Shown piece by piece: positions 1 through 64,000 of a stretch of 64,000 bases of DNA. The notes under the pieces were generated by a model. That model worked only from the letters and a program-made list of their open reading frames with translations. It did not search any database and had not been told where the DNA came from. The stretch covers positions 186,001-250,000 of the forward strand of contig JAGNIV010000001.1 in the NCBI GenBank assembly GCA_018001015.1, read 5' to 3'. Numbering within the stretch: position 1 is the stretch's first letter; every line of letters starts with the position of its first letter. The DNA is from Phenylobacterium sp. (GTDB taxonomy: Bacteria > Pseudomonadota > Alphaproteobacteria > Caulobacterales > Caulobacteraceae). The position numbers and the translations under genes are program-made.

Positions 1-131
1 CCAACCTCAACGCCCACCAGCCGGCCGCCATCTACACCGCCAATATCGGCTGCTGGATGCACCTGTCGTCCGACTCCACGGCTCCGGTTCGTCACTGGCT
101 TGAGGCCGTGGATGAGGTCACGCGGCCCTGA
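1..131 (+). CDS. glcF: Glycolate oxidase iron-sulfur subunit GlcF-like, C-terminal fragment
   Basis: Only the last 42 codons are present; the gene begins before the window. The readable tail contains TANIGCWMHL and APVRHWLEAVDE. This pattern closes the second cysteine-rich (CCG) domain of GlcF, the Fe-S subunit that passes electrons from glycolate or D-lactate dehydrogenase to the respiratory chain. The conserved Cys of the CCG motif is visible in NIGC. The call rests on this short tail, so LutA/GlpC-type relatives are possible alternatives. Confidence 0.6.
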   Translation, partial: NLNAHQPAAIYTANIGCWMHLSSDSTAPVRHWLEAVDEVTRP

Positions 132-226
132 CTCGCCGTTGACAGCCTGCCGTGGCGGCAGTCTCATGTCGCCATAAGCGGGCGGGCTCGATCACGTCGG
201 CGCAAATGACATTAGGGAATCCGACC

Positions 227-1438
227 ATGGCTGATTTTGGCGGCGCCGATCTCGACGCCTTCCGCGCCCAGGCCAAGACCTGGCTGGCGGAGAACTTCCC
301 CCCCTCTTTGAAGAGCCGCAGCGACATCGCCGCCGCCGAAGCGCCGGTCCCCGTCGAGGGCGACTACAAGCTCTGGAAAGAGCGCATGGGCGCCAAGGGC
401 TGGGGAGTTCCCACCTGGCCGGCGGAATATGGCGGCGGCGGCCTGAACAGTTCCGAGGCCCGGGTGCTGCGCGAGGAGATGGCCGCGGTCGGCGCCTGGA
501 ACCCCATCGGCGGCATGGGGGTGATGATGTTCGGCCCCACCCTGTTGGAATACGGCACCGAGGAACAGAAGCAGCGCCACATCCCCCCCATCGTCCGCGG
601 CGAGCTGCGCTGGTGCCAGGGCTATTCGGAGCCGGGCTCCGGATCGGACCTTGCCAGCCTGCAGACCAAAGCTCAGGATATGGGTGATCATTTCCTCGTA
701 AATGGTTCAAAAATTTGGACTTCTGGCGCCCAGTACGCCGACTGGTGCTTCTGCCTGACCCGCACCGATCCCAGCAAGAAGCATGAGGGGATCAGCTTCC
801 TGCTGATCGACATGAAGACGCCGGGCGTGGAGCCGCGGCCGATCCTGCTGATCTCGGGGTCGTCGCCGTTCTGCGAGACCTTCTTCACCGATGTGAAGGT
901 GCCTAAGGAGAACCTGGTGGGGCCGCTCAACGGCGGCTGGACGGTCGGCAAGCGGCTGCTGCAGCATGAGCGCAACGGCCTGTCGGGGGGCGGCGGGGCG
1001 CCGGCGCGGAGCAATCCGGCGGCGCTGCGCGAAATCGCCAAGAAATACATCGGGTTGGACGAGCACGGTAAGCTGGCCGACCGCGACTTCCGCACCCGGC
1101 TGATCGAGCAGGACATGAACGCGCGGGCCTATCAGCTCACCAACGCTCGGGTGGCGATGGAGGCGCGTAATCAGAACGGGCCCAGCGCCGCGACCTCGAT
1201 CATGAAGAACGCGTCGTCGAGCATCAATGTGAACCACGCCGAGATGGTGGTGGAGGCCATGGGCTATAACGGCCTGGCCTGGGCCGGAGATGAGTTCAGC
1301 GCCGAGGAGTTGGCGGCCGCGCGAGCCTTCCTGCGGGTGAAGTCCGGGACGATCGCGGGCGGGTCCTACGAGATCCAGAACAACATCATCTCCAAGCGGA
1401 TCCTGGGCCTGCCCGACACCAACATCCACACCTACTGA
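227..1438 (+). CDS. Acyl-CoA dehydrogenase family protein
   Basis: A 403-residue FAD-dependent acyl-CoA dehydrogenase that would introduce the alpha-beta double bond into an acyl-CoA and pass electrons to ETF. The family signature around residues 130-138 (YSEPGSGSD) and the C-terminal GGSYEIQNNIISKRILG segment (about 378-394) are clear, and the length is typical. The ATG at 227 is preferred because the family fold begins there. An in-frame ATG at 206 and a longer extension to 152 would add non-conserved residues. It stands alone, followed by a GC-rich hairpin at 1451-1473. The acyl substrate cannot be read from sequence. Confidence 0.9.
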   Translation: MADFGGADLDAFRAQAKTWLAENFPPSLKSRSDIAAAEAPVPVEGDYKLWKERMGAKGWGVPTWPAEYGGGGLNSSEARVLREEMAAVGAWNPIGGMGVMMFGPTLLEYGTEEQKQRHIPPIVRGELRWCQGYSEPGSGSDLASLQTKAQDMGDHFLVNGSKIWTSGAQYADWCFCLTRTDPSKKHEGISFLLIDMKTPGVEPRPILLISGSSPFCETFFTDVKVPKENLVGPLNGGWTVGKRLLQHERNGLSGGGGAPARSNPAALREIAKKYIGLDEHGKLADRDFRTRLIEQDMNARAYQLTNARVAMEARNQNGPSAATSIMKNASSSINVNHAEMVVEAMGYNGLAWAGDEFSAEELAAARAFLRVKSGTIAGGSYEIQNNIISKRILGLPDTNIHTY

Positions 1439-1450
1439 TTGACCGGCGGA

Positions 1451-1473
1451 GGCCCCGTCGCTAAGGCGGGGCC
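1451..1473 (+). terminator. GC-rich hairpin after the acyl-CoA dehydrogenase gene
   Basis: GGCCCCG at 1451-1457 pairs perfectly with CGGGGCC at 1467-1473 across a 9-nt loop, 12 nt after the stop codon. No T-tract follows, so its strength as an intrinsic terminator is doubtful. Confidence 0.4.
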
Positions 1474-1587
1474 ATGGCCACCTCGACGACCATTGTTGCG
1501 AACACCGACCTGCGGAGCGTGCTGAGCGCCCGCGGCGGCCGAGGTCTGCGCGTCTCCGGATAGACCGCGGGACCCGGCGTGAGCCGT

Positions 1588-1605
1588 TCCCCGGCGCTCC
1601 GGGGA
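1588..1605 (+). promoter_or_regulatory. Hairpin in the leader of the synthetase-like gene
   Basis: TCCCCGG (1588-1594) pairs with CCGGGGA (1599-1605) across a CGCT tetraloop. It ends about 47 nt before the ATG at 1653 and has no T-tract. It could be a leader structure or a weak terminator. It does not match any riboswitch I recognise. Confidence 0.3.
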
Positions 1606-1652
1606 CGTAAAGCACCGCCTGACATTCCCAACATCTGATCGGAGGAGCCGCC

Positions 1653-2402
1653 GTGCTTTCCCTCTACCAATCCAATGGGTTGGTCCACTGGACCGACCGT
1701 GAGATCCGCCTGCGCGAGATGATGCAGGCCCACTTCGCCGCCGAGGTCTCGGCCTTCCTGACCGCCGCAAATCCCGCCTGGGACATCCGCCGGGTGGAGG
1801 CGCCGCAACTGACGCCCCGCGAGCTGGTGTCGGGCGCCTATGGGCCCGAGGACATCTTCTTCGTCGAGCGGATCGGCGAGAATGACCTGCAACTGGTGCT
1901 GAGGCCCGAGACCACCCCCTCGACCTACGCCTACATGACCCACCTGCTGAACAGCCACGCGCGGGTGAAGCTGCCCCTCTGCGTCTGGCAGGCGGGGAAG
2001 TCGTTCCGCCGCGAGCAGGACCAGGTCACCAAGCACATGCGGCTGAAGGAGTTCTGGCAGATGGAGTTCCAGTGCGCCTTCACCGCCGACACCGCCAACG
2101 ACTACCACGCCGCCAGCCTGGAGCCGGTGCGCGCGATGATCGAGGCCATGGTGCGGCTGCCGACCCGCATCGTGCCGTCCGACCGCCTGCCGGCCTACTC
2201 TCAGACCACCATGGATGTGGAGGTCGACAATGGCGACAAGTGGATGGAGGTCTGCTCCATCTCGCGGCGCACCGACTTCCCCCAGGCCGCCCGCTTCCCC
2301 ACCAAGGGCGGTGAGGTGCGCGAGGTCGCCGTTTTGGTGCTGGAGATCGCCATCGGCCTGGACCGCTGCGTCTACAGTTGGGGCGCGGCCGACGCGCGAT
2401 AA
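1653..2402 (+). CDS. Truncated glycyl-tRNA-synthetase-like class II aminoacyl-tRNA synthetase paralogue
   Basis: A 249-residue protein resembling only the catalytic core of a class II synthetase, closest in feel to the dimeric (archaeal/eukaryotic-type) GlyRS. A motif-2-like stretch GKSFRREQD lies near residues 115-123, followed by REFWQMEFQ-like KEFWQMEFQ. A motif-3-like IGLDR lies at about 234-238. The C-terminal anticodon-binding domain found in full synthetases of about 460 residues is absent. Alphaproteobacteria normally charge tRNA-Gly with the unrelated alpha2-beta2 GlyQS enzyme. This is therefore probably not a housekeeping synthetase but a paralogue that activates an amino acid for another purpose. 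The ATG at 1653 follows GGAGGAG. Confidence 0.65.
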   Translation: MLSLYQSNGLVHWTDREIRLREMMQAHFAAEVSAFLTAANPAWDIRRVEAPQLTPRELVSGAYGPEDIFFVERIGENDLQLVLRPETTPSTYAYMTHLLNSHARVKLPLCVWQAGKSFRREQDQVTKHMRLKEFWQMEFQCAFTADTANDYHAASLEPVRAMIEAMVRLPTRIVPSDRLPAYSQTTMDVEVDNGDKWMEVCSISRRTDFPQAARFPTKGGEVREVAVLVLEIAIGLDRCVYSWGAADAR

Positions 2403-2412
2403 CCTTCGCCAA

Positions 2413-2427
2413 CTGACCTTAGGTCAG
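2413..2427. promoter_or_regulatory. 15-bp palindrome CTGACCT-T-AGGTCAG upstream of the beta-helix/cytochrome pair
   Basis: CTGACCT (2413-2419) and AGGTCAG (2421-2427) are exact inverted copies around a single T, about 80 bp before the ATG at 2507. A further CTGAC follows at about 2430. The size and symmetry suit a dimeric repressor or activator site. The regulator is unknown. Confidence 0.4.
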
Positions 2428-2506
2428 GCCTGACAAGGCGTCCTCTTTACCCCATGGTCCGTATCATGGAACGGCGCCGCAAGAGCGCCACGGGTGGAGG
2501 ACGTCG

Positions 2507-3727
2507 ATGGCCGCTTCAAATCAGTTCATGCTCGCCTGGGTGTTCGCCGGCGCCCTCGCGTCGTCCGCCCAGGCGGCGACGCTCCGGGTCGCGCCCGGCG
2601 CCGACGCCCAGGAGCGGCTGCAGACCGCCCTGCTGGACGCCAAGCCCGGCGACACCGTGGCCCTGGACGCCGGCAAGTTCAGCTTCACGGACGGCCTGTC
2701 CCTCGACATCGACAACGTCACGGTGACCGGCGCCGGCCAGGACAAGACGGTGCTGTCCTTCGCCGGCCAGAAGGGCGCGGGCGAGGGCCTGCTGATCACG
2801 TCGGACGGCGTCACGGTGCGCGACCTGACGGTGCAGGACACCAAGGGTGACGGCCTCAAGTCCAAGGGCGCCGACCGCATCAGCTTCGTCAGCGTCACGG
2901 TCGAATGGACCGGCGGCCCCAAGGAGACCAACGGCGCCTATGGCGTCTATCCGGTCTCCTCCACCAATGTGCTGATCGACAAGGTCACCGTGCGCGGGGC
3001 GTCCGACGCCGGCATCTATGTCGGCCAGTCGAAGAACATCATCGTCCGCAACAGCCGGGCGGAGTTCAACGTCGCCGGCATCGAGATCGAGAACTCCACC
3101 AACGCCGACGTCTTCGACAATGTCGCCACCCACAACACCGGCGGCATCCTGGTGTTCGACCTGCCCGGCCTGCCGGTGATGGGCGGCCACTCGACGCGCA
3201 TCTTCCGCAACCAGGTGGTGGACAACGACACCGCCAACTTCGCGCCCAAGGGCAACATCGTCGCCAGCGTGCCCGTGGGCGTCGGGGTGATGCTGATGGC
3301 CAATCGCGATGTGCACGTGTTCGACAACGCCATCAGCGGCAACCAGACCAGCGCGGTGATGCTGATCAGCTTCAGCCGCAGCTTCGACGACAAGGCCTAC
3401 AACCCCCTGCCCCGCGACATCGTGGTGCGCGACAACAGGATCGGCCGCAACGGCTGGCTGCCGGCCCTGCCCGGCGGCAAGGAACTGGCCAGCGCCATGG
3501 GTGGGTCGGCGCCGCCGGTGATGTGGGACGGGGTGACGGCCTATGCGACGCCAGGACCGGTCCCGCGTCTCTACCTGAAGGACGGCCCGGTGCTGAACCT
3601 CAACCTGACCGCGCCCGGCGCCCTTGAGACCGCCAGGCCCTCGGTCAGCGCGACCCTGGGCTCGCCCGGCCTGGCCGAGCCGCCGCCCGTGGTGCTGCCC
3701 GCCAGCCAGGACAAGCCTGTCGCATGA
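2507..3727 (+). CDS. Secreted parallel beta-helix repeat protein (TIGR03805 type)
   Basis: A 406-residue exported protein. Residues 1-23 form a signal peptide ending SSAQA. The body is a right-handed parallel beta-helix of the NosD/CASH kind, with repeated short NxxxxN-type rungs such as NIIVRNSRAEFNVAGIEIEN. Proteins of this family (TIGR03805) are typically encoded next to an SO2930-type diheme cytochrome, and that gene follows here with an ATGA overlap. The role is unknown; surface or periplasmic scaffolding for the cytochrome is a guess. GGAGG at 2495-2499 supports the ATG at 2507. Confidence 0.8.
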   Translation: MAASNQFMLAWVFAGALASSAQAATLRVAPGADAQERLQTALLDAKPGDTVALDAGKFSFTDGLSLDIDNVTVTGAGQDKTVLSFAGQKGAGEGLLITSDGVTVRDLTVQDTKGDGLKSKGADRISFVSVTVEWTGGPKETNGAYGVYPVSSTNVLIDKVTVRGASDAGIYVGQSKNIIVRNSRAEFNVAGIEIENSTNADVFDNVATHNTGGILVFDLPGLPVMGGHSTRIFRNQVVDNDTANFAPKGNIVASVPVGVGVMLMANRDVHVFDNAISGNQTSAVMLISFSRSFDDKAYNPLPRDIVVRDNRIGRNGWLPALPGGKELASAMGGSAPPVMWDGVTAYATPGPVPRLYLKDGPVLNLNLTAPGALETARPSVSATLGSPGLAEPPPVVLPASQDKPVA

Positions 3728-4782
3728 GGCGGTGGGCCGTCCTGCTGTTCGCGGCCCTCTCGCTGGGGGCCGCCCGGCCCGCACCGCCGGTGAATCTGGC
3801 GGCCCTGCTCGCCGAGACGCCGGCGCCGAGCCTGGACGCCTATGGCCTGTTCACCGACGCGGGCGCGCGCACGCCCAACCCGGCCCTGACCCCCTATGCC
3901 CTGAACACCCCGCTGTTCAGCGACTATGCCGAGAAGTCGCGGTTCGTCTTCCTGCCGCCGGGGACCAAGGCCACCTATACCCCGACCGGCGCCTTCGCCT
4001 TTCCCGTGGGGGCGACCCTGGTGAAGACCTTCGCCTACCCGGCCGACCTTCGGAAACCGGCCGCCCGGCTGAAGCTCATCGAAACCCGCCTGCTGATCCG
4101 CAAGGCCCAGGGTTGGGTGGCGCTGACCTATGTCTGGAACGACGCCCAGAGCCAAGCGGTGCTGAAGCGTGGCGGGGTTCGGCTGCCGGTCTCGGTGATC
4201 GATCGGGCGGGCAAGCCCCTGACCATCGACTACGCAGTTCCCAACGCCAACCAGTGCAAGGAGTGCCACTCCCTGTCCGGCGAACTGTCCCCGATCGGGC
4301 CCAGCGCCCGCAATCTGAATGGCGATCTCACCTATTCCTCGGGTTCGGAAAACCAGCTCGCCCACTGGACCAAGGCCGGCCTGCTGAGCGGCGCGCCCGC
4401 GCCCGGGGCCGCGCCGCGCACGGCGGTCTGGACCGACACCAAGGCGCCTTTGTCGGACCGCGCCCGGGCCTATCTCGACGCCAATTGCGGCCATTGTCAC
4501 AACCCGCTGGGCATGGCCAGCAACTCCGGCCTGTTCCTCAACCTGGAGGAAGAGGACCCGGCCAAGCAGGGGATCTTGCGGCGGCCGGTGGCGGCGGGCC
4601 GGGGCTCGGGCGGCCTGGAATTCGATATCGATCCAGGGCGGCCGGAGACGTCGATCCTGCTGCACCGGATGAACTCGGTGGAGCCCGGGGTGATGATGCC
4701 CGAGCTCGGCCGCTCGCTTGTGGATGAGGACGGCGTCGCCCTGGTCCGGGACTACCTGCGGAGCCTTCCGGCTTCGCGTTGA
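3724..4782 (+). CDS. SO2930-family diheme c-type cytochrome (TIGR03806 type)
   Basis: A 352-residue exported protein with a short signal peptide (about residues 1-17) and two haem c sites, CKECH at about 178-182 and CGHCH at about 255-259. This is the signature of the SO2930/HNE_0200 diheme cytochrome family, whose electron partner is unknown. The start codon overlaps the stop of the beta-helix gene (ATGA at 3724-3727), so the two are probably translationally coupled and work together in the periplasm. Confidence 0.85.
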   Translation: MRRWAVLLFAALSLGAARPAPPVNLAALLAETPAPSLDAYGLFTDAGARTPNPALTPYALNTPLFSDYAEKSRFVFLPPGTKATYTPTGAFAFPVGATLVKTFAYPADLRKPAARLKLIETRLLIRKAQGWVALTYVWNDAQSQAVLKRGGVRLPVSVIDRAGKPLTIDYAVPNANQCKECHSLSGELSPIGPSARNLNGDLTYSSGSENQLAHWTKAGLLSGAPAPGAAPRTAVWTDTKAPLSDRARAYLDANCGHCHNPLGMASNSGLFLNLEEEDPAKQGILRRPVAAGRGSGGLEFDIDPGRPETSILLHRMNSVEPGVMMPELGRSLVDEDGVALVRDYLRSLPASR

Positions 4783-4849
4783 CAGCAATCACGAGGACGC
4801 GCCTGCTGACCAACGATGGTCGCAGGGCGTCACAAGAGGACTTGAGCAG

Positions 4850-6070
4850 ATGGTCTATATCCTGGGCGGCTGGCAGAGCGACTTCTCCAAGAACTGGGCG
4901 CGTCAGCAGATGGACTTCGCCGACGCCTTCGCCGAGGTGGTGGGCGAGGGTCTGGCGGCGGTCGACCTGGAGCCCAAGGACATCGATACCGGCCACGTCG
5001 GCAACTTCGTCGGCGACCTGTTCGCCGGCCAGGGCCTGCTGGGCGGGTTCTTCGGCCTGGTGCATCCCGACTTCGACGGCATGCCGACCTCTCGCCACGA
5101 AGCGGCCTGCGCCTCGGGCAGCGTGGCGATCCTGGCGGCCACCGCCGAGATCGAGGCTGGCCGCTACGACACCGCCTGCGTCGTGGGCCTGGAGATGATG
5201 CGCAACGTCTCGGGCCAGCAGGCCGCCCAGAACCTGGGCGCCGCGGCCTGGGCCGGGCACGAGTTCCAGGACGCCACCTATCTTTGGCCCAAGGCCTTCT
5301 CCGACCTCGGCGAGGAATATGACCGTCGCTGGGGCCTGAAATACGAACACCTGATGCGGATCGCCGAGATCAACTTCGCCAACGGCCGCAAGAACCCCAA
5401 TGCGCAGACGCGGGCTTGGGCCTTCAACGACAAAAGCTTCACCAACGACGACGAGGCCAATCCGGTCGTCGAGGGGATGATCCGCAAGAACGACTGCGGT
5501 CAGGTGACCGACGGCTCGGCCGTGGTGTTCCTGGCGTCCGAAAAGGCCGCCAAGGCCTATGCCGACAAACGAGGCCTGCCCCTGGAGAGCCTGCCGCAGA
5601 TCAAGGGCTGGGGGCACCGATCAGCGCCGATCAGCTATGACCGCAAGGTGCGCGCCAGCGAAGGACAGCCTTACGTCTTCCCGCAGGTGAAGCGCGCCAT
5701 CGACGAGGCTCGCGCGCGGGCCGGGATCGACGACCTGAGCCAGATCCATGCCGTCGAGACCCACGACTGCTTCACCACCACCGAGTACATGGCCATCGAG
5801 CACCTGGGCCTGACCGCGCCGGGCGAAGCCTGGAAGGCGGTGGAGGACGGCTCCATCGAGATCGGCGGGCGGCTGCCGATCAATCCCTCCGGGGGCCTCA
5901 TCGGCGGCGGACACCCGGTGGGCGCCACGGGTATCCGCATGACCCTGGACGCCTACAAGCAGGTGACGGGCAAGGCCGGCGACTATCAGGTGGAGGGCGC
6001 CAAGACCGTCCAGACCCTGAACATCGGCGGCTCCACGACGACCACGGTCAGCCTGGTCGTGGGCCTGTGA
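4850..6070 (+). CDS. Thiolase / acetyl-CoA acetyltransferase family protein
   Basis: A 406-residue thiolase-fold enzyme. The nucleophilic Cys lies at about residue 87 in HEAACASGS, and the C-terminal GGGHPVGATG carries the catalytic His. It would cleave or form beta-ketoacyl-CoA. The sequence is closer to SCP-x-like and acetyl-CoA acetyltransferase-like thiolases than to FadA. The start at 4850 is chosen because AAGAGGA at 4834-4840 gives good spacing and the fold starts at MVYILGG; longer in-frame starts add junk. It is coupled by a GTGA overlap to the next gene. Confidence 0.88.
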   Translation: MVYILGGWQSDFSKNWARQQMDFADAFAEVVGEGLAAVDLEPKDIDTGHVGNFVGDLFAGQGLLGGFFGLVHPDFDGMPTSRHEAACASGSVAILAATAEIEAGRYDTACVVGLEMMRNVSGQQAAQNLGAAAWAGHEFQDATYLWPKAFSDLGEEYDRRWGLKYEHLMRIAEINFANGRKNPNAQTRAWAFNDKSFTNDDEANPVVEGMIRKNDCGQVTDGSAVVFLASEKAAKAYADKRGLPLESLPQIKGWGHRSAPISYDRKVRASEGQPYVFPQVKRAIDEARARAGIDDLSQIHAVETHDCFTTTEYMAIEHLGLTAPGEAWKAVEDGSIEIGGRLPINPSGGLIGGGHPVGATGIRMTLDAYKQVTGKAGDYQVEGAKTVQTLNIGGSTTTTVSLVVGL

Positions 6071-6495
6071 GCGCCAAACTACAGGTGATGAAGGCCCTGA
6101 TCGCCGACTGGACCCGCGGCGACGTGGAGGCCGTGCTGGCCCATATGACGGAGGACGTGGTCTGGCACTACGCCGCCGCCATCGCGCCGCCCCTGAGGGG
6201 GAAGGCCAAGGCCCGAAAGTTCCTTGAGCGGTTCAAGGACCAGATCAGTGAGGTGCGCTGGCGGCTGTTCGATTACGCCGAGACCGGTGATCGGCTGTTC
6301 GTGGAGGGCGTCGATGAGTACGTCGCCAAGGACGGCGCCCTGGTCGCCGCACCCTATGCCGCCGTCATCGAATTCGATGGCGACCTGATCCGCAGCTGGC
6401 GCGACTATGTCGATGTGGGCGTCATCGAAGACCAGAAGGCCGGCCAGCCTCGCAGCGCCTGGCTGGACGACCTCATCGCCCGCCCCGCCCTTTAG
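6067..6495 (+). CDS. Nuclear transport factor 2 / SnoaL-like family protein
   Basis: A 142-residue single-domain protein with the NTF2-like cone fold signature: WTRGDVEAVLAHMTEDVVWHY near the start and the SWRDYVDVG strand near the end. Members include ketosteroid isomerases, hydratases and small ligand-binding proteins. The GTG start at 6067 overlaps the thiolase stop, so the two are probably co-translated. A role in the same acyl-CoA or steroid-like pathway is an inference from context. Confidence 0.8.
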   Translation: MSAKLQVMKALIADWTRGDVEAVLAHMTEDVVWHYAAAIAPPLRGKAKARKFLERFKDQISEVRWRLFDYAETGDRLFVEGVDEYVAKDGALVAAPYAAVIEFDGDLIRSWRDYVDVGVIEDQKAGQPRSAWLDDLIARPAL

Positions 6496-6508
6496 GCAGA
6501 GAAACGAC

Positions 6509-7312
6509 ATGGATATCACCCAACTGCTCGTGCTGAACGCCGGGGTCTCCATCGCCCTCTTCATCGGGCTGTGGCTCTATTCGATCCGCATCCAGGACCC
6601 GAGCTTCATCGACAGCTGGTGGCCCCTGGGCATGGTTGTGATGGCCCTGACCAGCTACGCCATCACCGGCGGGCGCGGGCCGCACGCCGCCCTGCTGACC
6701 CTGCTGTGCGCGGTCTGGGGCCTGCGCCTGGGGATCTATCTGCTATGGCGCTGGCGCAAGCATGGCGCCGATCGCCGCTACGCCACCATGATGGGCAAGG
6801 CCAAGCTGGAGCGCGGTTGGGGCTATCCCAAGGCCTCCCTGCTGCTGGTCTTCGCCCTGCAGATGCCCCTGCAGTTCGTCGTCTGCCTGCCCGTGCAGCT
6901 CGGCCAGGTCCACGCCACCACCGACCTGGGGCCGATCGCCTGGGCCGGCCTGACGCTGGCCGTCATCGGCATCGCCTTCGAGAGCCTCGGCGACTGGCAG
7001 CTGATGAAATTCAAGGCCAATCCGGCCAACAACGGCAAGGTGCTGGACACCGGCCTGTGGCGCTACACCCGCCACCCCAACTATTTCGGCGACGCCTGCG
7101 CCTGGTGGGGCCTTTATCTGATCGCCGCCGACACCGGCCTGGTGGGCGCGCTCAGCATCGTCGGCCCCGTGCTGATCACCTTCCTGCTCACCAAATGGAG
7201 CGGCGTGCCCACCGTCGAGGGCCGCATGCGCCGCAAGCGGCCGGACTACGAGGCCTATGTGGCGCGCACCTCGGGCTTCATTCCGATGCCGCCGAAGAAG
7301 GTCGTGGGTTAG
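6509..7312 (+). CDS. DUF1295 membrane protein (steroid 5-alpha-reductase-like)
   Basis: A 267-residue integral membrane protein with about six to seven hydrophobic helices. The C-terminal RHPNYFGD motif near residues 188-195 is diagnostic of DUF1295 and of the steroid reductase/isoprenylcysteine methyltransferase superfamily, where this region binds NADPH or a methyl donor. It follows the SnoaL-like gene by 13 nt and probably shares its transcript. The ATG at 6509 starts just before the first membrane helix. The substrate is unknown. Confidence 0.85.
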   Translation: MDITQLLVLNAGVSIALFIGLWLYSIRIQDPSFIDSWWPLGMVVMALTSYAITGGRGPHAALLTLLCAVWGLRLGIYLLWRWRKHGADRRYATMMGKAKLERGWGYPKASLLLVFALQMPLQFVVCLPVQLGQVHATTDLGPIAWAGLTLAVIGIAFESLGDWQLMKFKANPANNGKVLDTGLWRYTRHPNYFGDACAWWGLYLIAADTGLVGALSIVGPVLITFLLTKWSGVPTVEGRMRRKRPDYEAYVARTSGFIPMPPKKVVG

Positions 7313-7344
7313 GCGCGGTGCCGAACTTGGGCTGATCTGAGCGC

Positions 7345-7992
7345 TTAGCCGACTTTCAATTCGTCCAATCCATCGCCCAGGTCTTCGACCTTGTTAGCAA
7401 TCACCACCCGGACGCCCTTGGTGTTTGAATCTTGCAACAGGCATATAAAATGCGTGTCACCATCAAACAACGAAAGCCTATGAATTGATAGAAGTCGCAC
7501 GATCTTGCGATGCCATTCAACAATTTCGGAAAATTTCTTCTCAGAAGGAGCGTTTCCTGAAAGGATGTTCTTCATATTTCCTTTGTGGAGTACGCCGCCA
7601 GTCTTTGCATACAGTGTCTTTAGATCATCCCGGGTAAGGTATGGTTCTGCGACATCTTCAAAATGAGAACGGTTAGGCCCAGTCCTGATCTGATTGTGCG
7701 GCTTCGGATAGAAATTCGGGTGAAGCTTCTCCAACTCCGCGCATATCTGATCTGCAGCGTACATTTTTCGGATTTTCGTACTCGAGGTTACGTCGCCATG
7801 GGCAGCCAAACAGCCTAGGGCAATCAGCTCGCAGATGAGGCGAAGCTGGAGGTAAGAGAACTCGCGTACCAGCCTGCTATCCAACCCGGTCTTTCCATCG
7901 ACTGCGTATGCAATCCATTGCATACGCACCTTCGCCTCGCTCATTAGCTCGGCGTAGAGCTGAATTGCTTGCTGCTGATGCTTTGTCGGCAC
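7345..7992 (-). CDS. Hypothetical protein of foreign base composition
   Basis: A 215-residue soluble protein with no motif I recognise. It is helical at the N-terminus and has a KTGGVLHKGN segment in the middle. GC content is visibly lower than in the flanking genes (A/T-ending codons such as AAA, ATT and TTT are common), which suggests recent acquisition. The start used is GTG at 7990-7992; an ATG at 7942-7944 (MSEAKVR) is an alternative. It lies alone between a plus-strand gene and a minus-strand oxygenase gene. Confidence 0.7.
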   Translation of the reverse strand: MPTKHQQQAIQLYAELMSEAKVRMQWIAYAVDGKTGLDSRLVREFSYLQLRLICELIALGCLAAHGDVTSSTKIRKMYAADQICAELEKLHPNFYPKPHNQIRTGPNRSHFEDVAEPYLTRDDLKTLYAKTGGVLHKGNMKNILSGNAPSEKKFSEIVEWHRKIVRLLSIHRLSLFDGDTHFICLLQDSNTKGVRVVIANKVEDLGDGLDELKVG

Positions 7993-8032
7993 GGGAAGTT
8001 GGCCTTCGGTTTCCGCCTGGAATGAGCGGATT

Positions 8033-9490
8033 TTAAGACCCCAGCATGTCCCGCGGCGCCCACACCGAGTGGGTGCCGCTGCAGATCTTGTGCGGCAGGC
8101 GGATGCGGCAGACCGGGCCGGCGGCCAGGTCCTTGGCGTCGATCAGGATGCACTCCGACGTCCCGGCGGTCTCGTCGATGAGGAAGCTGACCAGATAACC
8201 GTCATCCTCGTCCACCGCGCCCACGCGCGGGCAGAAGGGCGCCTCGCTGGCATAGACGCCCTCGGGCAGCATGAATTCACTGCTCTGGCCGGTCTTCAGG
8301 TCGTGCTTCACGAAGCCCCGGAACAGGAACCAGCCGACCTCGGCGACGGTCGAATAGGCGTACCGGTATTTCCGCCCGGCATAGCGGGCGTTGATCATGC
8401 CGAATTCCAGGATGCGGTCGTCGAGATGGCCCTCGGTGGTCTCGCCGGTGACCAGGTTGAAGCGCCAGCGGTGCAGCTTGGGCTTGAACCGGCTCTCGTC
8501 GAGATAGGCCATCATGTGCTCGAAGCCGGGCGGCGCGTCCTTGTTGGGCTCGGGCGTCGGATCTTCCTGGAAGTAGCCGTCGAGGACGATCTCGTCGCCC
8601 TCCTCATAGGCGTTCAGCCAGTGCAGGACATAGGTCGGCGCGGCCTCGAACCAGCGGATCTCACCACCGTGGCGCGGGACGATGGCGAAGCGCGAGGGGA
8701 TGCCCTCGTGCAGCCGCACCGCGTGGATGTTCCGCTCCAGCAGCTTGGCGTCCCAGAACACCGGCAGGTCGTTGAGGATCGAGTAGTTGGTGGTGAAGGC
8801 CATGTCGTGCGGCAGCCGCGGGCCCGGCAGCGGGATCGGCATATAGGTCTTCAGCCGGTTGTCGGGGCCGACCACGCCATAGTGCATGTAGGGGGCGTGC
8901 TTGGAGTAGTTGAAGAACATCAACTCCCCCGTGGCCTCGTCCACCTTGGGATGGGCGCTGATGCCGTCGATGGGCACCCAGCTCTCCAGGCCCTCCTGCT
9001 CCAAGGTCAGCGGATCGAGGCGGTAGCCCTCTCCGCACTGGTAGAAGGTCGACAGCGCCTTGCCGGCGTGAACGACGATATCGGTTGAGGAGCTGTCCTT
9101 CAGAAAGCCGTGGGCGCCCCAGCCGGGACGCTTGGCCAATTGCACGGGGTCGGCGAGGCCGCCCCACAGGGAGGCGCCGGCTTCCTGCTCGGCTTCGAAG
9201 CCGCGGGTGCGCACGAAACGGTTGCGGTAACTGGCCTGGCCGTCCTTGAAGTCGATCTGATGGATCATCCCGTCGCCGTCGAAGGGATGGAAGCGACCCA
9301 GCGGTTGCTGCACCTGGTTCTCGGTGTTGCGCAGATAGACGCCGTCGAGGTCGGTGGGGATGGCGCCGAAGGTCACCTCCAGGTCGGTGGCGTTGACCTC
9401 CTCATGCAGCGGGGTCCAGGCCCCGTTGAGATAGGGGTGGTTGCTGGGCAGCAGGCTGGTGACGACGGGGGCAAGCCGTTCGACCTTCAT
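8033..9490 (-). CDS. Carotenoid oxygenase family protein (lignostilbene / apocarotenoid dioxygenase-like)
   Basis: A 485-residue seven-bladed propeller dioxygenase of the RPE65/CCD family, which cleaves a C=C bond using non-haem Fe(II). The four iron-ligand histidines are identifiable: about H180 (SAHPKVD), H228 (LPHDMAF), H290 (VLHWLNAY) and H474 (GTHSVW). The DGDGMIHQ and LRNTENQ stretches near the N-terminus are also typical. Bacterial relatives cleave lignin-derived stilbenes or apocarotenoids; the sequence alone does not say which. No carotenoid biosynthesis genes lie nearby. Confidence 0.88.
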   Translation of the reverse strand: MKVERLAPVVTSLLPSNHPYLNGAWTPLHEEVNATDLEVTFGAIPTDLDGVYLRNTENQVQQPLGRFHPFDGDGMIHQIDFKDGQASYRNRFVRTRGFEAEQEAGASLWGGLADPVQLAKRPGWGAHGFLKDSSSTDIVVHAGKALSTFYQCGEGYRLDPLTLEQEGLESWVPIDGISAHPKVDEATGELMFFNYSKHAPYMHYGVVGPDNRLKTYMPIPLPGPRLPHDMAFTTNYSILNDLPVFWDAKLLERNIHAVRLHEGIPSRFAIVPRHGGEIRWFEAAPTYVLHWLNAYEEGDEIVLDGYFQEDPTPEPNKDAPPGFEHMMAYLDESRFKPKLHRWRFNLVTGETTEGHLDDRILEFGMINARYAGRKYRYAYSTVAEVGWFLFRGFVKHDLKTGQSSEFMLPEGVYASEAPFCPRVGAVDEDDGYLVSFLIDETAGTSECILIDAKDLAAGPVCRIRLPHKICSGTHSVWAPRDMLGS

Positions 9491-9851
9491 GGAATTACGC
9501 GTCCTCGGGCAAGCGGCCCTTCTCAGACGGGGCCATCAGCGCACCCTAGCTCCGCGCGCGCGCCCGCGCGAGGGCGCCGTCGGGGCAACCTGCATGCGGG
9601 GGCGAAAGCTCGCACCATGCTCGCCGAATTCGACCGCGCCCTGCTGGCCCGGCCGGCGGCTGACCCCGCGGCTGGGAACCTCAGAGGCCCTGAGGACAGC
9701 CCGTGAGCATCATCCGGCCGCTATTTCGGGCCTTCCACCCGGCTCAATGAAGAAATTTCGCGGGCGGGTGCGATAAAATGCAGGGCGCTCTGTGTCTGAC
9801 GTGCTTAACAGCGCCGCAGGCGCCCAACGCCACAGAGTCAGGCCGAATCCC

Positions 9852-9918
9852 CCAAGAGTCATAGGTCCGCGCGGCGGCGCCCCCTTAGACTCTTGTGGCC
9901 GTTCGTTATGACTCTTGG
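9852..9918. repeat. 12-bp inverted repeat with a third internal copy, upstream of flagellin
   Basis: CCAAGAGTCATA at 9852-9863 is the exact reverse complement of TATGACTCTTGG at 9907-9918. A third, direct copy of the core AGACTCTTG lies at 9887-9895. The arrangement suggests a multi-site operator or a large stem-loop about 160-225 bp before the flagellin ATG. Confidence 0.55.
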
Positions 9919-10035
9919 TGAATCACGATTAAGGAACGGCTTGAGTATTCCCGCGATTCATAACTCGGAAAGCTTCACGTAACGATTCAAGAACCCTGCC
10001 CTTCTACAAAGGTCACAGAGCAAAAATGCTTGCGG

Positions 10036-10050
10036 TCACCAAAACGGTGA
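10036..10050 (+). promoter_or_regulatory. Leader hairpin before the flagellin start
   Basis: TCACC (10036-10040) pairs with GGTGA (10046-10050) around AAAAC, 28 nt before the ATG. A GTGGGG and a T6 run lie between it and the start codon. In Caulobacter the flagellin leader mRNA is bound by FlbT; a similar role here is an inference. Confidence 0.35.
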
Positions 10051-10077
10051 ACGAAACCTAAAAGTGGGGTTTTTTAG

Positions 10078-10896
10078 ATGCCGAATAGCGTCAATACCAA
10101 CATCGGGGCGATGGTCGCCCTTCAGAACCTAAACCAGACCAGCTCCGAGCTGATGACGGTCCAAAACCGCATCAACACCGGCAAGAAGATCGCTTCGGCG
10201 AAGGACAACGGCGCCATCTGGGCCATCGCCCAGAACCAACGCGCCACCTCCGGCTCCCTGAACGCCGTCAAGGACTCCCTGCAGCGCTCGCAGTCGACCG
10301 TGGATGTCGCCATCGCCGGCGGGGAAGCCGTCTCCGATCTGCTTCTGCAAATGAAGGAAAAGGCCTTGGCCGCCTCCGACACCAGCCTCGACACCGCCTC
10401 GCGGACCGCTCTGAGCGATGACTTCAACGCTCTGCGCGACCAGATCTCCAAGTCGGTGGCAAACGCCACCTTCAACGGCGTGAACATGATCGACGCCGGC
10501 GGCACCACCATCGCCGCCCTGGCCAACGACGATGGCACTTCCAAGATCACCGTTCAGGCCCAAGACCTGTCCCTGGCCGGCATCGGCCTGGGCGGCGCGT
10601 CGATTTCGACCCAAGCCGCGGCCGAAGCCATGATCGCCACGGTCGGCACCGCCATCTCCACCGTCTCGACAGCCCTCTCGAAGATGGGTACGGGCTCCAA
10701 GTCGCTCGGCGCCCACCTGACCTTCGTCGGCAAGCTGCAAGACTCGATCGACGCCGGGGTGGGCAACCTCGTCGACGCCGACCTGGCCAAGGAAAGCGCG
10801 CGACTGACCTCGCTGCAGACCAAGCAACAGCTTGGCGTGCAGGCGCTGTCGATCGCCAACAGCTCTTCGTCGGGCCTGCTCAGCCTCTTCCGCTAA
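10078..10896 (+). CDS. Flagellin
   Basis: A 272-residue flagellin, the same size class as Caulobacter FljK/FljM. The N-terminal D0/D1 region ([16 protein letters not shown], then [15 protein letters not shown]) and the C-terminal D1/D0 region ([15 protein letters not shown], ending LLSLFR) are conserved. The short middle lacks a large variable domain. It forms the external filament after export by the flagellar type III system without a signal peptide. No other flagellar gene is adjacent, so this is a dispersed flagellin copy. A strong terminator follows at 10930-10958. Confidence 0.95.
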
Positions 10897-10929
10897 GCCC
10901 CGACCAGAACTCCAGTCTGCGTACAGGAA

Positions 10930-10958
10930 GGGAGGTCCCGCACGGGGCCTCCCTTTTT
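10930..10958 (+). terminator. Intrinsic terminator after flagellin
   Basis: GGGAGG (10930-10935) pairs with CCTCCC (10948-10953), and the stem continues inward through CCC/GGG to a small loop. It is followed by T5 (10954-10958). It lies 34 nt after the flagellin stop. Confidence 0.9.
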
Positions 10959-10981
10959 GCTGCGCGCAAGTGAAAGCGCCT

Positions 10982-11662
10982 TCACCCTTCCCAGGCGGCG
11001 CCGCCCCCGATCAGGGCCAGCACCTCGTCGGTGGGCCGGACGTCGCCGAAGCTGCGGTAGACGTTGTAGAGCGTGGCGTTGTGGTCCTGGTCGCGGCGCG
11101 CGGCGTTGGCGTCGGCCACCATGATCACCCGCAGGCCCAGGGTGCTGGCGTCGCGGGCCGTGGATTCACAGCAGATATTGGTCAGGGTTCCGGTGACCAG
11201 AACGGTGTCGACACCACGCGCCTCCAGCTGGGGCGGCAGGGTGGAGCGGCCGTGAAAGAATGCGCTGGTGGCGGACTTCTCGGCCAGGACATCGCCCTCG
11301 TGCACCGTAAACTCATGCCAGAGCCGTTCGGCCAGGCTGCCCTCGCCACCACTGGCCGCATACATGGCGGCGACCTTCTCGCCATAGAATTCGGTGGAGG
11401 CGGCCGTCGGCGCGCTGTTGGTGGGCAGGACCCAGGCCACCGTCCCGCCGGCCGCGCGCAGGGCGTCGGCGATGCGGCTGATGTTGGGGACGATTCCGCG
11501 GGTATAGGGCAGCTCGTTCAGGAAGAACGGAACCATGTCGATCACCACCAGGGCGGTCCGCGCCGGGACGATGGTCTCATAGGCATGGCGGCGGCCGCGG
11601 CGGTCTTCCTGGCGGGCGTATTCGCGCGCCTCGATATGCCAGTCGTGCAGCGGCGATTCCAT
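10982..11662 (-). CDS. Isochorismatase-family cysteine hydrolase
   Basis: A 226-residue member of the isochorismatase/nicotinamidase fold. The catalytic triad is visible as D42 (VVIDMVPFF), K129 (VLAEKSATSAF) and C164 (GTLTNICCEST). Relatives hydrolyse isochorismate, nicotinamide, N-carbamoylsarcosine or other amides, and the substrate cannot be assigned here. The ATG at 11662 is chosen over a 37-residue extension because the family begins near MESPLHDW. Single gene, convergent with the flagellin gene. Confidence 0.85.
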   Translation of the reverse strand: MESPLHDWHIEAREYARQEDRRGRRHAYETIVPARTALVVIDMVPFFLNELPYTRGIVPNISRIADALRAAGGTVAWVLPTNSAPTAASTEFYGEKVAAMYAASGGEGSLAERLWHEFTVHEGDVLAEKSATSAFFHGRSTLPPQLEARGVDTVLVTGTLTNICCESTARDASTLGLRVIMVADANAARRDQDHNATLYNVYRSFGDVRPTDEVLALIGGGAAWEG

Positions 11663-11767
11663 GTCGTCTCCCCCTGAGCCAAGCAGACATGATTCGCCGC
11701 AATGCGAACAGAGCGCGAACGTCAGATGTGAACGAGGGGGAACACCGTCAGCAGGACGGGAAAGCGA

Positions 11768-11844
11768 TGGCACCGCCTCTCAGGCTTGAACTGAGGACCT
11801 CCGGTTCCACAAACCGGCGCTCTAACCAACTGAGCTAAGGCGGC
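11768..11844 (-). tRNA. tRNA-His (GTG)
   Basis: The cloverleaf reads well on the minus strand: acceptor GCCGCCT, D-arm GCTC/GAGC, anticodon loop TTGTGGA with anticodon GTG, T-arm CTCAG-TTCAAGC-CTGAG, and an encoded CCA. The base at -1 is C, so the usual extra G-1 is not encoded. Position 72 is U opposite G1, and the discriminator reads G. Loss of G-1 is known for a clade of alphaproteobacteria. Confidence 0.95.
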
Positions 11845-11862
11845 GCATCGCGAAGGCGTGTT

Positions 11863-12702
11863 CTAGTCGGGCGCGGCAGCCGGATCAAGCGCGCGCGACA
11901 GCAGGCCGGCGCGAAATCGGCGGCTCCCGGCCAGGGTCTCGCCAGAGGTGAGCCGGAGGTTGAAATCGCCGGAGGATTTGGTCTCCACCTCGGCGATGGC
12001 GGCGCGGCTGACCAGGCGCGAACGGTGGACACGGACGAAGCCGGCCAGCCGTCGCTCCATCTGGGCCAGGGAGGCGCGGTGCAGGACGGCGCCCTCTCCG
12101 GTATGCAGTTCGACATAGTTGCCGGCCGCCTCCACCCAGCGGATGTCCCCGACCGGCAGGAAGACCCGCCGGGCGCCGTCGCGCACCTCCAGGACGTCGG
12201 CCTGCGACGCCGGCGGGATCTGGCGGGCGCGGAACTGCCGCCAGAGGGGGTAGGTGACCAGGGCGCCGGCATAGATCAGCAGGTCCTTGCGCAGCTCATA
12301 GGGCCAGTCCGCCAGCGGCCCGAGGGCATGATAGACGCCGCCGACCAGGCCGTAGGCGGCGCTGCGCAGCAGGCCCATGGCGACAACATGGATCAGGGAG
12401 AAGGCCAGGCCGCAGGCGATGTGGACCGCGATCCAGGTGAAGGGCCGCCCAAGGCGCGGGGGCCAGCGCTGGATGAGCCACAGCATCCCCGGCAACAGGA
12501 CCGCCAGGACCAGACCGCTGGACACCTCCCAGACGGTCGGCTCCCACCAGGCGACAGGCTGTCCGAAGCGGGCGCGGTCGTGCAGGACACTGAAGATATC
12601 GACGACGATCACCCCGGCGGCGCAGAGCATGAAGAGGCCCATGAACAGCAGGTCACCCCGCCGGTCTCCGCCCCCCGCCCCGCTCAGATCCCGCGTCGCC
12701 AT
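11863..12702 (-). CDS. Membrane-anchored LytTR-family DNA-binding protein
   Basis: About 279 residues. Four hydrophobic segments fill the N-terminal half, and a LytTR DNA-binding domain occupies the last 100 residues (IRWVEAAGNYVELHT, then FVRVHRSRLVSR). There is no receiver domain, so it is a membrane-bound one-component regulator rather than a classical LytR/AlgR response regulator. ATG at 12702 is used; an in-frame TTG at 12718-12720 is possible. Targets are unknown. It lies downstream of tonB, separated by a terminator. Confidence 0.8.
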   Translation of the reverse strand: MATRDLSGAGGGDRRGDLLFMGLFMLCAAGVIVVDIFSVLHDRARFGQPVAWWEPTVWEVSSGLVLAVLLPGMLWLIQRWPPRLGRPFTWIAVHIACGLAFSLIHVVAMGLLRSAAYGLVGGVYHALGPLADWPYELRKDLLIYAGALVTYPLWRQFRARQIPPASQADVLEVRDGARRVFLPVGDIRWVEAAGNYVELHTGEGAVLHRASLAQMERRLAGFVRVHRSRLVSRAAIAEVETKSSGDFNLRLTSGETLAGSRRFRAGLLSRALDPAAAPD

Positions 12703-12721
12703 GCCGCCAGCATAGCGCAAA

Positions 12722-12751
12722 GAAAAAGCCCCGGAGGCGAACCTCCGGGGC
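12722..12751 (-). terminator. Intrinsic terminator of the exbB-exbD-tonB operon
   Basis: A perfect 10-bp stem GCCCCGGAGG (12728-12737)/CCTCCGGGGC (12742-12751) with a CGAA loop. On the minus strand it is followed by T5 (AAAAA at 12723-12727 on the plus strand). It lies 31 nt after the tonB stop. Confidence 0.85.
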
Positions 12752-12781
12752 CAATTCTATTTTGCAGGGGAGCTTAGAGGC

Positions 12782-13477
<696 letters not shown>

Positions 13478-13486
13478 GCTCCGCCC

Positions 13487-13918
13487 CTACTTATCTTCGC
13501 CGATCAGCGCCACGCTGTAAAACCCGTTGTCCTGGAGCTGGTTCATCACGCCCATGAAGTCCCCGTAGAGGACCCCTTTGTCGGCGCGGATGAAGATCCG
13601 CTCTTTCTCCGGGTTACGCTTGTTGCCGATATTCTTCCGCAGGTCGTCACCCAGGGTCGCGATTTCAGAGGGAACGTCCCCAATGAAGAGACGACCGGAT
13701 TCCTGGATGGATATGTAGACCGGCTTGGGAGGGTTGGTAGACGGCGGAGCCACCGCGTCGGGAAGTGCGACCTTCACCGTTACGGCGGCCATGGGTGCCG
13801 CCACCATGAAGATGATCAGGAGGACCAGCATGACGTCCACGAAGGGCGTCACATTGATCTCGCTGTTCGCATCCACGGCGTACCTGCCACCCCCAGAACC
13901 TGAGAGTTTGGCGCCCAT
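13487..13918 (-). CDS. exbD: Biopolymer transport protein ExbD
   Basis: A 143-residue ExbD/TolR-family protein with one N-terminal membrane helix. D28 within TPFVDVMLVLLIIF corresponds to the conserved proton-path aspartate of the family. The periplasmic domain follows. It sits between exbB and tonB with very short gaps, so assignment to the Ton rather than the Tol system rests on the tonB neighbour. Confidence 0.92.
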   Translation of the reverse strand: MGAKLSGSGGGRYAVDANSEINVTPFVDVMLVLLIIFMVAAPMAAVTVKVALPDAVAPPSTNPPKPVYISIQESGRLFIGDVPSEIATLGDDLRKNIGNKRNPEKERIFIRADKGVLYGDFMGVMNQLQDNGFYSVALIGEDK

Positions 13919-13923
13919 GGTGC

Positions 13924-14829
13924 TTAGGCCCCTTTGTCGAGGTGCCGGGAGATGCCGTTCATCAGCTCAGCCACGAACCCTTCCGTACGCGCACCGTAAG
14001 CGGAGATGCGGGTCTGGAAGTAGTTGTAGAAGATAACCGACGGGATGGCGGCGAACAGGCCGATACCAGTGGCGAGCAGCGCCTCGGCGATGCCGGGGGC
14101 GACGACGGCCAGGTTGGTGGTGTTGGTGTTCGCGATCCCGATGAAGGAGGTCATGATCCCGTAGACGGTGCCGAACAGGCCGATGAACGGACCGGACGAA
14201 CCGACCGAGGCCAGGAACTGCATGCCGCTGGAGAGACGACCACCGAGCGACGCCTGGACGGCGGCGACGGCGTTCTCGGCGCGGTGGAGCACCGCGTCAC
14301 GGTGAGCACCGGAAACGGCCAGACCGGCTTGGCGCGACAGTTCGACTTCTTGGGCGGCCGCGGCGGCCATATCGGCCAGCGGGTTGCCTTCGAATTCGTC
14401 TGACATGCCGATGCGGCCCATGTCGTTGATGGTCTTGGCGCTGCGGAAGGCTTCGAGGAAGCGGTCCGTTTGGCGGTTCAGGGAGCCATACTCAAGCAGC
14501 TTGGTGACCAGCAGGGTCCACGAGAAGATGGAGCAGAGCACCAGGCCGATCATGACCACCTTGACGACCGCGCCGGCGTCCATGGCCATTTGGATGACGC
14601 TGAGCTTGCCAGCGTGTTCCATTTGGGGCGGGGCGGCTTCTTCGGCGGGAGCGGCTTCAGCGGCGGGAGCCGCGGGAGCGGCGTCAGCCGGAGTTGCAGC
14701 GGGAGCGGCGGCGTCAGCGGCAGGTGCGGCCGGTGCGGCGGCATCCTGCGCGAACGCCGGCGCGCTCGTCATCAGCACCAAGGCGCCGAAGAGAGCGATG
14801 AAAGGAGTCGTTCGTTTGTTGTCGAGCAT
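13924..14829 (-). CDS. exbB: MotA/TolQ/ExbB proton channel protein ExbB with N-terminal signal and Ala/Pro linker
   Basis: A 301-residue ExbB. Residues 1-27 look like a cleavable signal (ends SAPAFAQ), followed by an Ala/Pro-rich linker to about residue 66 and then three membrane helices of the ExbB/TolQ channel (GPFIGLFGTVYGIM, then LLATGIGLFAAIPSVIFYNYF). The extended periplasmic N-terminus is seen in many alphaproteobacterial ExbB proteins. The ATG at 14829 is chosen because the signal peptide starts there; an ORF extension to 15102 has no family support. First gene of the Ton operon. Confidence 0.92.
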   Translation of the reverse strand: MLDNKRTTPFIALFGALVLMTSAPAFAQDAAAPAAPAADAAAPAATPADAAPAAPAAEAAPAEEAAPPQMEHAGKLSVIQMAMDAGAVVKVVMIGLVLCSIFSWTLLVTKLLEYGSLNRQTDRFLEAFRSAKTINDMGRIGMSDEFEGNPLADMAAAAAQEVELSRQAGLAVSGAHRDAVLHRAENAVAAVQASLGGRLSSGMQFLASVGSSGPFIGLFGTVYGIMTSFIGIANTNTTNLAVVAPGIAEALLATGIGLFAAIPSVIFYNYFQTRISAYGARTEGFVAELMNGISRHLDKGA

Positions 14830-15227
14830 CTGTCGCCAGTTCCTGATTGGTCTAGCACGTTTGGACCGAGGGTCGTCGCGCGAGAGCGTCTCCACCCCAA
14901 TTGAAATTGCCCGCAGTCCCTCGCGTAACCACGAGAGGAACGACGGAGCCGCTATCGCTGCGCCCGACCCGTAACCCGTGTCGCCAGCTGGCGACGGTCG
15001 TGTTCCGGAGGCGGGAGCGACCTCGCCTGCCCCGAGGGGAAGTTGAAGTCTTACCGCTATGTTAGACGTGCGGCAGGGGTGCTTTGGCAACCCCTTTTCC
15101 AAGCGTCAAGGGCCCTTACCGCCAAGCTCAACCATACAGGTGCATTGGGAGATACGGTATTGCTGCACCGCACAACGTGATCAGCAAGTATTCCTGATCG
15201 TTTTTCTACTAGCGAGGGAATTTCTAC

Positions 15228-15240
15228 GCTGCAATGCAGC
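15228..15240. promoter_or_regulatory. 13-bp palindrome upstream of exbB
   Basis: GCTGCA and TGCAGC are exact inverted copies around one A, about 400 bp before the exbB ATG. It may be an operator, but the distance makes a direct role in exbB control uncertain. Confidence 0.25.
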
Positions 15241-15463
15241 ATTTTCGACGGAACGCCGGTCTTGAAATAACACGGTCGCCGAACAGCCCGGAGGCCCTCA
15301 CGCCTGATTTTCGGTCAGGTCGCGGTACAAGGCGGCAAATGGGAGAGTGGGGCTCGGGCGTCAAGGCGCCGACGTCCGACTCGGCGGCGGAACTCGCCGG
15401 ACATGGCGTCGCGGCCACAGTCGAGGCCGCCGAAGCTGCGGGCGGCCATGGAGAGGTGGCGAA

Positions 15464-15492
15464 GGCCCCCTGCCCGTCCGGGACAGGAGGCC
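15464..15492 (-). terminator. Imperfect hairpin after the TonB-dependent receptor
   Basis: GGCC-CCTG-CC pairs with GG-CAGG-GGCC with single mismatched bases, 7 nt beyond the receptor stop on the minus strand. The following sequence is only weakly T-rich, so efficiency is uncertain. Confidence 0.4.
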
Positions 15493-15498
15493 GCCAGT

Positions 15499-17601
15499 CT
15501 AGAAGCTGTAGGTGACGCCCGCGCGAACCGTGCGCCCCGGCAGGGGGGCGATGTCCTTCAGGAAGGAGGTGTGTTCGCGCGCCTGCTCGTTGGTCAGGTT
15601 GCGGCCGTCGAGGAAGACCTTGACGTCCTGATCGGCCAGCGGGCGGTACGAGACCCGGGCGCTCAGCAAGGTATAGGCGTCCGTCGTTAGCTCGAAGGCG
15701 CTGAGGCGATCCTGCTCGGCGACGTAGCGGACCTCCACCTGGCCCTCCAGGCGGGGCGCAGTCCACACGACGCGTCCAGTCACCGAATAAGGCGGGATGC
15801 GCGCGGGCGGCCCGGCGTCGGTCTGGCCATGGACGTAGTCGTATGAGCCCTCGAGGGCCAGGACGCCGTCGCCGTGGCGCCAGACATCGTAGGTCCCCTC
15901 CAACTCGCCGCCGTAGAACCGGGCGTCGGACTGGATGAAGCGCACCACCGGCAGTTCGCCGGCGGGGTCGAGAACCCCGGCGTCGTCCACCAGGTCGCCG
16001 GTCCGCGCCTCGTCGATGAAGCCCGTGTAGTCGGCGCTGTAGATGTGAGCCTCGATCTTGCCGTTGGCGCCGGTCCAGCGGAGCGTCGCCTCCAGGGACG
16101 TGACCTGCTCGGCGTCCAGGGTTGGGTCGCCGATCTCATAGGACCCCGTGCCGCCGTGCGGCCCGTCGGCGAAGAGCTCGAACTCGGTGGGGGCGCGGGC
16201 GTTGTGGGCCAGGCTGAGGCCCAGGAACCAGTCGCTGGCCGGCCGCCAGAACACCGAGACCGAGACCGAGGCGTTGGTGAAGTCCTGCTTGCCCGCAGCC
16301 GCGGCCCAGTTGACCCCATAACCGGCGGCGGCGTCGCTGGTGGGGCGACCGGTCAGCTTGGCGTCCAGGGTGCGGGTGTCGATCCGCAGACCGCCCTCCA
16401 CGCCCCAGCCGTCACGGTCGAGGCGCTGGAGGACGAAGGCGCCCACCTCGCTGATCTCGACCGGAGGAATGAAGGCCTCGCCGCCGAGCGCCTCGAAGTC
16501 GCGCCCCAGGATCTGGACGCCCACCGCGCCCTTCCAGCCATCATGTTCACGCTGAACCAGTTCAAGGCGGCCCTCGGCGCCCTTGGACAGGAAAGTGGTT
16601 CCGACCGCGCCGCCGTCGACCGCGATCTCCTGGTGCTCGTAATCGGCATAGCCCACGGAGACACGGGCCTTGTCGAAGGGGCCCAGATCCAGCGCCGTTT
16701 CGCCTCGCAGGTCGTAGCGGGTCTGCTTGAGGTCAATGAAGACCGGCCCCTCTTCGGGCGGCGGGCCGACCTGAACGATCTGCGCGAACGGCACGCCATA
16801 GCTGGTCTCGGTGCGCTTGACCGACGCGCCGATGTATCCGGCGGCCCCGACGTAGGAGAGGCCGGCCCCATAGGCGGTCAGATCCACGGCCGTGTTGCGG
16901 ACCACGCGGTCGGCCAGCGCCGTGACGCCGTTGGCGGCCTCATACCTGGAAGAGACCGGATTGACCGGGGCGTCGTAGTCCCCGCTCTCACGACGGACGG
17001 CGTCCAGGGCCACGACCCAGGGGCCCTTCCCCGCCTTCAGGCCGGCGGAGACCGAATAGCTGTCGTCCACCGAACCATAGGAGGCGCCGACATGGCCGTC
17101 GGCGCCGCCGCTGGCCGGCGTCGAGGGCACGCGCTCGTCGAGCATGTTGACCACCCCGCCGATGGCCGAGCCGCCATGGGCCAGGGTCGAAGGGCCGCGC
17201 AGGATCTCGATCCGTGACGCCTCGCCCGGATCGGAGGCTACCGCGTGGTCGGGGGACAGGGAGCTGGCGTCCACCAGGCCGACCCCGTTCTGCAGGATCA
17301 TGACCCGCGGGCCCGACAGGCCGCGGATGATCGGGCGGCTGGCGCCGGGGCTGTAGGCGGTGGAGCGTATGCCCGGCATGCCGTTCAGCAGGTCGCCGAT
17401 CCCCACCGGCGCCGCGGTGGCCAGATGTTCCTGGGTGATGATGTTGATGTGGGTGGTGGCGCTGTCGAGGGAGACGGCATAGGGCGCGCCGGTGACCACC
17501 AGCTCCGAAACCGTGGGGGCGCCGGCATCGTCGGCCAGGGCCTGACCGGCACAGAGAGCAGACATGCCGACGGCGGCGAGGAGAAGCGTTTTGGCGCGCA
17601 T
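15499..17601 (-). CDS. TonB-dependent receptor, probable zinc (ZnuD-like) type
   Basis: A 700-residue outer-membrane receptor. Residues 1-23 are a signal peptide (ends GQALA). An N-terminal plug follows (SELVVTGAPY, then GIGDLLNGMPGI and RGPSTLAHGGSAIGGVVNM), then a 22-strand barrel ending in the terminal aromatic F. The C-terminal stretch HTSFLKDIAPLPGR is typical of ZnuD-like receptors. A near-perfect Zur-like palindrome lies just upstream (17636-17652), so zinc is the best substrate guess. The ATG at 17601 gives a clean signal peptide; a GTG at 17634 is possible. The Ton operon is downstream on the same strand. Confidence 0.9.
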   Translation of the reverse strand: MRAKTLLLAAVGMSALCAGQALADDAGAPTVSELVVTGAPYAVSLDSATTHINIITQEHLATAAPVGIGDLLNGMPGIRSTAYSPGASRPIIRGLSGPRVMILQNGVGLVDASSLSPDHAVASDPGEASRIEILRGPSTLAHGGSAIGGVVNMLDERVPSTPASGGADGHVGASYGSVDDSYSVSAGLKAGKGPWVVALDAVRRESGDYDAPVNPVSSRYEAANGVTALADRVVRNTAVDLTAYGAGLSYVGAAGYIGASVKRTETSYGVPFAQIVQVGPPPEEGPVFIDLKQTRYDLRGETALDLGPFDKARVSVGYADYEHQEIAVDGGAVGTTFLSKGAEGRLELVQREHDGWKGAVGVQILGRDFEALGGEAFIPPVEISEVGAFVLQRLDRDGWGVEGGLRIDTRTLDAKLTGRPTSDAAAGYGVNWAAAAGKQDFTNASVSVSVFWRPASDWFLGLSLAHNARAPTEFELFADGPHGGTGSYEIGDPTLDAEQVTSLEATLRWTGANGKIEAHIYSADYTGFIDEARTGDLVDDAGVLDPAGELPVVRFIQSDARFYGGELEGTYDVWRHGDGVLALEGSYDYVHGQTDAGPPARIPPYSVTGRVVWTAPRLEGQVEVRYVAEQDRLSAFELTTDAYTLLSARVSYRPLADQDVKVFLDGRNLTNEQAREHTSFLKDIAPLPGRTVRAGVTYSF

Positions 17602-17635
17602 GCGGGAACCCCTGGAAGCAATTCCGGAGTCCACT

Positions 17636-17652
17636 ATGTTATATCATAACAT
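17636..17652. promoter_or_regulatory. Zur-box-like palindrome upstream of the TonB-dependent receptor
   Basis: ATGTTAT (17636-17642) and ATAACAT (17646-17652) are exact inverted copies separated by ATC. The sequence matches the GTTAT/ATAAC half-sites reported for Zur operators in alphaproteobacteria. It ends 35 bp upstream of the receptor ATG, where it would overlap the promoter and allow repression when zinc is plentiful. Confidence 0.7.
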
Positions 17653-17726
17653 CTCTCAAGCGATTTCGATTTGGCGCCTTGAGATGTCCGGCGACGCCGC
17701 CGTTCCGAGCAGGCGCCGCCTCATAT

Positions 17727-19661
17727 TCACCCCCGCCGCGCCACCCGCGTGAGGTAATCCTTTCGATTGAGGGGGTTGTTGTCGGTGCGCGGCCGGGTCG
17801 GGATCTCGCCGCGGACAGGCCGGTAGTGATCGAAGGCGGCCGTCAGTACCCCCTCCCCGCGCGTCAGGCCCGGCAACTGCTGTTGCAGGTCGTGGATCCG
17901 GGCGGCGGATATGTCACCCTCCAGCCAGCAGGCGCCCCCACGCATCTCTGGCACCCCCGCCGAGGCGCCCAGCCTGGCCAGGACCGGAAGTATGGGCCCC
18001 AGCAGGTCGGCGGGGAGCTCCAGGCCGAACCGGTGGACCGGCTCGCAGACCTGGACGCCAGCCCGCTTCAAGGCGGCCATCAGCACCAGGGGCGTGAGGT
18101 TGCGATGCTCGGAGGGCGTGCTGGTGGCCCAGTCCCGGTAGCGGATGCCGTGGGTCATGGTCACCTTGCAGTCGGTCACCCGCCAGCCGTGAAGGCCCTG
18201 GCCCAGGGTCTCGCGCACGCTCTCCTCCACCGCCTTGTGGAACGAGAGCGGCAAGGAGCCGAACTCGACCTCAAGCTGGAACGCCACCCCGCTGTCCAGC
18301 GGCGCCGGCTCGACCCGCAGGCCGATGGTGGCGATGAAGGGATAGGGGGCCTGCTCGATGGCGGTTCCCACGCCGACCGGCCGCTCCACGCAGATCATAC
18401 GGGTCTCGCGGAACGCCGCCTCGACTCCGTAGTCTTGAGCCAGGGTCTCGCCGATCACCTCCTTCTGCACCTCGCCATAGAGAGAGACGAAGATCTCCTG
18501 GCGCTCATCATCCTGACGCAGGTTGATCAGAGGATCCTGCTCGGCGAGCTGGATGAGGGCGGCATGAAGCGCGCGCCGGTCCTCGGGACGGCGCGAATAG
18601 ATCACCGTCTCCAGGGTGGGCGGAGCGAAGTGGTGACGGGGCCCATCCGCTCGTGGGGCGCCGATGGCGTCGCCGATCTGGATGCCGGCCAGACCCCACA
18701 GCTTGGCGATCTGCCCGGCGACGGCGGTGTCCCGGGGGACGGCCGGCCCCCGGTCGAAGACCTGGAGGCTGGTGAGCTTGGCGCTGCCACCCTGGCCGAA
18801 CGCCAGCCGATCGCGCACATGCAGCGCGCCGGAGAACAGGCGGGCATAGGCGATCTTCTCCCCGGCCGGACCGCGCTCCACCTTGAACACCGTGCCGGAG
18901 ACCGGCGCCTCGGCGTCCCCCTCGGTGGCGGGCAGCAGGGTGATGATCGCGGCCATCAGATCGTCCACGCCGGCGCCGGTGATGGCCGAGCCCAGGAAGA
19001 CCGGATGCGCCCTTCCCTGACGCGTCTGACGCTTCAAAGCCTTGCGAAGCCGCCCGTAGGACAGGCCGTCCCCCTCCAGATAGGCCGCCAGCAGCGTGTC
19101 GTCCTGCCCGGCCAGGCGATCGGACAGACGCTCGGCGTCGGAGGGGCCGAAAGGCGCGAAGGCCGCGTCTCGTTCGCCGGCCCCCTGCGCCAGCCCCATG
19201 GGCACGATGGCTGGGGTCAGGCGTTCGGCTATGCCCCGCAGCACCCGGTCGGGGTCCGCGCCGCGCCGGTCGATCTTGTTGATGAAGATCAGGGTGGGGA
19301 TGCGCAGCCTTTGCAGGGTTCGCATCAGCACCCGGGTCTGGGCCTGGACGCCCTCCACGGCCGAGACCACCAGCACCGCGCCGTCCAGGACGCTCAGCAC
19401 CCGCTCCACCTCGGCGATGAAATCCGGGTGGCCGGGGGTGTCGATCAGATTGACCGCCACATCGCCCATCACGAAGGACGCCACCGCGGCCTTGATGGTG
19501 ATGCCGCGCCGCCGCTCCTGATCGAGCGAGTCGGTCTGGGTGTTTCCGCCGTCGACGCTGCCGATCTCGTCGATGACGCCGGCGCCGTAGAGCAGCCGTT
19601 CTGTCAGGCTCGTCTTACCGGCGTCGACATGCGCCAGGATTCCCAAGTTCAACGTACGCAT
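17727..19661 (-). CDS. Translational GTPase of the Tet(M)/Otr(A) ribosomal-protection family
   Basis: A 644-residue EF-G paralogue, the length of Tet(M). G motifs are present: AHVDAGKTS (about 10-18), DTPGHPDF and NKIDR. The start GSVDGGNTQTDSLDQERRRGITI and the end NPLNRKDYLTRV follow the Tet(M)/Otr(A) pattern rather than EF-G. Family members displace tetracycline from the ribosome. In Tet(M) the domain IV tip loop carries a Ser-Pro-Val; here the equivalent reads RDWATSTP, so resistance activity is uncertain. No transposon or plasmid sequence surrounds it. It may be an intrinsic resistance or housekeeping factor. Confidence 0.82.
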   Translation of the reverse strand: MRTLNLGILAHVDAGKTSLTERLLYGAGVIDEIGSVDGGNTQTDSLDQERRRGITIKAAVASFVMGDVAVNLIDTPGHPDFIAEVERVLSVLDGAVLVVSAVEGVQAQTRVLMRTLQRLRIPTLIFINKIDRRGADPDRVLRGIAERLTPAIVPMGLAQGAGERDAAFAPFGPSDAERLSDRLAGQDDTLLAAYLEGDGLSYGRLRKALKRQTRQGRAHPVFLGSAITGAGVDDLMAAIITLLPATEGDAEAPVSGTVFKVERGPAGEKIAYARLFSGALHVRDRLAFGQGGSAKLTSLQVFDRGPAVPRDTAVAGQIAKLWGLAGIQIGDAIGAPRADGPRHHFAPPTLETVIYSRRPEDRRALHAALIQLAEQDPLINLRQDDERQEIFVSLYGEVQKEVIGETLAQDYGVEAAFRETRMICVERPVGVGTAIEQAPYPFIATIGLRVEPAPLDSGVAFQLEVEFGSLPLSFHKAVEESVRETLGQGLHGWRVTDCKVTMTHGIRYRDWATSTPSEHRNLTPLVLMAALKRAGVQVCEPVHRFGLELPADLLGPILPVLARLGASAGVPEMRGGACWLEGDISAARIHDLQQQLPGLTRGEGVLTAAFDHYRPVRGEIPTRPRTDNNPLNRKDYLTRVARRG

Positions 19662-19795
19662 TCCGCCCCATGTCCTCTTGAAGGGTCATTCCCGTCTCGA
19701 TGGTCATGAAGGGTCGGCGCATGGGTCTCTCCTTGGGGCGGTAGCCTCGCAGCGAGTACAGATCACCCCGTTCTCCGGGGCAACCGGAATCTTGG

Positions 19796-22075
19796 CTAGG
19801 GCATCCGGCCGGTGCTGGCCTCCACGACGGCGAGCGCCGTGAGGTTGACGATCCCCCGGGCGGTGACGCTGGGGGGCAGGACGTGGACCGGCTTGGACAT
19901 GCCCAGCAGCATCGGCCCGACCAGCAGAGCGTTGGTCGAGGCCTGGAGAAGCGTCAGGCTGATATTGGCCGCGTCCAGGTTGGGCATGACCAGCAGGTTG
20001 GCCGCGCCCTTCAGCCGGGAATCGCTGACCAGCCGGTTGCGCTGATACTCCAGCAGGGCGGCGTCGGCGTGCATCTCGCCGTCCACCTCCAGCTCCGGCG
20101 CCTGGACGCGCAGCAGGGCCAGGGCCTGACGCATCTTCCGCGCGCTGGGGGAATTGGACGCCCCGAAGCTGGAATGGGAGAGCAGCGCCGCCTTGGGCTC
20201 GAGACCGAAGCCGCGCACCGTGTCGGCGGCCAACAGAGTCATCTCGGCGATCTGCTCGGCGGTGGGATCGGGGTTCATATGCGTGTCGCAGATGAACAGC
20301 ACGCCCTCCCGGGTGATCAGGGCCGACAGCGCGTGAATGCGATCGACGCCCGGCCGGCGCGCGATGATCGGCATGACGTAGGTCATGTGCTGCCACCAGT
20401 CTCCCGACCCGCCGCAGAGCGCGGCGTCGACCTGGCCGCTTTCCAGCAGCATGGCGGCGGTGACGGTGGGACGGCGCTCGACCCGGCGCGCGGCGGCGGC
20501 CGGCGGCGCGCCCCTACGGCTGACCAGGCTCTGATAGCGGGCGGTCAGGGGCGCGAAGATCTCGTGGTCCTGGTTGGGGTCGAGGATCTCGATGTGGGTG
20601 TCGAGCTTCATGCGCAGGCCCAGTGCGGCGATGCGCGCCAGGATCACCTCGCGGCGGCCCACCAGGACGGGCCGCGCCAGCCCCTCGTCCACCACCGTCT
20701 GCACGGCGCGCAGGACACGGTCGTCCTCGCCCTCGGCATAGGCGACCTTCTTGGTGGCCTTGCGGGCGGCGTCGAAGATCGGCCGCATCAGCTGGCCCGA
20801 GCGGTAGACGAAGCGCTCCAGCTGGGTGCGGTAGGCGGCGAAGTCGGCGATGGGCCGCCGCGCGACCCCGGTCTCCATGGCCGCCCTGGCCACGGCCGGC
20901 GCGATCTGCAGGATCAGGCGCGGGTCGAAGGGCTTGGGGATGATGTACTCGCGCCCGAACAGCGGCGCGGCCCCGCCATAGGCGGCGGCCACCACTTCCG
21001 ACGCCTCGGCGCGCGCGAGTGAGGCGATGGCCTCGACGGCGGCCAGTTTCATGGCCTCATTGATCTCACTGGCCCCGACATCCAGGGCGCCCCGAAACAC
21101 GAAGGGGAAGCAGAGGACGTTGTTGACCTGGTTGGGATAGTCGCTGCGGCCCGTGGCGACGATGGCGTCGGGCCGGGCGGCGGCCACCAGCTCGGGCAGG
21201 ATCTCCGGCTCGGGATTGGCCATGGCCAGGATCAGCGGATTGGGCGCCAGCAGGGGCAGCCACTCGGCCTTGAACACCCGGGGCGCCGACAGCCCCAGGA
21301 ACACGTCGGCGCCCGACAGCACCTCCGGCAGGGTCCGGGCGTCGGTCGCCCGCGCATAGGCGGCCATGTTGGGCGGCATGTCGGGCTCGCGGCCCTGATA
21401 GACCACGCCCTTGATGTCGGTGAGCGTGATGTTCTCGGGCTTCAGCCCCATCGCCACCAGCAGGTCGACGCAGGCGAGCGCCGCGGCCCCGGCGCCGGAG
21501 GTCACCAGCTTGATCTCGGCGAGCGTCTTACCCTGCAGCACCAGGGCGTTGCGGACGGCGGCGGCGCAGACGATGGCGGTGCCGTGCTGGTCGTCGTGGA
21601 AGACCGGGATGTTCATCCGCTGGCGCAGGGCGCGCTCGATGGCGAAGCACTCCGGCGCCTTGATGTCCTCCAGGTTGATGCCCCCGAAGGTGGGCTCCAG
21701 CGAGGCGACGATGTCGACGAAGCGGTCAGGGTCCAGCGCGTCGACCTCAAGGTCGAAGACGTCGATGCCGGCGAACTTCTTGAAGAGCACCGCCTTGCCC
21801 TCCATCACCGGCTTGCTGGCCAGCGGGCCGATATTGCCCAGGCCCAGGACCGCCGTGCCGTTGGAGATCACCGCCACCAGGTTGGCGCGCGCGGTATAGT
21901 CGTCGGCGGCGGCCGGATCGGCGACGATCGCCTCGCAGGCCGCGGCCACGCCGGGCGAATAGGCCAGCGCCAGATCACGCTGGGTGTCCATCCGCTTGGT
22001 AGGCTCCACCGACAGCTTCCCCGGCCGGGGAAGGCGGTGATAGTCCAGCGCGGCCTTGCGGAAGTCGTCGTCCAT
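19796..22075 (-). CDS. maeB: NADP-dependent malic enzyme with C-terminal phosphotransacetylase-like domain
   Basis: A 759-residue fusion typical of proteobacterial MaeB. The malic enzyme domain fills about residues 1-430 ([27 protein letters not shown], then the substrate and metal region [10 protein letters not shown]). A phosphotransacetylase-like domain (about 435-759) is thought to be regulatory rather than catalytic. It converts malate to pyruvate with NADPH formation. Single gene between the GTPase gene and tRNA-Phe. Confidence 0.93.
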
Positions 22076-22172
22076 GATCGTCAGGTCTCCTGGAGAGACC
22101 TCTGGGACGATGCGGCGGCATCTTCAAGGCCTACGAGGCCCCAAGGGGTGCGTAATGATGTTCTGAGGGAAG

Positions 22173-22248
22173 TGGTGCCTGGGGGCGGATTCGAACCACC
22201 GACACGTGGATTTTCAATCCACTGCTCTACCAACTGAGCTACCCAGGC
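22173..22248 (-). tRNA. tRNA-Phe (GAA)
   Basis: On the minus strand the acceptor starts GCCTGGG, and the anticodon stem GTGGA/TCCAC encloses TTGAAAA with anticodon GAA. The T-loop is TTCGAAT and CCA is encoded. The full 76-nt cloverleaf is conventional. Confidence 0.96.
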
Positions 22249-22290
22249 CCGGAGCCTTCTTCAATGAAAAAGGCTCGGAATTCTTAGTTG

Positions 22291-22339
22291 GAGCGCGACG
22301 GTCGCCTGAACCGGTATCCACTTCAGGCTGTCACGCTCC
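22291..22339 (-). repeat. Copy 1 of a 47-bp dispersed palindromic element
   Basis: The minus strand carries GACAGCCTGAAGTGGAT followed by ACCGGTTCAGGCGACCGTCGCGC. The same element recurs at 38757-38803 on the plus strand with about two mismatches. GCCTGAA and TTCAGGC inside it are inverted copies that can form a stem. It lies between tRNA-Phe and yacG. Confidence 0.7.
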
Positions 22340-22403
22340 GTGCCCCGCCTTCGCGGGAGCCGCGTCTATAAAAGAGGGTCGGGGCGGTGTCCAGCGAGGA
22401 GCA

Positions 22404-22577
22404 TCAATTCCCGTCATCCTCGTCGTGGAGGCTGTCGGCCTCGTCCTCCTCCACCGGAATCGCATAGCTCCCCACCAGCCAGCGCTGCAGGTCCACGTCG
22501 GAACAGCGGCGCGAGCAGAAGGGCCGGTACTCCACCGAGCCGGGCTTCTTGCAGATGGGACAGGGGGCGGCGGTCAT
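22404..22577 (-). CDS. yacG: DNA gyrase inhibitor YacG (zinc-ribbon protein)
   Basis: A 57-residue protein that is easy to miss. It has four zinc-ligand cysteines in CPICKK and FCSRRCSDVDL, then RWLVGSYAIP, the standard YacG pattern, and an acidic tail. In E. coli YacG binds GyrB and blocks DNA binding by gyrase. The start (ATG, 22575-22577) overlaps the stop of the RNase gene, and yacG is the last gene of the maf-rng-yacG run. Confidence 0.9.
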   Translation of the reverse strand: MTAAPCPICKKPGSVEYRPFCSRRCSDVDLQRWLVGSYAIPVEEDEADSLHDEDDGN

Positions 22578-23605
22578 CGCACGTCCAGCCGGTCGCGGGG
22601 CCCGTCGGGGTTGGTCTCGATGACGAACCGGGCGCCGATGCGCGAGGCGAGAGTCTCGGCATGGGGCTTGGCCGCCTTGGCCACCGAGGGCGCGCAGGTG
22701 GCCACCAGCCGTCCGCCCGGATCGCTGGCGGCGGCGGCCTCCAGGCGGCGGATCAGGCGCAGGGCCAGGGTCAGGTCCGAAAGCCCCCCTGCCCCGTCGC
22801 CCAGGATATCGCGGATGGCGCGGCCCCGGCGCGGCACGGTCATCTCCATGGTGCCGAAGCGGCCCACCGGGCCGATGGCGACGCCGGGATTGTCGGGGGC
22901 GAAGGCGGTGCGGGCGGCCGTCAGCAGGGCGTTGCCGTCATGGCCGCGCCCCACCAGGTCGATGACCACGATGCCGCCCAGGCCCTTCAGCCGCAGCAGA
23001 CGGGCGGATTCGGCCAGGGCCGTGTGATTGGCCTGCCGGGTGACGCGCTTGACGTCCTGGCCCTTGCGCTCCCCCACATCGACGTCGATGGCCACCAGGG
23101 CGCGGGTCGGCTCGATGGCCAGGTCGCCGCCGCCGGGCAGCGGATGGAAGGTCTCCAGGGCCTCGGCCTCGGCGGCGTCAGCCATGGCGCGCGCCTCGCG
23201 GCCCTCGATGATCGTGGTGTCGCGGGCGAAGAAGGTGAGTTGCTCGGCGATGTCCGGCGCGGCGGCCAGCAGGCGCGGCTTGCCCTCCGCCGGGCCGATC
23301 AGGCGCACGGTGGCCAGCTTGCCGTCGCGGGGCTCGCTGCGGATCTCCACCTCGATCGCCTGGCCCTCGACGGGGCGGGCGTCCGGCTTGAAGCTCATCA
23401 GGGCCTCGACGCCGCCGAGGTCGATGAAGGCCGAGGCGAAGGCCGGCTCCACCTTACGCACCCGGCCCACCAGCCGCGCGCCCAGTTGGGTCAGCGGGCC
23501 GTCGCCGTCGCGGGCGATCAGCAGGCGTTCCGGCGCGCCGTCCAGCGTGACGACCCCGCGGGTCTCGCCGATTCCGCGGTCCAGGTAGAGCTTCCTCACG
23601 CTCAT
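22574..23605 (-). CDS. Short ribonuclease E/G family protein
   Basis: A 343-residue RNase E/G-type protein, shorter than RNase G (about 490). An S1-like part (VGRVRKVEPAFASAFIDLGG) is followed by the nuclease region with GLGGIVVIDL, where the Asp matches a catalytic residue of RNase E. RFGTMEMT follows. The zinc-link and the C-terminal scaffold are missing. Its start overlaps the maf stop and its end overlaps the yacG start. It is probably an accessory rRNA or mRNA processing enzyme, with the main RNase E elsewhere. Confidence 0.85.
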   Translation of the reverse strand: MSVRKLYLDRGIGETRGVVTLDGAPERLLIARDGDGPLTQLGARLVGRVRKVEPAFASAFIDLGGVEALMSFKPDARPVEGQAIEVEIRSEPRDGKLATVRLIGPAEGKPRLLAAAPDIAEQLTFFARDTTIIEGREARAMADAAEAEALETFHPLPGGGDLAIEPTRALVAIDVDVGERKGQDVKRVTRQANHTALAESARLLRLKGLGGIVVIDLVGRGHDGNALLTAARTAFAPDNPGVAIGPVGRFGTMEMTVPRRGRAIRDILGDGAGGLSDLTLALRLIRRLEAAAASDPGGRLVATCAPSVAKAAKPHAETLASRIGARFVIETNPDGPRDRLDVR

Positions 23606-24183
23606 GGCCGCACGTATCCCAAGCCGGTCAGCAGGTTCAGCGTCTCGTAGAGCGGCAGGCCGACCACGGCGGGATAGGAGCCCTGCAGCGACATCACGAA
23701 GGCGCCGGCCCGGCCCTGGATGGCGTAGCCACCGGCCTTGCCGATCCCCTCGCCGCTGGCGAGATAGGCCGCGATCTCGGCCAGCGTCAGACGCTTGACG
23801 TGCAGGCGGCTCTCCACCAGCCGGCTGGCGACCCGGCCGTCCGGCGCCTGCAGCGCCACGGCGGTCAGCACCTTGTGAGCCCGGCCCGACAGCAGCTCCA
23901 GGCAGGCGCGGCCCTGCGCCTCGGTCTCCACCTTGGGCAGGACGCGGCGGCCCACCGCCACCACCGTGTCGGCGGCCAGCACATAGGCGTCCGGCTGCCC
24001 GGCGGCGACCTTGGCCGCCTTGGCCACGGCCAGCCGCAGCGCCAGCAGGCGCGGCGTCTCGTTGGGAAGTGGGGTTTCGTCGATCTCGGCGGCCACGACG
24101 GCGTCCGGTTTGAGATCGATCTGAGCCAGAAGATCGAGCCGCCTGGGGCTCGCGGAGGCCAGCACCAGGCGCGGCGTCGTCAT
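23602..24183 (-). CDS. maf: Maf-like nucleoside triphosphate pyrophosphatase
   Basis: A 193-residue Maf/HAM1-superfamily house-cleaning enzyme that hydrolyses non-canonical or methylated NTPs. The N-terminal LASASPRR and the central AADTVV motif are present, with the KAGGYAIQGRAG region. Length is normal. It overlaps the RNase gene by 4 nt (ATGA) and lies 16 nt after infA, an order common in alphaproteobacteria. Confidence 0.92.
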   Translation of the reverse strand: MTTPRLVLASASPRRLDLLAQIDLKPDAVVAAEIDETPLPNETPRLLALRLAVAKAAKVAAGQPDAYVLAADTVVAVGRRVLPKVETEAQGRACLELLSGRAHKVLTAVALQAPDGRVASRLVESRLHVKRLTLAEIAAYLASGEGIGKAGGYAIQGRAGAFVMSLQGSYPAVVGLPLYETLNLLTGLGYVRP

Positions 24184-24199
24184 CGGGAGCGAACGCCCG

Positions 24200-24418
24200 C
24201 TAGCGGACGCGGAAGGTGATGCGGCCCTTGGTCAGGTCGTAGGGGGTCATCTCCACCAGGACCTTGTCACCGGCCGAAACCCGGATGCGGTTCTTGCGCA
24301 TCTTGCCGGCGGTGTGAGCGATGATCTCGTGATCATTCTCGAGCTTCACGCGGAAGGTCGCGTTGGGCAGGACTTCACTGACCGTGCCCGGAAACTCCAA
24401 AAGTTCTTCTTTAGCCAT
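24200..24418 (-). CDS. infA: Translation initiation factor IF-1
   Basis: A 72-residue OB-fold protein, [11 protein letters not shown] onward, with the conserved KMRKNRIRV and [18 protein letters not shown] segments. It occupies the ribosomal A site during initiation. The ATG at 24418 is the family start; upstream in-frame codons are not conserved. First of the infA-maf-RNase-yacG run. Confidence 0.97.
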
Positions 24419-24570
24419 GCAGGCTCCAAATAGACGCCGATAAAAGTCGAACGGCCCACGCCTGAATCGGGGGGCGCGAGCCGTGGGAGAGGCCTCTATC
24501 ATAACGCGGAGCCCGCCGCACGGTCGGAAAACACATGGTCTGCGCCGCTGACGGAGCGCTTCGGAGGCGC

Positions 24571-25023
24571 CTAGCGCGGAAACCGCTGGGCGATGTGGGC
24601 GGCGAGCGTGTCGCGCACCTCGCGATAGGCCGCCAGCCGCGCCTCTCGCGAGCCCTCCACCAGGGTGGGGTCGAAGGTCGGCCAGTATTCGATCTCCGCC
24701 GCCCTTCCCCGTGTCATCTCCACCGCGCGGTGCTGCGACTCCGGAGTGAGCGAGATGACCAGGTCGAAGGACGAATCCTCCAGGTCGTCGAAGGTCTTGG
24801 GCTGATGGCTGGCCAGATCGACGCTGAGTTCGGCCATCACCGCCTCGACGAAGGGATCGGCCCCGTCGGCCTCATCCCGCTTCAGACCGCAGCTGTCGAC
24901 ATAGACACGATCGCCCAGGGCGCGCTTCATCAGCGCCTCGGCCATGGGTGAGCGCACACGGTTGAAATTGCAGGCGAAGAGCACCGCGCCGGGCAACGGC
25001 GGGGCGGACGGGTCAGCGGCCAT
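24571..25023 (-). CDS. Low-molecular-weight protein-tyrosine-phosphatase-like protein
   Basis: A 150-residue LMW-PTP/arsenate-reductase-fold protein. The P-loop CNFNRVR (C18, R24) is a CX5R active site, and YWPTFDP near the C-terminus carries the general-acid Asp. Phosphatase is more likely than arsenate reductase because the extra arsenate-reducing cysteines are not evident. ATG at 25023 lies 5 nt after the UPF0262 stop, so the two are cotranscribed. Confidence 0.88.
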
Positions 25024-25028
25024 CGAAC

Positions 25029-25508
25029 CTAGCCCCGCCAGTGCAGGGCGCACATCAGGGTGAAGAGCCGCCGCGCGGTGTCGAGATCGGTCTCGATCTT
25101 TCCGCTGAGCCGCGTGCGCAACAGGGTTGAGGCCTCGTTGTGCAGGCCGCGCCGGCCCATGTCCAAGGCCTCGATCTGCGACGGCGTCGAATTGCGGATC
25201 GCCTGATAATAGCTCTCGCAGATCAGGAAGTAGTCCTTGATCAACGGCCGGAACGGCGACAGCGAAAGGATGTGCCGCCGCTGGTAATCCGGGCCGGTCA
25301 CGTCGAGGACCAGGCGGTTCTCCACCAGCCCCATCTTCAGGTCATAGGGACCGCCCTCGGCGCCCTCGGGATGGAAATAGTTCTCCTCCAGCAGATCGAA
25401 GATGGCGATCTGCCGCTCCTGCTCCTGGTCGCGCGAAACCGCGGCGAGGGATTCCTCGTCGATCTCCACGGTCTTCAGGCGGTGCTTGCTGCGGTCTTCG
25501 TCGGCCAT
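25029..25508 (-). CDS. UPF0262 family protein
   Basis: A 159-residue conserved alphaproteobacterial protein of unknown function. It has the family start [14 protein letters not shown] and internal [18 protein letters not shown]. The ATG at 25508 gives the normal family length; the longer ORF to 25586 does not. It is directly followed by the LMW phosphatase gene, an arrangement conserved in the class. Confidence 0.92.
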
Positions 25509-25586
25509 GGCGGTCGAAAGGAGGAACTGATGAGCGAGGTTTATTGCAAACCAACCCCTAACGTCATCCTCCCGATCGCGGGTCAT

Positions 25587-25619
25587 AAAAAATCACCCGG
25601 CGCTGGGGGCGCCGGGTGA
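25587..25619 (-). terminator. Intrinsic terminator of the SH3/glycine-zipper gene
   Basis: An exact 11-bp stem TCACCCGGCGC (25593-25603)/GCGCCGGGTGA (25609-25619) with a 5-nt loop. On the minus strand it is followed by T6 (A6 at 25587-25592). It lies 31 nt beyond the stop at 25650 and separates this gene from UPF0262. Confidence 0.9.
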
Positions 25620-25649
25620 AGTCGGTTCGGGAAGGAACCTCGGTAAGGC

Positions 25650-26276
25650 TTAGTAGCCGTAAGACGCGTACTGGTGGCCGACGGGCTGGGCGTAGCGGCC
25701 GCTGACATAGCCGACCCCGACGCCGTTCTGGCCCACCAGGATCCAGTCGGTCCCGCGCACCCGGGCCAGGGCCTGGAAGCGCTCACCGGCGCGCAGCGAA
25801 CCCACCTTGCGGCCCGAGGTGGACGGCGCGCCCCGCAGGTTCAGATTGCTGCTGGCGGCGAAGGTTCCACCGTCCCGCACGTACCTGGCCGGAGAGATGT
25901 CGCCCGACAGACGGTAGCCTGAGTGGCTGTAGGTGGCCGGCTGGGCAGGCTGATAGGTCGGACCGTAGCCGTAGGCGTTCTGAGCCTGATCCGTCCGCTG
26001 CATCTTGCAGCCGACGTAAGAGCCGGTGGCGCCGCCGACCACCGCGCCGATGGCGGTGCCCGTGCCGCGGTCGTTCTTGGCCAGGTTCGAACCGGCCACG
26101 GCCCCCAGCAGGGCGCCGATCAGCGCGCCGCCGACCTGCTTGTTGCCAGGCGCGTCGCAGCCGACCACGGGGCTGAGGCGGGTCTGGGCCGAGGCGCCCG
26201 AGGCGGCGCCGAGCGTGAGAGCGGCGGCCATCGTCGCAACGGCCGCGCTGCGGATCAGCTTGGAATTGGTTTGCAT
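25650..26276 (-). CDS. Exported glycine-zipper and SH3-domain protein
   Basis: A 208-residue envelope protein. It has a signal peptide (about residues 1-31, ending ASGASAQ), a glycine-zipper membrane-inserting segment (GGALIGALLGAVAG and GTAIGAVVGGATGSYVG), then a C-terminal bacterial SH3 domain (SSNLNLRGAPSTSGRKVGSL). This combination suggests envelope or peptidoglycan attachment. ATG at 26276 is chosen for the signal peptide. It is a separate unit within the housekeeping block, with its own terminator. Confidence 0.85.
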   Translation of the reverse strand: MQTNSKLIRSAAVATMAAALTLGAASGASAQTRLSPVVGCDAPGNKQVGGALIGALLGAVAGSNLAKNDRGTGTAIGAVVGGATGSYVGCKMQRTDQAQNAYGYGPTYQPAQPATYSHSGYRLSGDISPARYVRDGGTFAASSNLNLRGAPSTSGRKVGSLRAGERFQALARVRGTDWILVGQNGVGVGYVSGRYAQPVGHQYASYGY

Positions 26277-26407
26277 GGCGTGGTCTCCGTCTTTGAATGT
26301 GTCCGAAGCCTCGTCGGCTCCGATGACCACACCCTAGAGGGTCGACCCTGAACGGGCGCCCGGACGCCCCTGTTAGCTACCGTTCAGCTTCGGCCGCGGT
26401 CTAAATC

Positions 26408-27691
26408 CTAGCCCTGACCTAGCCGTATCGCCGCCGAACGGGCGTGGGCGGGCAACCCCTCGGCGTCGGCCAGCGCCACGGTGGGCGGTCCCAGGATCGC
26501 GAACGCCGCCTCGTCGCACTTCACGATCGAGGTGCGCTTGATGAAGTCGTACAGCGACAGCCCTGACGAGAACCGCGCCGCCCGGCTGGTGGGCAGGACG
26601 TGGTTGGAGCCGGCCACATAGTCGCCGATCGCCTCCGGCGCATGCCGGCCCAGGAAGATGGCCCCGGCGTGCCGCACGCGGTCGGCCAGAGCCTCCGGCG
26701 CGTCCAGGGCGAACTCGACGTGCTCGGGCGCGATCAGGTTCACCAGGCGCGGCGACTCCTCCAGCGGCGCGATGATCACCGCCCCGTGGTTGCGCAACGA
26801 CACCGTCGCGTCGTCGCGAGTCTCCAGGCTCCCCAGCTGCAGCGCGATCTGCGCCTCGACGGCGTCGGCGAAGGCCTCGTCGTCGGTGATCAGGATCGAC
26901 TGCGCCGCCGGATCGTGTTCGGCCTGGGACAGCAGGTCGGCGGCGATCCAGTCGGGCCGGCTGCCGGCGTCCGACACCACCACGATCTCGGAAGGCCCGG
27001 CCAGGGCGTCGATGCCCACGGTGCCATAGACCCTGCGCTTGGCGGCCGTGACGAAGGCGTTGCCCGGCCCCACGATCTTGTCCACCGGCAGGATCGGTCC
27101 CGCGCCATAGGCCAGGGCGGCGACGGCCTGCGCCCCGCCGACCCGCCAGATCTCGGTGATCCCGGCTTCCTTGGCCGCCGCCAGCACCGCAGGCTGCAGC
27201 CGGCCGGGCGGCGTCACCATGGCGATCCGTTCCACCCCGGCGGCGGCGGCCGGCACGGCGTTCATCAGCACGGTGGAGGGATAGGCGGCGCGGCCGCCGG
27301 GCACATAGATTCCAACGGCCTCCAGCGGCGTCCAGCGCCAGCCCAGTTCGACCCCGGACTCGTCCTTGAACCACTGGTCGGCGGGCCGCTGCCGCTCGTG
27401 ATAGGTGCGGATGCGCCTGGCGGCGAAGGCGATGGCCTCGCGCACCTCGGGCGAACATTGCGCCGCGCCCTCGTCGATCTCCTGCGCCGTGACCCGGATG
27501 TTGTCGGCGCTGACAGTGGCCCGGTCGAATTGGCGGCCAAAGCGCAGCACCGCCTCCAGCCCCTCGGCCCGGACGGCCAGGAGAATGTCGCGGACGAGGA
27601 CGTCGACCTCCTCGGGCGTCTCACGACGTTCATCGACAAAGGCGGCGAAGGCGGCCTCGAAGCTGGGATCGGAAAAACGGAAACGGCGCAT
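26408..27691 (-). CDS. hisD: Histidinol dehydrogenase
   Basis: A 427-residue zinc enzyme for the last two steps of histidine synthesis (histidinol to histidine, two NAD+). Clear motifs are YVPGGRAAYPSTVLMNAVPA, AGPSEIVVVSD and AEHDPAAQSI, with metal-ligand His in GSNHVLPT. Length is standard. It sits 42 nt after DUF2948 on the same strand, a pairing common in alphaproteobacteria. Confidence 0.97.
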   Translation of the reverse strand: MRRFRFSDPSFEAAFAAFVDERRETPEEVDVLVRDILLAVRAEGLEAVLRFGRQFDRATVSADNIRVTAQEIDEGAAQCSPEVREAIAFAARRIRTYHERQRPADQWFKDESGVELGWRWTPLEAVGIYVPGGRAAYPSTVLMNAVPAAAAGVERIAMVTPPGRLQPAVLAAAKEAGITEIWRVGGAQAVAALAYGAGPILPVDKIVGPGNAFVTAAKRRVYGTVGIDALAGPSEIVVVSDAGSRPDWIAADLLSQAEHDPAAQSILITDDEAFADAVEAQIALQLGSLETRDDATVSLRNHGAVIIAPLEESPRLVNLIAPEHVEFALDAPEALADRVRHAGAIFLGRHAPEAIGDYVAGSNHVLPTSRAARFSSGLSLYDFIKRTSIVKCDEAAFAILGPPTVALADAEGLPAHARSAAIRLGQG

Positions 27692-27733
27692 GGGCGCTCT
27701 TTAGCGGCGCCAGCGCGTCCGCGCTACGCCTTG

Positions 27734-28153
27734 TCAGGCTTCGTGAGCGGGAGTCCTCGGCGTCGCCCAGGGCGCGGAGATATCGGCCAGCACCGCGTCG
27801 ATGCACTCCACGGCGATCCGCAGGTCGCCGCCACCGGCGAAACTCAGGGTGATCATGCCGCCAGGCGCCTCGCCGGGCTCAAACTCCAGGGTCAGCAGCT
27901 CGATCACCGCCGACTTTGCGCCGCGCCGCAGATTGCGCGCCTGCACCCCCAGCACCGAGCCGATCTGCAGGGCCGAGCGCACCCGCTCGCCGCCCTTGCC
28001 TTCCCAGCGATAGCGGTTGAAGGCCACCGTCACCCGACGCGCGCGGCTCTCCACCGCGATGTCGCCGATCTTGGCCACGGCGTCCTGCAGGGCCGCCGAG
28101 ATGACCGCGAGGTCCTCCGCGTCTTCCGCCAGCAGGTGAAGCAGGTCGCTCAT
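27734..28153 (-). CDS. DUF2948 family protein
   Basis: A 139-residue conserved protein of unknown function. It begins MSDLLHLLAEDAEDLAVISAALQDA and has FNRYRWE, RVRSALQI and RIAVECIDAVLADI, all typical of DUF2948. The ATG at 28153 matches the family start; upstream codons do not. Likely cotranscribed with hisD. Confidence 0.9.
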   Translation of the reverse strand: MSDLLHLLAEDAEDLAVISAALQDAVAKIGDIAVESRARRVTVAFNRYRWEGKGGERVRSALQIGSVLGVQARNLRRGAKSAVIELLTLEFEPGEAPGGMITLSFAGGGDLRIAVECIDAVLADISAPWATPRTPAHEA

Positions 28154-28250
28154 CTCAATTTCCTGGTTTGTCCGAGGCGACGGCGGCTCATCCGGACAGG
28201 CGTTCGCTCTTCTAACGGTCAGGCCGATCTTACGAAAGCCGCGCGGCGAC

Positions 28251-28379
28251 TTAATCCTCGTCGGGTTTCGCGGGCGGCGGCGGGCGGTCGGGCGCCTTGC
28301 GGCGGCGCAGGTTGGCGCGCAGGGCCTGGGCCAGTTGCGCCTCACGCTCCGCCGACTTCGGTTTGCCGGATTTGTCCAT
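28251..28379 (-). CDS. Small basic conserved protein (42 residues)
   Basis: The reading frame encodes 42 residues starting MDKSGKPKSAEREAQLAQAL, with the highly basic core RANLRRRKAP and a Pro/Asp tail. Very similar short proteins recur just upstream of DUF2948/hisD in alphaproteobacteria, which is why I accept it despite its size. Function is unknown; an RNA-binding role is only a guess from charge. Confidence 0.65.
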   Translation of the reverse strand: MDKSGKPKSAEREAQLAQALRANLRRRKAPDRPPPPAKPDED

Positions 28380-28484
28380 GTCGCAAGGGGTGCGGCGACC
28401 GGTCCGGCCCGTCAAGTTGTCTTCGCGCGCATTTAAGGCTTCACGCGGCCCCCGACGTTGGCTATAGCCCGCCCTCGCCTTTTC

Positions 28485-28559
28485 GCCGTTGTAGCTCAGA
28501 GGTAGAGCGCATCCTTGGTAAGGCTGAGGTCCAGGGTTCGAATCCCTGCAACGGCACCA
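28485..28559 (+). tRNA. tRNA-Thr (GGT)
   Basis: Acceptor GCCGTTG/CAACGGC, D-arm GCTC/GAGC, anticodon loop TTGGTAA (GGT), T-arm CAGGG-TTCGAAT-CCCTG and encoded CCA. The anticodon stem CATCC/GGCTG has a T-C mismatch at the third pair (29-41). The rest is canonical. Confidence 0.95.
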
Positions 28560-28566
28560 CTAAAAA

Positions 28567-28622
28567 CCCTTGCGGTGCAAGGGAGGGGACGGAACGCACC
28601 AGCGCTCCGTCCCTTTGTTTTT
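28567..28622 (+). terminator. Double hairpin terminator after tRNA-Thr
   Basis: Hairpin one: CCCTTGC (28567-28573)/GCAAGGG (28577-28583). Hairpin two: GGGACGGA (28586-28593)/TCCGTCCC (28606-28613) with an inner CGC/GCG, followed by TTTGTTTTT. The second has the intrinsic-terminator form. Confidence 0.85.
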
Positions 28623-28639
28623 GCGGCTCGCGCCTGATC

Positions 28640-28834
28640 TCAAGGTCGGGCCGTTTCAGGCTTGCAGGCCAGCACGGCTGTTCCTCCCGTCACTTGATCG
28701 CGAATAGCCTGCCGTCCGGCCTCGGAAAGCGTCCCACAATAGAGATCGACGCCGAGCTTGAGTCCCTGTTGCGGCGTCATCCCCGCACAGCCGCAAAGCG
28801 TCACGGCCGCCAAGGCCACGAGAATTGTCTTCAT
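28640..28834 (-). CDS. Small predicted lipoprotein
   Basis: A 64-residue protein with a lipoprotein signal: MKTILVALAAVTLCGC, where LCGC is an acceptable lipobox with the modified Cys at 14 or 16. The mature part contains LYCGTLSEAGRQAIRDQVT and two further cysteines. AGGAA lies before the ATG. No family name is recognised. Confidence 0.6.
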   Translation of the reverse strand: MKTILVALAAVTLCGCAGMTPQQGLKLGVDLYCGTLSEAGRQAIRDQVTGGTAVLACKPETARP

Positions 28835-28911
28835 CGATCATTCCTGAGGTTGCGAGCGATCGTCGCTCATATATACATCCGGGTAATATTCATGAGCCGA
28901 CGAGACGCCGG

Positions 28912-29223
28912 ATGGACCAGCCCGCCACCTTCACCGCCTTCGCCGGCCACCAGGGCCTGGCCACCGGTCCCCTTCAGGCGGTCGCCGTCGCCGCGAAGGC
29001 CGCGCACGACCAGGCTCAGGAGCCGATCCTGGTCTTCGACGACGCCACGGGCCGCACGGTGGAGCTGGATTTCCGAGGCTCGCCCGAAGACGTCCTGGCG
29101 CGGCTTTCCACCACCGACTCGCCGCCCAAGCCGGGCCGCGGACGCCCCAAGCTCGGCGTCACCGCCCGCGAGGTGACCCTGCTCCCCCGCCGAAACTGCG
29201 CGACGCCGTCAAGAACAAAATAG
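28912..29223 (+). pseudogene. Truncated DUF2239 family protein
   Basis: The first about 95 residues follow DUF2239 closely (FTAFAGHQGLATGPL, then ILVFDDATGRTVELDFRG and GRGRPKLGVTAREVTLLPR). The frame then departs into CATPSRTK and stops at 103 residues, where intact members run to about 190-200. The expected tryptophan-rich second half is not found in any frame downstream, so a deletion rather than a simple frameshift is likely. It may be non-functional. Confidence 0.65.
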
Positions 29224-29256
29224 GAACATTTGAGGCCTGACGATCCTCTCAAATCC

Positions 29257-29383
29257 GCTCATCCCGGCGACCCGTAGGGCGGCGCGAAGCAGTCAAGGCC
29301 GGGACCCAGATTCATCAGCAGCCTTCAGGATCATCGCGCGGGTTGTGACCTCCGACCTGGATCCCGGCCTTCGCCGGGACGAG
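29257..29383. repeat. CATCCCGGC/GCCGGGA intergenic repeat, degenerate copy
   Basis: TCATCCCGGC at 29259 and ATCCCGGCcttcGCCGGGA at about 29361-29379 belong to the same hairpin family seen at 33613, 55497 and 58778. The 252-bp gap before the SDR gene is mostly this repeat. Confidence 0.5.
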
Positions 29384-29475
29384 CGGTGGGCTTGGCGTCA
29401 CCGCCCCCATTGCCTTGCCTCCCGCCCCGCCCTACCCCTGCCGCCAACAAGACACAGCGGGACGGAGACCAAGCC

Positions 29476-30261
29476 ATGGACGTGAAGGGCAAGATCGTTG
29501 TCGTGACCGGCGCCGCCGAGGGGATCGGCGCGGCGCTCGCCCGACGCTTCGCCGCCGAGGGCGCGGCCCACGTCGCCGTCGTCGACCGCAACGCCGAGGG
29601 CGCGAAAGCCGTCGCCGCCGAGATCGGCGGGACCGCCTATACCGTCGACGTGTCCGACGGCGCCCAGGTCGCCGCCATGGTGGCCGCCGTCGAGGCCGCC
29701 CACGGCGCCATCGACCTCTTCTGCGCCAATGCCGGCGTCGGCGACGGCGATCCGGACCGCGAGAACGCGGTCTCCTCCCCCGACGCCGTCTGGGCCCGCG
29801 CCTGGGGGGTCAATGTCATGGCCCACGTCCACGCCGCCCGCGCCGTCCTGCCCGGCATGATCGCCCGCGGCGAAGGCTACCTGCTCAACACCGTCTCAGC
29901 GGCGGGCCTGCTGTCGCAGATCGGCGGCGCGGTCTATTCGACCACCAAGCACGCCGCCGTCGGCCTCGCCGAAAGCCTCGCCATCACCCACGGCGACCAG
30001 GGCATCAAGGTCTCCATCCTCTGCCCGCAAGGCGTCGACACCGCCATGCTGCGGGCCGGCGGCTCCGGCTCCCCCCAGAGCCTGGACGGCGTGCTGACCC
30101 CCGACGAAGTCGCCGGCCACGTGGTCGAGGGCCTGGCCGCCGAACGCTTCCTGATCCTGCCGCACCCCGAGGTGCTGACCTACATGCAGCGCAAGACCGC
30201 CGACTACGACCGCTGGCTCGGCGGCATGCGCCGCCTGCGGGCCAAGGTGATGGGCCGCTGA
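29476..30261 (+). CDS. Short-chain dehydrogenase/reductase
   Basis: A 261-residue classical SDR with the NAD(P)-binding TGAAEGIG at residues 11-18, a CANAGVG (NAG) motif near 87, catalytic Ser in TVSAAG and YSTTK (Tyr/Lys) near 155. The cofactor is probably NAD(H), given VVDRNAEGA after strand 2 (acidic D). Substrate unknown. ATG at 29476 lies just before the Rossmann fold. Single gene with a strong bidirectional terminator after it. Confidence 0.88.
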   Translation: MDVKGKIVVVTGAAEGIGAALARRFAAEGAAHVAVVDRNAEGAKAVAAEIGGTAYTVDVSDGAQVAAMVAAVEAAHGAIDLFCANAGVGDGDPDRENAVSSPDAVWARAWGVNVMAHVHAARAVLPGMIARGEGYLLNTVSAAGLLSQIGGAVYSTTKHAAVGLAESLAITHGDQGIKVSILCPQGVDTAMLRAGGSGSPQSLDGVLTPDEVAGHVVEGLAAERFLILPHPEVLTYMQRKTADYDRWLGGMRRLRAKVMGR

Positions 30262-30287
30262 TCGGCAGCGCCTGCCGCGCATCATTC

Positions 30288-30325
30288 CCCTACCGGCGCC
30301 GGACCTGTGACCGGCGCCGGTAGGG
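30288..30325. terminator. Bidirectional 15-bp hairpin between convergent genes
   Basis: CCCTACCGGCGCCGG (30288-30302) is the exact inverse of CCGGCGCCGGTAGGG (30311-30325), with an 8-nt loop. It lies between the ends of the SDR gene (+) and the RTX gene (-) and can serve both, although neither side has a T-tract. Confidence 0.7.
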
Positions 30326-30333
30326 CCGCTGAC

Positions 30334-32142
30334 TCAGATGAACACGAAGTTGTCGGCGGTGAATTCATTCATACTAATGTCAGCGACCGTAATTGAGTTG
30401 GCGCCATCGAGTTGGATGCGGATTCCGTATGCACCATCGCCCTCTGCGGCGTTCAGCACCTGCGCCAGGCTGCTGAAGCCGTAGGCGGAGAGGTCGATCA
30501 CGTCGTGGCCAGGGCCGGCGCCGGGCCGGAACCCGAAGAGCTGATCGTGTCCGCTTCCCGGCCCAACCACCACCCTGTCAGAGCCGTAGTCTCCTCTGAA
30601 GTTCCCATTGGACAGGTCGATACGATCGTCGCCTGCGCCACCCGTGATGGTGTCGTTGCCGCGCGCGGTTCGGATGACGTCGTCGTTTTTGGTGCCGATG
30701 ACAATGCTCTCGCCTGTAAAAACGGACTCATAGCCTCCGGCCCGGTAATCGAGGGTGGCCGAACCGGTCACACCCGAAAAATCCACCATCGCCGTAAAGA
30801 AGGGATAGGCGTCGAACGTTACCGCCACGACTCCGGTCAGGTCGCCAGCGGCGATCACCTCTCCACCGGCGCCGCCAAGGTAAGCTTCGATGCGGTCGGC
30901 CCCAACGACCTGCACCCCACCGACAAGACCACCACCGGGGCCGTTGATGTGGAAGACATGCGGCGAGCCCGTTGTCGCCATAATCGTCAGGAGGTCGAAG
31001 CCCCCGCCGCCGGTGAAACTGTCGCCGGTCGTGTCCTCGTTGATAATGAAGCGGGTCGCCGCCTCGCCGGACGTCGGGGCCACGAAGTGATCGCTGCCCC
31101 GGCCGGCCCGGACCTCGATCTCGGTGAGACCGGTGGCGGCGGAGAAGTCGAAGTTGTTGTTGATGGCGAAGTCGCCATTCTGGTCAGTATAAAACCCCAG
31201 CCGATCAATTCCGGCGACGCTGACGGTTTCGCCGTTGAACGTCCAGCTGGAGCCGGCGACGGTCAGATTGCCGTCGCCTTCGGTTCTGATGTCGAGATAG
31301 TCGGACGCCGAACCGACCCCCTGGATCACATCCCCCGCCCCAAACTCACCGGGGCCGAACTGGATGGAGGCCGAGCCCGTGGCCGCCGTCGCGCTGAGGT
31401 TGATCGTGTCGGCGCCGGAACCAGGGGCCAATCGCGGATTGAGGTCACCCGCACCGCCAAAATTGATCACGTCATCGCCGGCTCCGCCGTAGACATCCCC
31501 GAACACGATGAACCCCGCGCCGCCTTCCAGGGTGAGCACATCATTGCCGTCGCCGCCCTCGAGCGTTACGCCGACAAAGAACCCGCCGGCTGGGCCGCTC
31601 GCGACGATGGTGTCATTGCCAGCACCGCCGTCGGCGACGCCATGGGCGAAATCGATATAGTCGTTGCCGCCACCGCTGCTGATATGGTCATGGCCGCCCA
31701 TGCCATGGATGGTGTCGTCACCCTCAGTGCCAACGAGGTACTCGTCGACGGGGCCATCACTCTCGCCGTTGAGGGTCACGGTGACGGTTGCGTAGCTCAC
31801 CACTCCGTTCCCCATGCGGATGGCATAGGTGAAGCTGTCGGCGCCGACCTCGCCCTGGCCAAGATGGTCGAAGGCCTGGCCCGGGTCGTAGACCACCTTG
31901 CCGCCCTCAAAACGCACCGTGGCGCCGCTCGCCAGGGTCATCGCCGTGCCCGGGGCGGTGTAGACGCCCGGATTGGTCTGGTCCAACGACCAGAGCGCCT
32001 TGCCGCCGCCGCCGGCGTCGTTGGCCATGACGTCGATCGTGATGACCTGGTTTTCGCCGCCTGAAGCGACGTCGGCCACGGCCTGTGGCCCCGCCTTCAC
32101 GTTTTGCGCAGCCTTGGTTGTGGTGCTCGCGGCCTTCGACAT
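30334..32142 (-). CDS. Large RTX-type calcium-binding repeat protein
   Basis: A 602-residue acidic protein. A cadherin-like/Ig-like segment is near the start (NQVITIDVMANDAGGGGKALW, then DSFTYAI), followed by RTX nonapeptide blocks (GTEGDDTIHGMGG, GGAGNDTI, GGAGDDVI, GGAGDDRI). There is no Sec signal. RTX proteins bind Ca2+ after export through a type I system using a C-terminal signal, which fits its C-terminal TVADISMNEFTADNFVFI. The transporter is not in the window. The ATG at 32142 has GGGGGA about 8 nt upstream; an earlier ATG at 32157 is possible. Divergent from an AraC regulator. Confidence 0.82.
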   Translation of the reverse strand: MSKAASTTTKAAQNVKAGPQAVADVASGGENQVITIDVMANDAGGGGKALWSLDQTNPGVYTAPGTAMTLASGATVRFEGGKVVYDPGQAFDHLGQGEVGADSFTYAIRMGNGVVSYATVTVTLNGESDGPVDEYLVGTEGDDTIHGMGGHDHISSGGGNDYIDFAHGVADGGAGNDTIVASGPAGGFFVGVTLEGGDGNDVLTLEGGAGFIVFGDVYGGAGDDVINFGGAGDLNPRLAPGSGADTINLSATAATGSASIQFGPGEFGAGDVIQGVGSASDYLDIRTEGDGNLTVAGSSWTFNGETVSVAGIDRLGFYTDQNGDFAINNNFDFSAATGLTEIEVRAGRGSDHFVAPTSGEAATRFIINEDTTGDSFTGGGGFDLLTIMATTGSPHVFHINGPGGGLVGGVQVVGADRIEAYLGGAGGEVIAAGDLTGVVAVTFDAYPFFTAMVDFSGVTGSATLDYRAGGYESVFTGESIVIGTKNDDVIRTARGNDTITGGAGDDRIDLSNGNFRGDYGSDRVVVGPGSGHDQLFGFRPGAGPGHDVIDLSAYGFSSLAQVLNAAEGDGAYGIRIQLDGANSITVADISMNEFTADNFVFI

Positions 32143-32368
32143 GCAACAATCCCCCATATTTCTTTGAACGCACTTGATGGACAGTCTGTGTTCCGAAAGA
32201 CGGGAAGTCATTATCCTGGGGTTCTACGAATCTTGACCCAGCGTTACACTCGCATCACCTCGGGCTTGAAGGCGGCGAACGCCTGTATGCTGGACTGCGG
32301 AGCGCCCAGTCACGGCATCCGGCGCGAGGCTCGCAGCAAAGGGGATCGCCATCTCTAGGTCGTCGGCT

Positions 32369-33370
32369 GTGCGGAGGGATCTATGGGTTCTCGACGCCCG
32401 TGAGCAGGCCGACGCCGCCGAGCAATACCGGCAGGCCTGCGCAGGCATCTTCGCGCTTGAGCTTGCCGGGGCCGACGCCAGCTTCTCCAATCGCATGGAC
32501 AGCTATCACATCGAGGCGGCGATATTTTCCCGTTGCGAGGGGGTCGCGCAGCGGTTCGACCGGTCTCCCGCCCATCTGCTGGCGGACGGCGGCGACAATG
32601 TGCAGGTGGTTCTCGACCTTCCCGGCAATCGGTGGGAGGGCGACTACGACGGGCGGCTGGTGGATAGCAGAATGGGCGTCCTGCGCCTGATTGACTGGTC
32701 GCGGCCGTTCCAGTTCCGCGCCGACGCGTTCCGCACGCTTAACCTGATGCTGCCGCGGGCGTTGCTCGGTCCGGCGGCAGGCTTCGACCTCCATGGTCTG
32801 GTCGCGCCGGAAGACAGCCCAAGCGCCCGGCTCCTGGCCGGGTTCATGCACGCCCTCTGGGAGAACCTGCCCCATCTGACCGCCGCCGAGGCGCGGCCGA
32901 TGGCCCTTGCGGCGAGCGCCCTGGTTCAAGGGGTGATCTTCGCCCAGGCCGACGTCGCCTGGGAGGACGCGCGGCCAGCTGACAAGGTCCGCATCGCGCG
33001 GGCGCGGAGCCTGATCGACGCGCGGCTGGATGACCCCGACCTCTCGCCCGACAGCGTCGCGGCCGAACTGGGCGTCTCCCGCGCCAAGCTCTATCGGTTG
33101 TTCAAGCCACTCGGTGGCGTCAGCGCCTTCGTCCAGGCCCGGCGCCTGGACCACGCCTTCCGCACGATCATGGAGGACAAGGCCGGCGCGGTTTCGCTCA
33201 GCGAGGTCGGCTATCGGCACGGCTTCCGCTCCGACGCCAACTTTAATCGCGCCTTCCGCCGCCGCTTTGGCGCGCCCCCCGGACGCCTGCGCGACGCCGC
33301 CGAGGGGCGCGAGGCCCTAAGCGACGTTCGCCGCCCCGATCTCATTTGGGATTGGCTTAGAGACCTCTAG
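32369..33370 (+). CDS. AraC-family transcriptional regulator
   Basis: A 333-residue regulator with an AraC-binding-like N-terminal domain and a C-terminal double helix-turn-helix (about residues 225-310: SVAAELGVSRAKLYRLF, then VGYRHGFRSDANFNRAFRRRFG). The start is GTG at 32369, since an in-frame stop lies upstream. It is divergently oriented with the RTX gene across 226 bp and may control it; this is inferred from position only. Confidence 0.85.
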   Translation: MRRDLWVLDAREQADAAEQYRQACAGIFALELAGADASFSNRMDSYHIEAAIFSRCEGVAQRFDRSPAHLLADGGDNVQVVLDLPGNRWEGDYDGRLVDSRMGVLRLIDWSRPFQFRADAFRTLNLMLPRALLGPAAGFDLHGLVAPEDSPSARLLAGFMHALWENLPHLTAAEARPMALAASALVQGVIFAQADVAWEDARPADKVRIARARSLIDARLDDPDLSPDSVAAELGVSRAKLYRLFKPLGGVSAFVQARRLDHAFRTIMEDKAGAVSLSEVGYRHGFRSDANFNRAFRRRFGAPPGRLRDAAEGREALSDVRRPDLIWDWLRDL

Positions 33371-33530
33371 CCGCCGGGCCTGCCGAGACCCGTCCCCCGG
33401 CCCTCGCCGATCCGCGGCTTCAACGCCGCCAGTGCGCCGCGCGTCCGCTGCATTCCTCGAAGACGGGATTGAGCTATTTCATACAGAGTCACCGAAATGG
33501 ACCCGACCGCTGGCGCGGCATCTAGGTTGC

Positions 33531-33553
33531 CCTTCTCCCCTTGCGGGAGAAGG
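33531..33553. repeat. CCTTCTCCC hairpin repeat, copy 1
   Basis: CCTTCTCCC and GGGAGAAGG form a 9-bp stem around a short loop. A near copy occurs at 33793-33814. The following GGTGGCCCTGCGGAGCAGGGTCGGATGAGG is a common extension of this dispersed repeat in related genomes. Confidence 0.55.
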
Positions 33554-33612
33554 TGGCCCTGCGGAGCAGGGTCGGATGAGGGGTCGATAGCCCTATCCGG
33601 CAAACCCACTCC

Positions 33613-33735
33613 GTCATCCCGGTCGCAGCGAAGCGGAGAGCTGGGACCGCGAAGCGGCGGCGCGAAGCCGTCACCCAGGGGCCGCGATCAATCCCCCTGG
33701 GTCCCGGGTCTCCCCTACAGGTCGCCCGGGATGAC
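33613..33735. repeat. GTCATCCCGG...CCGGGATGAC intergenic repeat
   Basis: GTCATCCCGG at 33613 and CCGGGATGAC ending at 33735 are inverted ends. The inside carries CTGGGACC/GGGTCCCGG words seen in the other copies. Confidence 0.6.
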
Positions 33736-33792
33736 GCGCTTTATCCTAAGACCGGAGAGCGACCTCTCATCCGACCGGTCTCCGACCGGCCA

Positions 33793-33814
33793 CCTTCTCC
33801 CACAAGGGGAGAAG
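33793..33814. repeat. CCTTCTCCC hairpin repeat, copy 2
   Basis: CCTTCTCCC and GGGGAGAAGG around ACAA. Preceded by CTCATCCGACC, the inverse of GGTCGGATGAG beside copy 1. Confidence 0.55.
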
Positions 33815-33828
33815 GACGGGGATTGCCT

Positions 33829-34587
33829 CTAGCCCTTCGGCATCGCCACCGCCGCCGTGCGCCCGCGGATCATCTGGATCTGCCCGCGCTCCTCGATCTC
33901 CAGCGCGCTCTCAAAGCTCATGCCCTCCAGGGTCGCATCAAACGTCCGCTTGGAGATCCGCAGGGCGTCGGGGCCGGCCTTCAGCATGGCGCCCGCCAGC
34001 CGCTCGCCCTCGGCCGCCAGCCCCTCGTCGGGGATCACCTTGGAGACCAGGCCCACGCGATGGGCCTCCTGCGCGTCCATCGGCTCGCCGGTCAGCAGCA
34101 TCTCGCGGGTGCGGGAAATCCCCATGGTCCGCTGCAGCCGCCAGCTCACCGCCAGCTCCGAGCCCGACAGCCCGATCTTGATGAAGGCCGGATGGAAGGC
34201 CGCGCTGGCGCCGGCCACGATGACGTCAGCGGCCAGAGCGATGGCCAGGCCGCCGCCGGCCGCCGCCCCGTGCACCAGGGCGATGATCGGCTGCGGGCAG
34301 GCGCGCATGGCCTTCAGCGTGTCACGCAGCATCCAGTCGCCGTTGGGTCCGTCGCGCAGCCGGTCGGGCTGGCCGCCGGCCTTCAGGTCCGCGCCGGAGG
34401 AGAACCCCCGCCCCGCCCCGGCCAGCACGATGACGCGACACTCGGTGTCGCGCCGCCGGGACTCGAAATAGGCCAGCAGGGCGTCCGATAGCGGCTGGTT
34501 CAGGGCGTTCAGCCGATCGGGCCGGTTCAGCGTCACCCAGTCGGTTTCGCCGCGACGTTCCACCAACAACACATCCTGATCGCCCAC
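33829..34587 (-). CDS. Enoyl-CoA hydratase/isomerase family protein
   Basis: A 252-residue crotonase-fold protein with the oxyanion-hole region GRGFSSGADLKAGG, then HGAAAGGGLAIALAADVIVA. The second signature region lies around 100-125. It hydrates or isomerises an acyl-CoA; the substrate is unknown. The catalytic Glu pair of classical hydratases is not obvious, so an isomerase or dehalogenase-type activity is possible. Stand-alone gene. Confidence 0.86.
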   Translation of the reverse strand: MGDQDVLLVERRGETDWVTLNRPDRLNALNQPLSDALLAYFESRRRDTECRVIVLAGAGRGFSSGADLKAGGQPDRLRDGPNGDWMLRDTLKAMRACPQPIIALVHGAAAGGGLAIALAADVIVAGASAAFHPAFIKIGLSGSELAVSWRLQRTMGISRTREMLLTGEPMDAQEAHRVGLVSKVIPDEGLAAEGERLAGAMLKAGPDALRISKRTFDATLEGMSFESALEIEERGQIQMIRGRTAAVAMPKG

Positions 34588-34644
34588 GCCGGTCTCCTTG
34601 GTTTTCCTGCCCAGCCCCGACAGTCACCGGAGTCACGGCGCGTG

Positions 34645-35223
34645 TCACGACCCCTGTGCGGCGCCCTCCTGCGCCAGCAGGTCCAGGGCCACCTCCAGCA
34701 CCGCCTCCAGCCGCCCGGCCTCGCGGTCGGTGCGGGCCGCCTCCCGGGGGGTCAACTCCTGGCCGCAGACCAGGTCGCAGGCGGCCAGCAGGGTCGGATG
34801 CTGGTGCAGCTTGCGCCGATAGAGGGCGAGCTTGGCCGCCGCCGCCATCCGCGCCTCGGCCTGGGCCAGCACCTCGGTCAGCGGCGTCCCCTGCGGATTG
34901 TCGCCGTGCTTGATGTCCAGGCTCGAGCCGAGCGCCATCCCGGCCTCCGCCCGCCGGTAATAGGTCCCGTAACGTTCGCCCGCCTGCTTCTGCTGGTCGT
35001 TCAGCCGCCCCTGCCGGGCCAGCCATTCCAGCCCGGCCTGCCGCCGATGCGGCTTGCGCGGCGTGGCCGGCGCCTCCATGGCCGCCCCGCGCGCCTGCGA
35101 CAGGGCCACCGTCTCGGCGATCCCCTGTGTGACCGCCAGGGCCTCGGCGCGGGCCCGGCCCCGCCGCTCCAGGATCAGCAGACGCTCGCGCTCCAGGCGC
35201 GCCAGATGGGCCGTACGGCTCAT
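34645..35223 (-). CDS. DUF6456-like protein (possible GafZ-type regulator)
   Basis: A 192-residue protein. Residues about 60-85 (RRQAGLEWLARQG, then QQKQAGERYGTYYRRAE) and 145-185 (ACDLVCGQELT, then EAVLEVALDLLA) follow the spacing of the DUF6456 domain. DUF6456 occurs in GafA/GafZ, activators of gene transfer agents in alphaproteobacteria, and in phage-like proteins. It is the second gene after a 104-residue gene, downstream of two operators and opposite an S24 repressor. The family link is by eye, so the regulator role is an inference. Confidence 0.6.
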   Translation of the reverse strand: MSRTAHLARLERERLLILERRGRARAEALAVTQGIAETVALSQARGAAMEAPATPRKPHRRQAGLEWLARQGRLNDQQKQAGERYGTYYRRAEAGMALGSSLDIKHGDNPQGTPLTEVLAQAEARMAAAAKLALYRRKLHQHPTLLAACDLVCGQELTPREAARTDREAGRLEAVLEVALDLLAQEGAAQGS

Positions 35224-35258
35224 GCGCGGAAACTCCCAAATGATGTGGTGAAGGGGCT

Positions 35259-35555
35259 TCAGCCCTTGGGGGGCGCGATCATCGGCAGGCAGACCGCCAC
35301 GCCATCGCGCCCGATCCGGCGCTCGGAGAAGGCCCAGAACCCGCCCGCCGCCAGCACGGCGGCCACATGGGCGTCGTGCCGCGCGAACTTCGGCAGCTGG
35401 CTGTCGCCCCGCCCCCGCGACGTCCGCGCCTGGAACAGCTTCTCAAGCCGCCTGGCCCGCCAGTCCTCCAGGCCCAGCTGGGTCCTGGCGCGGAGCGGCG
35501 ACGTCCCACTTTGACGTAGGGCCGCGTAATCTTGCCCGTCGGCGGGCCTTGGCAT
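35259..35555 (-). CDS. Small protein at the head of the repressor-controlled operon
   Basis: About 98 residues (104 if ATG at 35573 is used) with a basic RARTQLGLEDWRARRLEKLF helix and a C-terminal HDAHVAAVLAAGGFWAF segment. No family is recognised; small phage-type regulators and a GafY-like partner of the next gene are both possible. The ATG at 35555 has GGGAA upstream, while the earlier ATG lies only 8 nt from an operator and has no ribosome site. It lies 35 nt before the DUF6456-like gene on the same strand. Confidence 0.6.
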   Translation of the reverse strand: MPRPADGQDYAALRQSGTSPLRARTQLGLEDWRARRLEKLFQARTSRGRGDSQLPKFARHDAHVAAVLAAGGFWAFSERRIGRDGVAVCLPMIAPPKG

Positions 35556-35580
35556 GGCGTTTTCCCGTTGCATTCGCAGA

Positions 35581-35597
35581 CTGTACGGAACATACAG
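35581..35597. promoter_or_regulatory. Operator 1, CTGTA-N7-TACAG
   Basis: CTGTA and TACAG are exact inverted half-sites separated by 7 bp, next to the start of the minus-strand operon. The same half-site spacing recurs at 35616-35632 and 36355-36371. Likely bound by the S24 repressor encoded at 35657. Confidence 0.7.
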
Positions 35598-35615
35598 GGA
35601 ACGGGCAAGATGAAT

Positions 35616-35632
35616 CTGTATTTTCTGTACAG
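35616..35632. promoter_or_regulatory. Operator 2, CTGTA-N7-TACAG
   Basis: Identical half-sites and spacing to operator 1. The centres are 35 bp apart. It lies 24 bp before the repressor ATG, so it can give autorepression. A further single CTGTA half-site is at 35641-35645. Confidence 0.7.
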
Positions 35633-35656
35633 ACTTTCCACTGTAGGTTTCAGGCC

Positions 35657-36298
35657 ATGGACGAACGCTTCCAACGCCTGCGCGTCGCGCGCACCGAAAA
35701 GGGCTTCGAGACCGCCGCCGCGGCGGCCGAGGCCTTCGGCTGGAACCGCAACACCTACGCCTCCAACGAGAACGGCAACGCCGCCTTCTCCTACCGCAAG
35801 GCCAAGGAGTACGCCGCGGCCTTCGAGGTCCGCCCGGAGTGGCTGTATGACGCCTCGGGCGCCATGCGGCCGGGCGCCGGTCCGGGCCTGGTCAAGGTGA
35901 TCGGCAGGGTGGGCGCCAACCCCGAGGGAACCATCCTCTTCGCCACCGGCCAGGAGGCCGACGATCTGGCCCCGATCCCGCCTGGGGGAACGGAAAACGC
36001 CGTCGCCGTCCAGGTCTCCGGCCACTCCATGCGCGGCCTCGCCGACGACGGTGCGCTGATTTATTTTGAAGACCAAAGGACGCCGCCCACCCCCGACATG
36101 CTGGGTCACGTCGTCGTGGTGGAGACCGACACCGACGAGGTGCTGGTCAAGCGCCTGCTGCGCGGCAGCGAGCCGGGCCGTTTCGACCTGGAGAGCCTGG
36201 CCGGCCCCACCCGTCACGACGCCCGCCTGCGCTGGGCCGCCCACATCACCGCCATCATCCCGCCCTACCAGGCCCGGCGGATCATCATCCGCGGCTAG
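35657..36298 (+). CDS. XRE-family repressor with LexA/CI-like S24 peptidase domain
   Basis: A 213-residue repressor. An N-terminal XRE helix-turn-helix (about residues 1-60) is followed by a peptidase S24 domain with the Ser-Lys dyad retained: S124 in VSGHSMRG and K165 in EVLVKRLL. This suggests it can self-cleave or at least keep the CI/LexA dimer fold; a clear Ala-Gly cleavage site is not obvious around GRVGANP. Two palindromic operators lie in its divergent promoter. The layout resembles RogA, which represses gafYZ in Caulobacter crescentus. ATG at 35657 starts the HTH; upstream codons are not conserved. Confidence 0.82.
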   Translation: MDERFQRLRVARTEKGFETAAAAAEAFGWNRNTYASNENGNAAFSYRKAKEYAAAFEVRPEWLYDASGAMRPGAGPGLVKVIGRVGANPEGTILFATGQEADDLAPIPPGGTENAVAVQVSGHSMRGLADDGALIYFEDQRTPPTPDMLGHVVVVETDTDEVLVKRLLRGSEPGRFDLESLAGPTRHDARLRWAAHITAIIPPYQARRIIIRG

Positions 36299-36354
36299 CT
36301 CGCCTTCAGGTGGTTCGCCTCGGTCAGAAATCTCAGATTCGCCTTGGCGAATAA

Positions 36355-36371
36355 ATGTATGTTTTATACAT
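36355..36371. promoter_or_regulatory. Operator 3, ATGTA-N7-TACAT
   Basis: Shares the TGTA-N7-TACA core with operators 1 and 2 and ends 7 bp before the ATG at 36379. It therefore probably blocks expression of the small gene that follows. Confidence 0.6.
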
Positions 36372-36378
36372 TTTCTCG

Positions 36379-36807
36379 ATGGAAACGCACGATCCCGATC
36401 TCATCGACCTGCTGATCGCCGAGCGCGCCGGGGATCAGGCCCGGATGGTCTGGCGCGCGCGGGAGGCCCGCCGCGCCGCCGGCGTCGCCTGGTCGGGCAT
36501 GGCGCCCCCACCCTGCCCGCCGCCGCGCACGGAGCCAGAACGCCTGACCGCCGCCCGTGCCAAACTCGCCGCCCGACGCCGGTGGCGCGGCAGCGCCCAG
36601 GGCCGGTTCGTCGGTGCGGTGGCTCAGGTCCAGGCAGCGGCGCGGGACCTCCATGCCGGCGGCGAACGCGCCCGCGAAGCCGCCGCCCGCGGCTTTCAGG
36701 ATGAGCGCGAGACCTGCGAGGCCATCGCCCGCGACCTGCGCCGCCAGACCCTGGGCCTGATCGCCGGCGTCCGCGCCGCGCGCCGGGCGGTTCGAGATCT
36801 GAGCTAA
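36379..36807 (+). CDS. Hypothetical protein with a repressor-type operator at its start
   Basis: A 142-residue basic, Arg/Ala-rich, mostly helical protein (RARLEAR-like segments, GERAREAAARGFQDERETCEA). No domain is recognised and there is no signal or membrane segment. The matching operator immediately upstream suggests it belongs to the S24 repressor regulon. The start at 36379 is preferred over a codon at 36355 that lies inside the palindrome. Confidence 0.6.
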   Translation: METHDPDLIDLLIAERAGDQARMVWRAREARRAAGVAWSGMAPPPCPPPRTEPERLTAARAKLAARRRWRGSAQGRFVGAVAQVQAAARDLHAGGERAREAAARGFQDERETCEAIARDLRRQTLGLIAGVRAARRAVRDLS

Positions 36808-36836
36808 CGGCGCCTTGACCCCTCAGCCCCCGGATT

Positions 36837-36861
36837 ATAGGTAGTTCGCCAACCTAACTAT
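36837..36861. promoter_or_regulatory. 25-bp palindrome at the marR start
   Basis: ATAG...CTAT ends and TAG/CTA inner pairs give 9 of 12 matched positions around 36849. It ends 2 bp before the first possible ATG of marR. MarR proteins usually repress their own operon from such sites. Confidence 0.6.
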
Positions 36862-36863
36862 CC

Positions 36864-37316
36864 ATGCGGGCCGCCATGTCCACCCTCACCGACGACCCGG
36901 TCGCCCTGGCCGAGACCCTGCGGCCCGCCCTGCTTCGGGTCTCACGCCGCCTGCGCCAGGAGGCCCAGAAGGCCGGCGTCTCGGCCCTCGACGCCCTGCT
37001 CCTGACCCAGATCGCCCGTAGCCCGGGGGTGGGCGTCTGCGACCTGGCCGACAGTGAACAGCTGTCGCGGCCCACCATGAGCGGCCACATCAAGCGGCTG
37101 GAGGCGGCCGGCTGGATCGCCCGCGCCGACAGCGCCACCGACGGCCGCCGCTCGGGCCTCGCCGTCACCCCCGCCGGCCAGGTGCAGCTCGACGAAATTC
37201 GCCGCCGCCGCAACGATTGGCTCGCCGCCCGTCTGGCCCAGCTGCCCGTGGACGCGCGCCGCCAGCTCGACGCCGCCGCCGGCCCCCTCCTGCAACTGCT
37301 GAGCCTTGAGGCATGA
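36864..37316 (+). CDS. MarR-family transcriptional regulator
   Basis: A 150-residue winged-helix protein with the MarR core (VCDLADSEQLSRPTMSGHIKRLEAAGW, then a wing ADSATDGRRSGLAVT). It is coupled by a 4-nt ATGA overlap to an MFS efflux gene, so it probably represses that pump and responds to its substrate. The first ATG is at 36864; a second at 36876 is equally plausible. Confidence 0.9.
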   Translation: MRAAMSTLTDDPVALAETLRPALLRVSRRLRQEAQKAGVSALDALLLTQIARSPGVGVCDLADSEQLSRPTMSGHIKRLEAAGWIARADSATDGRRSGLAVTPAGQVQLDEIRRRRNDWLAARLAQLPVDARRQLDAAAGPLLQLLSLEA

Positions 37317-38758
37317 GCGAGATCGAGGGGCCCGTTGAAGGCCGCGCCGCGCCGCCGCCCTCCACCCCCACCACCCGCGGCTGGATGATCCCGGCCATCA
37401 TCGGCTCGGCCATGCTGATGCAGACCCTCAACGCCACGGTGATCTCCAACGCCCTGCCCACCATGGCCAAGGCCCTGGACGAGGACCCGCTGCGGCTGAA
37501 CCTGGCCATCACCATGTTCCTGCTGGCCTCGGCGGTCTTCCTGCCGATCAGCGGCTGGGTCGCCGACAAGTTCGGGGCCAAGCGCATCTTCATGATCGCC
37601 ATGGTGCTGTTCGCCCTGTCCTCCGCCGCCTGCGGCTTCGCCCAGGACCTCAACCAGCTGGTCGTCGCCCGCATCTTCCAGGGCATGGCCGGCGCCATGA
37701 TGGGCCCCGTCGGCCGCCTGGTCCTCTTGCGAACGACGCCCAAGAGCGAACTGGTGGGCGCCATGTCGGTCCTCACCATGCCCGCCCTACTGGGGCCGGT
37801 GATCGGCCCCGTGGTCGGCGGCGCCATCGTCACCTTCTTCGACTGGCGCTGGATCTTCTTCATGAACTTGCCGATCGCGGTCGCCGGCGTCCTGCTGGTC
37901 CGGGCCTATGTGCCCAACGTCAAGGAACAGGAGGTCTCCCCCATCGACGGGATCGGCATCCTGCTCACCGGCCTGGGGCTGGCCGGCCTGATCTTCGGCT
38001 TTGAGAACATCGGCCGCGACGCCCTGCCCCCGGGCGTGGTCGCCGCGTTGTTCCTGGTCAGCATCGCCGCCCTGGTGGCCTACCGGTTCCACGCCAAGGG
38101 CAATCCGCACGCCATCATCGACCTGTCGATCTTCCGGCTGGTGACCTTCCGCGCCTCGGTGATCGGCGGCGCCTTCATGCGGGTGGCCATGGGAGCCACC
38201 CCTTTCCTGCTGGCCATGCTGCTGCAGATCGGCTTTGGCCTCTCGGCCTTCCAGGCGGGCCTGATGACCTTCATCAGCGCCGCCGGCGCCCTGGTCATGA
38301 AGACCACCGCCCCGCCGATCCTGCGCCGCTACGGCTTCCGCACCGTGCTGCTGGTCAACGCTGTCATCGTCGGCGGCAGCTTCATGGCCTACGGTCTTTT
38401 CAAGCCCTCCACCCCGCACTGGATCATGCTGGCCGTCCTGGCCATCGGCGGCTTCTTCCGCTCCCTGCAGTTCACCAGCCTCAACGGCCTGGCCTATGCC
38501 GAGATCGAGCAGCAGCAGATGAGCCGCGCATCCACCACCTCCTCCATGGCCCAGCAACTGGTGCAGTCCATCGGCATCGGCCTGGCCGCCCTGCTGCTGC
38601 ATACGCTGATGGTCGCCCAGGGCCAGACCCAGATGACGGCGGCCACCATCGCGCCCGCCTTCGTGATCATCGGGGCCATCACCTTCATCTCGATCCTGTT
38701 CTTCATCCCCCTGCCCAAGGACGCCGGGGACGAGATGAACGGCCGCGATCGGGCGTGA
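37313..38758 (+). CDS. MFS multidrug efflux transporter, DHA2 (EmrB-like) family
   Basis: A 481-residue protein with about 14 membrane segments. DHA2 features are visible: LNLAITMFLLASAVFLPISGWVADKFGAKR (motif A region), and GPVIGPVVGGAIVTF (motif C, antiporter). It likely exports organic compounds by proton antiport. Cotranscribed with marR. No HlyD/EmrA adaptor gene is adjacent, so it may act alone at the inner membrane. Confidence 0.9.
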   Translation: MSEIEGPVEGRAAPPPSTPTTRGWMIPAIIGSAMLMQTLNATVISNALPTMAKALDEDPLRLNLAITMFLLASAVFLPISGWVADKFGAKRIFMIAMVLFALSSAACGFAQDLNQLVVARIFQGMAGAMMGPVGRLVLLRTTPKSELVGAMSVLTMPALLGPVIGPVVGGAIVTFFDWRWIFFMNLPIAVAGVLLVRAYVPNVKEQEVSPIDGIGILLTGLGLAGLIFGFENIGRDALPPGVVAALFLVSIAALVAYRFHAKGNPHAIIDLSIFRLVTFRASVIGGAFMRVAMGATPFLLAMLLQIGFGLSAFQAGLMTFISAAGALVMKTTAPPILRRYGFRTVLLVNAVIVGGSFMAYGLFKPSTPHWIMLAVLAIGGFFRSLQFTSLNGLAYAEIEQQQMSRASTTSSMAQQLVQSIGIGLAALLLHTLMVAQGQTQMTAATIAPAFVIIGAITFISILFFIPLPKDAGDEMNGRDRA

Positions 38759-38803
38759 GCGCGACAGCCTGAAGTGGACACCGGTTCAGGCGACCGTCGC
38801 GCG
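38757..38803 (+). repeat. Copy 2 of the 47-bp dispersed palindromic element
   Basis: GAGCGCGACAGCCTGAAG followed by TGGACACCGGTTCAGGCGACC and GTCGCGC, matching 22291-22339 in inverted orientation. It begins at the stop codon of the MFS gene and could act as its terminator through the GCCTGAA/TTCAGGC stem. Confidence 0.7.
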
Positions 38804-38878
38804 ACCCGGCATTAAGCCCCCTCGACTTCCCCGGCGTGCGGTCGCCATCGTCTCCCCAACGAACAAGGGAGATGTCCG

Positions 38879-39901
38879 ATGCCGACCAACCGCCAGTGGA
38901 TCCTGCGCCGCCGTCCGACCGGGGAGATCGGCCCGGAAGACCTCGAACTGATCGAAACCCAGACGCCGGAGCTCAAGGACGGCGAGGTTCTGGTCCGCAC
39001 GATCTACCTGTCGCTGGACCCCACCAACCGCATCTGGATGAGCGACCAGGACCAGTACCTGCCCCCCGTCGAGATCGGCGACGTGATGCGCGGCGGCGTC
39101 ATCGGCGTCGTCGAACAGTCCAGGAGCCCGGACCTCCAGGTCGGCCAGATCGTCAATCCTGGCCTCGGCGGCTGGCAGGACTACACCGTCCTCCCCGCCG
39201 CCATGGCCCGCCCCAGCCTGCAGATTCCGGGCGTCCCCCTCACCGCCTATATGAGCGTCCTGGGCGCCACCGGCCTCACCGCCTGGTTTGGCCTGATGGA
39301 TATCGGCAAGCCGCAGCCGGGCGAGACCGTCGTGGTCTCCGCCGCCGCCGGCGCGGTCGGCTCCATCGTCGGCCAGCTCGCCAAGCTGAAGGGCTGCCGC
39401 GTCATCGGCATCGCCGGCAGTCCCGAGAAGTGCCGCTGGCTCACGCAGGAGCTCGGCTTCGACGCCGCCATCGACTACCGCAACGAGGATGTCGGCGCCG
39501 CCCTCGACCGCCATGCCCCGAACGGCATTGATGTGGATTTCGAGAACGTCGGCGGCGAGATCATGGACGCCGTCCTGGCCCGCATGAACAACTTCGGCCG
39601 CGTCGCCCTGTGCGGGATGATCTCCACCTACAACATCGACGGCCCGATCCCTGGCCCCAGGGACTTCGCCCGGGTGCTGATGCGCCGCCTGCTGATCAAG
39701 GGCTTCATCATCATCGACTACCTGCCCCGCGCGGCCGAGGCGATGGCTGAGCTGATCCCGCTGGTGGCGTCCGGCCAGATCAAGTGGAAGGCCCACACGG
39801 TCGATGGCCTGGAAAACGCCGCGCAAGCCGTGAAGCTGTTGTTCACCGGTGCCCACGACGGCAAGCTGCTGGTGCGGGTCAGCCCCGAGCCCAACACCTA
39901 A
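38879..39901 (+). CDS. NADP-dependent oxidoreductase (zinc-free MDR, leukotriene B4 dehydrogenase-like)
   Basis: A 340-residue medium-chain reductase of the CurA/PTGR group. The cofactor region SAAAGAVGSIVGQLAKLKG is followed by GIAGSPEKCRWL, and no zinc-ligand cysteines are seen. These enzymes reduce alpha,beta-unsaturated ketones or aldehydes with NADPH. It is a single gene after a 75-bp gap; the physiological substrate is unknown. Confidence 0.9.
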   Translation: MPTNRQWILRRRPTGEIGPEDLELIETQTPELKDGEVLVRTIYLSLDPTNRIWMSDQDQYLPPVEIGDVMRGGVIGVVEQSRSPDLQVGQIVNPGLGGWQDYTVLPAAMARPSLQIPGVPLTAYMSVLGATGLTAWFGLMDIGKPQPGETVVVSAAAGAVGSIVGQLAKLKGCRVIGIAGSPEKCRWLTQELGFDAAIDYRNEDVGAALDRHAPNGIDVDFENVGGEIMDAVLARMNNFGRVALCGMISTYNIDGPIPGPRDFARVLMRRLLIKGFIIIDYLPRAAEAMAELIPLVASGQIKWKAHTVDGLENAAQAVKLLFTGAHDGKLLVRVSPEPNT

Positions 39902-39941
39902 AGGCCGCGACGAAGCCCGTGAGCCGTCTGTCGAGCCGGGA

Positions 39942-40154
39942 CTAGGCCTTCTTCACGAACTCGGTCTTCAGGACGAGGTCCTTCACCTTCTCGGCGCGGC
40001 ACTCGATCTGGGTTTCGTCGTCGGTCAGGCGGATGTTCTTGATCAGGGTCCCGCGCTTCAGGGTGACCGTGGTCCCCTTGACCTTCAGGTCCTTGATCAG
40101 GGTGACGGAGTCACCTTCGGCCAGGAGGGCGCCATTGGCGTCGCGAACGTTCAT
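39942..40154 (-). CDS. PhnA-domain (alkylphosphonate utilization-type) protein
   Basis: A 70-residue protein equal to the C-terminal PhnA/YjdM domain: VRDANGALLAEGDSVTLIKDL, then KRGTLIKNIRLTDDE. The N-terminal zinc ribbon of E. coli YjdM is missing. Despite the name, a role in phosphonate use is not established. Single gene. Confidence 0.85.
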   Translation of the reverse strand: MNVRDANGALLAEGDSVTLIKDLKVKGTTVTLKRGTLIKNIRLTDDETQIECRAEKVKDLVLKTEFVKKA

Positions 40155-40232
40155 GGCGGGGTCCTCTGCACGGTGAAGCTCCGTGCTGTAGGGGCTGGGC
40201 GGCCCGCCGACAAGCGGGCCGCCCCGAACGCC

Positions 40233-40742
40233 TTACGCGATCGGACCCAGATAGTCGCGTTTGCCCACCGCCACACCCTTGTGGCGCAGGATGTCGTGGG
40301 CGGTGACCAGGTGGAAATAGAAGTTCGGCAGGGCGAAGCCGAACAGGTAGTCCGGGCCGCTGAACTCCGGCTTGGCCGTGCCGAAGTTCATGACGATGGT
40401 GCGGTCTTCGCCGGCGTCCACCTCGGCCTTCGGCAGGCCTTCCAGATATGCGATCGTCTTGGCGATCCGCGCCTGCAGCTGCGGGAAGGTGGTCTCGTTG
40501 TCCTCCATCTTCGGCGCGGCCACGCCGCTGAGCCGCTCGCCAGATAGCTTGGCGGTGTCGCTCACCCGCTGCACCTGGGCGGCCAGGGCCAGCATGTCGG
40601 GCGCCAGCCGCGCCTCGATCAGCTCGGAGGGATCGATCCCCGTCTCCGCCGCGTGGGCCGCACCCTTTTCCAGCAGATGGGACAGGACCTTCAGGCCACG
40701 AACAAAGGCGCCGGCGGAGGCCTGATGCATGGAAATGGACAT
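40233..40742 (-). CDS. DUF1993 family protein
   Basis: A 169-residue helical protein. It begins MSISMHQASAGAFVRGLKVLSHLLEKG and ends with FYFHLVTAHDILRHKGVAVGKRDYLG, both typical of DUF1993. DinB-like four-helix bundles are related. AAGGAA precedes the ATG at 40742. Function is unknown. Confidence 0.88.
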   Translation of the reverse strand: MSISMHQASAGAFVRGLKVLSHLLEKGAAHAAETGIDPSELIEARLAPDMLALAAQVQRVSDTAKLSGERLSGVAAPKMEDNETTFPQLQARIAKTIAYLEGLPKAEVDAGEDRTIVMNFGTAKPEFSGPDYLFGFALPNFYFHLVTAHDILRHKGVAVGKRDYLGPIA

Positions 40743-40986
40743 GGGTATTCCTTGGGAAGCGGTCGGCCCACCGCGGGCCCGGGCCGCATATAGGGCGGCG
40801 CGCGGCAAAGCGCGACCATTCGGCCCCCCATCCCATTCCGCCCGCCCCGGTCGCCATGTCCGGTTCGTCGCGAGCCAGGAAGAGCTGGTACAGCGCCTCG
40901 CCTGACGCTTGGTCAAGCTTGCGCCCTGCCCATGATCGGCCGACCCTCGCGCCCAATCCAAAATCACAACAGGGCGGAGAGCGACC

Positions 40987-42222
40987 ATGTCCATCGACTT
41001 CGAGATTCCGGCGGAAGCCAAGGCCATCCGCCTGAAGGTTCGCCAATGGGTGCATGACGAGTGCAAGCCGGCCGAGAAGCGCCTGGTGGACCAGGAGTCC
41101 TTCAAGACCGTCCTGGCCGAACTGCGGGCCAAGGCCCGCGCCCAGGGCCTGTGGCTACCCTTCATCCCCAAGGAATACGGCGGCATGGGCCTGGGCCCCC
41201 TGGCCAACGCCCTGGTGCAGATGGAGCTCGGCGAGAGCCACCTTGGCGCGCTCTCGATGAACAGCCAGGGGCCGGATGACGCCACCATGCTGACCCTGCT
41301 GGCCCACGGCACCGAGTTCCAGAAGGAGAAGTACCTCAAGCCGCTGCTGAACGGCGAGAAGCGCGTCTGCTACTCGATGACCGAGAAGGCGGCCGGCGCC
41401 GACGCCACCGGCATGCAGACCCGCGCCGTGAAGGACGGCAACGAGAACTACATCCTCAACGGCGAGAAGTGGTTCTCCTCGGCGGCCAGCGCCGCCGACA
41501 TGGCTGTGGTCATGGCCATGACCGACCCCGACGCCCCGCGCCACCAGCGCTATTCCACCTTCATCGTCGAGCTTCCCAACCCAGGCTACATCATCAAGCG
41601 CGACATCGGCACCATGGCCGTTCACGGCCCGCTGACCGAGATCATGGGCGGCGGCCACTCCGAGATCGAGATCAAGGACCTGGTGATCCCGGCCGAGAAC
41701 CTGCTGGGGGGCGAGGGCCAGGGCTTCAACATGGGCCAGCACCGTCTCGCCTACGGCCGCCTGCGGCACGGCATGCACAACGTCGCCATGGCCCAGCGCG
41801 CGCTGGACATGGCCACCGCCCACGTCACCCAGCGCGAGACCTTCGGCAAGAAGCTGTCGGAGCGCCAGGGTGTGCAATGGATGCTCGCCGACTGCGCCAG
41901 CGAGCTCTACATGGCCCGGCTGATGCTGATCCACATCGCCTACAAGGCCGAAAAGGGCATGGACCTGCGCCAGGAGAACTCCATGGCCAAGGTGTTCCTG
42001 GCCCACATGGTCCACAAGGTGGTGGACACCGCCATCCAGCTGCACGGCGCCCTGGGCTATTCCACCGACACCCCGCTGGCCGCCTGGTACACCCACATCC
42101 GCTCGCAGCGGCTGGTGGACGGGCCCGACGAGGTGCATCGCTGGACCGTCGGCCGCAACGTCATCAAGGCCTATGAGCGCGACGGCACCACCGCGGCGGC
42201 GGCCGGCGGCGACATTCTCTAG
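40987..42222 (+). CDS. Acyl-CoA dehydrogenase family protein
   Basis: A 411-residue FAD enzyme. SMTEKAAGADATGMQT and the C-terminal DGPDEVHRWTVGRNVIKAYE are characteristic of the group that includes ACAD10/11-like and medium-long-chain enzymes. It would act with ETF in beta-oxidation. It lies divergently from DUF1993 across 244 bp. A palindrome cluster follows the stop. Confidence 0.9.
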   Translation: MSIDFEIPAEAKAIRLKVRQWVHDECKPAEKRLVDQESFKTVLAELRAKARAQGLWLPFIPKEYGGMGLGPLANALVQMELGESHLGALSMNSQGPDDATMLTLLAHGTEFQKEKYLKPLLNGEKRVCYSMTEKAAGADATGMQTRAVKDGNENYILNGEKWFSSAASAADMAVVMAMTDPDAPRHQRYSTFIVELPNPGYIIKRDIGTMAVHGPLTEIMGGGHSEIEIKDLVIPAENLLGGEGQGFNMGQHRLAYGRLRHGMHNVAMAQRALDMATAHVTQRETFGKKLSERQGVQWMLADCASELYMARLMLIHIAYKAEKGMDLRQENSMAKVFLAHMVHKVVDTAIQLHGALGYSTDTPLAAWYTHIRSQRLVDGPDEVHRWTVGRNVIKAYERDGTTAAAAGGDIL

Positions 42223-42283
42223 AGCGCGCCAGGGTTACGTGGAACCCGGTTAACCCGGCCGGCCCGCTCTACGTCTTTGAGTT

Positions 42284-42328
42284 TAGAGCCTCGGGTCAGA
42301 TGATTTCATCTGACCCTAAAAGGCTCTA
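42284..42328. repeat. Bipartite hairpin repeat (TAGAGCCT ... GGGTCAGATGA)
   Basis: TAGAGCCT (42284-42291) pairs with AGGCTCTA (42321-42328), and inside it GGGTCAGATGA (42293-42303) pairs with TCATCTGACCC (42306-42316). It could form a long cruciform or act as a terminator for the acyl-CoA dehydrogenase gene. Confidence 0.65.
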
Positions 42329-42340
42329 GCGCGCCGGGTT

Positions 42341-42360
42341 CCCCTGGTCATGACCAGGGG
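42341..42360. repeat. Perfect 20-bp palindrome
   Basis: CCCCTGGTCA is followed directly by its exact inverse TGACCAGGGG. It lies 13 bp after the bipartite hairpin and just before the small gene at 42371. Confidence 0.75.
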
Positions 42361-42370
42361 AGCAAAGCCC

Positions 42371-42544
42371 ATGGGCAAAAATCAAGGCGACGCCGCGCGG
42401 CGCTTCCGAGAGGCGGAGGCGAAATTCGTGAAGACGGGGCCTGTCGAGGAGAGGGCCCATGAGGCCAGGGACGCTCTCGACGGTCCCGAAGGACCGGAGC
42501 TGCAAAGGGCCCGCCGCGACACCGCCAAGGGCGCGCCGCGGTAG
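42371..42544 (+). CDS. Small charged hypothetical protein
   Basis: A 57-residue hydrophilic protein rich in Arg, Glu and Ala (RRFREAEAKFVKTGPVEERA). Comparable short proteins are common in Caulobacterales. The ATG at 42371 is preferred to one at 42350, which lies inside the palindrome. Unknown function. Confidence 0.5.
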   Translation: MGKNQGDAARRFREAEAKFVKTGPVEERAHEARDALDGPEGPELQRARRDTAKGAPR

Positions 42545-42650
42545 CTGGCGTCGGAACGCAACAAAGCACCGGCGCCAAGGCCCGGTGGATCAGATCAGAA
42601 TAGATCAAGAGGCGGGGCGCGCCGGAAGCCGGCGGCCTCGCCTTCAAGAA

Positions 42651-42860
42651 CTAGAGGATTTGCAGCTGAGCCGCGGAATCCTTGCCGCTCTTGCGGTCAC
42701 GCTCGACTTCGAAGCTGACCTTGTCACCTTCGTTCAGTCCGCCGAGGCCCGCGCGTTCAACCGCCGAGATATGGACGAAAACGTCGCCGCCACCGCCCTC
42801 AGGAGCGATGAAGCCATAACCCTTGGTTCCGTTGAACCACTTCACAGTACCAGTCGCCAT
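42651..42860 (-). CDS. Cold-shock domain protein
   Basis: A 69-residue CspA-type protein with RNP1-like KGYGFIAPE and RNP2-like [10 protein letters not shown] motifs, TGTVKWFN at the start. It binds single-stranded RNA or DNA. TAGGGA precedes the ATG at 42860. Whether it is cold-induced cannot be read from this sequence. Confidence 0.95.
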
Positions 42861-42961
42861 TGTCGTCCCTATCAAAGTTAGTGAATCCGCAGTGGCAGAG
42901 GACGGCCAAAGACGCAAGCTCGCAATATTTGGAGCTGGGGGGAAATCGGCGGTTCCGGCGT

Positions 42962-43249
42962 TCAAAATCGAGTGTCCGGCCGATACTCGAAGCCCACCAG
43001 GTACACCTTGTCCCCCGCACCGTGCCTGGCGGTCTTGAGCAGGTCGACGACGCCTGCGAACCCTGAGTCTCGCGCCAATTGTGGCGTGATATCAGTGAGT
43101 TCGATCTGCCGAAGAGACGTGACGACAACCGCGCCCTCCCCCAGCCGATAGCGTCCCCCGACCTTCACCCGAGGGCTCTGCCAGATGCGCACGCTGCAGG
43201 TGATGTCGCCGCGCATGATCGGATCACGCAGCTTTTTGGTGAACGTCAT
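42962..43249 (-). CDS. ASCH-like domain protein
   Basis: A 95-residue protein resembling the ASCH (PUA-like) fold: [20 protein letters not shown], a [16 protein letters not shown] strand region, and [23 protein letters not shown] domains bind RNA or act in nucleotide and coactivator contexts. The start is the ATG at 43249; the longer frame runs into the neighbouring divergent gene. Identification is by general pattern only. Confidence 0.55.
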
Positions 43250-43376
43250 CGGCGAGCTTTCTTTGAGGCTCAGCCATTCTGACGCGGGCGCCGAAAAACC
43301 AAAAGCGGCGCCATTGACGCGGGTAATGCGCGCCCATAGCGTCCGGCCTCTTCTTTGAAATCGAAGGCGGCCCCCC

Positions 43377-44369
43377 ATGCCCCAGATCCTGGTTCAGGAC
43401 CTGGCGAAGACCTATCGCGTGGCCGAACGCGACCCCGGCATGTTCGGGGCCGTGCGCGGACTCGTGCGCCGCCGCTGGCGCACGGTGGAGGCGCTGAAGG
43501 ACGTCAGCTTCTCCTTGGAGCGCGGCGAGCTGCTGGGCTTCATCGGGCCCAACGGCGCCGGCAAGTCGACCACCATCAAGATCCTGTCGGGCATCCTGCG
43601 CCCGGATGGCGGCCGCGTGGAGATCGAGGGCCTGGTTCCCTATGCCGACCGCATCAAGCACGTCGCCCGCATCGGCGTGGTGTTCGGCCAGCGCACCCAG
43701 CTCTGGTGGGACCTGCCGGTGATCGACGGCTTCGACCTGCTGCGGGACATTTATCGAGTAGATCCACAGCGCTATAGGACCACCCGCGACGAGCTGGTGG
43801 CCATGCTGCGGCTGGAGAAGCTGCTGGACCAGCCGGTGCGTCAGCTCTCGCTTGGCCAGCGCATGCGCGCCGAGATCGCCGCGGCCCTGCTGCACGAGCC
43901 CTCCATCCTGTTCCTCGACGAACCCACCATCGGCCTGGACGCCCCCTCCAAGCTGGCGGTCCGCGAATTCGTCAAGAAGCTGAACCAGGAGCGCGGCGTC
44001 ACCGTCCTGCTCACCACCCACGACATGCATGACATCGAGGCCCTGGCCCAGCGGGTGATCGTCATCGGCCATGGCCGGGTGCTGGCCGACAGTCCTTTCG
44101 AGGCCCTTCGCGCCAATGTCCTGGCCGAGCGGCGCCTGTTCGTGGACTTCGCCGGGGCCGCGCCCGTCCTCGACCTGCCGGGCGTCGAGGTCCGCAACCG
44201 TGACGGTCGCGCCCTGGAGTTGGCCTTCAATCCTCAGATCACCAGCGCGCCGGCCCTGATCGCCGCCATCACCGCCCGCCACGCGGTGGAGGACATCCAT
44301 GTCGAGCAACCGGCCATCGAGGAAGTGATCGCCAGGTTCTACGACCTGCACGGCGCGAACGAGGCGTGA
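43377..44369 (+). CDS. ABC transporter ATP-binding protein
   Basis: A 330-residue ABC ATPase of the NatA/ABC-2 exporter type. Walker A GPNGAGKST lies at residues 57-65, the LSLGQ signature near 152-156, and Walker B ILFLDEPTIGLD. The LxxH switch is HD in TTHDMHD. It has a C-terminal extension of about 80 residues. First of three genes with two ABC-2 permeases, so export of an unknown substrate is likely. Confidence 0.92.
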   Translation: MPQILVQDLAKTYRVAERDPGMFGAVRGLVRRRWRTVEALKDVSFSLERGELLGFIGPNGAGKSTTIKILSGILRPDGGRVEIEGLVPYADRIKHVARIGVVFGQRTQLWWDLPVIDGFDLLRDIYRVDPQRYRTTRDELVAMLRLEKLLDQPVRQLSLGQRMRAEIAAALLHEPSILFLDEPTIGLDAPSKLAVREFVKKLNQERGVTVLLTTHDMHDIEALAQRVIVIGHGRVLADSPFEALRANVLAERRLFVDFAGAAPVLDLPGVEVRNRDGRALELAFNPQITSAPALIAAITARHAVEDIHVEQPAIEEVIARFYDLHGANEA

Positions 44370-44372
44370 TCC

Positions 44373-45206
44373 GTGGACGCGCTTCGCCCCTATGCCGCGG
44401 CCTTCAGCTCGCGCTTCCTGCTGATGATGCAGTACCGGGCCGCGGCCCTGGCCGGCTTCTTCACCCAGTGCTGGTTCGGGGCCGTCCATGTGATGGTCCT
44501 GGCCGCCTTCTATCTCGGCGCCCCTGACGCCGCCGCAGCCAGCCCCATCACCCTGTCCCAGGCCGTGACCTACACCTGGCTGGCCCAGGGGCTGCTGGCG
44601 GTGATGCCGTGGGTTGGGGATCCGGAGATCGCCGACGGTGTGCGGACCGGGGCCATCAGCTATGACCGTCTGCGGCCGGTCGATCCCTACGCCCTGTGGT
44701 ACGTCCGCGCCGCCGGCTGGATGACCGCCCGCCTGGTCCCCCGCGTGGCCCTGATGATCCTGGCCGCCGGGATCATCCTGCCGCTGATCGGCCAGGGCCA
44801 ATGGGCCTGGCAGCCGCCCGCCAGCCTGCCTGCGGCCCTCTTGTTCGCGCTCTCCGAGACCCTGGCCATCGCGCTGGCCTGTTCGATCATCATGCTGATC
44901 AACATCGTCGTGGTGGCGACCCTGAACGCCCGGGGCGTCAACATTCTGATGCAGCCGCTGGTGATCGTCTTCACCGGCAACCTGCTGCCGCTGGCCCTCT
45001 ATCCCGACCCCGTGCGCATCGCCCTGTTCGTCCAGCCCTTCGCGGGGACCCTGGACATCCCCAACCGCATCTATTTTGGCAATCTCACCGGCCAGATGGC
45101 CTGGGCCGGCATCGGGCTTCAGGTGTTCTGGACCGTGCTCTTCGTGGTCCTGGGTCGGTTCTGGCTCGCCCGGGTCATGGCCCGCCTCGAAGTCCAAGGA
45201 GGCTAG
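44373..45206 (+). CDS. ABC-2 type transporter permease (pfam06182-like)
   Basis: A 277-residue inner-membrane protein with about six hydrophobic helices, and GVRTGAISYDRLRPVDPYALWY between them. It follows the ATPase gene by 3 nt with a GTG start. Together with the next permease it forms the membrane part of a heterodimeric exporter. Confidence 0.85.
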   Translation: MDALRPYAAAFSSRFLLMMQYRAAALAGFFTQCWFGAVHVMVLAAFYLGAPDAAAASPITLSQAVTYTWLAQGLLAVMPWVGDPEIADGVRTGAISYDRLRPVDPYALWYVRAAGWMTARLVPRVALMILAAGIILPLIGQGQWAWQPPASLPAALLFALSETLAIALACSIIMLINIVVVATLNARGVNILMQPLVIVFTGNLLPLALYPDPVRIALFVQPFAGTLDIPNRIYFGNLTGQMAWAGIGLQVFWTVLFVVLGRFWLARVMARLEVQGG

Positions 45207-45210
45207 GCCG

Positions 45211-46014
45211 ATGAACGCCCTCGCCCTCCTCGGCCGCTACTTCGCAGCCTCCATGCGCAGCCAGATGCAGTACCCGGCCTCGGCCATCATGCTGACCCTG
45301 GGCCAGTTGGGCTCCACCGCCATCGAGATCGTCTCGATCTGGGCCCTCTTCGACCGGTTCGGGGCGGTGAAGGGCTGGGCGTTCGGCGAGGTGATGTTCT
45401 TCTACGCCCTGATCGGCATCAGCTTTTCCTTCGCTGACTTCCTGACCCGCGGCTTCGACGTGTTCGGATCCGACTTCGTGCGCACCGGCGCCTTTGACCG
45501 CCTGCTGCTGCGACCGCGTTCGGCGGCCCTGCAACTGGTGGGACACGATTTCCGGATCAGCCGCTTCGGGCGCTTCTTCCAGGCGTCGATCATCCTGGCC
45601 ATCGCGACGGGGATGCTGGGCTTCGTCTGGACGCCCCAGGCCGTCCTGCTGGCGCTTTGGACCATCGCCGGCGGCATCGCCTTCTTCAGCGCCCTCTTCG
45701 TCCTCCAGGCGGTCATGGCCTTCTGGACCGTCGAGAGCCTCGAGGCGGTCAATGCGCTCACCTATGGCGGGGTCTATGCTGGTCAGTTCCCATTGAGCCT
45801 CTACGCCCGCTGGTTCCGCACCTTCCTGATCTTCATCGTGCCCCTGGCCTGCGTCGCCTACTTCCCGGTCCTGGCGATCCTGGGCCGCAGCGATCCCCTG
45901 GGCGCGCCGGACTGGTTCCTGCCGCTCGCGCCTGCCGCGGGCTTTCTCTTCCTGGCGCTCGCGTTTCTGGCCTGGCGCTTCGGGGTGTCGAAATACACCT
46001 CGACCGGCAGCTAA
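45211..46014 (+). CDS. ABC-2 type transporter permease (pfam06182-like)
   Basis: A 267-residue permease with about six helices. FVRTGAFDRLLLRPRSAALQLV is homologous to the loop in the preceding permease. CAAGGAGG at 45194-45201 gives a strong ribosome site for ATG 45211. Its stop overlaps the convergent hydrolase gene by 3-4 nt. Confidence 0.87.
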   Translation: MNALALLGRYFAASMRSQMQYPASAIMLTLGQLGSTAIEIVSIWALFDRFGAVKGWAFGEVMFFYALIGISFSFADFLTRGFDVFGSDFVRTGAFDRLLLRPRSAALQLVGHDFRISRFGRFFQASIILAIATGMLGFVWTPQAVLLALWTIAGGIAFFSALFVLQAVMAFWTVESLEAVNALTYGGVYAGQFPLSLYARWFRTFLIFIVPLACVAYFPVLAILGRSDPLGAPDWFLPLAPAAGFLFLALAFLAWRFGVSKYTSTGS

Positions 46015-47039
46015 ACGACCTCGCCGGCCAATTCCCCCACCAGCCGCCAGGCACGGCGCGTGGTGAGATATTCGCGATTGGGAAAGCCCTCCGGCTCCTG
46101 CCCCGCCATCACCCTGGCGATGTCGACGGAGACCGCCCGGCTGTTGATGTAGTAGCTGTGCCGCGACAGGTCATCCGCCCCGGCCGCGATGCTGCGGCAA
46201 TCCACGACCACCACCTTCTTCGGCAGCACATCGATCAGGCGCGGCCCGTCCGAGCCCAGGCGGTCCGGATTGGTCTTGGTGGTGTCGGAGACCAGCAGGG
46301 CGCGGTCGAAGGGGTTGTGATAGACGGTCACCTGCCGTCCCAGGCTGGGCAGGGCCTTCAACTTGTCCTCGCGTTCGAAGGCGTCGTCATCCTCATCCGG
46401 CGCGGCGAGCAGGATCTGGTCGAACATGCGGGTCAGGCTGCGCGGTTCCTTGGCCAGAATGGCCTGCAGGCCCTGGCGCAGCGTGTAGCAGCCCATGCTG
46501 TGAGCCAGGAGGTGGAGGCGGCGCTGGCAGTACTCCTCGGGCTTGAGCTGGTCCTTCACGAAGTCCCGCAACTTCAGGAAGGCGCGCGCGACGGCCGGCC
46601 CGGTGGCGCGGGCGTCCTCACGATCGCTGTAATAGGCCATCAGCGGGACAACCGAGCCGTCCGAGGGCCAGCTGAACACCACGACATTCAGGGGGCGCCC
46701 CTCCACGGTCACCTGACGCGCGAGGTCGGCGCCGGCCGCCAGGGCGCCCATGAAGCTGACATTGAAGCCGTGAATGAAGATCAGGGTGTCGGTGGCGCCG
46801 TTGGCCATCACGCCGTGCAGGCTCTTCAGGAAGCGTTCGCTCCCCAGGACCACCGCCTCCCCCGCCTCGATCTTTTCCGGATAGACCTCGACCTTGGGCG
46901 CCGCGGCGCCGGCGAAGTCCGCATGGCCGAACCTCAGGGCCGCGACGCCATCGGGATTGAACGTCTTGCCGAACACTCCGGCCCGTTTGCCTGGAAGCAA
47001 GTCTCTGTTGGTCGCGAAGTAGACGCGCACGTTCGCCAT
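46011..47039 (-). CDS. Alpha/beta hydrolase (DUF900 family)
   Basis: A 342-residue protein with the alpha/beta hydrolase oxyanion region FIHGFNVSF near residue 89 and the nucleophile elbow AHSMGCY around 176-182. DUF900 members are often lipase- or esterase-like. A signal peptide is not evident, so it is probably cytoplasmic. It converges on the ABC operon. Confidence 0.82.
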   Translation of the reverse strand: MANVRVYFATNRDLLPGKRAGVFGKTFNPDGVAALRFGHADFAGAAAPKVEVYPEKIEAGEAVVLGSERFLKSLHGVMANGATDTLIFIHGFNVSFMGALAAGADLARQVTVEGRPLNVVVFSWPSDGSVVPLMAYYSDREDARATGPAVARAFLKLRDFVKDQLKPEEYCQRRLHLLAHSMGCYTLRQGLQAILAKEPRSLTRMFDQILLAAPDEDDDAFEREDKLKALPSLGRQVTVYHNPFDRALLVSDTTKTNPDRLGSDGPRLIDVLPKKVVVVDCRSIAAGADDLSRHSYYINSRAVSVDIARVMAGQEPEGFPNREYLTTRRAWRLVGELAGEVV

Positions 47040-47105
47040 TGCATTCCCCCTGATCCCTCAGGAAGAATGCAACTCATTGGCGAGCGAATTCAAGCCTGAG
47101 CTTGG

Positions 47106-48110
47106 CTATTCGGCCGCCATCAGCACCTTGCCGCTTGTCAGCGAGGTCTTGGCGGCGAGTTCCGCCTTGGCCTGCTCGTACTCGGCGGCCAGGCGATCCA
47201 CCAGTTCGCCGGCGGTGGGGATGGACTTCACCGCGCCGATGCCCTGGCCGCAGCCCCAGATGTCCTTCCAGGCCTTGGCTTCGGTGTTGCCGCCGGAGCC
47301 GAAGTTCATCTTCGACGGATCTCCATGGGGCAGGTTGTCGGGATCGAGGCCGGCGCGGGCGATGGACGGACGCAGATAGTTGCCGTGCACCCCGGTGAAC
47401 AGGCTGGAATAGACGATGTCCTCCCCGCTGCTCTCGACGATCATGTCCTTGTAGCCCTGGACGGCGCGGGCCTCTTCCGTGGCGATGAAGGCCGAGCCGA
47501 TATAGGCGAGGTCCGCGCCCATGGCCTGGGCGCCCAGGATGGCGCGGCCGTTGGCGATGGCGCCTGACAGCGCGATGGGACCGTCGAACCACTCGCGCAG
47601 CTCCTGGATCAGGGCGAAGGGCGACAGCCCGCCCGCATGGCCGCCGGCCCCGGCCGCCACCGGGATCAGGCCGTCAGCGCCCTTTTCCACGGCCTTGCGG
47701 GCGAACTTGGCGTTGATGACGTCGTGCAGGACTATGCCGCCGTAGGAATGGATCGCGTCATTGACCGACTGCTGCGCGCCCAGCGAGGTGATGGTGATCG
47801 GCACGCGGTACTTCACCGCCAGCTCCACGTCTTCCTCAAGCCGGTTGTTGGACTTGTGGACGATCTGGTTCACGGCGAAGGGCGCCGACAAGCGGTCGGG
47901 GTTCTTGCGGTCCCAGTCGGCCAGTTCCTCGGTGATCTGAGCCAACCACTCGTCCAACTGGCTCACCGGGCGCGCGTTCAAGGCGGGGAACGAGCCGACG
48001 ATGCCGGCCTTGCACTGGGCGATCACCAGCTCAGGGCCGGAGATGATGAACAGCGGCGAGGCGATCACCGGAATACGCAGACGCTCGGAGAGAATGGGCG
48101 GCAGGGCCAT
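47106..48110 (-). CDS. Nitronate monooxygenase family protein
   Basis: A 334-residue FMN TIM-barrel protein of the 2-nitropropane dioxygenase/NMO family. Visible features are RIPVIASPLFIISGPELVIAQ, AAGAGGHAGGLSP and ALSGAIANGRAI. It could oxidise nitronates, although many homologues with this sequence are uncharacterised FMN oxidoreductases. AGAGGAAA precedes the ATG at 48110; the longer ORF to 48563 reads into the divergent gene. Divergent from the methylmalonyl-CoA mutase genes. Confidence 0.88.
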   Translation of the reverse strand: MALPPILSERLRIPVIASPLFIISGPELVIAQCKAGIVGSFPALNARPVSQLDEWLAQITEELADWDRKNPDRLSAPFAVNQIVHKSNNRLEEDVELAVKYRVPITITSLGAQQSVNDAIHSYGGIVLHDVINAKFARKAVEKGADGLIPVAAGAGGHAGGLSPFALIQELREWFDGPIALSGAIANGRAILGAQAMGADLAYIGSAFIATEEARAVQGYKDMIVESSGEDIVYSSLFTGVHGNYLRPSIARAGLDPDNLPHGDPSKMNFGSGGNTEAKAWKDIWGCGQGIGAVKSIPTAGELVDRLAAEYEQAKAELAAKTSLTSGKVLMAAE

Positions 48111-48249
48111 GGGGAAGTTTCCTCTGGTAATGCGTTTGAATCTTATTTTTACAACGTATAACCAAGACGCGGGATCGTGCAAGCCGGTCTCTCCGCCTGC
48201 CCCCGCGTGAACTTGACGAGGGGCGCGCCGGGAGCACATCTGGGCCGCG

Positions 48250-49676
48250 ATGACTGATCCCGCCACTCTCACCGCCGCCTTTCCCCCCACCAGCGCCGCC
48301 GATTGGCGCGCCCTGGTGGAGAAGACCCTGAAGGACGCACCCTTCGAGAGCCTCCAGCGCCAGACCGCCGAGGGCCTGCCCATCGCGCCCCTGTATGAGG
48401 GGTCTGACCAGGCGCCGGCCTTCACCCTGCGTCCCTTCGACGCCGACCGGCCCTGGGACATCCGCGGCCGGGTCACCCATCCCGACGCCGCCCAGGCCAA
48501 CACCGACCTGATGACCGACCTGGAGGGCGGTGCGGCCTCGGCCCTGATCCGCATCGACCCCACCGGCCAGACTGGCGTCGCCGTCGGTTCGGCTCAGGGC
48601 CTGGAGCGCGTGCTGAACGGAGTCATGCTGGAACTGGCCCCGGTGGCCCTCGACGCCGGGTTCCTGGGCCCCCAGGCGGCCGACTGGCTGGCCGCCGCGG
48701 CCAAAGGTTCGCCGGCCGCCAAGCTCTTCTTCCACCTCGACCCGCTCAGCGCCTTCGCTCGCGCGGGCGAGAGCCCCGGCCCCATCGAGAGCCACCTGAT
48801 CTCGGCCGCCACCGTCGCGCGCCGCATGGCCAATTCCTATCCGGACGCCGGTCTGTTCCTGGCCTCAGGCCAGGTGGTCCATGAGGCCGGCGGCGGCGAG
48901 GCCGGCGAACTGGCCTTCGCCATCGCCGCAGCCCTGACCTACGCCAAGGCCCTGGTCCGCGCCGGCCTGGCTATTCAGGAAGCGTTCGCGAAGATCGTTC
49001 TTGGTCTCTCCGCGGACGCCGACTACTTCGCCACCCTGGCCAAGCTGCGCGCCGCGCGCGCCGTGTGGTCGCGGGTGACGGCCGCCTGTGGGGTCTGCGC
49101 CGCCCCGCGCATCGAGGCCCGCTCCTCGCACCGCATGCTGGCCGCCCACGATCCCTGGACCAACATGCTGCGCCTGACCGCCTCTGCGGTGGGCGCCAGC
49201 ATCGGCGGGGCCGACGCGGTGGTGCTTGGCAGCTTCACCGACGCGCTTGGCCTGCCCACCGCCTTCGCCCGCCGCCAGAGCCGGAACGCCCAGCTCGTCC
49301 TGATGGAAGAGGCCCACCTGGGCCGCGTCGCCGATCCGGGCGCGGGGTCGGGCTATGTCGAGGCGCTGACCGACGAGATCGCGCGAGCCGCCTGGTCCGC
49401 CTTCCAGGCCATCGAGGCCAAGGGTGGGCTGATCGCCGCCCTCGCTGATGGCGTTATCGCCACCGAGACCGCCAGGGTGCGCGAGGCTCGCCTCGCCGCC
49501 GGTCCCCTGAAGATCGTCGGCGTCACCGCCTTCCCGCAGCCCGACCAGGCGCCGGTGGACGTGGTGCGCGCCACGCCTAAGGCGGTCGAGGCTCCTTCGC
49601 CACGCCTGCCCGGCCCCGACAGTCATTGCCCGGCCCTGAACCCTATCCGTCTGGCCGAACCCTATGAGGTGAAGGC

Positions 49677-49680
<4 letters not shown>
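48250..49680 (+). CDS. Methylmalonyl-CoA mutase small (beta) subunit
   Basis: A 476-residue protein of the MCM small-subunit family: [23 protein letters not shown] and [26 protein letters not shown]. The C-terminal B12-binding domain of a full-length subunit (about 620 residues) is missing. This subunit is non-catalytic in all cases and supports the large subunit. It is coupled to the next gene by an ATGA overlap. Confidence 0.9.
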
Positions 49681-51833
<2,153 letters not shown>

Positions 51834-51914
51834 CTGGCGGCGACCTCTCGCCGCAGGCGGGTTGCGCGCAAAACCCATTTCGGTGATGGTTCTTGCGAAG
51901 TCGAGGGAAACGCC

Positions 51915-52631
51915 GTGATCCGAACACTTGCGCTAGCCGTTGCAGGCCTCAGCGCCCTCGCCCTGACGCAGGTCGCCAGCGCCACGGCGCCCGTGCGCGA
52001 ACGCACCCTGGCCGCGCCGATCCCGCAGGCCCGGCCGGTTCCGATGGCGACCAGCACCGTGTCCCACCGCTACTGGCCGGTGGTCACCAGTCTGTCTCAG
52101 GCTACCGTGGCGCCGGCCCACCTCTTCGACGGCAAGGTCCAGGGCGCGCCGCTGCGCAGCTTCGACACCCGCCGCCCCGCCGACCCTTCAAAGCCCCAGA
52201 CCCGCCGTCATGTCGGCGTCGACCTGACCGCCGCCGAGGGCGACACGGTAGTGGCGATGGAGGGCGGCAGGATCGTCAACTTCTACCCCTTCCTGGCCCG
52301 CGCGGCCTCGGTGGGTGGCGAGAAGACCTACGCCATCCTCATCCAGCACAAGGATTATGTGGCCCTCTACGGCGAGGTCCGCGCCTCCAGCCTGTCGGCA
52401 AAGGGCCTGAAGGTCGGTGATACGGTCGCCGCCGGCCAGCCCATCGGCGTGGTCAGCGGCACCGCCCAGCTGCACACCGAGACCTACGTCTCCGGCGTCA
52501 CCCGCAACATCAAGTGGGCGGTGGGCTCGGCCCCGCCCCGCGAGATGCGCAATCCGACCCAGCTGCTGCTGGACACCGCCCTGACCGGCGAGCGTATCTA
52601 CCCCAAGAACGTCAGGCTCGCCGCGTCCTGA
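51915..52631 (+). CDS. M23 (LytM-like) peptidase family protein, probably degenerate
   Basis: A 238-residue exported protein (signal about residues 1-24). The LytM zinc-binding HxxxD is present as H99-x3-D103 in RRHVGVD. The second motif, normally HxH, reads QLHTE: the zinc-ligand H187 is present but the first, catalytic His is Q185. It may therefore bind zinc or a cell-wall partner without being an active endopeptidase. GTG start. Convergent with the SulP gene and overlapping it by 20 bp. Confidence 0.78.
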   Translation: MIRTLALAVAGLSALALTQVASATAPVRERTLAAPIPQARPVPMATSTVSHRYWPVVTSLSQATVAPAHLFDGKVQGAPLRSFDTRRPADPSKPQTRRHVGVDLTAAEGDTVVAMEGGRIVNFYPFLARAASVGGEKTYAILIQHKDYVALYGEVRASSLSAKGLKVGDTVAAGQPIGVVSGTAQLHTETYVSGVTRNIKWAVGSAPPREMRNPTQLLLDTALTGERIYPKNVRLAAS

Positions 52632-53895
52632 GCCGCCCCTCGACGGCGAACAGCGTCGCCAGGATGCAGCCGGCCGAGATGCCGGTGATCAGATCGCGCG
52701 CCAGGGTCAGGCCGAAGGTCGCCAGCACCACCGCCGCCGTTCGCCACGACAGCCGCACGAGCCTGGCGAACTCCACCCGCTCGGCCATGTTCCAACCCAC
52801 CACCACCAGCATACCGGCCAGGGCCGCCAGCGGGACATAGGCCGCCAGCGGCGCGGCCAGCATCATGAAGGCCAGCAGGAACAGGCTGTGCAGCATGCCC
52901 GCCACCGGCCCCTTGGCGCCCGCGCGGACGTTGGTGGCGGTGCGCGCGATGGTGCCGGTGACGCTGATCCCGCCAAACAGCGCCGCGCCCATATTGGCCA
53001 CGCCCTGAGCCACCAGCTCGATGTTGGAGCGGTGCCGACGGCCGCTCATGCCATCGGCGACGGTGGCGGAAAGCAGGCTCTCGATCCCCCCAAGCAGCGT
53101 GAAGGCCGCCGCGGCGGGCAAGACCGCCATGACCTTGGCCAGGGTCACCTCCGGCAGGTGGGGCATGGGCAGGCCGCTGGGAATGCCGCCGAACCGGCTG
53201 CCGATGGTCTCGACATCCAGCTGCAGCAGCACCGCCGCCAGTGTGGCCATAACCACCCCGATCAGCAGGGCTGGCCAGGTCGGCCGCCAACGGCGCAGGG
53301 CGAACGCCGCGGCGATGCAGGCGACGCCGACCCCCAGGGCCGCGGGGCTGGTGGTCGGCAAGGCCTGACCCAGCGCCAGGAGCTTGGGCGCCAATTCTCC
53401 GGGCTCCGGCCCGGCGAGCCGCAGGCCCAGTAGGTCCTTAAGTTGGCTGGCGGTGATGATCACGGCGATGGCGGTGGTGAACCCCACGGTCACGGCGTGG
53501 GGCACATAGCGGATCAGCGAGCCCAGGCGGACCAGGCCGCCCAGGTTCAGCATCAGGCCCGACAGGAAGGTCGCCAGGATCAGGCCATCGATCCCATGCC
53601 GAGCCGCCGTGGCCGCCACCAGGACGATGAAGGCGCCGGCCGGCCCGCCGATCTGGAACCGGCTGCCGCCCAGGGCCGAGACGAGGAACCCGCCGACGAT
53701 AGCGCTGTACAGGCCCCGATCCGGCGAGACTCCCGAGGCGATGGCGATGCCCATGGAGAGCGGCAAGGCGACGATCGCCACCGTCAGGCCCGCCACCGCA
53801 TCGGCCCGCACGTCCTTCAGCCCATAGCCCTCGGCCAGGATCGTGGCGAGCTTGGGGGTGAACGCGCCCGTGAACTGTGGCGGCGGAGCCTGCAT
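52612..53895 (-). CDS. SulP-family inorganic anion transporter without STAS domain
   Basis: A 427-residue membrane protein. The SulP core shows GLTVAIVALPLSMGIAIASGVSPDRGLYSAIVGGFLVSALGG, FQIGGPAGAF and SVTGTIARTATNVR. The usual C-terminal cytoplasmic STAS domain is missing, since the protein ends soon after the last helix. Sulfate, bicarbonate or other anions are possible. Start at 53895. Confidence 0.88.
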   Translation of the reverse strand: MQAPPPQFTGAFTPKLATILAEGYGLKDVRADAVAGLTVAIVALPLSMGIAIASGVSPDRGLYSAIVGGFLVSALGGSRFQIGGPAGAFIVLVAATAARHGIDGLILATFLSGLMLNLGGLVRLGSLIRYVPHAVTVGFTTAIAVIITASQLKDLLGLRLAGPEPGELAPKLLALGQALPTTSPAALGVGVACIAAAFALRRWRPTWPALLIGVVMATLAAVLLQLDVETIGSRFGGIPSGLPMPHLPEVTLAKVMAVLPAAAAFTLLGGIESLLSATVADGMSGRRHRSNIELVAQGVANMGAALFGGISVTGTIARTATNVRAGAKGPVAGMLHSLFLLAFMMLAAPLAAYVPLAALAGMLVVVGWNMAERVEFARLVRLSWRTAAVVLATFGLTLARDLITGISAGCILATLFAVEGRLRTRRA

Positions 53896-54011
53896 GTCGG
53901 TCCGCCTCCTGTGCGACGTCGGCGCGATAGCGCCATTTTAGCGTCGGTCAGACCTTGCGCCAGATCAAGGCCGGCCAGGTCCGAAGGTCACCCGGGCAGG
54001 CTTGGCGGGCC

Positions 54012-54437
54012 TCAGCGCCGCGGCGCCTTGAGCTTGCCGGCTCGGACGGGTTTCTTCCCGCCCCAGCCGAGCGGCATCTCGGCCGGGCCGTGGCGCTTCT
54101 CAATGTCTTTCTGGAGAGCCTTGGCCGCCATCAGGTGGGCGGGGAACAGGGTGTCGACGGCCCAGCCCGCGACGGGCACGGTGGACGATACGGAGTCGGC
54201 CGCCAGATAGGCGCCCATCCGCAAAAGCGTGGCGAGCGAGGCGCCGCCGGTGATACCCGACAGGATCAGCAGGCCACCGGCCCCCAGGCTATAGGCGGTC
54301 CCCAGCCCAGGCACCCAGGCCAGGACCCCGTCGAGGCCGATGCCGAACGGCCCGATCCCGATCAGGCGGTCCGACAGGCCCTTCACGCGCTCGGCGGCGC
54401 GCCAGGATTGGTGAGCTCGATCTCTGGAAACAGCCAT
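54012..54437 (-). CDS. DUF4112 family membrane protein, copy 1
   Basis: A 141-residue protein with GIGPFGIGLDGVLAWVPGLGTAYSLGAG, the DUF4112 core, and about two membrane segments. A paralogue lies directly upstream, suggesting tandem duplication. Function unknown. Confidence 0.85.
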   Translation of the reverse strand: MAVSRDRAHQSWRAAERVKGLSDRLIGIGPFGIGLDGVLAWVPGLGTAYSLGAGGLLILSGITGGASLATLLRMGAYLAADSVSSTVPVAGWAVDTLFPAHLMAAKALQKDIEKRHGPAEMPLGWGGKKPVRAGKLKAPRR

Positions 54438-54472
54438 TCGGCCTCAACGCGCTCCTCAAGCTAAAGCTGCAC

Positions 54473-54934
54473 CTAGCCCAGGAACACGACCCGGCGCTTT
54501 TCCTTACCCGAACGGATGCGCGACAGAACATCCTTGTATTCCGGGCTATTGGCGGCGTCTTTTCGCGTGCCTTCAAAGTAGATGGTGTCTTCCATGTGCT
54601 TGAGCAGCATGTCGGCCGACCACTTGTGGCCGGTGAACAGGATGTCGGCGATCTTGCCGGCCACCGGCACCTCGCCCACCAGGGTGTCGATGGCGATGAT
54701 GGCGAACATCTGCAGCAGGACCGTCGGCTCGGCCCGCGCCCGCACCCCGTCGAAGATCATGATGGCGCCGGCCGCCAGGCTGTAGATGGCGCCGGCGCCG
54801 GGAATCCAGGTCAGCAGGCCGTCCAGACCCACGCCGAACGGCCCGATCCCCACGACGTTGTCGGAAAGCTTCTTCGTCCGCTCGATGCTGTTGCGGATGT
54901 TGTGCAGGTCGATATGCGACTGCGCGAAAAGCAT
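54473..54934 (-). CDS. DUF4112 family membrane protein, copy 2
   Basis: A 153-residue protein with GIGPFGVGLDGLLTWIPGAGAIYSLAAG, clearly paralogous to the 141-residue neighbour 35 nt downstream. The C-terminal charged tail differs. Both may sit in the inner membrane. Confidence 0.87.
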   Translation of the reverse strand: MLFAQSHIDLHNIRNSIERTKKLSDNVVGIGPFGVGLDGLLTWIPGAGAIYSLAAGAIMIFDGVRARAEPTVLLQMFAIIAIDTLVGEVPVAGKIADILFTGHKWSADMLLKHMEDTIYFEGTRKDAANSPEYKDVLSRIRSGKEKRRVVFLG

Positions 54935-55098
54935 TCACCGCTCCTAGGGGCTGGACAGGATTCACTCTGACCCAACCAGGGGCCGCCTCAAAGCCCGCCG
55001 AGGGTCTTTTCGCCCGACAGGCTAAACCAAGGGCGACCTTTGCGCCTTTGGCGGGAGGGCGCCTCGCGATGGCGCCGGATTCACCCTATATCTGAGCC

Positions 55099-55437
55099 AT
55101 GGCCAAGAACGACCCGCCCCTGCTGATCGTCACCACCCACTTCATCGAGGGCCGCCCCGTGCGTCAGCACCTGGGCATGGTGTCCTCCCAGGCGATCCTG
55201 GGGGCCAATGTGGTGCTGGACCTGATGAACGCGATCCGCGACTTCATCGGCGGCCGCTCAAAGGGCTATGAGCGCGTTTTGGCCCAGGCCCGCGCCGACG
55301 CGCTGAAGAACCTGGAGGCCGAGGCCCGCGCTCTAGGCGCCAACGCCATCGTCGGCGTCGACCTCGACTACAACACCGTGGGACCCAACGGCTCGATGCT
55401 GATGGTCTCGGTGAACGGCTCGGCGGTTATTTTGTAG
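55099..55437 (+). CDS. YbjQ family (UPF0145, heavy-metal-binding-domain) protein
   Basis: A 112-residue protein with the YbjQ pattern: GMVSSQAILGANVVLDLMNAIRDFIGG, a long linker of charge, then ALGANAIVGVDLDYNTV. Despite the name, metal binding is unproven. Single gene. Confidence 0.9.
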   Translation: MAKNDPPLLIVTTHFIEGRPVRQHLGMVSSQAILGANVVLDLMNAIRDFIGGRSKGYERVLAQARADALKNLEAEARALGANAIVGVDLDYNTVGPNGSMLMVSVNGSAVIL

Positions 55438-55496
55438 CGCCAGACGCCCCCTCCTAGGGGGTGTTGGCTCGCTGACCTCGCCGAAATACCCGTCAC

Positions 55497-55531
55497 GTCA
55501 TCCCGGACGCCGATAGGCGAGCCGGGATGAC
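55497..55531. repeat. GTCATCCCGG/CCGGGATGAC hairpin between convergent genes
   Basis: An 11-bp stem CGTCATCCCGG/CCGGGATGACG with a 15-nt loop, between ybjQ (+) and tipN (-). A smaller CCCCC/GGGGG hairpin is at 55447-55461. The pair may terminate both transcripts. Confidence 0.6.
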
Positions 55532-55583
55532 GGTGTTGTGGTCCTGCGAGCGGAGCGACCCCGCAAGGGAAGAGGGAAAAGGC

Positions 55584-58196
55584 CTAGACCAGATCCCCCG
55601 CCGCTGCGTCGAACAGCAGGTAGGTGCGGCCGGCGTCGCTGGCCAGGAGTTGCCCGACCGCGAAGCCCTGCGGATCGCGGGCCGCGGCGTCATCCAGCAT
55701 GTCCTGGAAGCCGTTGAGATAGGTCACCACCTGGCGGCGCAGGGTTTCGTCGGTGAACAGGCGGCGCGCCAGGCGACGGGTGGCGGCGGGCGCCAGCTTG
55801 CGAACCACCTCGCGGGCGCCGTCGACGTCCTCCACCTGGATGGCGGCGCCGATCTCGTCGATGCGGCCTCTCGGGAGCAGGGCGCTGGGATCAATGCCCA
55901 TCGCCGCGACCTCGGCGGCCAGCACCTGTTCCAGGCCAGGCTTGCGGGCCGGACCGCCCTCGTCGATGGAGGACAGCAGGTCCTTCCACGTCCACTCCTC
56001 GGCGTCCTCGGCGGCCGGCGCAGGCTCAGGCGCGGCCGGCGGACGGCCGGCGGCCTGCTCGAAGACATTGGAGAACTCTTCGTCCGTCGCGGTCGGCGTC
56101 AGGCGCAGACGCCGCCTGGGCGGCAGCTCGGGCTGCGGCGGCGGCTCGGGTGCGCGGGACCGACGAGTGGGGGGCTCGGGCTCGACCGGCGAGGTCAGCT
56201 CCAGGGCCTCGTCGTCCTCATCGTCCTCGATATCGGCGAACAGCGTCTCCGGCTCGGGTTCGTGGCGACGGCTTGAGCGCGGGGGCGACGGCTTGGCGAT
56301 ACGCTCACGCATCTGGGCGGGCTGGGGCGGGGCCAGGCTGCCGGCGCCCCCGGCCACCGTGCCCATCAGCCGGACGGCCTCGCTGAGCATCTCGTAGTTG
56401 CGGCGCACGCGCTCCTGGAAGGCGGCGTCGATGGCCTGGGTCTCGTCAGAGGTGCGCCGCGCCTGTTCCATCAGGTCGTCGATGCTGTCGGCCACGGCCT
56501 GGCGCACTTCCTCGGCCTGCCCCCGGGCGGCGGCGGGCAGCCGGGTGGCCCGAGCCTCGATGTCGGCCATCATCCCGGCCAGTTCGTCGAGGGTGGAACG
56601 GGCGGCGACGGCCCCCTCCTCCAGCTTGCGCGCGGTGGCGGCCCCGGCCTGTTCAACCATCTGGGCCGAGCGTTCGATCAGGTCGCGGGCCTCGGCCAGG
56701 CGTTGCTCGAACACCTGGTTGGCCTTCTGGCCGGCGCTGAAGGCGGCCTCGGAAAGCTGGTCCACCTGCTCACGGGCGGTGACGGCATGGGCCTCGGCGG
56801 CCTTGCGGGTCTCCTCGGCGGCCTGCCCCAGCCCCTCGATCGAGGCGCGGGTCTGTTCCTCAAGCTTGCGGCGCTCCTCGGCGGCGGCTTGGGAGACCGC
56901 CTCCATGGAATGCAGGGTCGACTGGCCGAACTCGTCACGCTCGGCCTTGGCCGATTCCGCCAGTTCGCGGAACTGCTCAGCGGCCTCGGCGATCAGTTCG
57001 CGCAGGGCCTCGCCGCCCTTGACGGCGCGATCGCCCATCTCGGCGGTGGAAAGCCTGGCCTGGGTGATGAACTCCGAAAGCTGGGCGGCGTGGGTCTCCG
57101 ACTGGGCTCCGAACGCCTCCTGGTCGGCGCGCAGGGCGTGGGCCACGGTGACGAGGCCGGCGCGCTGTTCGGTCAGGCCCTGCTCGACGCCCCGGATCTG
57201 GTCGCTGACGCCGACCCCGGCGGTCTCCAGGCGGGAGATGTGGCGCGTCAGGTCCTCTCCGGCGGTGCGGGCGGCGTCGCTGGCCTCCCCGGCCGCGGCG
57301 GCCAGGTCGGCGGCGCGGGCGGCGAGCGCGGCCTCGGCCTCGCGAAGCTGAGTCTCGGCGAGATCGGACGCCTCGGCCACCATGCGGGCCTGTTTGGTGA
57401 TCGCGTCGGCCACGGCGCCCGCCTGGGCGTCCAGGGCCTGGGTCAGGCTCAGCATCTGGGTGCGCTCCTGGCCCAGCACGCCGGTTAGTTCGCCGGCGGT
57501 GCGAGCGCTGGTGGAGGTGGCCTCGATCAGGCGCTCACTTTCTGACGCCAGGGCCTGGCGCAGGGCCAGTAGGGTCTCGCGGGCCTCGTCGGCGGCGGTT
57601 CCGGCCCGCACGATCTCCTCGCGCACCGCCTGGACCACATCGCTGGCCCGCGCGCCGGCGGACATGGCGGGGCTGACCATCTCATCGGCCAGCTGCTTGG
57701 CGCGGCGGGCCTCGGCGCCTAGCTTCTGGCCCTGGCGGATCATGTAGGCCGCGATCCAGACGAAGGCGGCCGGCCCAACGGCCATGGCCGCGAGCACGGT
57801 GATCGCGAAGGGGTCGAAGTCAAAGGGCGACACAGCCCGACGATAGCCGAAAGCAAAGGCGATGGGCGCCAGGGCCCACAGGACCGAGACCACCAGGGCG
57901 GCCAGATAGACAGGCCAGGGCGACGGGAGATCGGCGCGGATCGACCTGGCCGGCGCGGTCTCGGGACGCGGCGCCGGAATCTGCACGTTGGCGGGGGCGA
58001 GGTCGGCGGCCGGTGGGATCGGCGACAGCGGCGCGGAGCCCTGCGGCTCAGCCTCCGGCGGGGCGATCGGAGGCACGGCGGCGGCCAGGTCAAGGTCAGG
58101 GCTCGCCTCAGGCGCGGCGGCGCCCAGGCGCTGGGTGGCGTCCTCGTCGGTCAGGCTTTGGAAGTCTACCGGCGGATGCCGCTTCTTGATCTTCAT
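55584..58196 (-). CDS. tipN: TipN-like polar localization protein
   Basis: An 870-residue protein with a Pro/Ala-rich N-terminus (1-90), two membrane segments (about 94-118 and 128-152), and a long alpha-helical coiled-coil body rich in Ala, Glu and Arg (about 160-630). A C-terminal region of about 200 residues ends with RLARRLFTDETLRRQVVTYLNGFQ. Size and architecture match Caulobacter TipN, the birth-scar marker that sets polarity and flagellum placement and works with ParA. The name rests on this architecture and the Caulobacterales context. Confidence 0.75.
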   Translation of the reverse strand: MKIKKRHPPVDFQSLTDEDATQRLGAAAPEASPDLDLAAAVPPIAPPEAEPQGSAPLSPIPPAADLAPANVQIPAPRPETAPARSIRADLPSPWPVYLAALVVSVLWALAPIAFAFGYRRAVSPFDFDPFAITVLAAMAVGPAAFVWIAAYMIRQGQKLGAEARRAKQLADEMVSPAMSAGARASDVVQAVREEIVRAGTAADEARETLLALRQALASESERLIEATSTSARTAGELTGVLGQERTQMLSLTQALDAQAGAVADAITKQARMVAEASDLAETQLREAEAALAARAADLAAAAGEASDAARTAGEDLTRHISRLETAGVGVSDQIRGVEQGLTEQRAGLVTVAHALRADQEAFGAQSETHAAQLSEFITQARLSTAEMGDRAVKGGEALRELIAEAAEQFRELAESAKAERDEFGQSTLHSMEAVSQAAAEERRKLEEQTRASIEGLGQAAEETRKAAEAHAVTAREQVDQLSEAAFSAGQKANQVFEQRLAEARDLIERSAQMVEQAGAATARKLEEGAVAARSTLDELAGMMADIEARATRLPAAARGQAEEVRQAVADSIDDLMEQARRTSDETQAIDAAFQERVRRNYEMLSEAVRLMGTVAGGAGSLAPPQPAQMRERIAKPSPPRSSRRHEPEPETLFADIEDDEDDEALELTSPVEPEPPTRRSRAPEPPPQPELPPRRRLRLTPTATDEEFSNVFEQAAGRPPAAPEPAPAAEDAEEWTWKDLLSSIDEGGPARKPGLEQVLAAEVAAMGIDPSALLPRGRIDEIGAAIQVEDVDGAREVVRKLAPAATRRLARRLFTDETLRRQVVTYLNGFQDMLDDAAARDPQGFAVGQLLASDAGRTYLLFDAAAGDLV

Positions 58197-58364
58197 TCGC
58201 GGCCTGTCTCAAGCGCCCCTGCGACCGGGCCGGCGCGAACCTGCGCCGCCCACAACTCTCGCCCCAACGGAAAGGATTACCGGCGAACCGAGCGCGCGGA
58301 AAGCGTCATTGGACGGAATCACGCCCGGTGGGGACCGATTGTCGCGGAGTCCCAGAATGGGGTG

Positions 58365-58592
58365 TCAGGTTTTGACGACCTGGGCCTTCTGGGTGGGGCA
58401 GTCAGACGCCTTCTGCACACGATCCAGGACCTTCACCGCAGCGGGCCTGGGCGCGGCGGTGCGGGCGATGGTGCGTTCGGCGGGCGCGGGATGCTCGATC
58501 TTCGGCGCCTCAATGGCGACCCCGAAATGCGAGTAGGCGACGGCGGAGGAATGGACCACCACGGCGGCAACGATTTCGGTCAATGTCTGCAT
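58365..58592 (-). CDS. Small hypothetical protein
   Basis: A 75-residue protein with a weak N-terminal hydrophobic stretch (TEIVAAVVVHSSAVAYS) and a Pro/Ala-rich body. GGGGAGG lies 7-8 nt before the ATG, a very good ribosome site. No family is recognised. Confidence 0.5.
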   Translation of the reverse strand: MQTLTEIVAAVVVHSSAVAYSHFGVAIEAPKIEHPAPAERTIARTAAPRPAAVKVLDRVQKASDCPTQKAQVVKT

Positions 58593-58892
58593 TGGAACAC
58601 CTCCCCGAGCCCGATGCGATTCCGTCGATCATCGGTATAGGACAAGCGCCGCGACGGCGCGACGCCATGTAACGTGAATTTTTCGTTATGTAACGGGAGC
58701 GCTGGGCGGATCGTGCGCGAGACCTTGGTTTGGGGTGATGGGCGTGCGGGCGCCCTCCCCTCAGTGGAATAACTTCCGTCATCCCGGACGGCCGCCAGGC
58801 CGAGCCGGGATCCAGGGGCCGCAGGCTGGGCCCCTAGGTCCCGGCTCTCCGCTTCGCTGTGGCCGGGATGACGTAGTGGGTTCTCGACGAGC
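58593..58892. other. 300-bp gap with a long GTCATCCCGG repeat
   Basis: No gene is seen. The repeat 58778-58872 has GTCATCCCGG and CCGGGATGAC ends and internal GGGGCCGCAGG/GGGCCCC words. It lies next to the end of ogt and may serve as its terminator. Confidence 0.5.
58778..58872. repeat. GTCATCCCGG...CCGGGATGAC intergenic repeat
   Basis: Same inverted ends as the copies at 33613 and 55497. An internal GAGCCGGGATCC and GGTCCCGGCTCTCC add a second inverted pair, so a compound hairpin is possible. Confidence 0.6.
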
Positions 58893-59432
58893 CTAGGCCG
58901 CCGCCAGGTCCTTGAAGGCCGCGCCTTCGTGGGCGAGCAACCACTTCTTGCGCGGCAGGCCGCCGCCGTAGCCGGTCAGGCTGCCATTGGCGCCGATCAC
59001 CCGGTGGCAGGGCACGACGACGGCCACGGGGTTGGAGCCGTTGGCGAGGCCCACGGCGCGCACGGCGCTGGGTCTGCCGATCCGCTCGGCCAGGCCCTTG
59101 TAGCTCAGCGTCTCGCCGGCTGGGATGGTGCACAGAGCCTCCCAAACCTGGCGCTGGAAGGCCGTGCCATTGGTGGCCCAGGTGACCCCGTCAAAGGCGT
59201 CGAAGTCGCCCTCGAAGTAGCGGGCCACGGCGTTGCGCATCTTGTCCGGCGCTCGGCCCGGGGCCAGCTCGACGCCCGGATAGTGGCGTCCCATCAGCCG
59301 GCGCATGCGCGGCTCGTAGTCGTCGAAGTCGAAGGCGCGCAGGACGCCCGCCTCATCCACGACGATCAGGGCCACGCCGACCGGGGTCTCCACGCGGTCG
59401 AGGATCAGGGCGTCAGGCAGCGACTTGGTCAT
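58893..59432 (-). CDS. ogt: Methylated-DNA--protein-cysteine S-methyltransferase
   Basis: A 179-residue O6-alkylguanine repair protein. The acceptor motif PCHRVIG carries the active C142 that takes the alkyl group irreversibly. The helix-turn-helix-like region TFQRQVWEAL-type AFQRQVWEALCTIPAGET is present. ATG at 59432 overlaps the end of the upstream glycosylase gene, giving a repair operon. Confidence 0.93.
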   Translation of the reverse strand: MTKSLPDALILDRVETPVGVALIVVDEAGVLRAFDFDDYEPRMRRLMGRHYPGVELAPGRAPDKMRNAVARYFEGDFDAFDGVTWATNGTAFQRQVWEALCTIPAGETLSYKGLAERIGRPSAVRAVGLANGSNPVAVVVPCHRVIGANGSLTGYGGGLPRKKWLLAHEGAAFKDLAAA

Positions 59433-60924
59433 GGGTCTTGTCCTTGGTGATCTTGGGATCGAGCGCCGCGTCGGACGCCCAGAGATGGGAGGCGGCATAG
59501 GCCCGCCAGGGGCGCCAGCATTCGGCGCGGGTCAGCAGTTCGGCGGGAGTCGGCCTATGTCCGGCCTCATCCTCCAGGGCCCGCAGCAGGCCGAGATCGG
59601 CGTGGGGGAAGGCGTCGGGCTCCCGCAGGGCCCGCATGGCGATGTACTGCGCGGTCCACTCGCCGATGCCCGGCAAGGCGCGCAGTTGGGCCACGGCCGC
59701 CTCCAGGCTGCGCTTGACGCCGAACAGGTCGGGATCGGCGGCGGCGGCCTCGGCGAGGGAGACCAGGGACCGCCCCCGAACCCTCGGCATGCCAAGGGTC
59801 TCCACATCGGCCTGGGCCAGTTGCTCCGGCGTCGGGAACAGGTGAGTGAGGCCCAGGGTATTGGCGGCCTCATCCTGGACCGGAGAGCCATAGGCCGCCG
59901 TGATCCTGCCGGCCAGGTTGCGGGCCGCCACCACGGAGATCTGCTGGCCCAGCACCGCGCGGACCGCGAGCTCGAAGCCATCCCAGGCGCCGGGCGCGCG
60001 CAGACCCGGCCGCCGGGCCACCAGGGCGGCCAGTTCCGGATCCTCTGAGAGGTGGCCGTTGATCAGGGCCGGGTCAGCGGCCAGGTCGAAGACCCGGCGT
60101 AGCTTGGCGATGACGGCGGGCCAGGCCTGGACCTTCGGGAAACGCAGGGTGACCTCCAGCCAGTCGCCGCTCCCCTGCCCCACGATCACCAGGCCGTGGG
60201 CGTCGCCCACCTGCAGCAGCCGGGCATAGCGCCGGCCGACCACGGTCTCGACGCCGGGAATGGCGCGCAGGGTCCAGAAGGCCAGCATGGCGCCCCAGTC
60301 ATAGGGCGCGCGGTAGGGCAGCCGGATCGTGGTCCCGGCGCCATCGCCGGCGGCGACATCGGCCCCACCGGAGCGCCGCAGGGCGCCGGGCGGGCGGTCA
60401 AACAGCTGCTGAAAGGTCTCGTTGAACCGCCGCACGCTGCCGAAGCCCGAGGCCATGGCCACCTCGGCCATCGGCAGGCGGGTCTGGTGGATCAGTTGCT
60501 TGGCCAACAGCACCCGGCGGGTCTGGGCGACGGCCACCGGCGAGGCGCCCAGGTGCTGGCGGAACAGCCGGCGCAACTGACGCTCGCCGACCCCGAGCCG
60601 CTCGGCCAGACCGTCGACATCGCCCTCGTCCAGCGCCCCCTGCTCGATCAGGGAGAGCGCCCGGGAGACGGTGTTGGAGGTGCCCTTCCAGGATCCGAGG
60701 TCCGGCGAGGTCTCCGGCCGGCAGCGCAGGCAGGGCCGGAACCCGGCGTCTTGCGCGGCGGCCGCGGAGGGATAGAAGGCGATGTTCTCGCGCTTGGGGG
60801 TGCGGGCGGGGCAGACCGGACGGCAGTAGATGCCGGTGGTCTTCACCGCGCCGAAGATGCGGCCGTCGAAACGGGCGTCTCGCATCGAGAAAGCGCGGTA
60901 ACAGGCGTCGTCGTTCATATCCAT
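59413..60924 (-). CDS. Ada-AlkA fusion: Ada-like N-terminus, AraC HTH and 3-methyladenine DNA glycosylase
   Basis: A 503-residue three-part protein. The Ada zinc domain has C34, C38, C65 and C68 (YCRPVCPAR and PCLRC); the first would take a methyl group from DNA phosphotriesters. An AraC-type HTH (about 90-200, RLGVGERQLRRLFRQHLG) follows, then an AlkA-like glycosylase (about 290-500) with the HhH region LPGIGEWTAQYIAMRAL and the catalytic Asp in FPHADLG. It lacks its own methyltransferase, which the overlapping ogt gene supplies. It probably acts as an adaptive-response activator and glycosylase. ATG 60924; 60918 is also possible. Confidence 0.9.
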   Translation of the reverse strand: MDMNDDACYRAFSMRDARFDGRIFGAVKTTGIYCRPVCPARTPKRENIAFYPSAAAAQDAGFRPCLRCRPETSPDLGSWKGTSNTVSRALSLIEQGALDEGDVDGLAERLGVGERQLRRLFRQHLGASPVAVAQTRRVLLAKQLIHQTRLPMAEVAMASGFGSVRRFNETFQQLFDRPPGALRRSGGADVAAGDGAGTTIRLPYRAPYDWGAMLAFWTLRAIPGVETVVGRRYARLLQVGDAHGLVIVGQGSGDWLEVTLRFPKVQAWPAVIAKLRRVFDLAADPALINGHLSEDPELAALVARRPGLRAPGAWDGFELAVRAVLGQQISVVAARNLAGRITAAYGSPVQDEAANTLGLTHLFPTPEQLAQADVETLGMPRVRGRSLVSLAEAAAADPDLFGVKRSLEAAVAQLRALPGIGEWTAQYIAMRALREPDAFPHADLGLLRALEDEAGHRPTPAELLTRAECWRPWRAYAASHLWASDAALDPKITKDKTHDQVAA

Positions 60925-61126
60925 GACCTGATAGTCTGCCGTGGACGGGACGAAGTCTCGCGGTTTTCGGACACGGCCACCCGGCAAGTGGCGGTTTTCG
61001 GACGCCGAAGACGGTGGCCCTTTCCTCGACACGCTGTCAGGAATTCTCTGTCGTAACCCGGGCGGGGCTCTCGTAAGTCACCCGCCTGGCCAAGGTCTGG
61101 CCGATGTTGAACTGCAAGGTTTCCTG

Positions 61127-62065
61127 ATGGTGGTCGCCGCTCTCGCATCCAAACCGGAGATCAGTCCGGCCACGCTCACCCACCTCCAGCGCCTGGAGGC
61201 CGAGAGCATCCACATCTTCCGGGAGGTGGTGGCCGAGTGTGAGAACCCGGTGATGCTCTATTCGGTGGGCAAGGATTCCGCCGTGATGCTGCGCCTGGCG
61301 CAGAAGGCGTTCTTCCCCTCCAAGCTGCCCTTCCCGCTGCTGCACGTCGATACGACCTGGAAGTTCCAGGCGATGTACGAGATGCGCGCGCGGATGGCCG
61401 CCGAGCTGGGCGCTGACCTGCTGGTCCACCAGAACCCCGAGTGCGTCGAGCGCGGCATCAACCCCTTCGACCACGGCAGCCTGCACACCGACATGTGGAA
61501 GACCGAGGGCCTGAAGCAGGCGCTCGACAAGTACGGCTTCGACGCGGCCTTCGGCGGCGGCCGGCGCGACGAGGAGAAGAGCCGCGCCAAGGAGCGCGTG
61601 CTGTCCTTCCGCTCGGCCCAGCACCGCTGGGACCCCAAGAACCAGCGCCCCGAGCTCTGGCGCCTCTACAACACCCGCAAGGCCACCGGCGAGAACTTCC
61701 GCGCGTTCCCGATCTCCAACTGGACCGAGCTGGACATCTGGCAATACATCCACCTGGAGAGCATCCCCATCGTGCCCCTGTACTTCTCCCAGGTGCGGCC
61801 GGTGGTGGAGCGCGACGGCATGCTGATCATGGTCGATGACGACCGCATGCCCCTGCGCCCCGGCGAGACCCCGATGATGAAGTCGGTGCGGTTCCGCACC
61901 CTGGGCTGCTACCCGCTGACCGGCGCGGTGGAGAGCACCGCGGCCACCCTGCCCCAGATCATCCAGGAGATGTTGCTCACCACCACCAGCGAGCGCCAGG
62001 GCCGGGCCATCGACCACGACCAGGCCGCCTCGATGGAGAAGAAGAAGCAAGAGGGATACTTCTGA
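61127..62065 (+). CDS. cysD: Sulfate adenylyltransferase subunit 2
   Basis: A 312-residue PAPS-reductase-fold ATP sulfurylase subunit: [11 protein letters not shown] (PP-loop), [13 protein letters not shown], and [15 protein letters not shown]. With CysN it converts sulfate and ATP to APS. The ATG at 61127 gives the normal length, and AAGG lies about 8 nt upstream. The next gene starts at the last base of the stop. Confidence 0.94.
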
Positions 62066-63987
62066 TGACCGCCCAAGCCGCCGGGACCCATCAGTCCAGC
62101 CTCATCGCCGACGACATCGACGCCTATCTGCAGGCCCACGAGCACAAGAGCCTGCTGCGTTTCATCACCTGCGGCTCGGTGGACGACGGCAAGTCGACCC
62201 TGATCGGCCGGCTGCTCTACGACTCCAAGATGATCCTGGACGACCAGATGGCCGCCCTGGAGGCCGACTCCAAGCGGGTCGGCACGCAGGGGGGCGACAT
62301 CGACTTCGCCCTGCTGGTGGACGGCCTGGCCGCCGAGCGCGAGCAGGGCATCACCATCGACGTCGCCTACCGGTTCTTCTCCACCGACAAGCGCAAGTTC
62401 ATCGTCGCCGACACCCCCGGCCACGAGCAGTACACCCGCAACATGGTCACCGGCGCCTCGACCGCCGACGCCGCGGTGATCCTGATCGACGCCCGCCGCG
62501 GCGTGCTGACCCAGACCCGGCGCCACTCCTATCTCGTGTCCCTGCTGGGCATCCGCCATGTGATCCTGGCCATCAACAAGATGGATCTCGTCGGCTGGAG
62601 CCAGGACACCTACGACACCATCCTGGCTGAGTACCGCGACTTCGCCGCCCAGATCGGCATCACCGACTTCACCGCCATCCCGATGTCGGCGCTGAAGGGC
62701 GACAACATCACCGAGCACAGCGAGGCCGCCCCCTGGTACGACGGCCCGCCGCTGATGCACCTGCTGGAGACCCTGCCGGTCGAGGACGACCTGCAGAGCC
62801 GCCCCTTCCGCATGCCGGTGCAGTGGGTCAACCGCCCCAACCTCGACTTCCGCGGCTTCTCGGGCCTGATCTCCACCGGCGTCATCAAGCCCGGCGACAG
62901 GATCAAGGCCCTGCCCTCCGGCCGCGAGAGCACTGTCGAGCGCATCGTCACCTTCAACGGCGATCTGCCCCAGGCCGTGGCCGGCCAGTCGGTGACCCTG
63001 ACGCTGGCCACCGAGATCGACATCAGCCGTGGCGACGTCATCTCCATCGCCGGCAGCCCGCCGCCGGTGGCCGACCAGTTCGAGGCCACCCTGGTCTGGA
63101 TGGACGACGAGGCCATGCTGCCGGGCCGCCCCTATCTGCTGAAGATCGGCGCCCGCACGGTCGGCGCCTCCATCACCGAGCCCAAGTACAAGGTCAACGT
63201 CAACACCATGGAGCACCTGGCCGCCAAGCGGCTTGAGCTCAACGAGATCGGCGTCTGCAACCTCAGCCTCGACGCCGCCATCGCCTTCGACCCCTATGCC
63301 GAGAACCGCGACCTCGGCGGCTTCATCCTCATCGACCGGATCTCCAACCGCACCGTCGCGGCCGGCATGATCCACTTCGCCCTGCGCCGCAGCCAGAACG
63401 TCCACTGGCAGGCCCTAGACGTGGACAAGGCGGCCCGGGCGGCGCTGAAAGGCCAGCGCGGCCGCGTCGTCTGGCTCACCGGCCTGTCGGGTTCAGGTAA
63501 GTCCACCATCGCCAACCTGGTGGAGAAGAAGCTCCACGCCAACGGCCGCCATACCTACATCCTCGACGGCGACAATGTCCGCCACGGCCTCAACCGCGAC
63601 CTGGGCTTCACCGACGAGGACCGCGTCGAGAACATCCGCCGCGTCGCCGAGGTCTCCAGGCTGATGGTGGACGCCGGCCTCATCGTGCTGGTCAGCTTCA
63701 TCTCACCGTTCCGCGCCGAACGCCGGCTGGCCCGTGACCTCCAGGCGGAGGGGGATTTCGTCGAGGTCTATATCGACACCCCACTCGCCGTCGCCGAAGC
63801 CCGCGACGTCAAGGGCCTCTACAAGAAGGCCCGCGCCGGGGAGCTCAAGAACTTCACCGGCATCGACAGCCCTTATGAGGCCCCAGAAGCCCCCGAGATC
63901 CGCATCGACACCACCAAGACCTCCCCCACTGAGGCCGCCGAGCAAATCACGGCATGGCTGGAAGGCGAGCTCGACTACTCGATCTAG
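62065..63987 (+). CDS. cysNC: Bifunctional sulfate adenylyltransferase subunit 1 / adenylylsulfate kinase
   Basis: A 640-residue fusion. The CysN GTPase (about 1-455) has GSVDDGKST at 37-45, DTPGHEQYT and NKMD. The CysC APS kinase (about 465-640) has Walker [10 protein letters not shown] near 473-481 and GDNVRHGLN. CysN drives APS formation with CysD through GTP, and CysC phosphorylates APS to PAPS for assimilation or sulfation. The ATG at 62065 overlaps the cysD stop (TGATG). This gene ends 13 nt before the window end. Confidence 0.96.
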
Positions 63988-64000
63988 CGGCGGCTCAGGC

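Follow-up and report, generated by a model that had tools for sequence, protein, structure and literature searches.

What does a phage-type repressor switch govern in a stretch of chromosome where no phage structural genes are found? The question is raised by a compact locus of a Phenylobacterium sp. (assembly GCA_018001015.1), which we analyzed within a window of 64,000 nucleotides (contig JAGNIV010000001.1, positions 186,001 to 250,000; coordinates below are those of the window). An XRE-S24 repressor gene (35657..36298, plus strand, 213 residues) diverges from a two-gene unit on the minus strand, composed of p98 (35259..35555) and p192 (34645..35223, 192 residues). Started at 35555, p98 has 98 residues; the first-pass annotation of this DNA had used the start at 35573, which gives 104. 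The reading frames and the divergent arrangement described there were borne out. A fourth gene in the span up to 36807 had gone unmentioned: p142 (36379..36807, plus strand) encodes a fast-evolving protein and has an operator copy of its own. We treat p192, p98, the repressor and p142 as one unit.

The arrangement is widespread in the family. Relatives of p192 were detected in 62 of 299 Caulobacteraceae genomes, a sample drawn evenly from the larger family, and in 50 of 73 Phenylobacterium genomes (49 without the weak match in G268, E 1.4e-4). Repressor, p98 and p192 occurred together in all of the 20 best-scoring loci from the 62 positive genomes, the window's own copy included, and the layout is therefore not due to chance. 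Among 54 named loci, the repressor was present in 52 and p98 in 51, the misses including a contig end. A third small gene, for which no family over cut-off was found, lies between p98 and p192 in 45 of these 54 loci and is absent from the window. Close pairs gave dN/dS values (NG86, uncorrected for codon bias; genes in relatives called with a simple GC3-based caller) of 0.03-0.15 for the repressor, 0.15-0.32 for p192, 0.11-0.29 for p98 and 0.26-0.50 for p142. No Pfam or PHROG match over cut-off was found for p142, and sub-threshold similarities to WXG100 proteins and to a transposase model (E 0.17) were taken as chance. Two loci (L163 and L158, from G193 and G289) have a truncated repressor together with a retained p142 and its operator, and appear to be decay stages of the module.

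The repressor matches Peptidase_S24 over the Pfam cut-off (E 2.8e-6), with helix-turn-helix families below theirs, and the phage repressor family phrog_4 (E 5.7e-20). Its Ser-Lys dyad, a feature of LexA/CI-type repressors, is intact as first described (S124 and K165). Self-cleaving repressors of this type are cut at an Ala-Gly (or Cys-Gly) site. At the expected position the protein reads Ala-Asn instead (GRVGAN, from residue 83), and VGAN or VGAD was found in 29 of 30 repressor rows, with the window copy included and a few loci counted more than once; the single exception is the distant L047, with VSAG. In four loci (L017, L018, L019 and L048) a gene starting MCNEF or MCNEY lies downstream of the repressor. 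Such starts resemble those of SOS-response-associated peptidases, a possible link to DNA damage.

The divergent promoter carries two copies of TGTA-N7-TACA, in full form CTGTA-N7-TACAG, 35 bp apart as in relatives: operator 1 (TGTACGGAACATACA, 35582..35596) and operator 2 (TGTATTTTCTGTACA, 35617..35631). Operator 3 (TGTATGTTTTATACA, 36356..36370) is located just upstream of p142. In the 51 named loci with both gene starts placeable, a pair at 34-36 bp was exact in 26 and had at most one mismatch per site in 37; 200 shuffles, which preserve base composition only, yielded none. The own genome contains six sites in total, namely the three of the module, an operator-like one on contig C64 and two others. 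We rejected a site on C34 (TGTAGGAGTGGTACA) as a chance product of coding sequence: it falls within a long open frame, and relatives have similar sites. A site at C5:155587 was set aside, since no membrane-protein gene of the kind seen on C64 (see below) was found beside it.

The first-pass annotation had noted DUF6456-like spacing in p192. At the level of Pfam this was not reproduced: p192 had no match, the own genome had no DUF6456 (PF20057) match at E<=0.001, and where p192 lies in G277 and G166 the matches to PF20057 reached only E 0.002 and 0.018, below cut-off. PHROGs returned phrog_21451 alone (E 1e-4), a family of unassigned function. Profile-profile comparison by hhalign of 49 p192-type with 24 GafZ sequences (one of 25 GafZ loci, L058, was missed by the search pattern) gave a probability of 93.3, a P of 2.6e-7 and a score of 49.1, versus scores of 11.0-15.4 for one reversed and eight shuffled controls; on subsets, the probability was 88.2 and 80.2. 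We therefore regard p192 as a distant DUF6456/GafZ homologue, visible by profile-profile comparison only, and propose that it may act as a late-gene activator or antiterminator.

The same comparison did not link p98 to GafY. Against seven DnaA-like upstream neighbours of GafZ its probability was 0.1, which gives no support to p98 as a GafY homologue. Profile scans gave no family match for p98, in agreement with its initial listing as an unrecognised gene and possible new partner; a tri-helical helix-turn-helix is predicted at residues 7-47. Searches of PDB sequences with the p192 and p98 profiles (lowest E 1 for p192 and 0.17 for p98, considered chance) and of PDB structures with their models (Foldseek) gave no significant match. 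The best re-aligned fold for residues 80-190 of the p192 model was a chain of AlpA complexes. As regards the Q/AlpA processive antiterminators, no sequence similarity of p192 to a solved structure was detected, and antitermination is a proposal made here. GafZ itself is reported to be without similarity to known antiterminators. No p192 was found in named phage records, in which its distant homologue L038 had one weak match.

A candidate target emerges from the relatives. In other Phenylobacterium genomes, a compact phage-derived cluster usually follows the module on the same strand, with genes for terminase, P22-type portal, scaffold, P22-type coat and adaptor, and further virion-like and lysis genes. 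In G238, where 10 of 11 query genes fall within 10.7 kb, the module is followed by terL, portal, scaffold, coat, adaptor and virion-like genes on the same strand and then by host genes. Pfam identified P22_portal (6.6e-194), P22_CoatProtein (8.1e-38) and SU10_adaptor (7.5e-26) in the cluster, and an Sf6-type small terminase in G172 (1.4e-20). PHROG matches covered portal, major head and virion proteins, scaffold and endolysin (G026) and spanin (G026 and G084). The terL of G238 is named by its place and by inspection; it had no Pfam match and matched one PHROG of unassigned function over its C-terminal half. No informative match was found for v137, v333 and tf243. Several genomes have unrelated genes inserted among the structural ones, and in G132 a toxin-antitoxin-like pair (RelE- and Phd-like by inspection; L210:9009-9526) adjoins the small terminase gene.

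Among the cluster proteins scanned, a subset of the open frames, no integrase or replication gene was found, and the sole mobile-type signal was a transposase model below threshold (E 0.012). Within that subset, the relatives, most clearly G238, thus have a gene content like that of gene transfer agents (GTAs), with phage-derived genes for packaging and structure but none for integration or replication. The families of the portal, the coat and the Sf6-like small terminase are shared with P22-like podophages. The cluster differs from them in the integrase and replication genes not found among the scanned proteins, and in its portal, for which the closest relative in a named phage has 49% identity and none of the 260 phage records that match reaches 60%. 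In IMG/VR, 229 stretches have related portals, at most 74% identical. Of 80 such stretches examined (L298-L377), five had p192 and three the repressor in the flank at hand, so that some of these virus entries are in fact the bacterial cluster described here. One of them, L316 (IMG/VR record 2571042909), spans the genes from the repressor to v333.

The switch and the particle genes tend to occur together. Matches to terL (E<=1e-10) were found in 50 of the 299 sampled genomes, 42 of them among the 73 of the genus, and to the portal in 39 (34 in the genus), some being fragments in both cases. terL was present in 39 of the 49 genomes with p192 (G268 again left out) and in 3 of the 24 that lack it (Fisher 7e-8, with no correction for relatedness), and it lay within the flank at hand in 32 of 54 named loci. 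Structural genes in close pairs had dN/dS values of 0.07-0.33, with exceptions for v203 (0.54) and g79 (0.53) in one pair each; host genes had 0-0.22. Trees of host genes and of structural genes, each for 10 taxa, had 3 of 7 splits in common, a number reached in 7 of 2000 label shuffles, and showed one well-supported conflict (G187 with G026 versus G187 with G298). Vertical descent with some exchange fits these data; strict co-descent goes beyond what the trees give.

The cluster occupies a fixed site. Both ends were examined in 10 genomes selected from the 42 with terL, and in these 9-11 of 11 structural genes were on one strand, with DUF2948 and hisD-like host genes at the far flank in all ten. 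The strand of p192 agreed with that of the cluster in 9 of 9 genomes with p192 in the flank at hand. In G103, the module is 1.3 Mb from the cluster.

The window contains this site in an empty state. The hisD-like gene (26408..27691, minus strand, by inspection), the far-flank marker of the ten relatives, is present, as is a DUF2239-type gene (28825..29223, plus strand) that flanks the cluster in relatives and matches in its first half only (residues 4-90 of 176). A junction (29224..29385), whose flanks match those of the particle cluster in the relative G132, separates it from an SDR-like gene (29386..30261, plus strand, by inspection) forming the other flank. The DUF2239-type and SDR-like matches are 195 bp apart in the window versus 16.8 kb in G132, a close relative with all 11 cluster genes between the two flank genes. 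No match of the structural genes to the window was found (best E 0.14), as the initial remark that no phage or GTA structural genes lie nearby had implied, and their lack looks like a deletion. Empty sites were seen in 6 among 25 genomes. In three empty relatives the DUF2239 gene matches over residues 1-89 (G156), 1-89 (G123) and 4-63 (G175), and the half missing there, as in the window, is the one that would face the lost cluster; the gene is whole in the empty G214. Of eight terL-bearing genomes with this gene, six have it near full length, and G103 and G084 lack the other end. The host tree groups G132 with G175 (support 87), which implies either more than one loss or a later regain of the cluster in G132.

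Together, these observations lead us to the reading, to which we assign a probability of about 0.72, that the module is an orphaned switch. It would belong to a P22-type, GTA-like Phenylobacterium element, passed on largely by vertical descent, whose particle genes were deleted here. In the proposed mechanism, the repressor would shut its own promoter and that of p98-p192 at the two CTGTA-N7-TACAG operators, and p142 at the third. Upon repressor inactivation, p98 and p192 would be made, and p192, like GafZ or Q, may engage RNA polymerase in the vicinity of a late promoter, perhaps with p98 as a helper. Transcription could then run through the downstream terminase, portal, coat and lysis genes, for which order and strand are taken from the relatives. 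In the window genome the particle genes are gone, and derepression is therefore expected at only p98, p192, p142 and the membrane-protein gene on C64.

That last gene introduces the alternative that survives best. The off-module operator of the own genome and of four relatives begins 57-58 bp before the start of a homologous small gene, the product of which has 50-57 residues and one probable membrane helix (by inspection) and for which no family over cut-off was found. On C64 it is a 57-residue protein, again with one probable membrane helix (L109:4252-4425, minus strand), and neighbours two serine recombinase genes (one domain-checked) and a Phd-like antitoxin gene (by inspection). Of the 73 genomes of the genus, 24 have homologues at E<=0.01, some of them weak. 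Seven genomes without p192 (G088, G098, G163, G169, G208, G217 and G262) have a 68-72% identical repressor divergent from the membrane-protein gene; the operator pair is exact in two of them (G163 and G262), three have one exact site and two have none. In G163 and G262, two serine-recombinase-like genes (domains checked for one) follow the repressor. A repressor relative followed by serine recombinase genes was also seen in L166, L167 and L159; in the first two it is divergent from the membrane-protein gene, possibly a mobile element on the same switch. terL was present in 2 of 15 genomes with a strong membrane-protein match and in 40 of the 58 others (Fisher 2e-4, likewise uncorrected for relatedness).

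The four genes might thus be a repurposed host switch serving other targets, for example this small membrane protein. The seven genomes, the operator-like sites that remain at p142 and at the C64 gene, and the p192 dN/dS of 0.21-0.32 in window-clade pairs all point that way. We nevertheless consider it unlikely, as p192 co-occurs with terL and as its constraint may predate the loss of the cluster, because the close relative G132 retains it.

It is less probable still that the element is an ancient defective prophage in mere decay and the switch a fossil without present role. Patchy retention of terL and portal, partly as fragments, the six empty sites, the truncated repressors of G193 and G289 and the high dN/dS of v203 and g79 would suit such decay. 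They have to be weighed against the range of 0.07-0.33 for the other structural genes, 0.03-0.11 for the repressor in window-clade pairs, gene sets of 9-11 at one site in 10 genomes and the conserved operator pairs, all of which speak against mere decay.

PBSX is described as a GTA-like element acting as a tailocin (PMC12946183), and the particle might similarly be a killing or defence device rather than a carrier of DNA. The small terminase, portal and scaffold families are retained and constrained, which suits DNA packaging, and we hold such a device to be improbable, to a degree close to that of the decaying prophage.

The weakest explanation is the original one, of a stand-alone regulator of RogA-GafYZ type acting in trans on an RcGTA-type element elsewhere in the genome: despite the distant p192-GafZ homology it is very improbable and, unless the assembly lacks the cluster, contradicted by genome searches, which found no terL, portal, HK97 capsid, RcGTA gp10 (PF11836) or Pfam-level DUF6456 match in the own genome. 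In the genus, gp10 was found in 3 of 80 genomes (2 over cut-off), Pfam-level DUF6456 over cut-off in 1 of 80 and an HK97 capsid at E<=0.001 in 6 of 80; an HK97-type capsid cluster was likewise rejected as target.

As in the control of the GTA of Caulobacter crescentus (CcGTA) by RogA, GafY and GafZ, an S24-type repressor stands over a two-gene activator unit with a second product of DUF6456 type, and the particle genes are of phage origin. The layout itself does not recall that of C. crescentus, where, as published, rogA (CCNA_00080) and gafYZ (CCNA_01111-01112) are unlinked, RogA is without key catalytic residues and RogA-bound promoters carry GGAA-N4-TTCC repeats (PMC9632790). By that description, the present repressor differs in its dyad and in its TGTA-N7-TACA sites; p98 does not match GafY, and the particle is P22-type rather than RcGTA-type. 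The view of a GTA- or phage-type control module hence stands insofar as the unit looks phage-derived and adjoins a GTA-like cluster in relatives, not as proposed for the own genome.

More tentatively, and at a little under even odds, the data suggest a broader picture. Phenylobacterium would carry an undescribed P22-like GTA, independent of RcGTA, with its own repressor and a GafZ/AlpA-related antiterminator; DUF6456, the p192 family and AlpA would share one antiterminator fold; and recombinase-bearing membrane-protein elements would use the same operator and tend to occur where the particle was lost. No description of the element was found in literature on GTAs, Phenylobacterium, P22/podovirus domestication and prophage portals, at the level of titles and abstract beginnings among the matches listed. 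In the GTA of Faecalibacterium (FpGTA), which has a Firmicute host, particles were demonstrated by microscopy and proteomics; the particle considered here is a candidate predicted from genes.

The well-studied alphaproteobacterial GTAs are mostly of RcGTA type. If the above picture is true, there would be a second, P22-like GTA lineage in a genus nearly without the RcGTA marker, and bacteria would have turned widely different phages to one purpose and come to control them in a similar way, through a repressor that governs a GafZ-type activator. From the distant homology of p192 to GafZ, and perhaps to AlpA, would come a testable structural model of how GafZ-type proteins work. The window would then represent one fate of such elements, in which the particle is lost and the switch retained.
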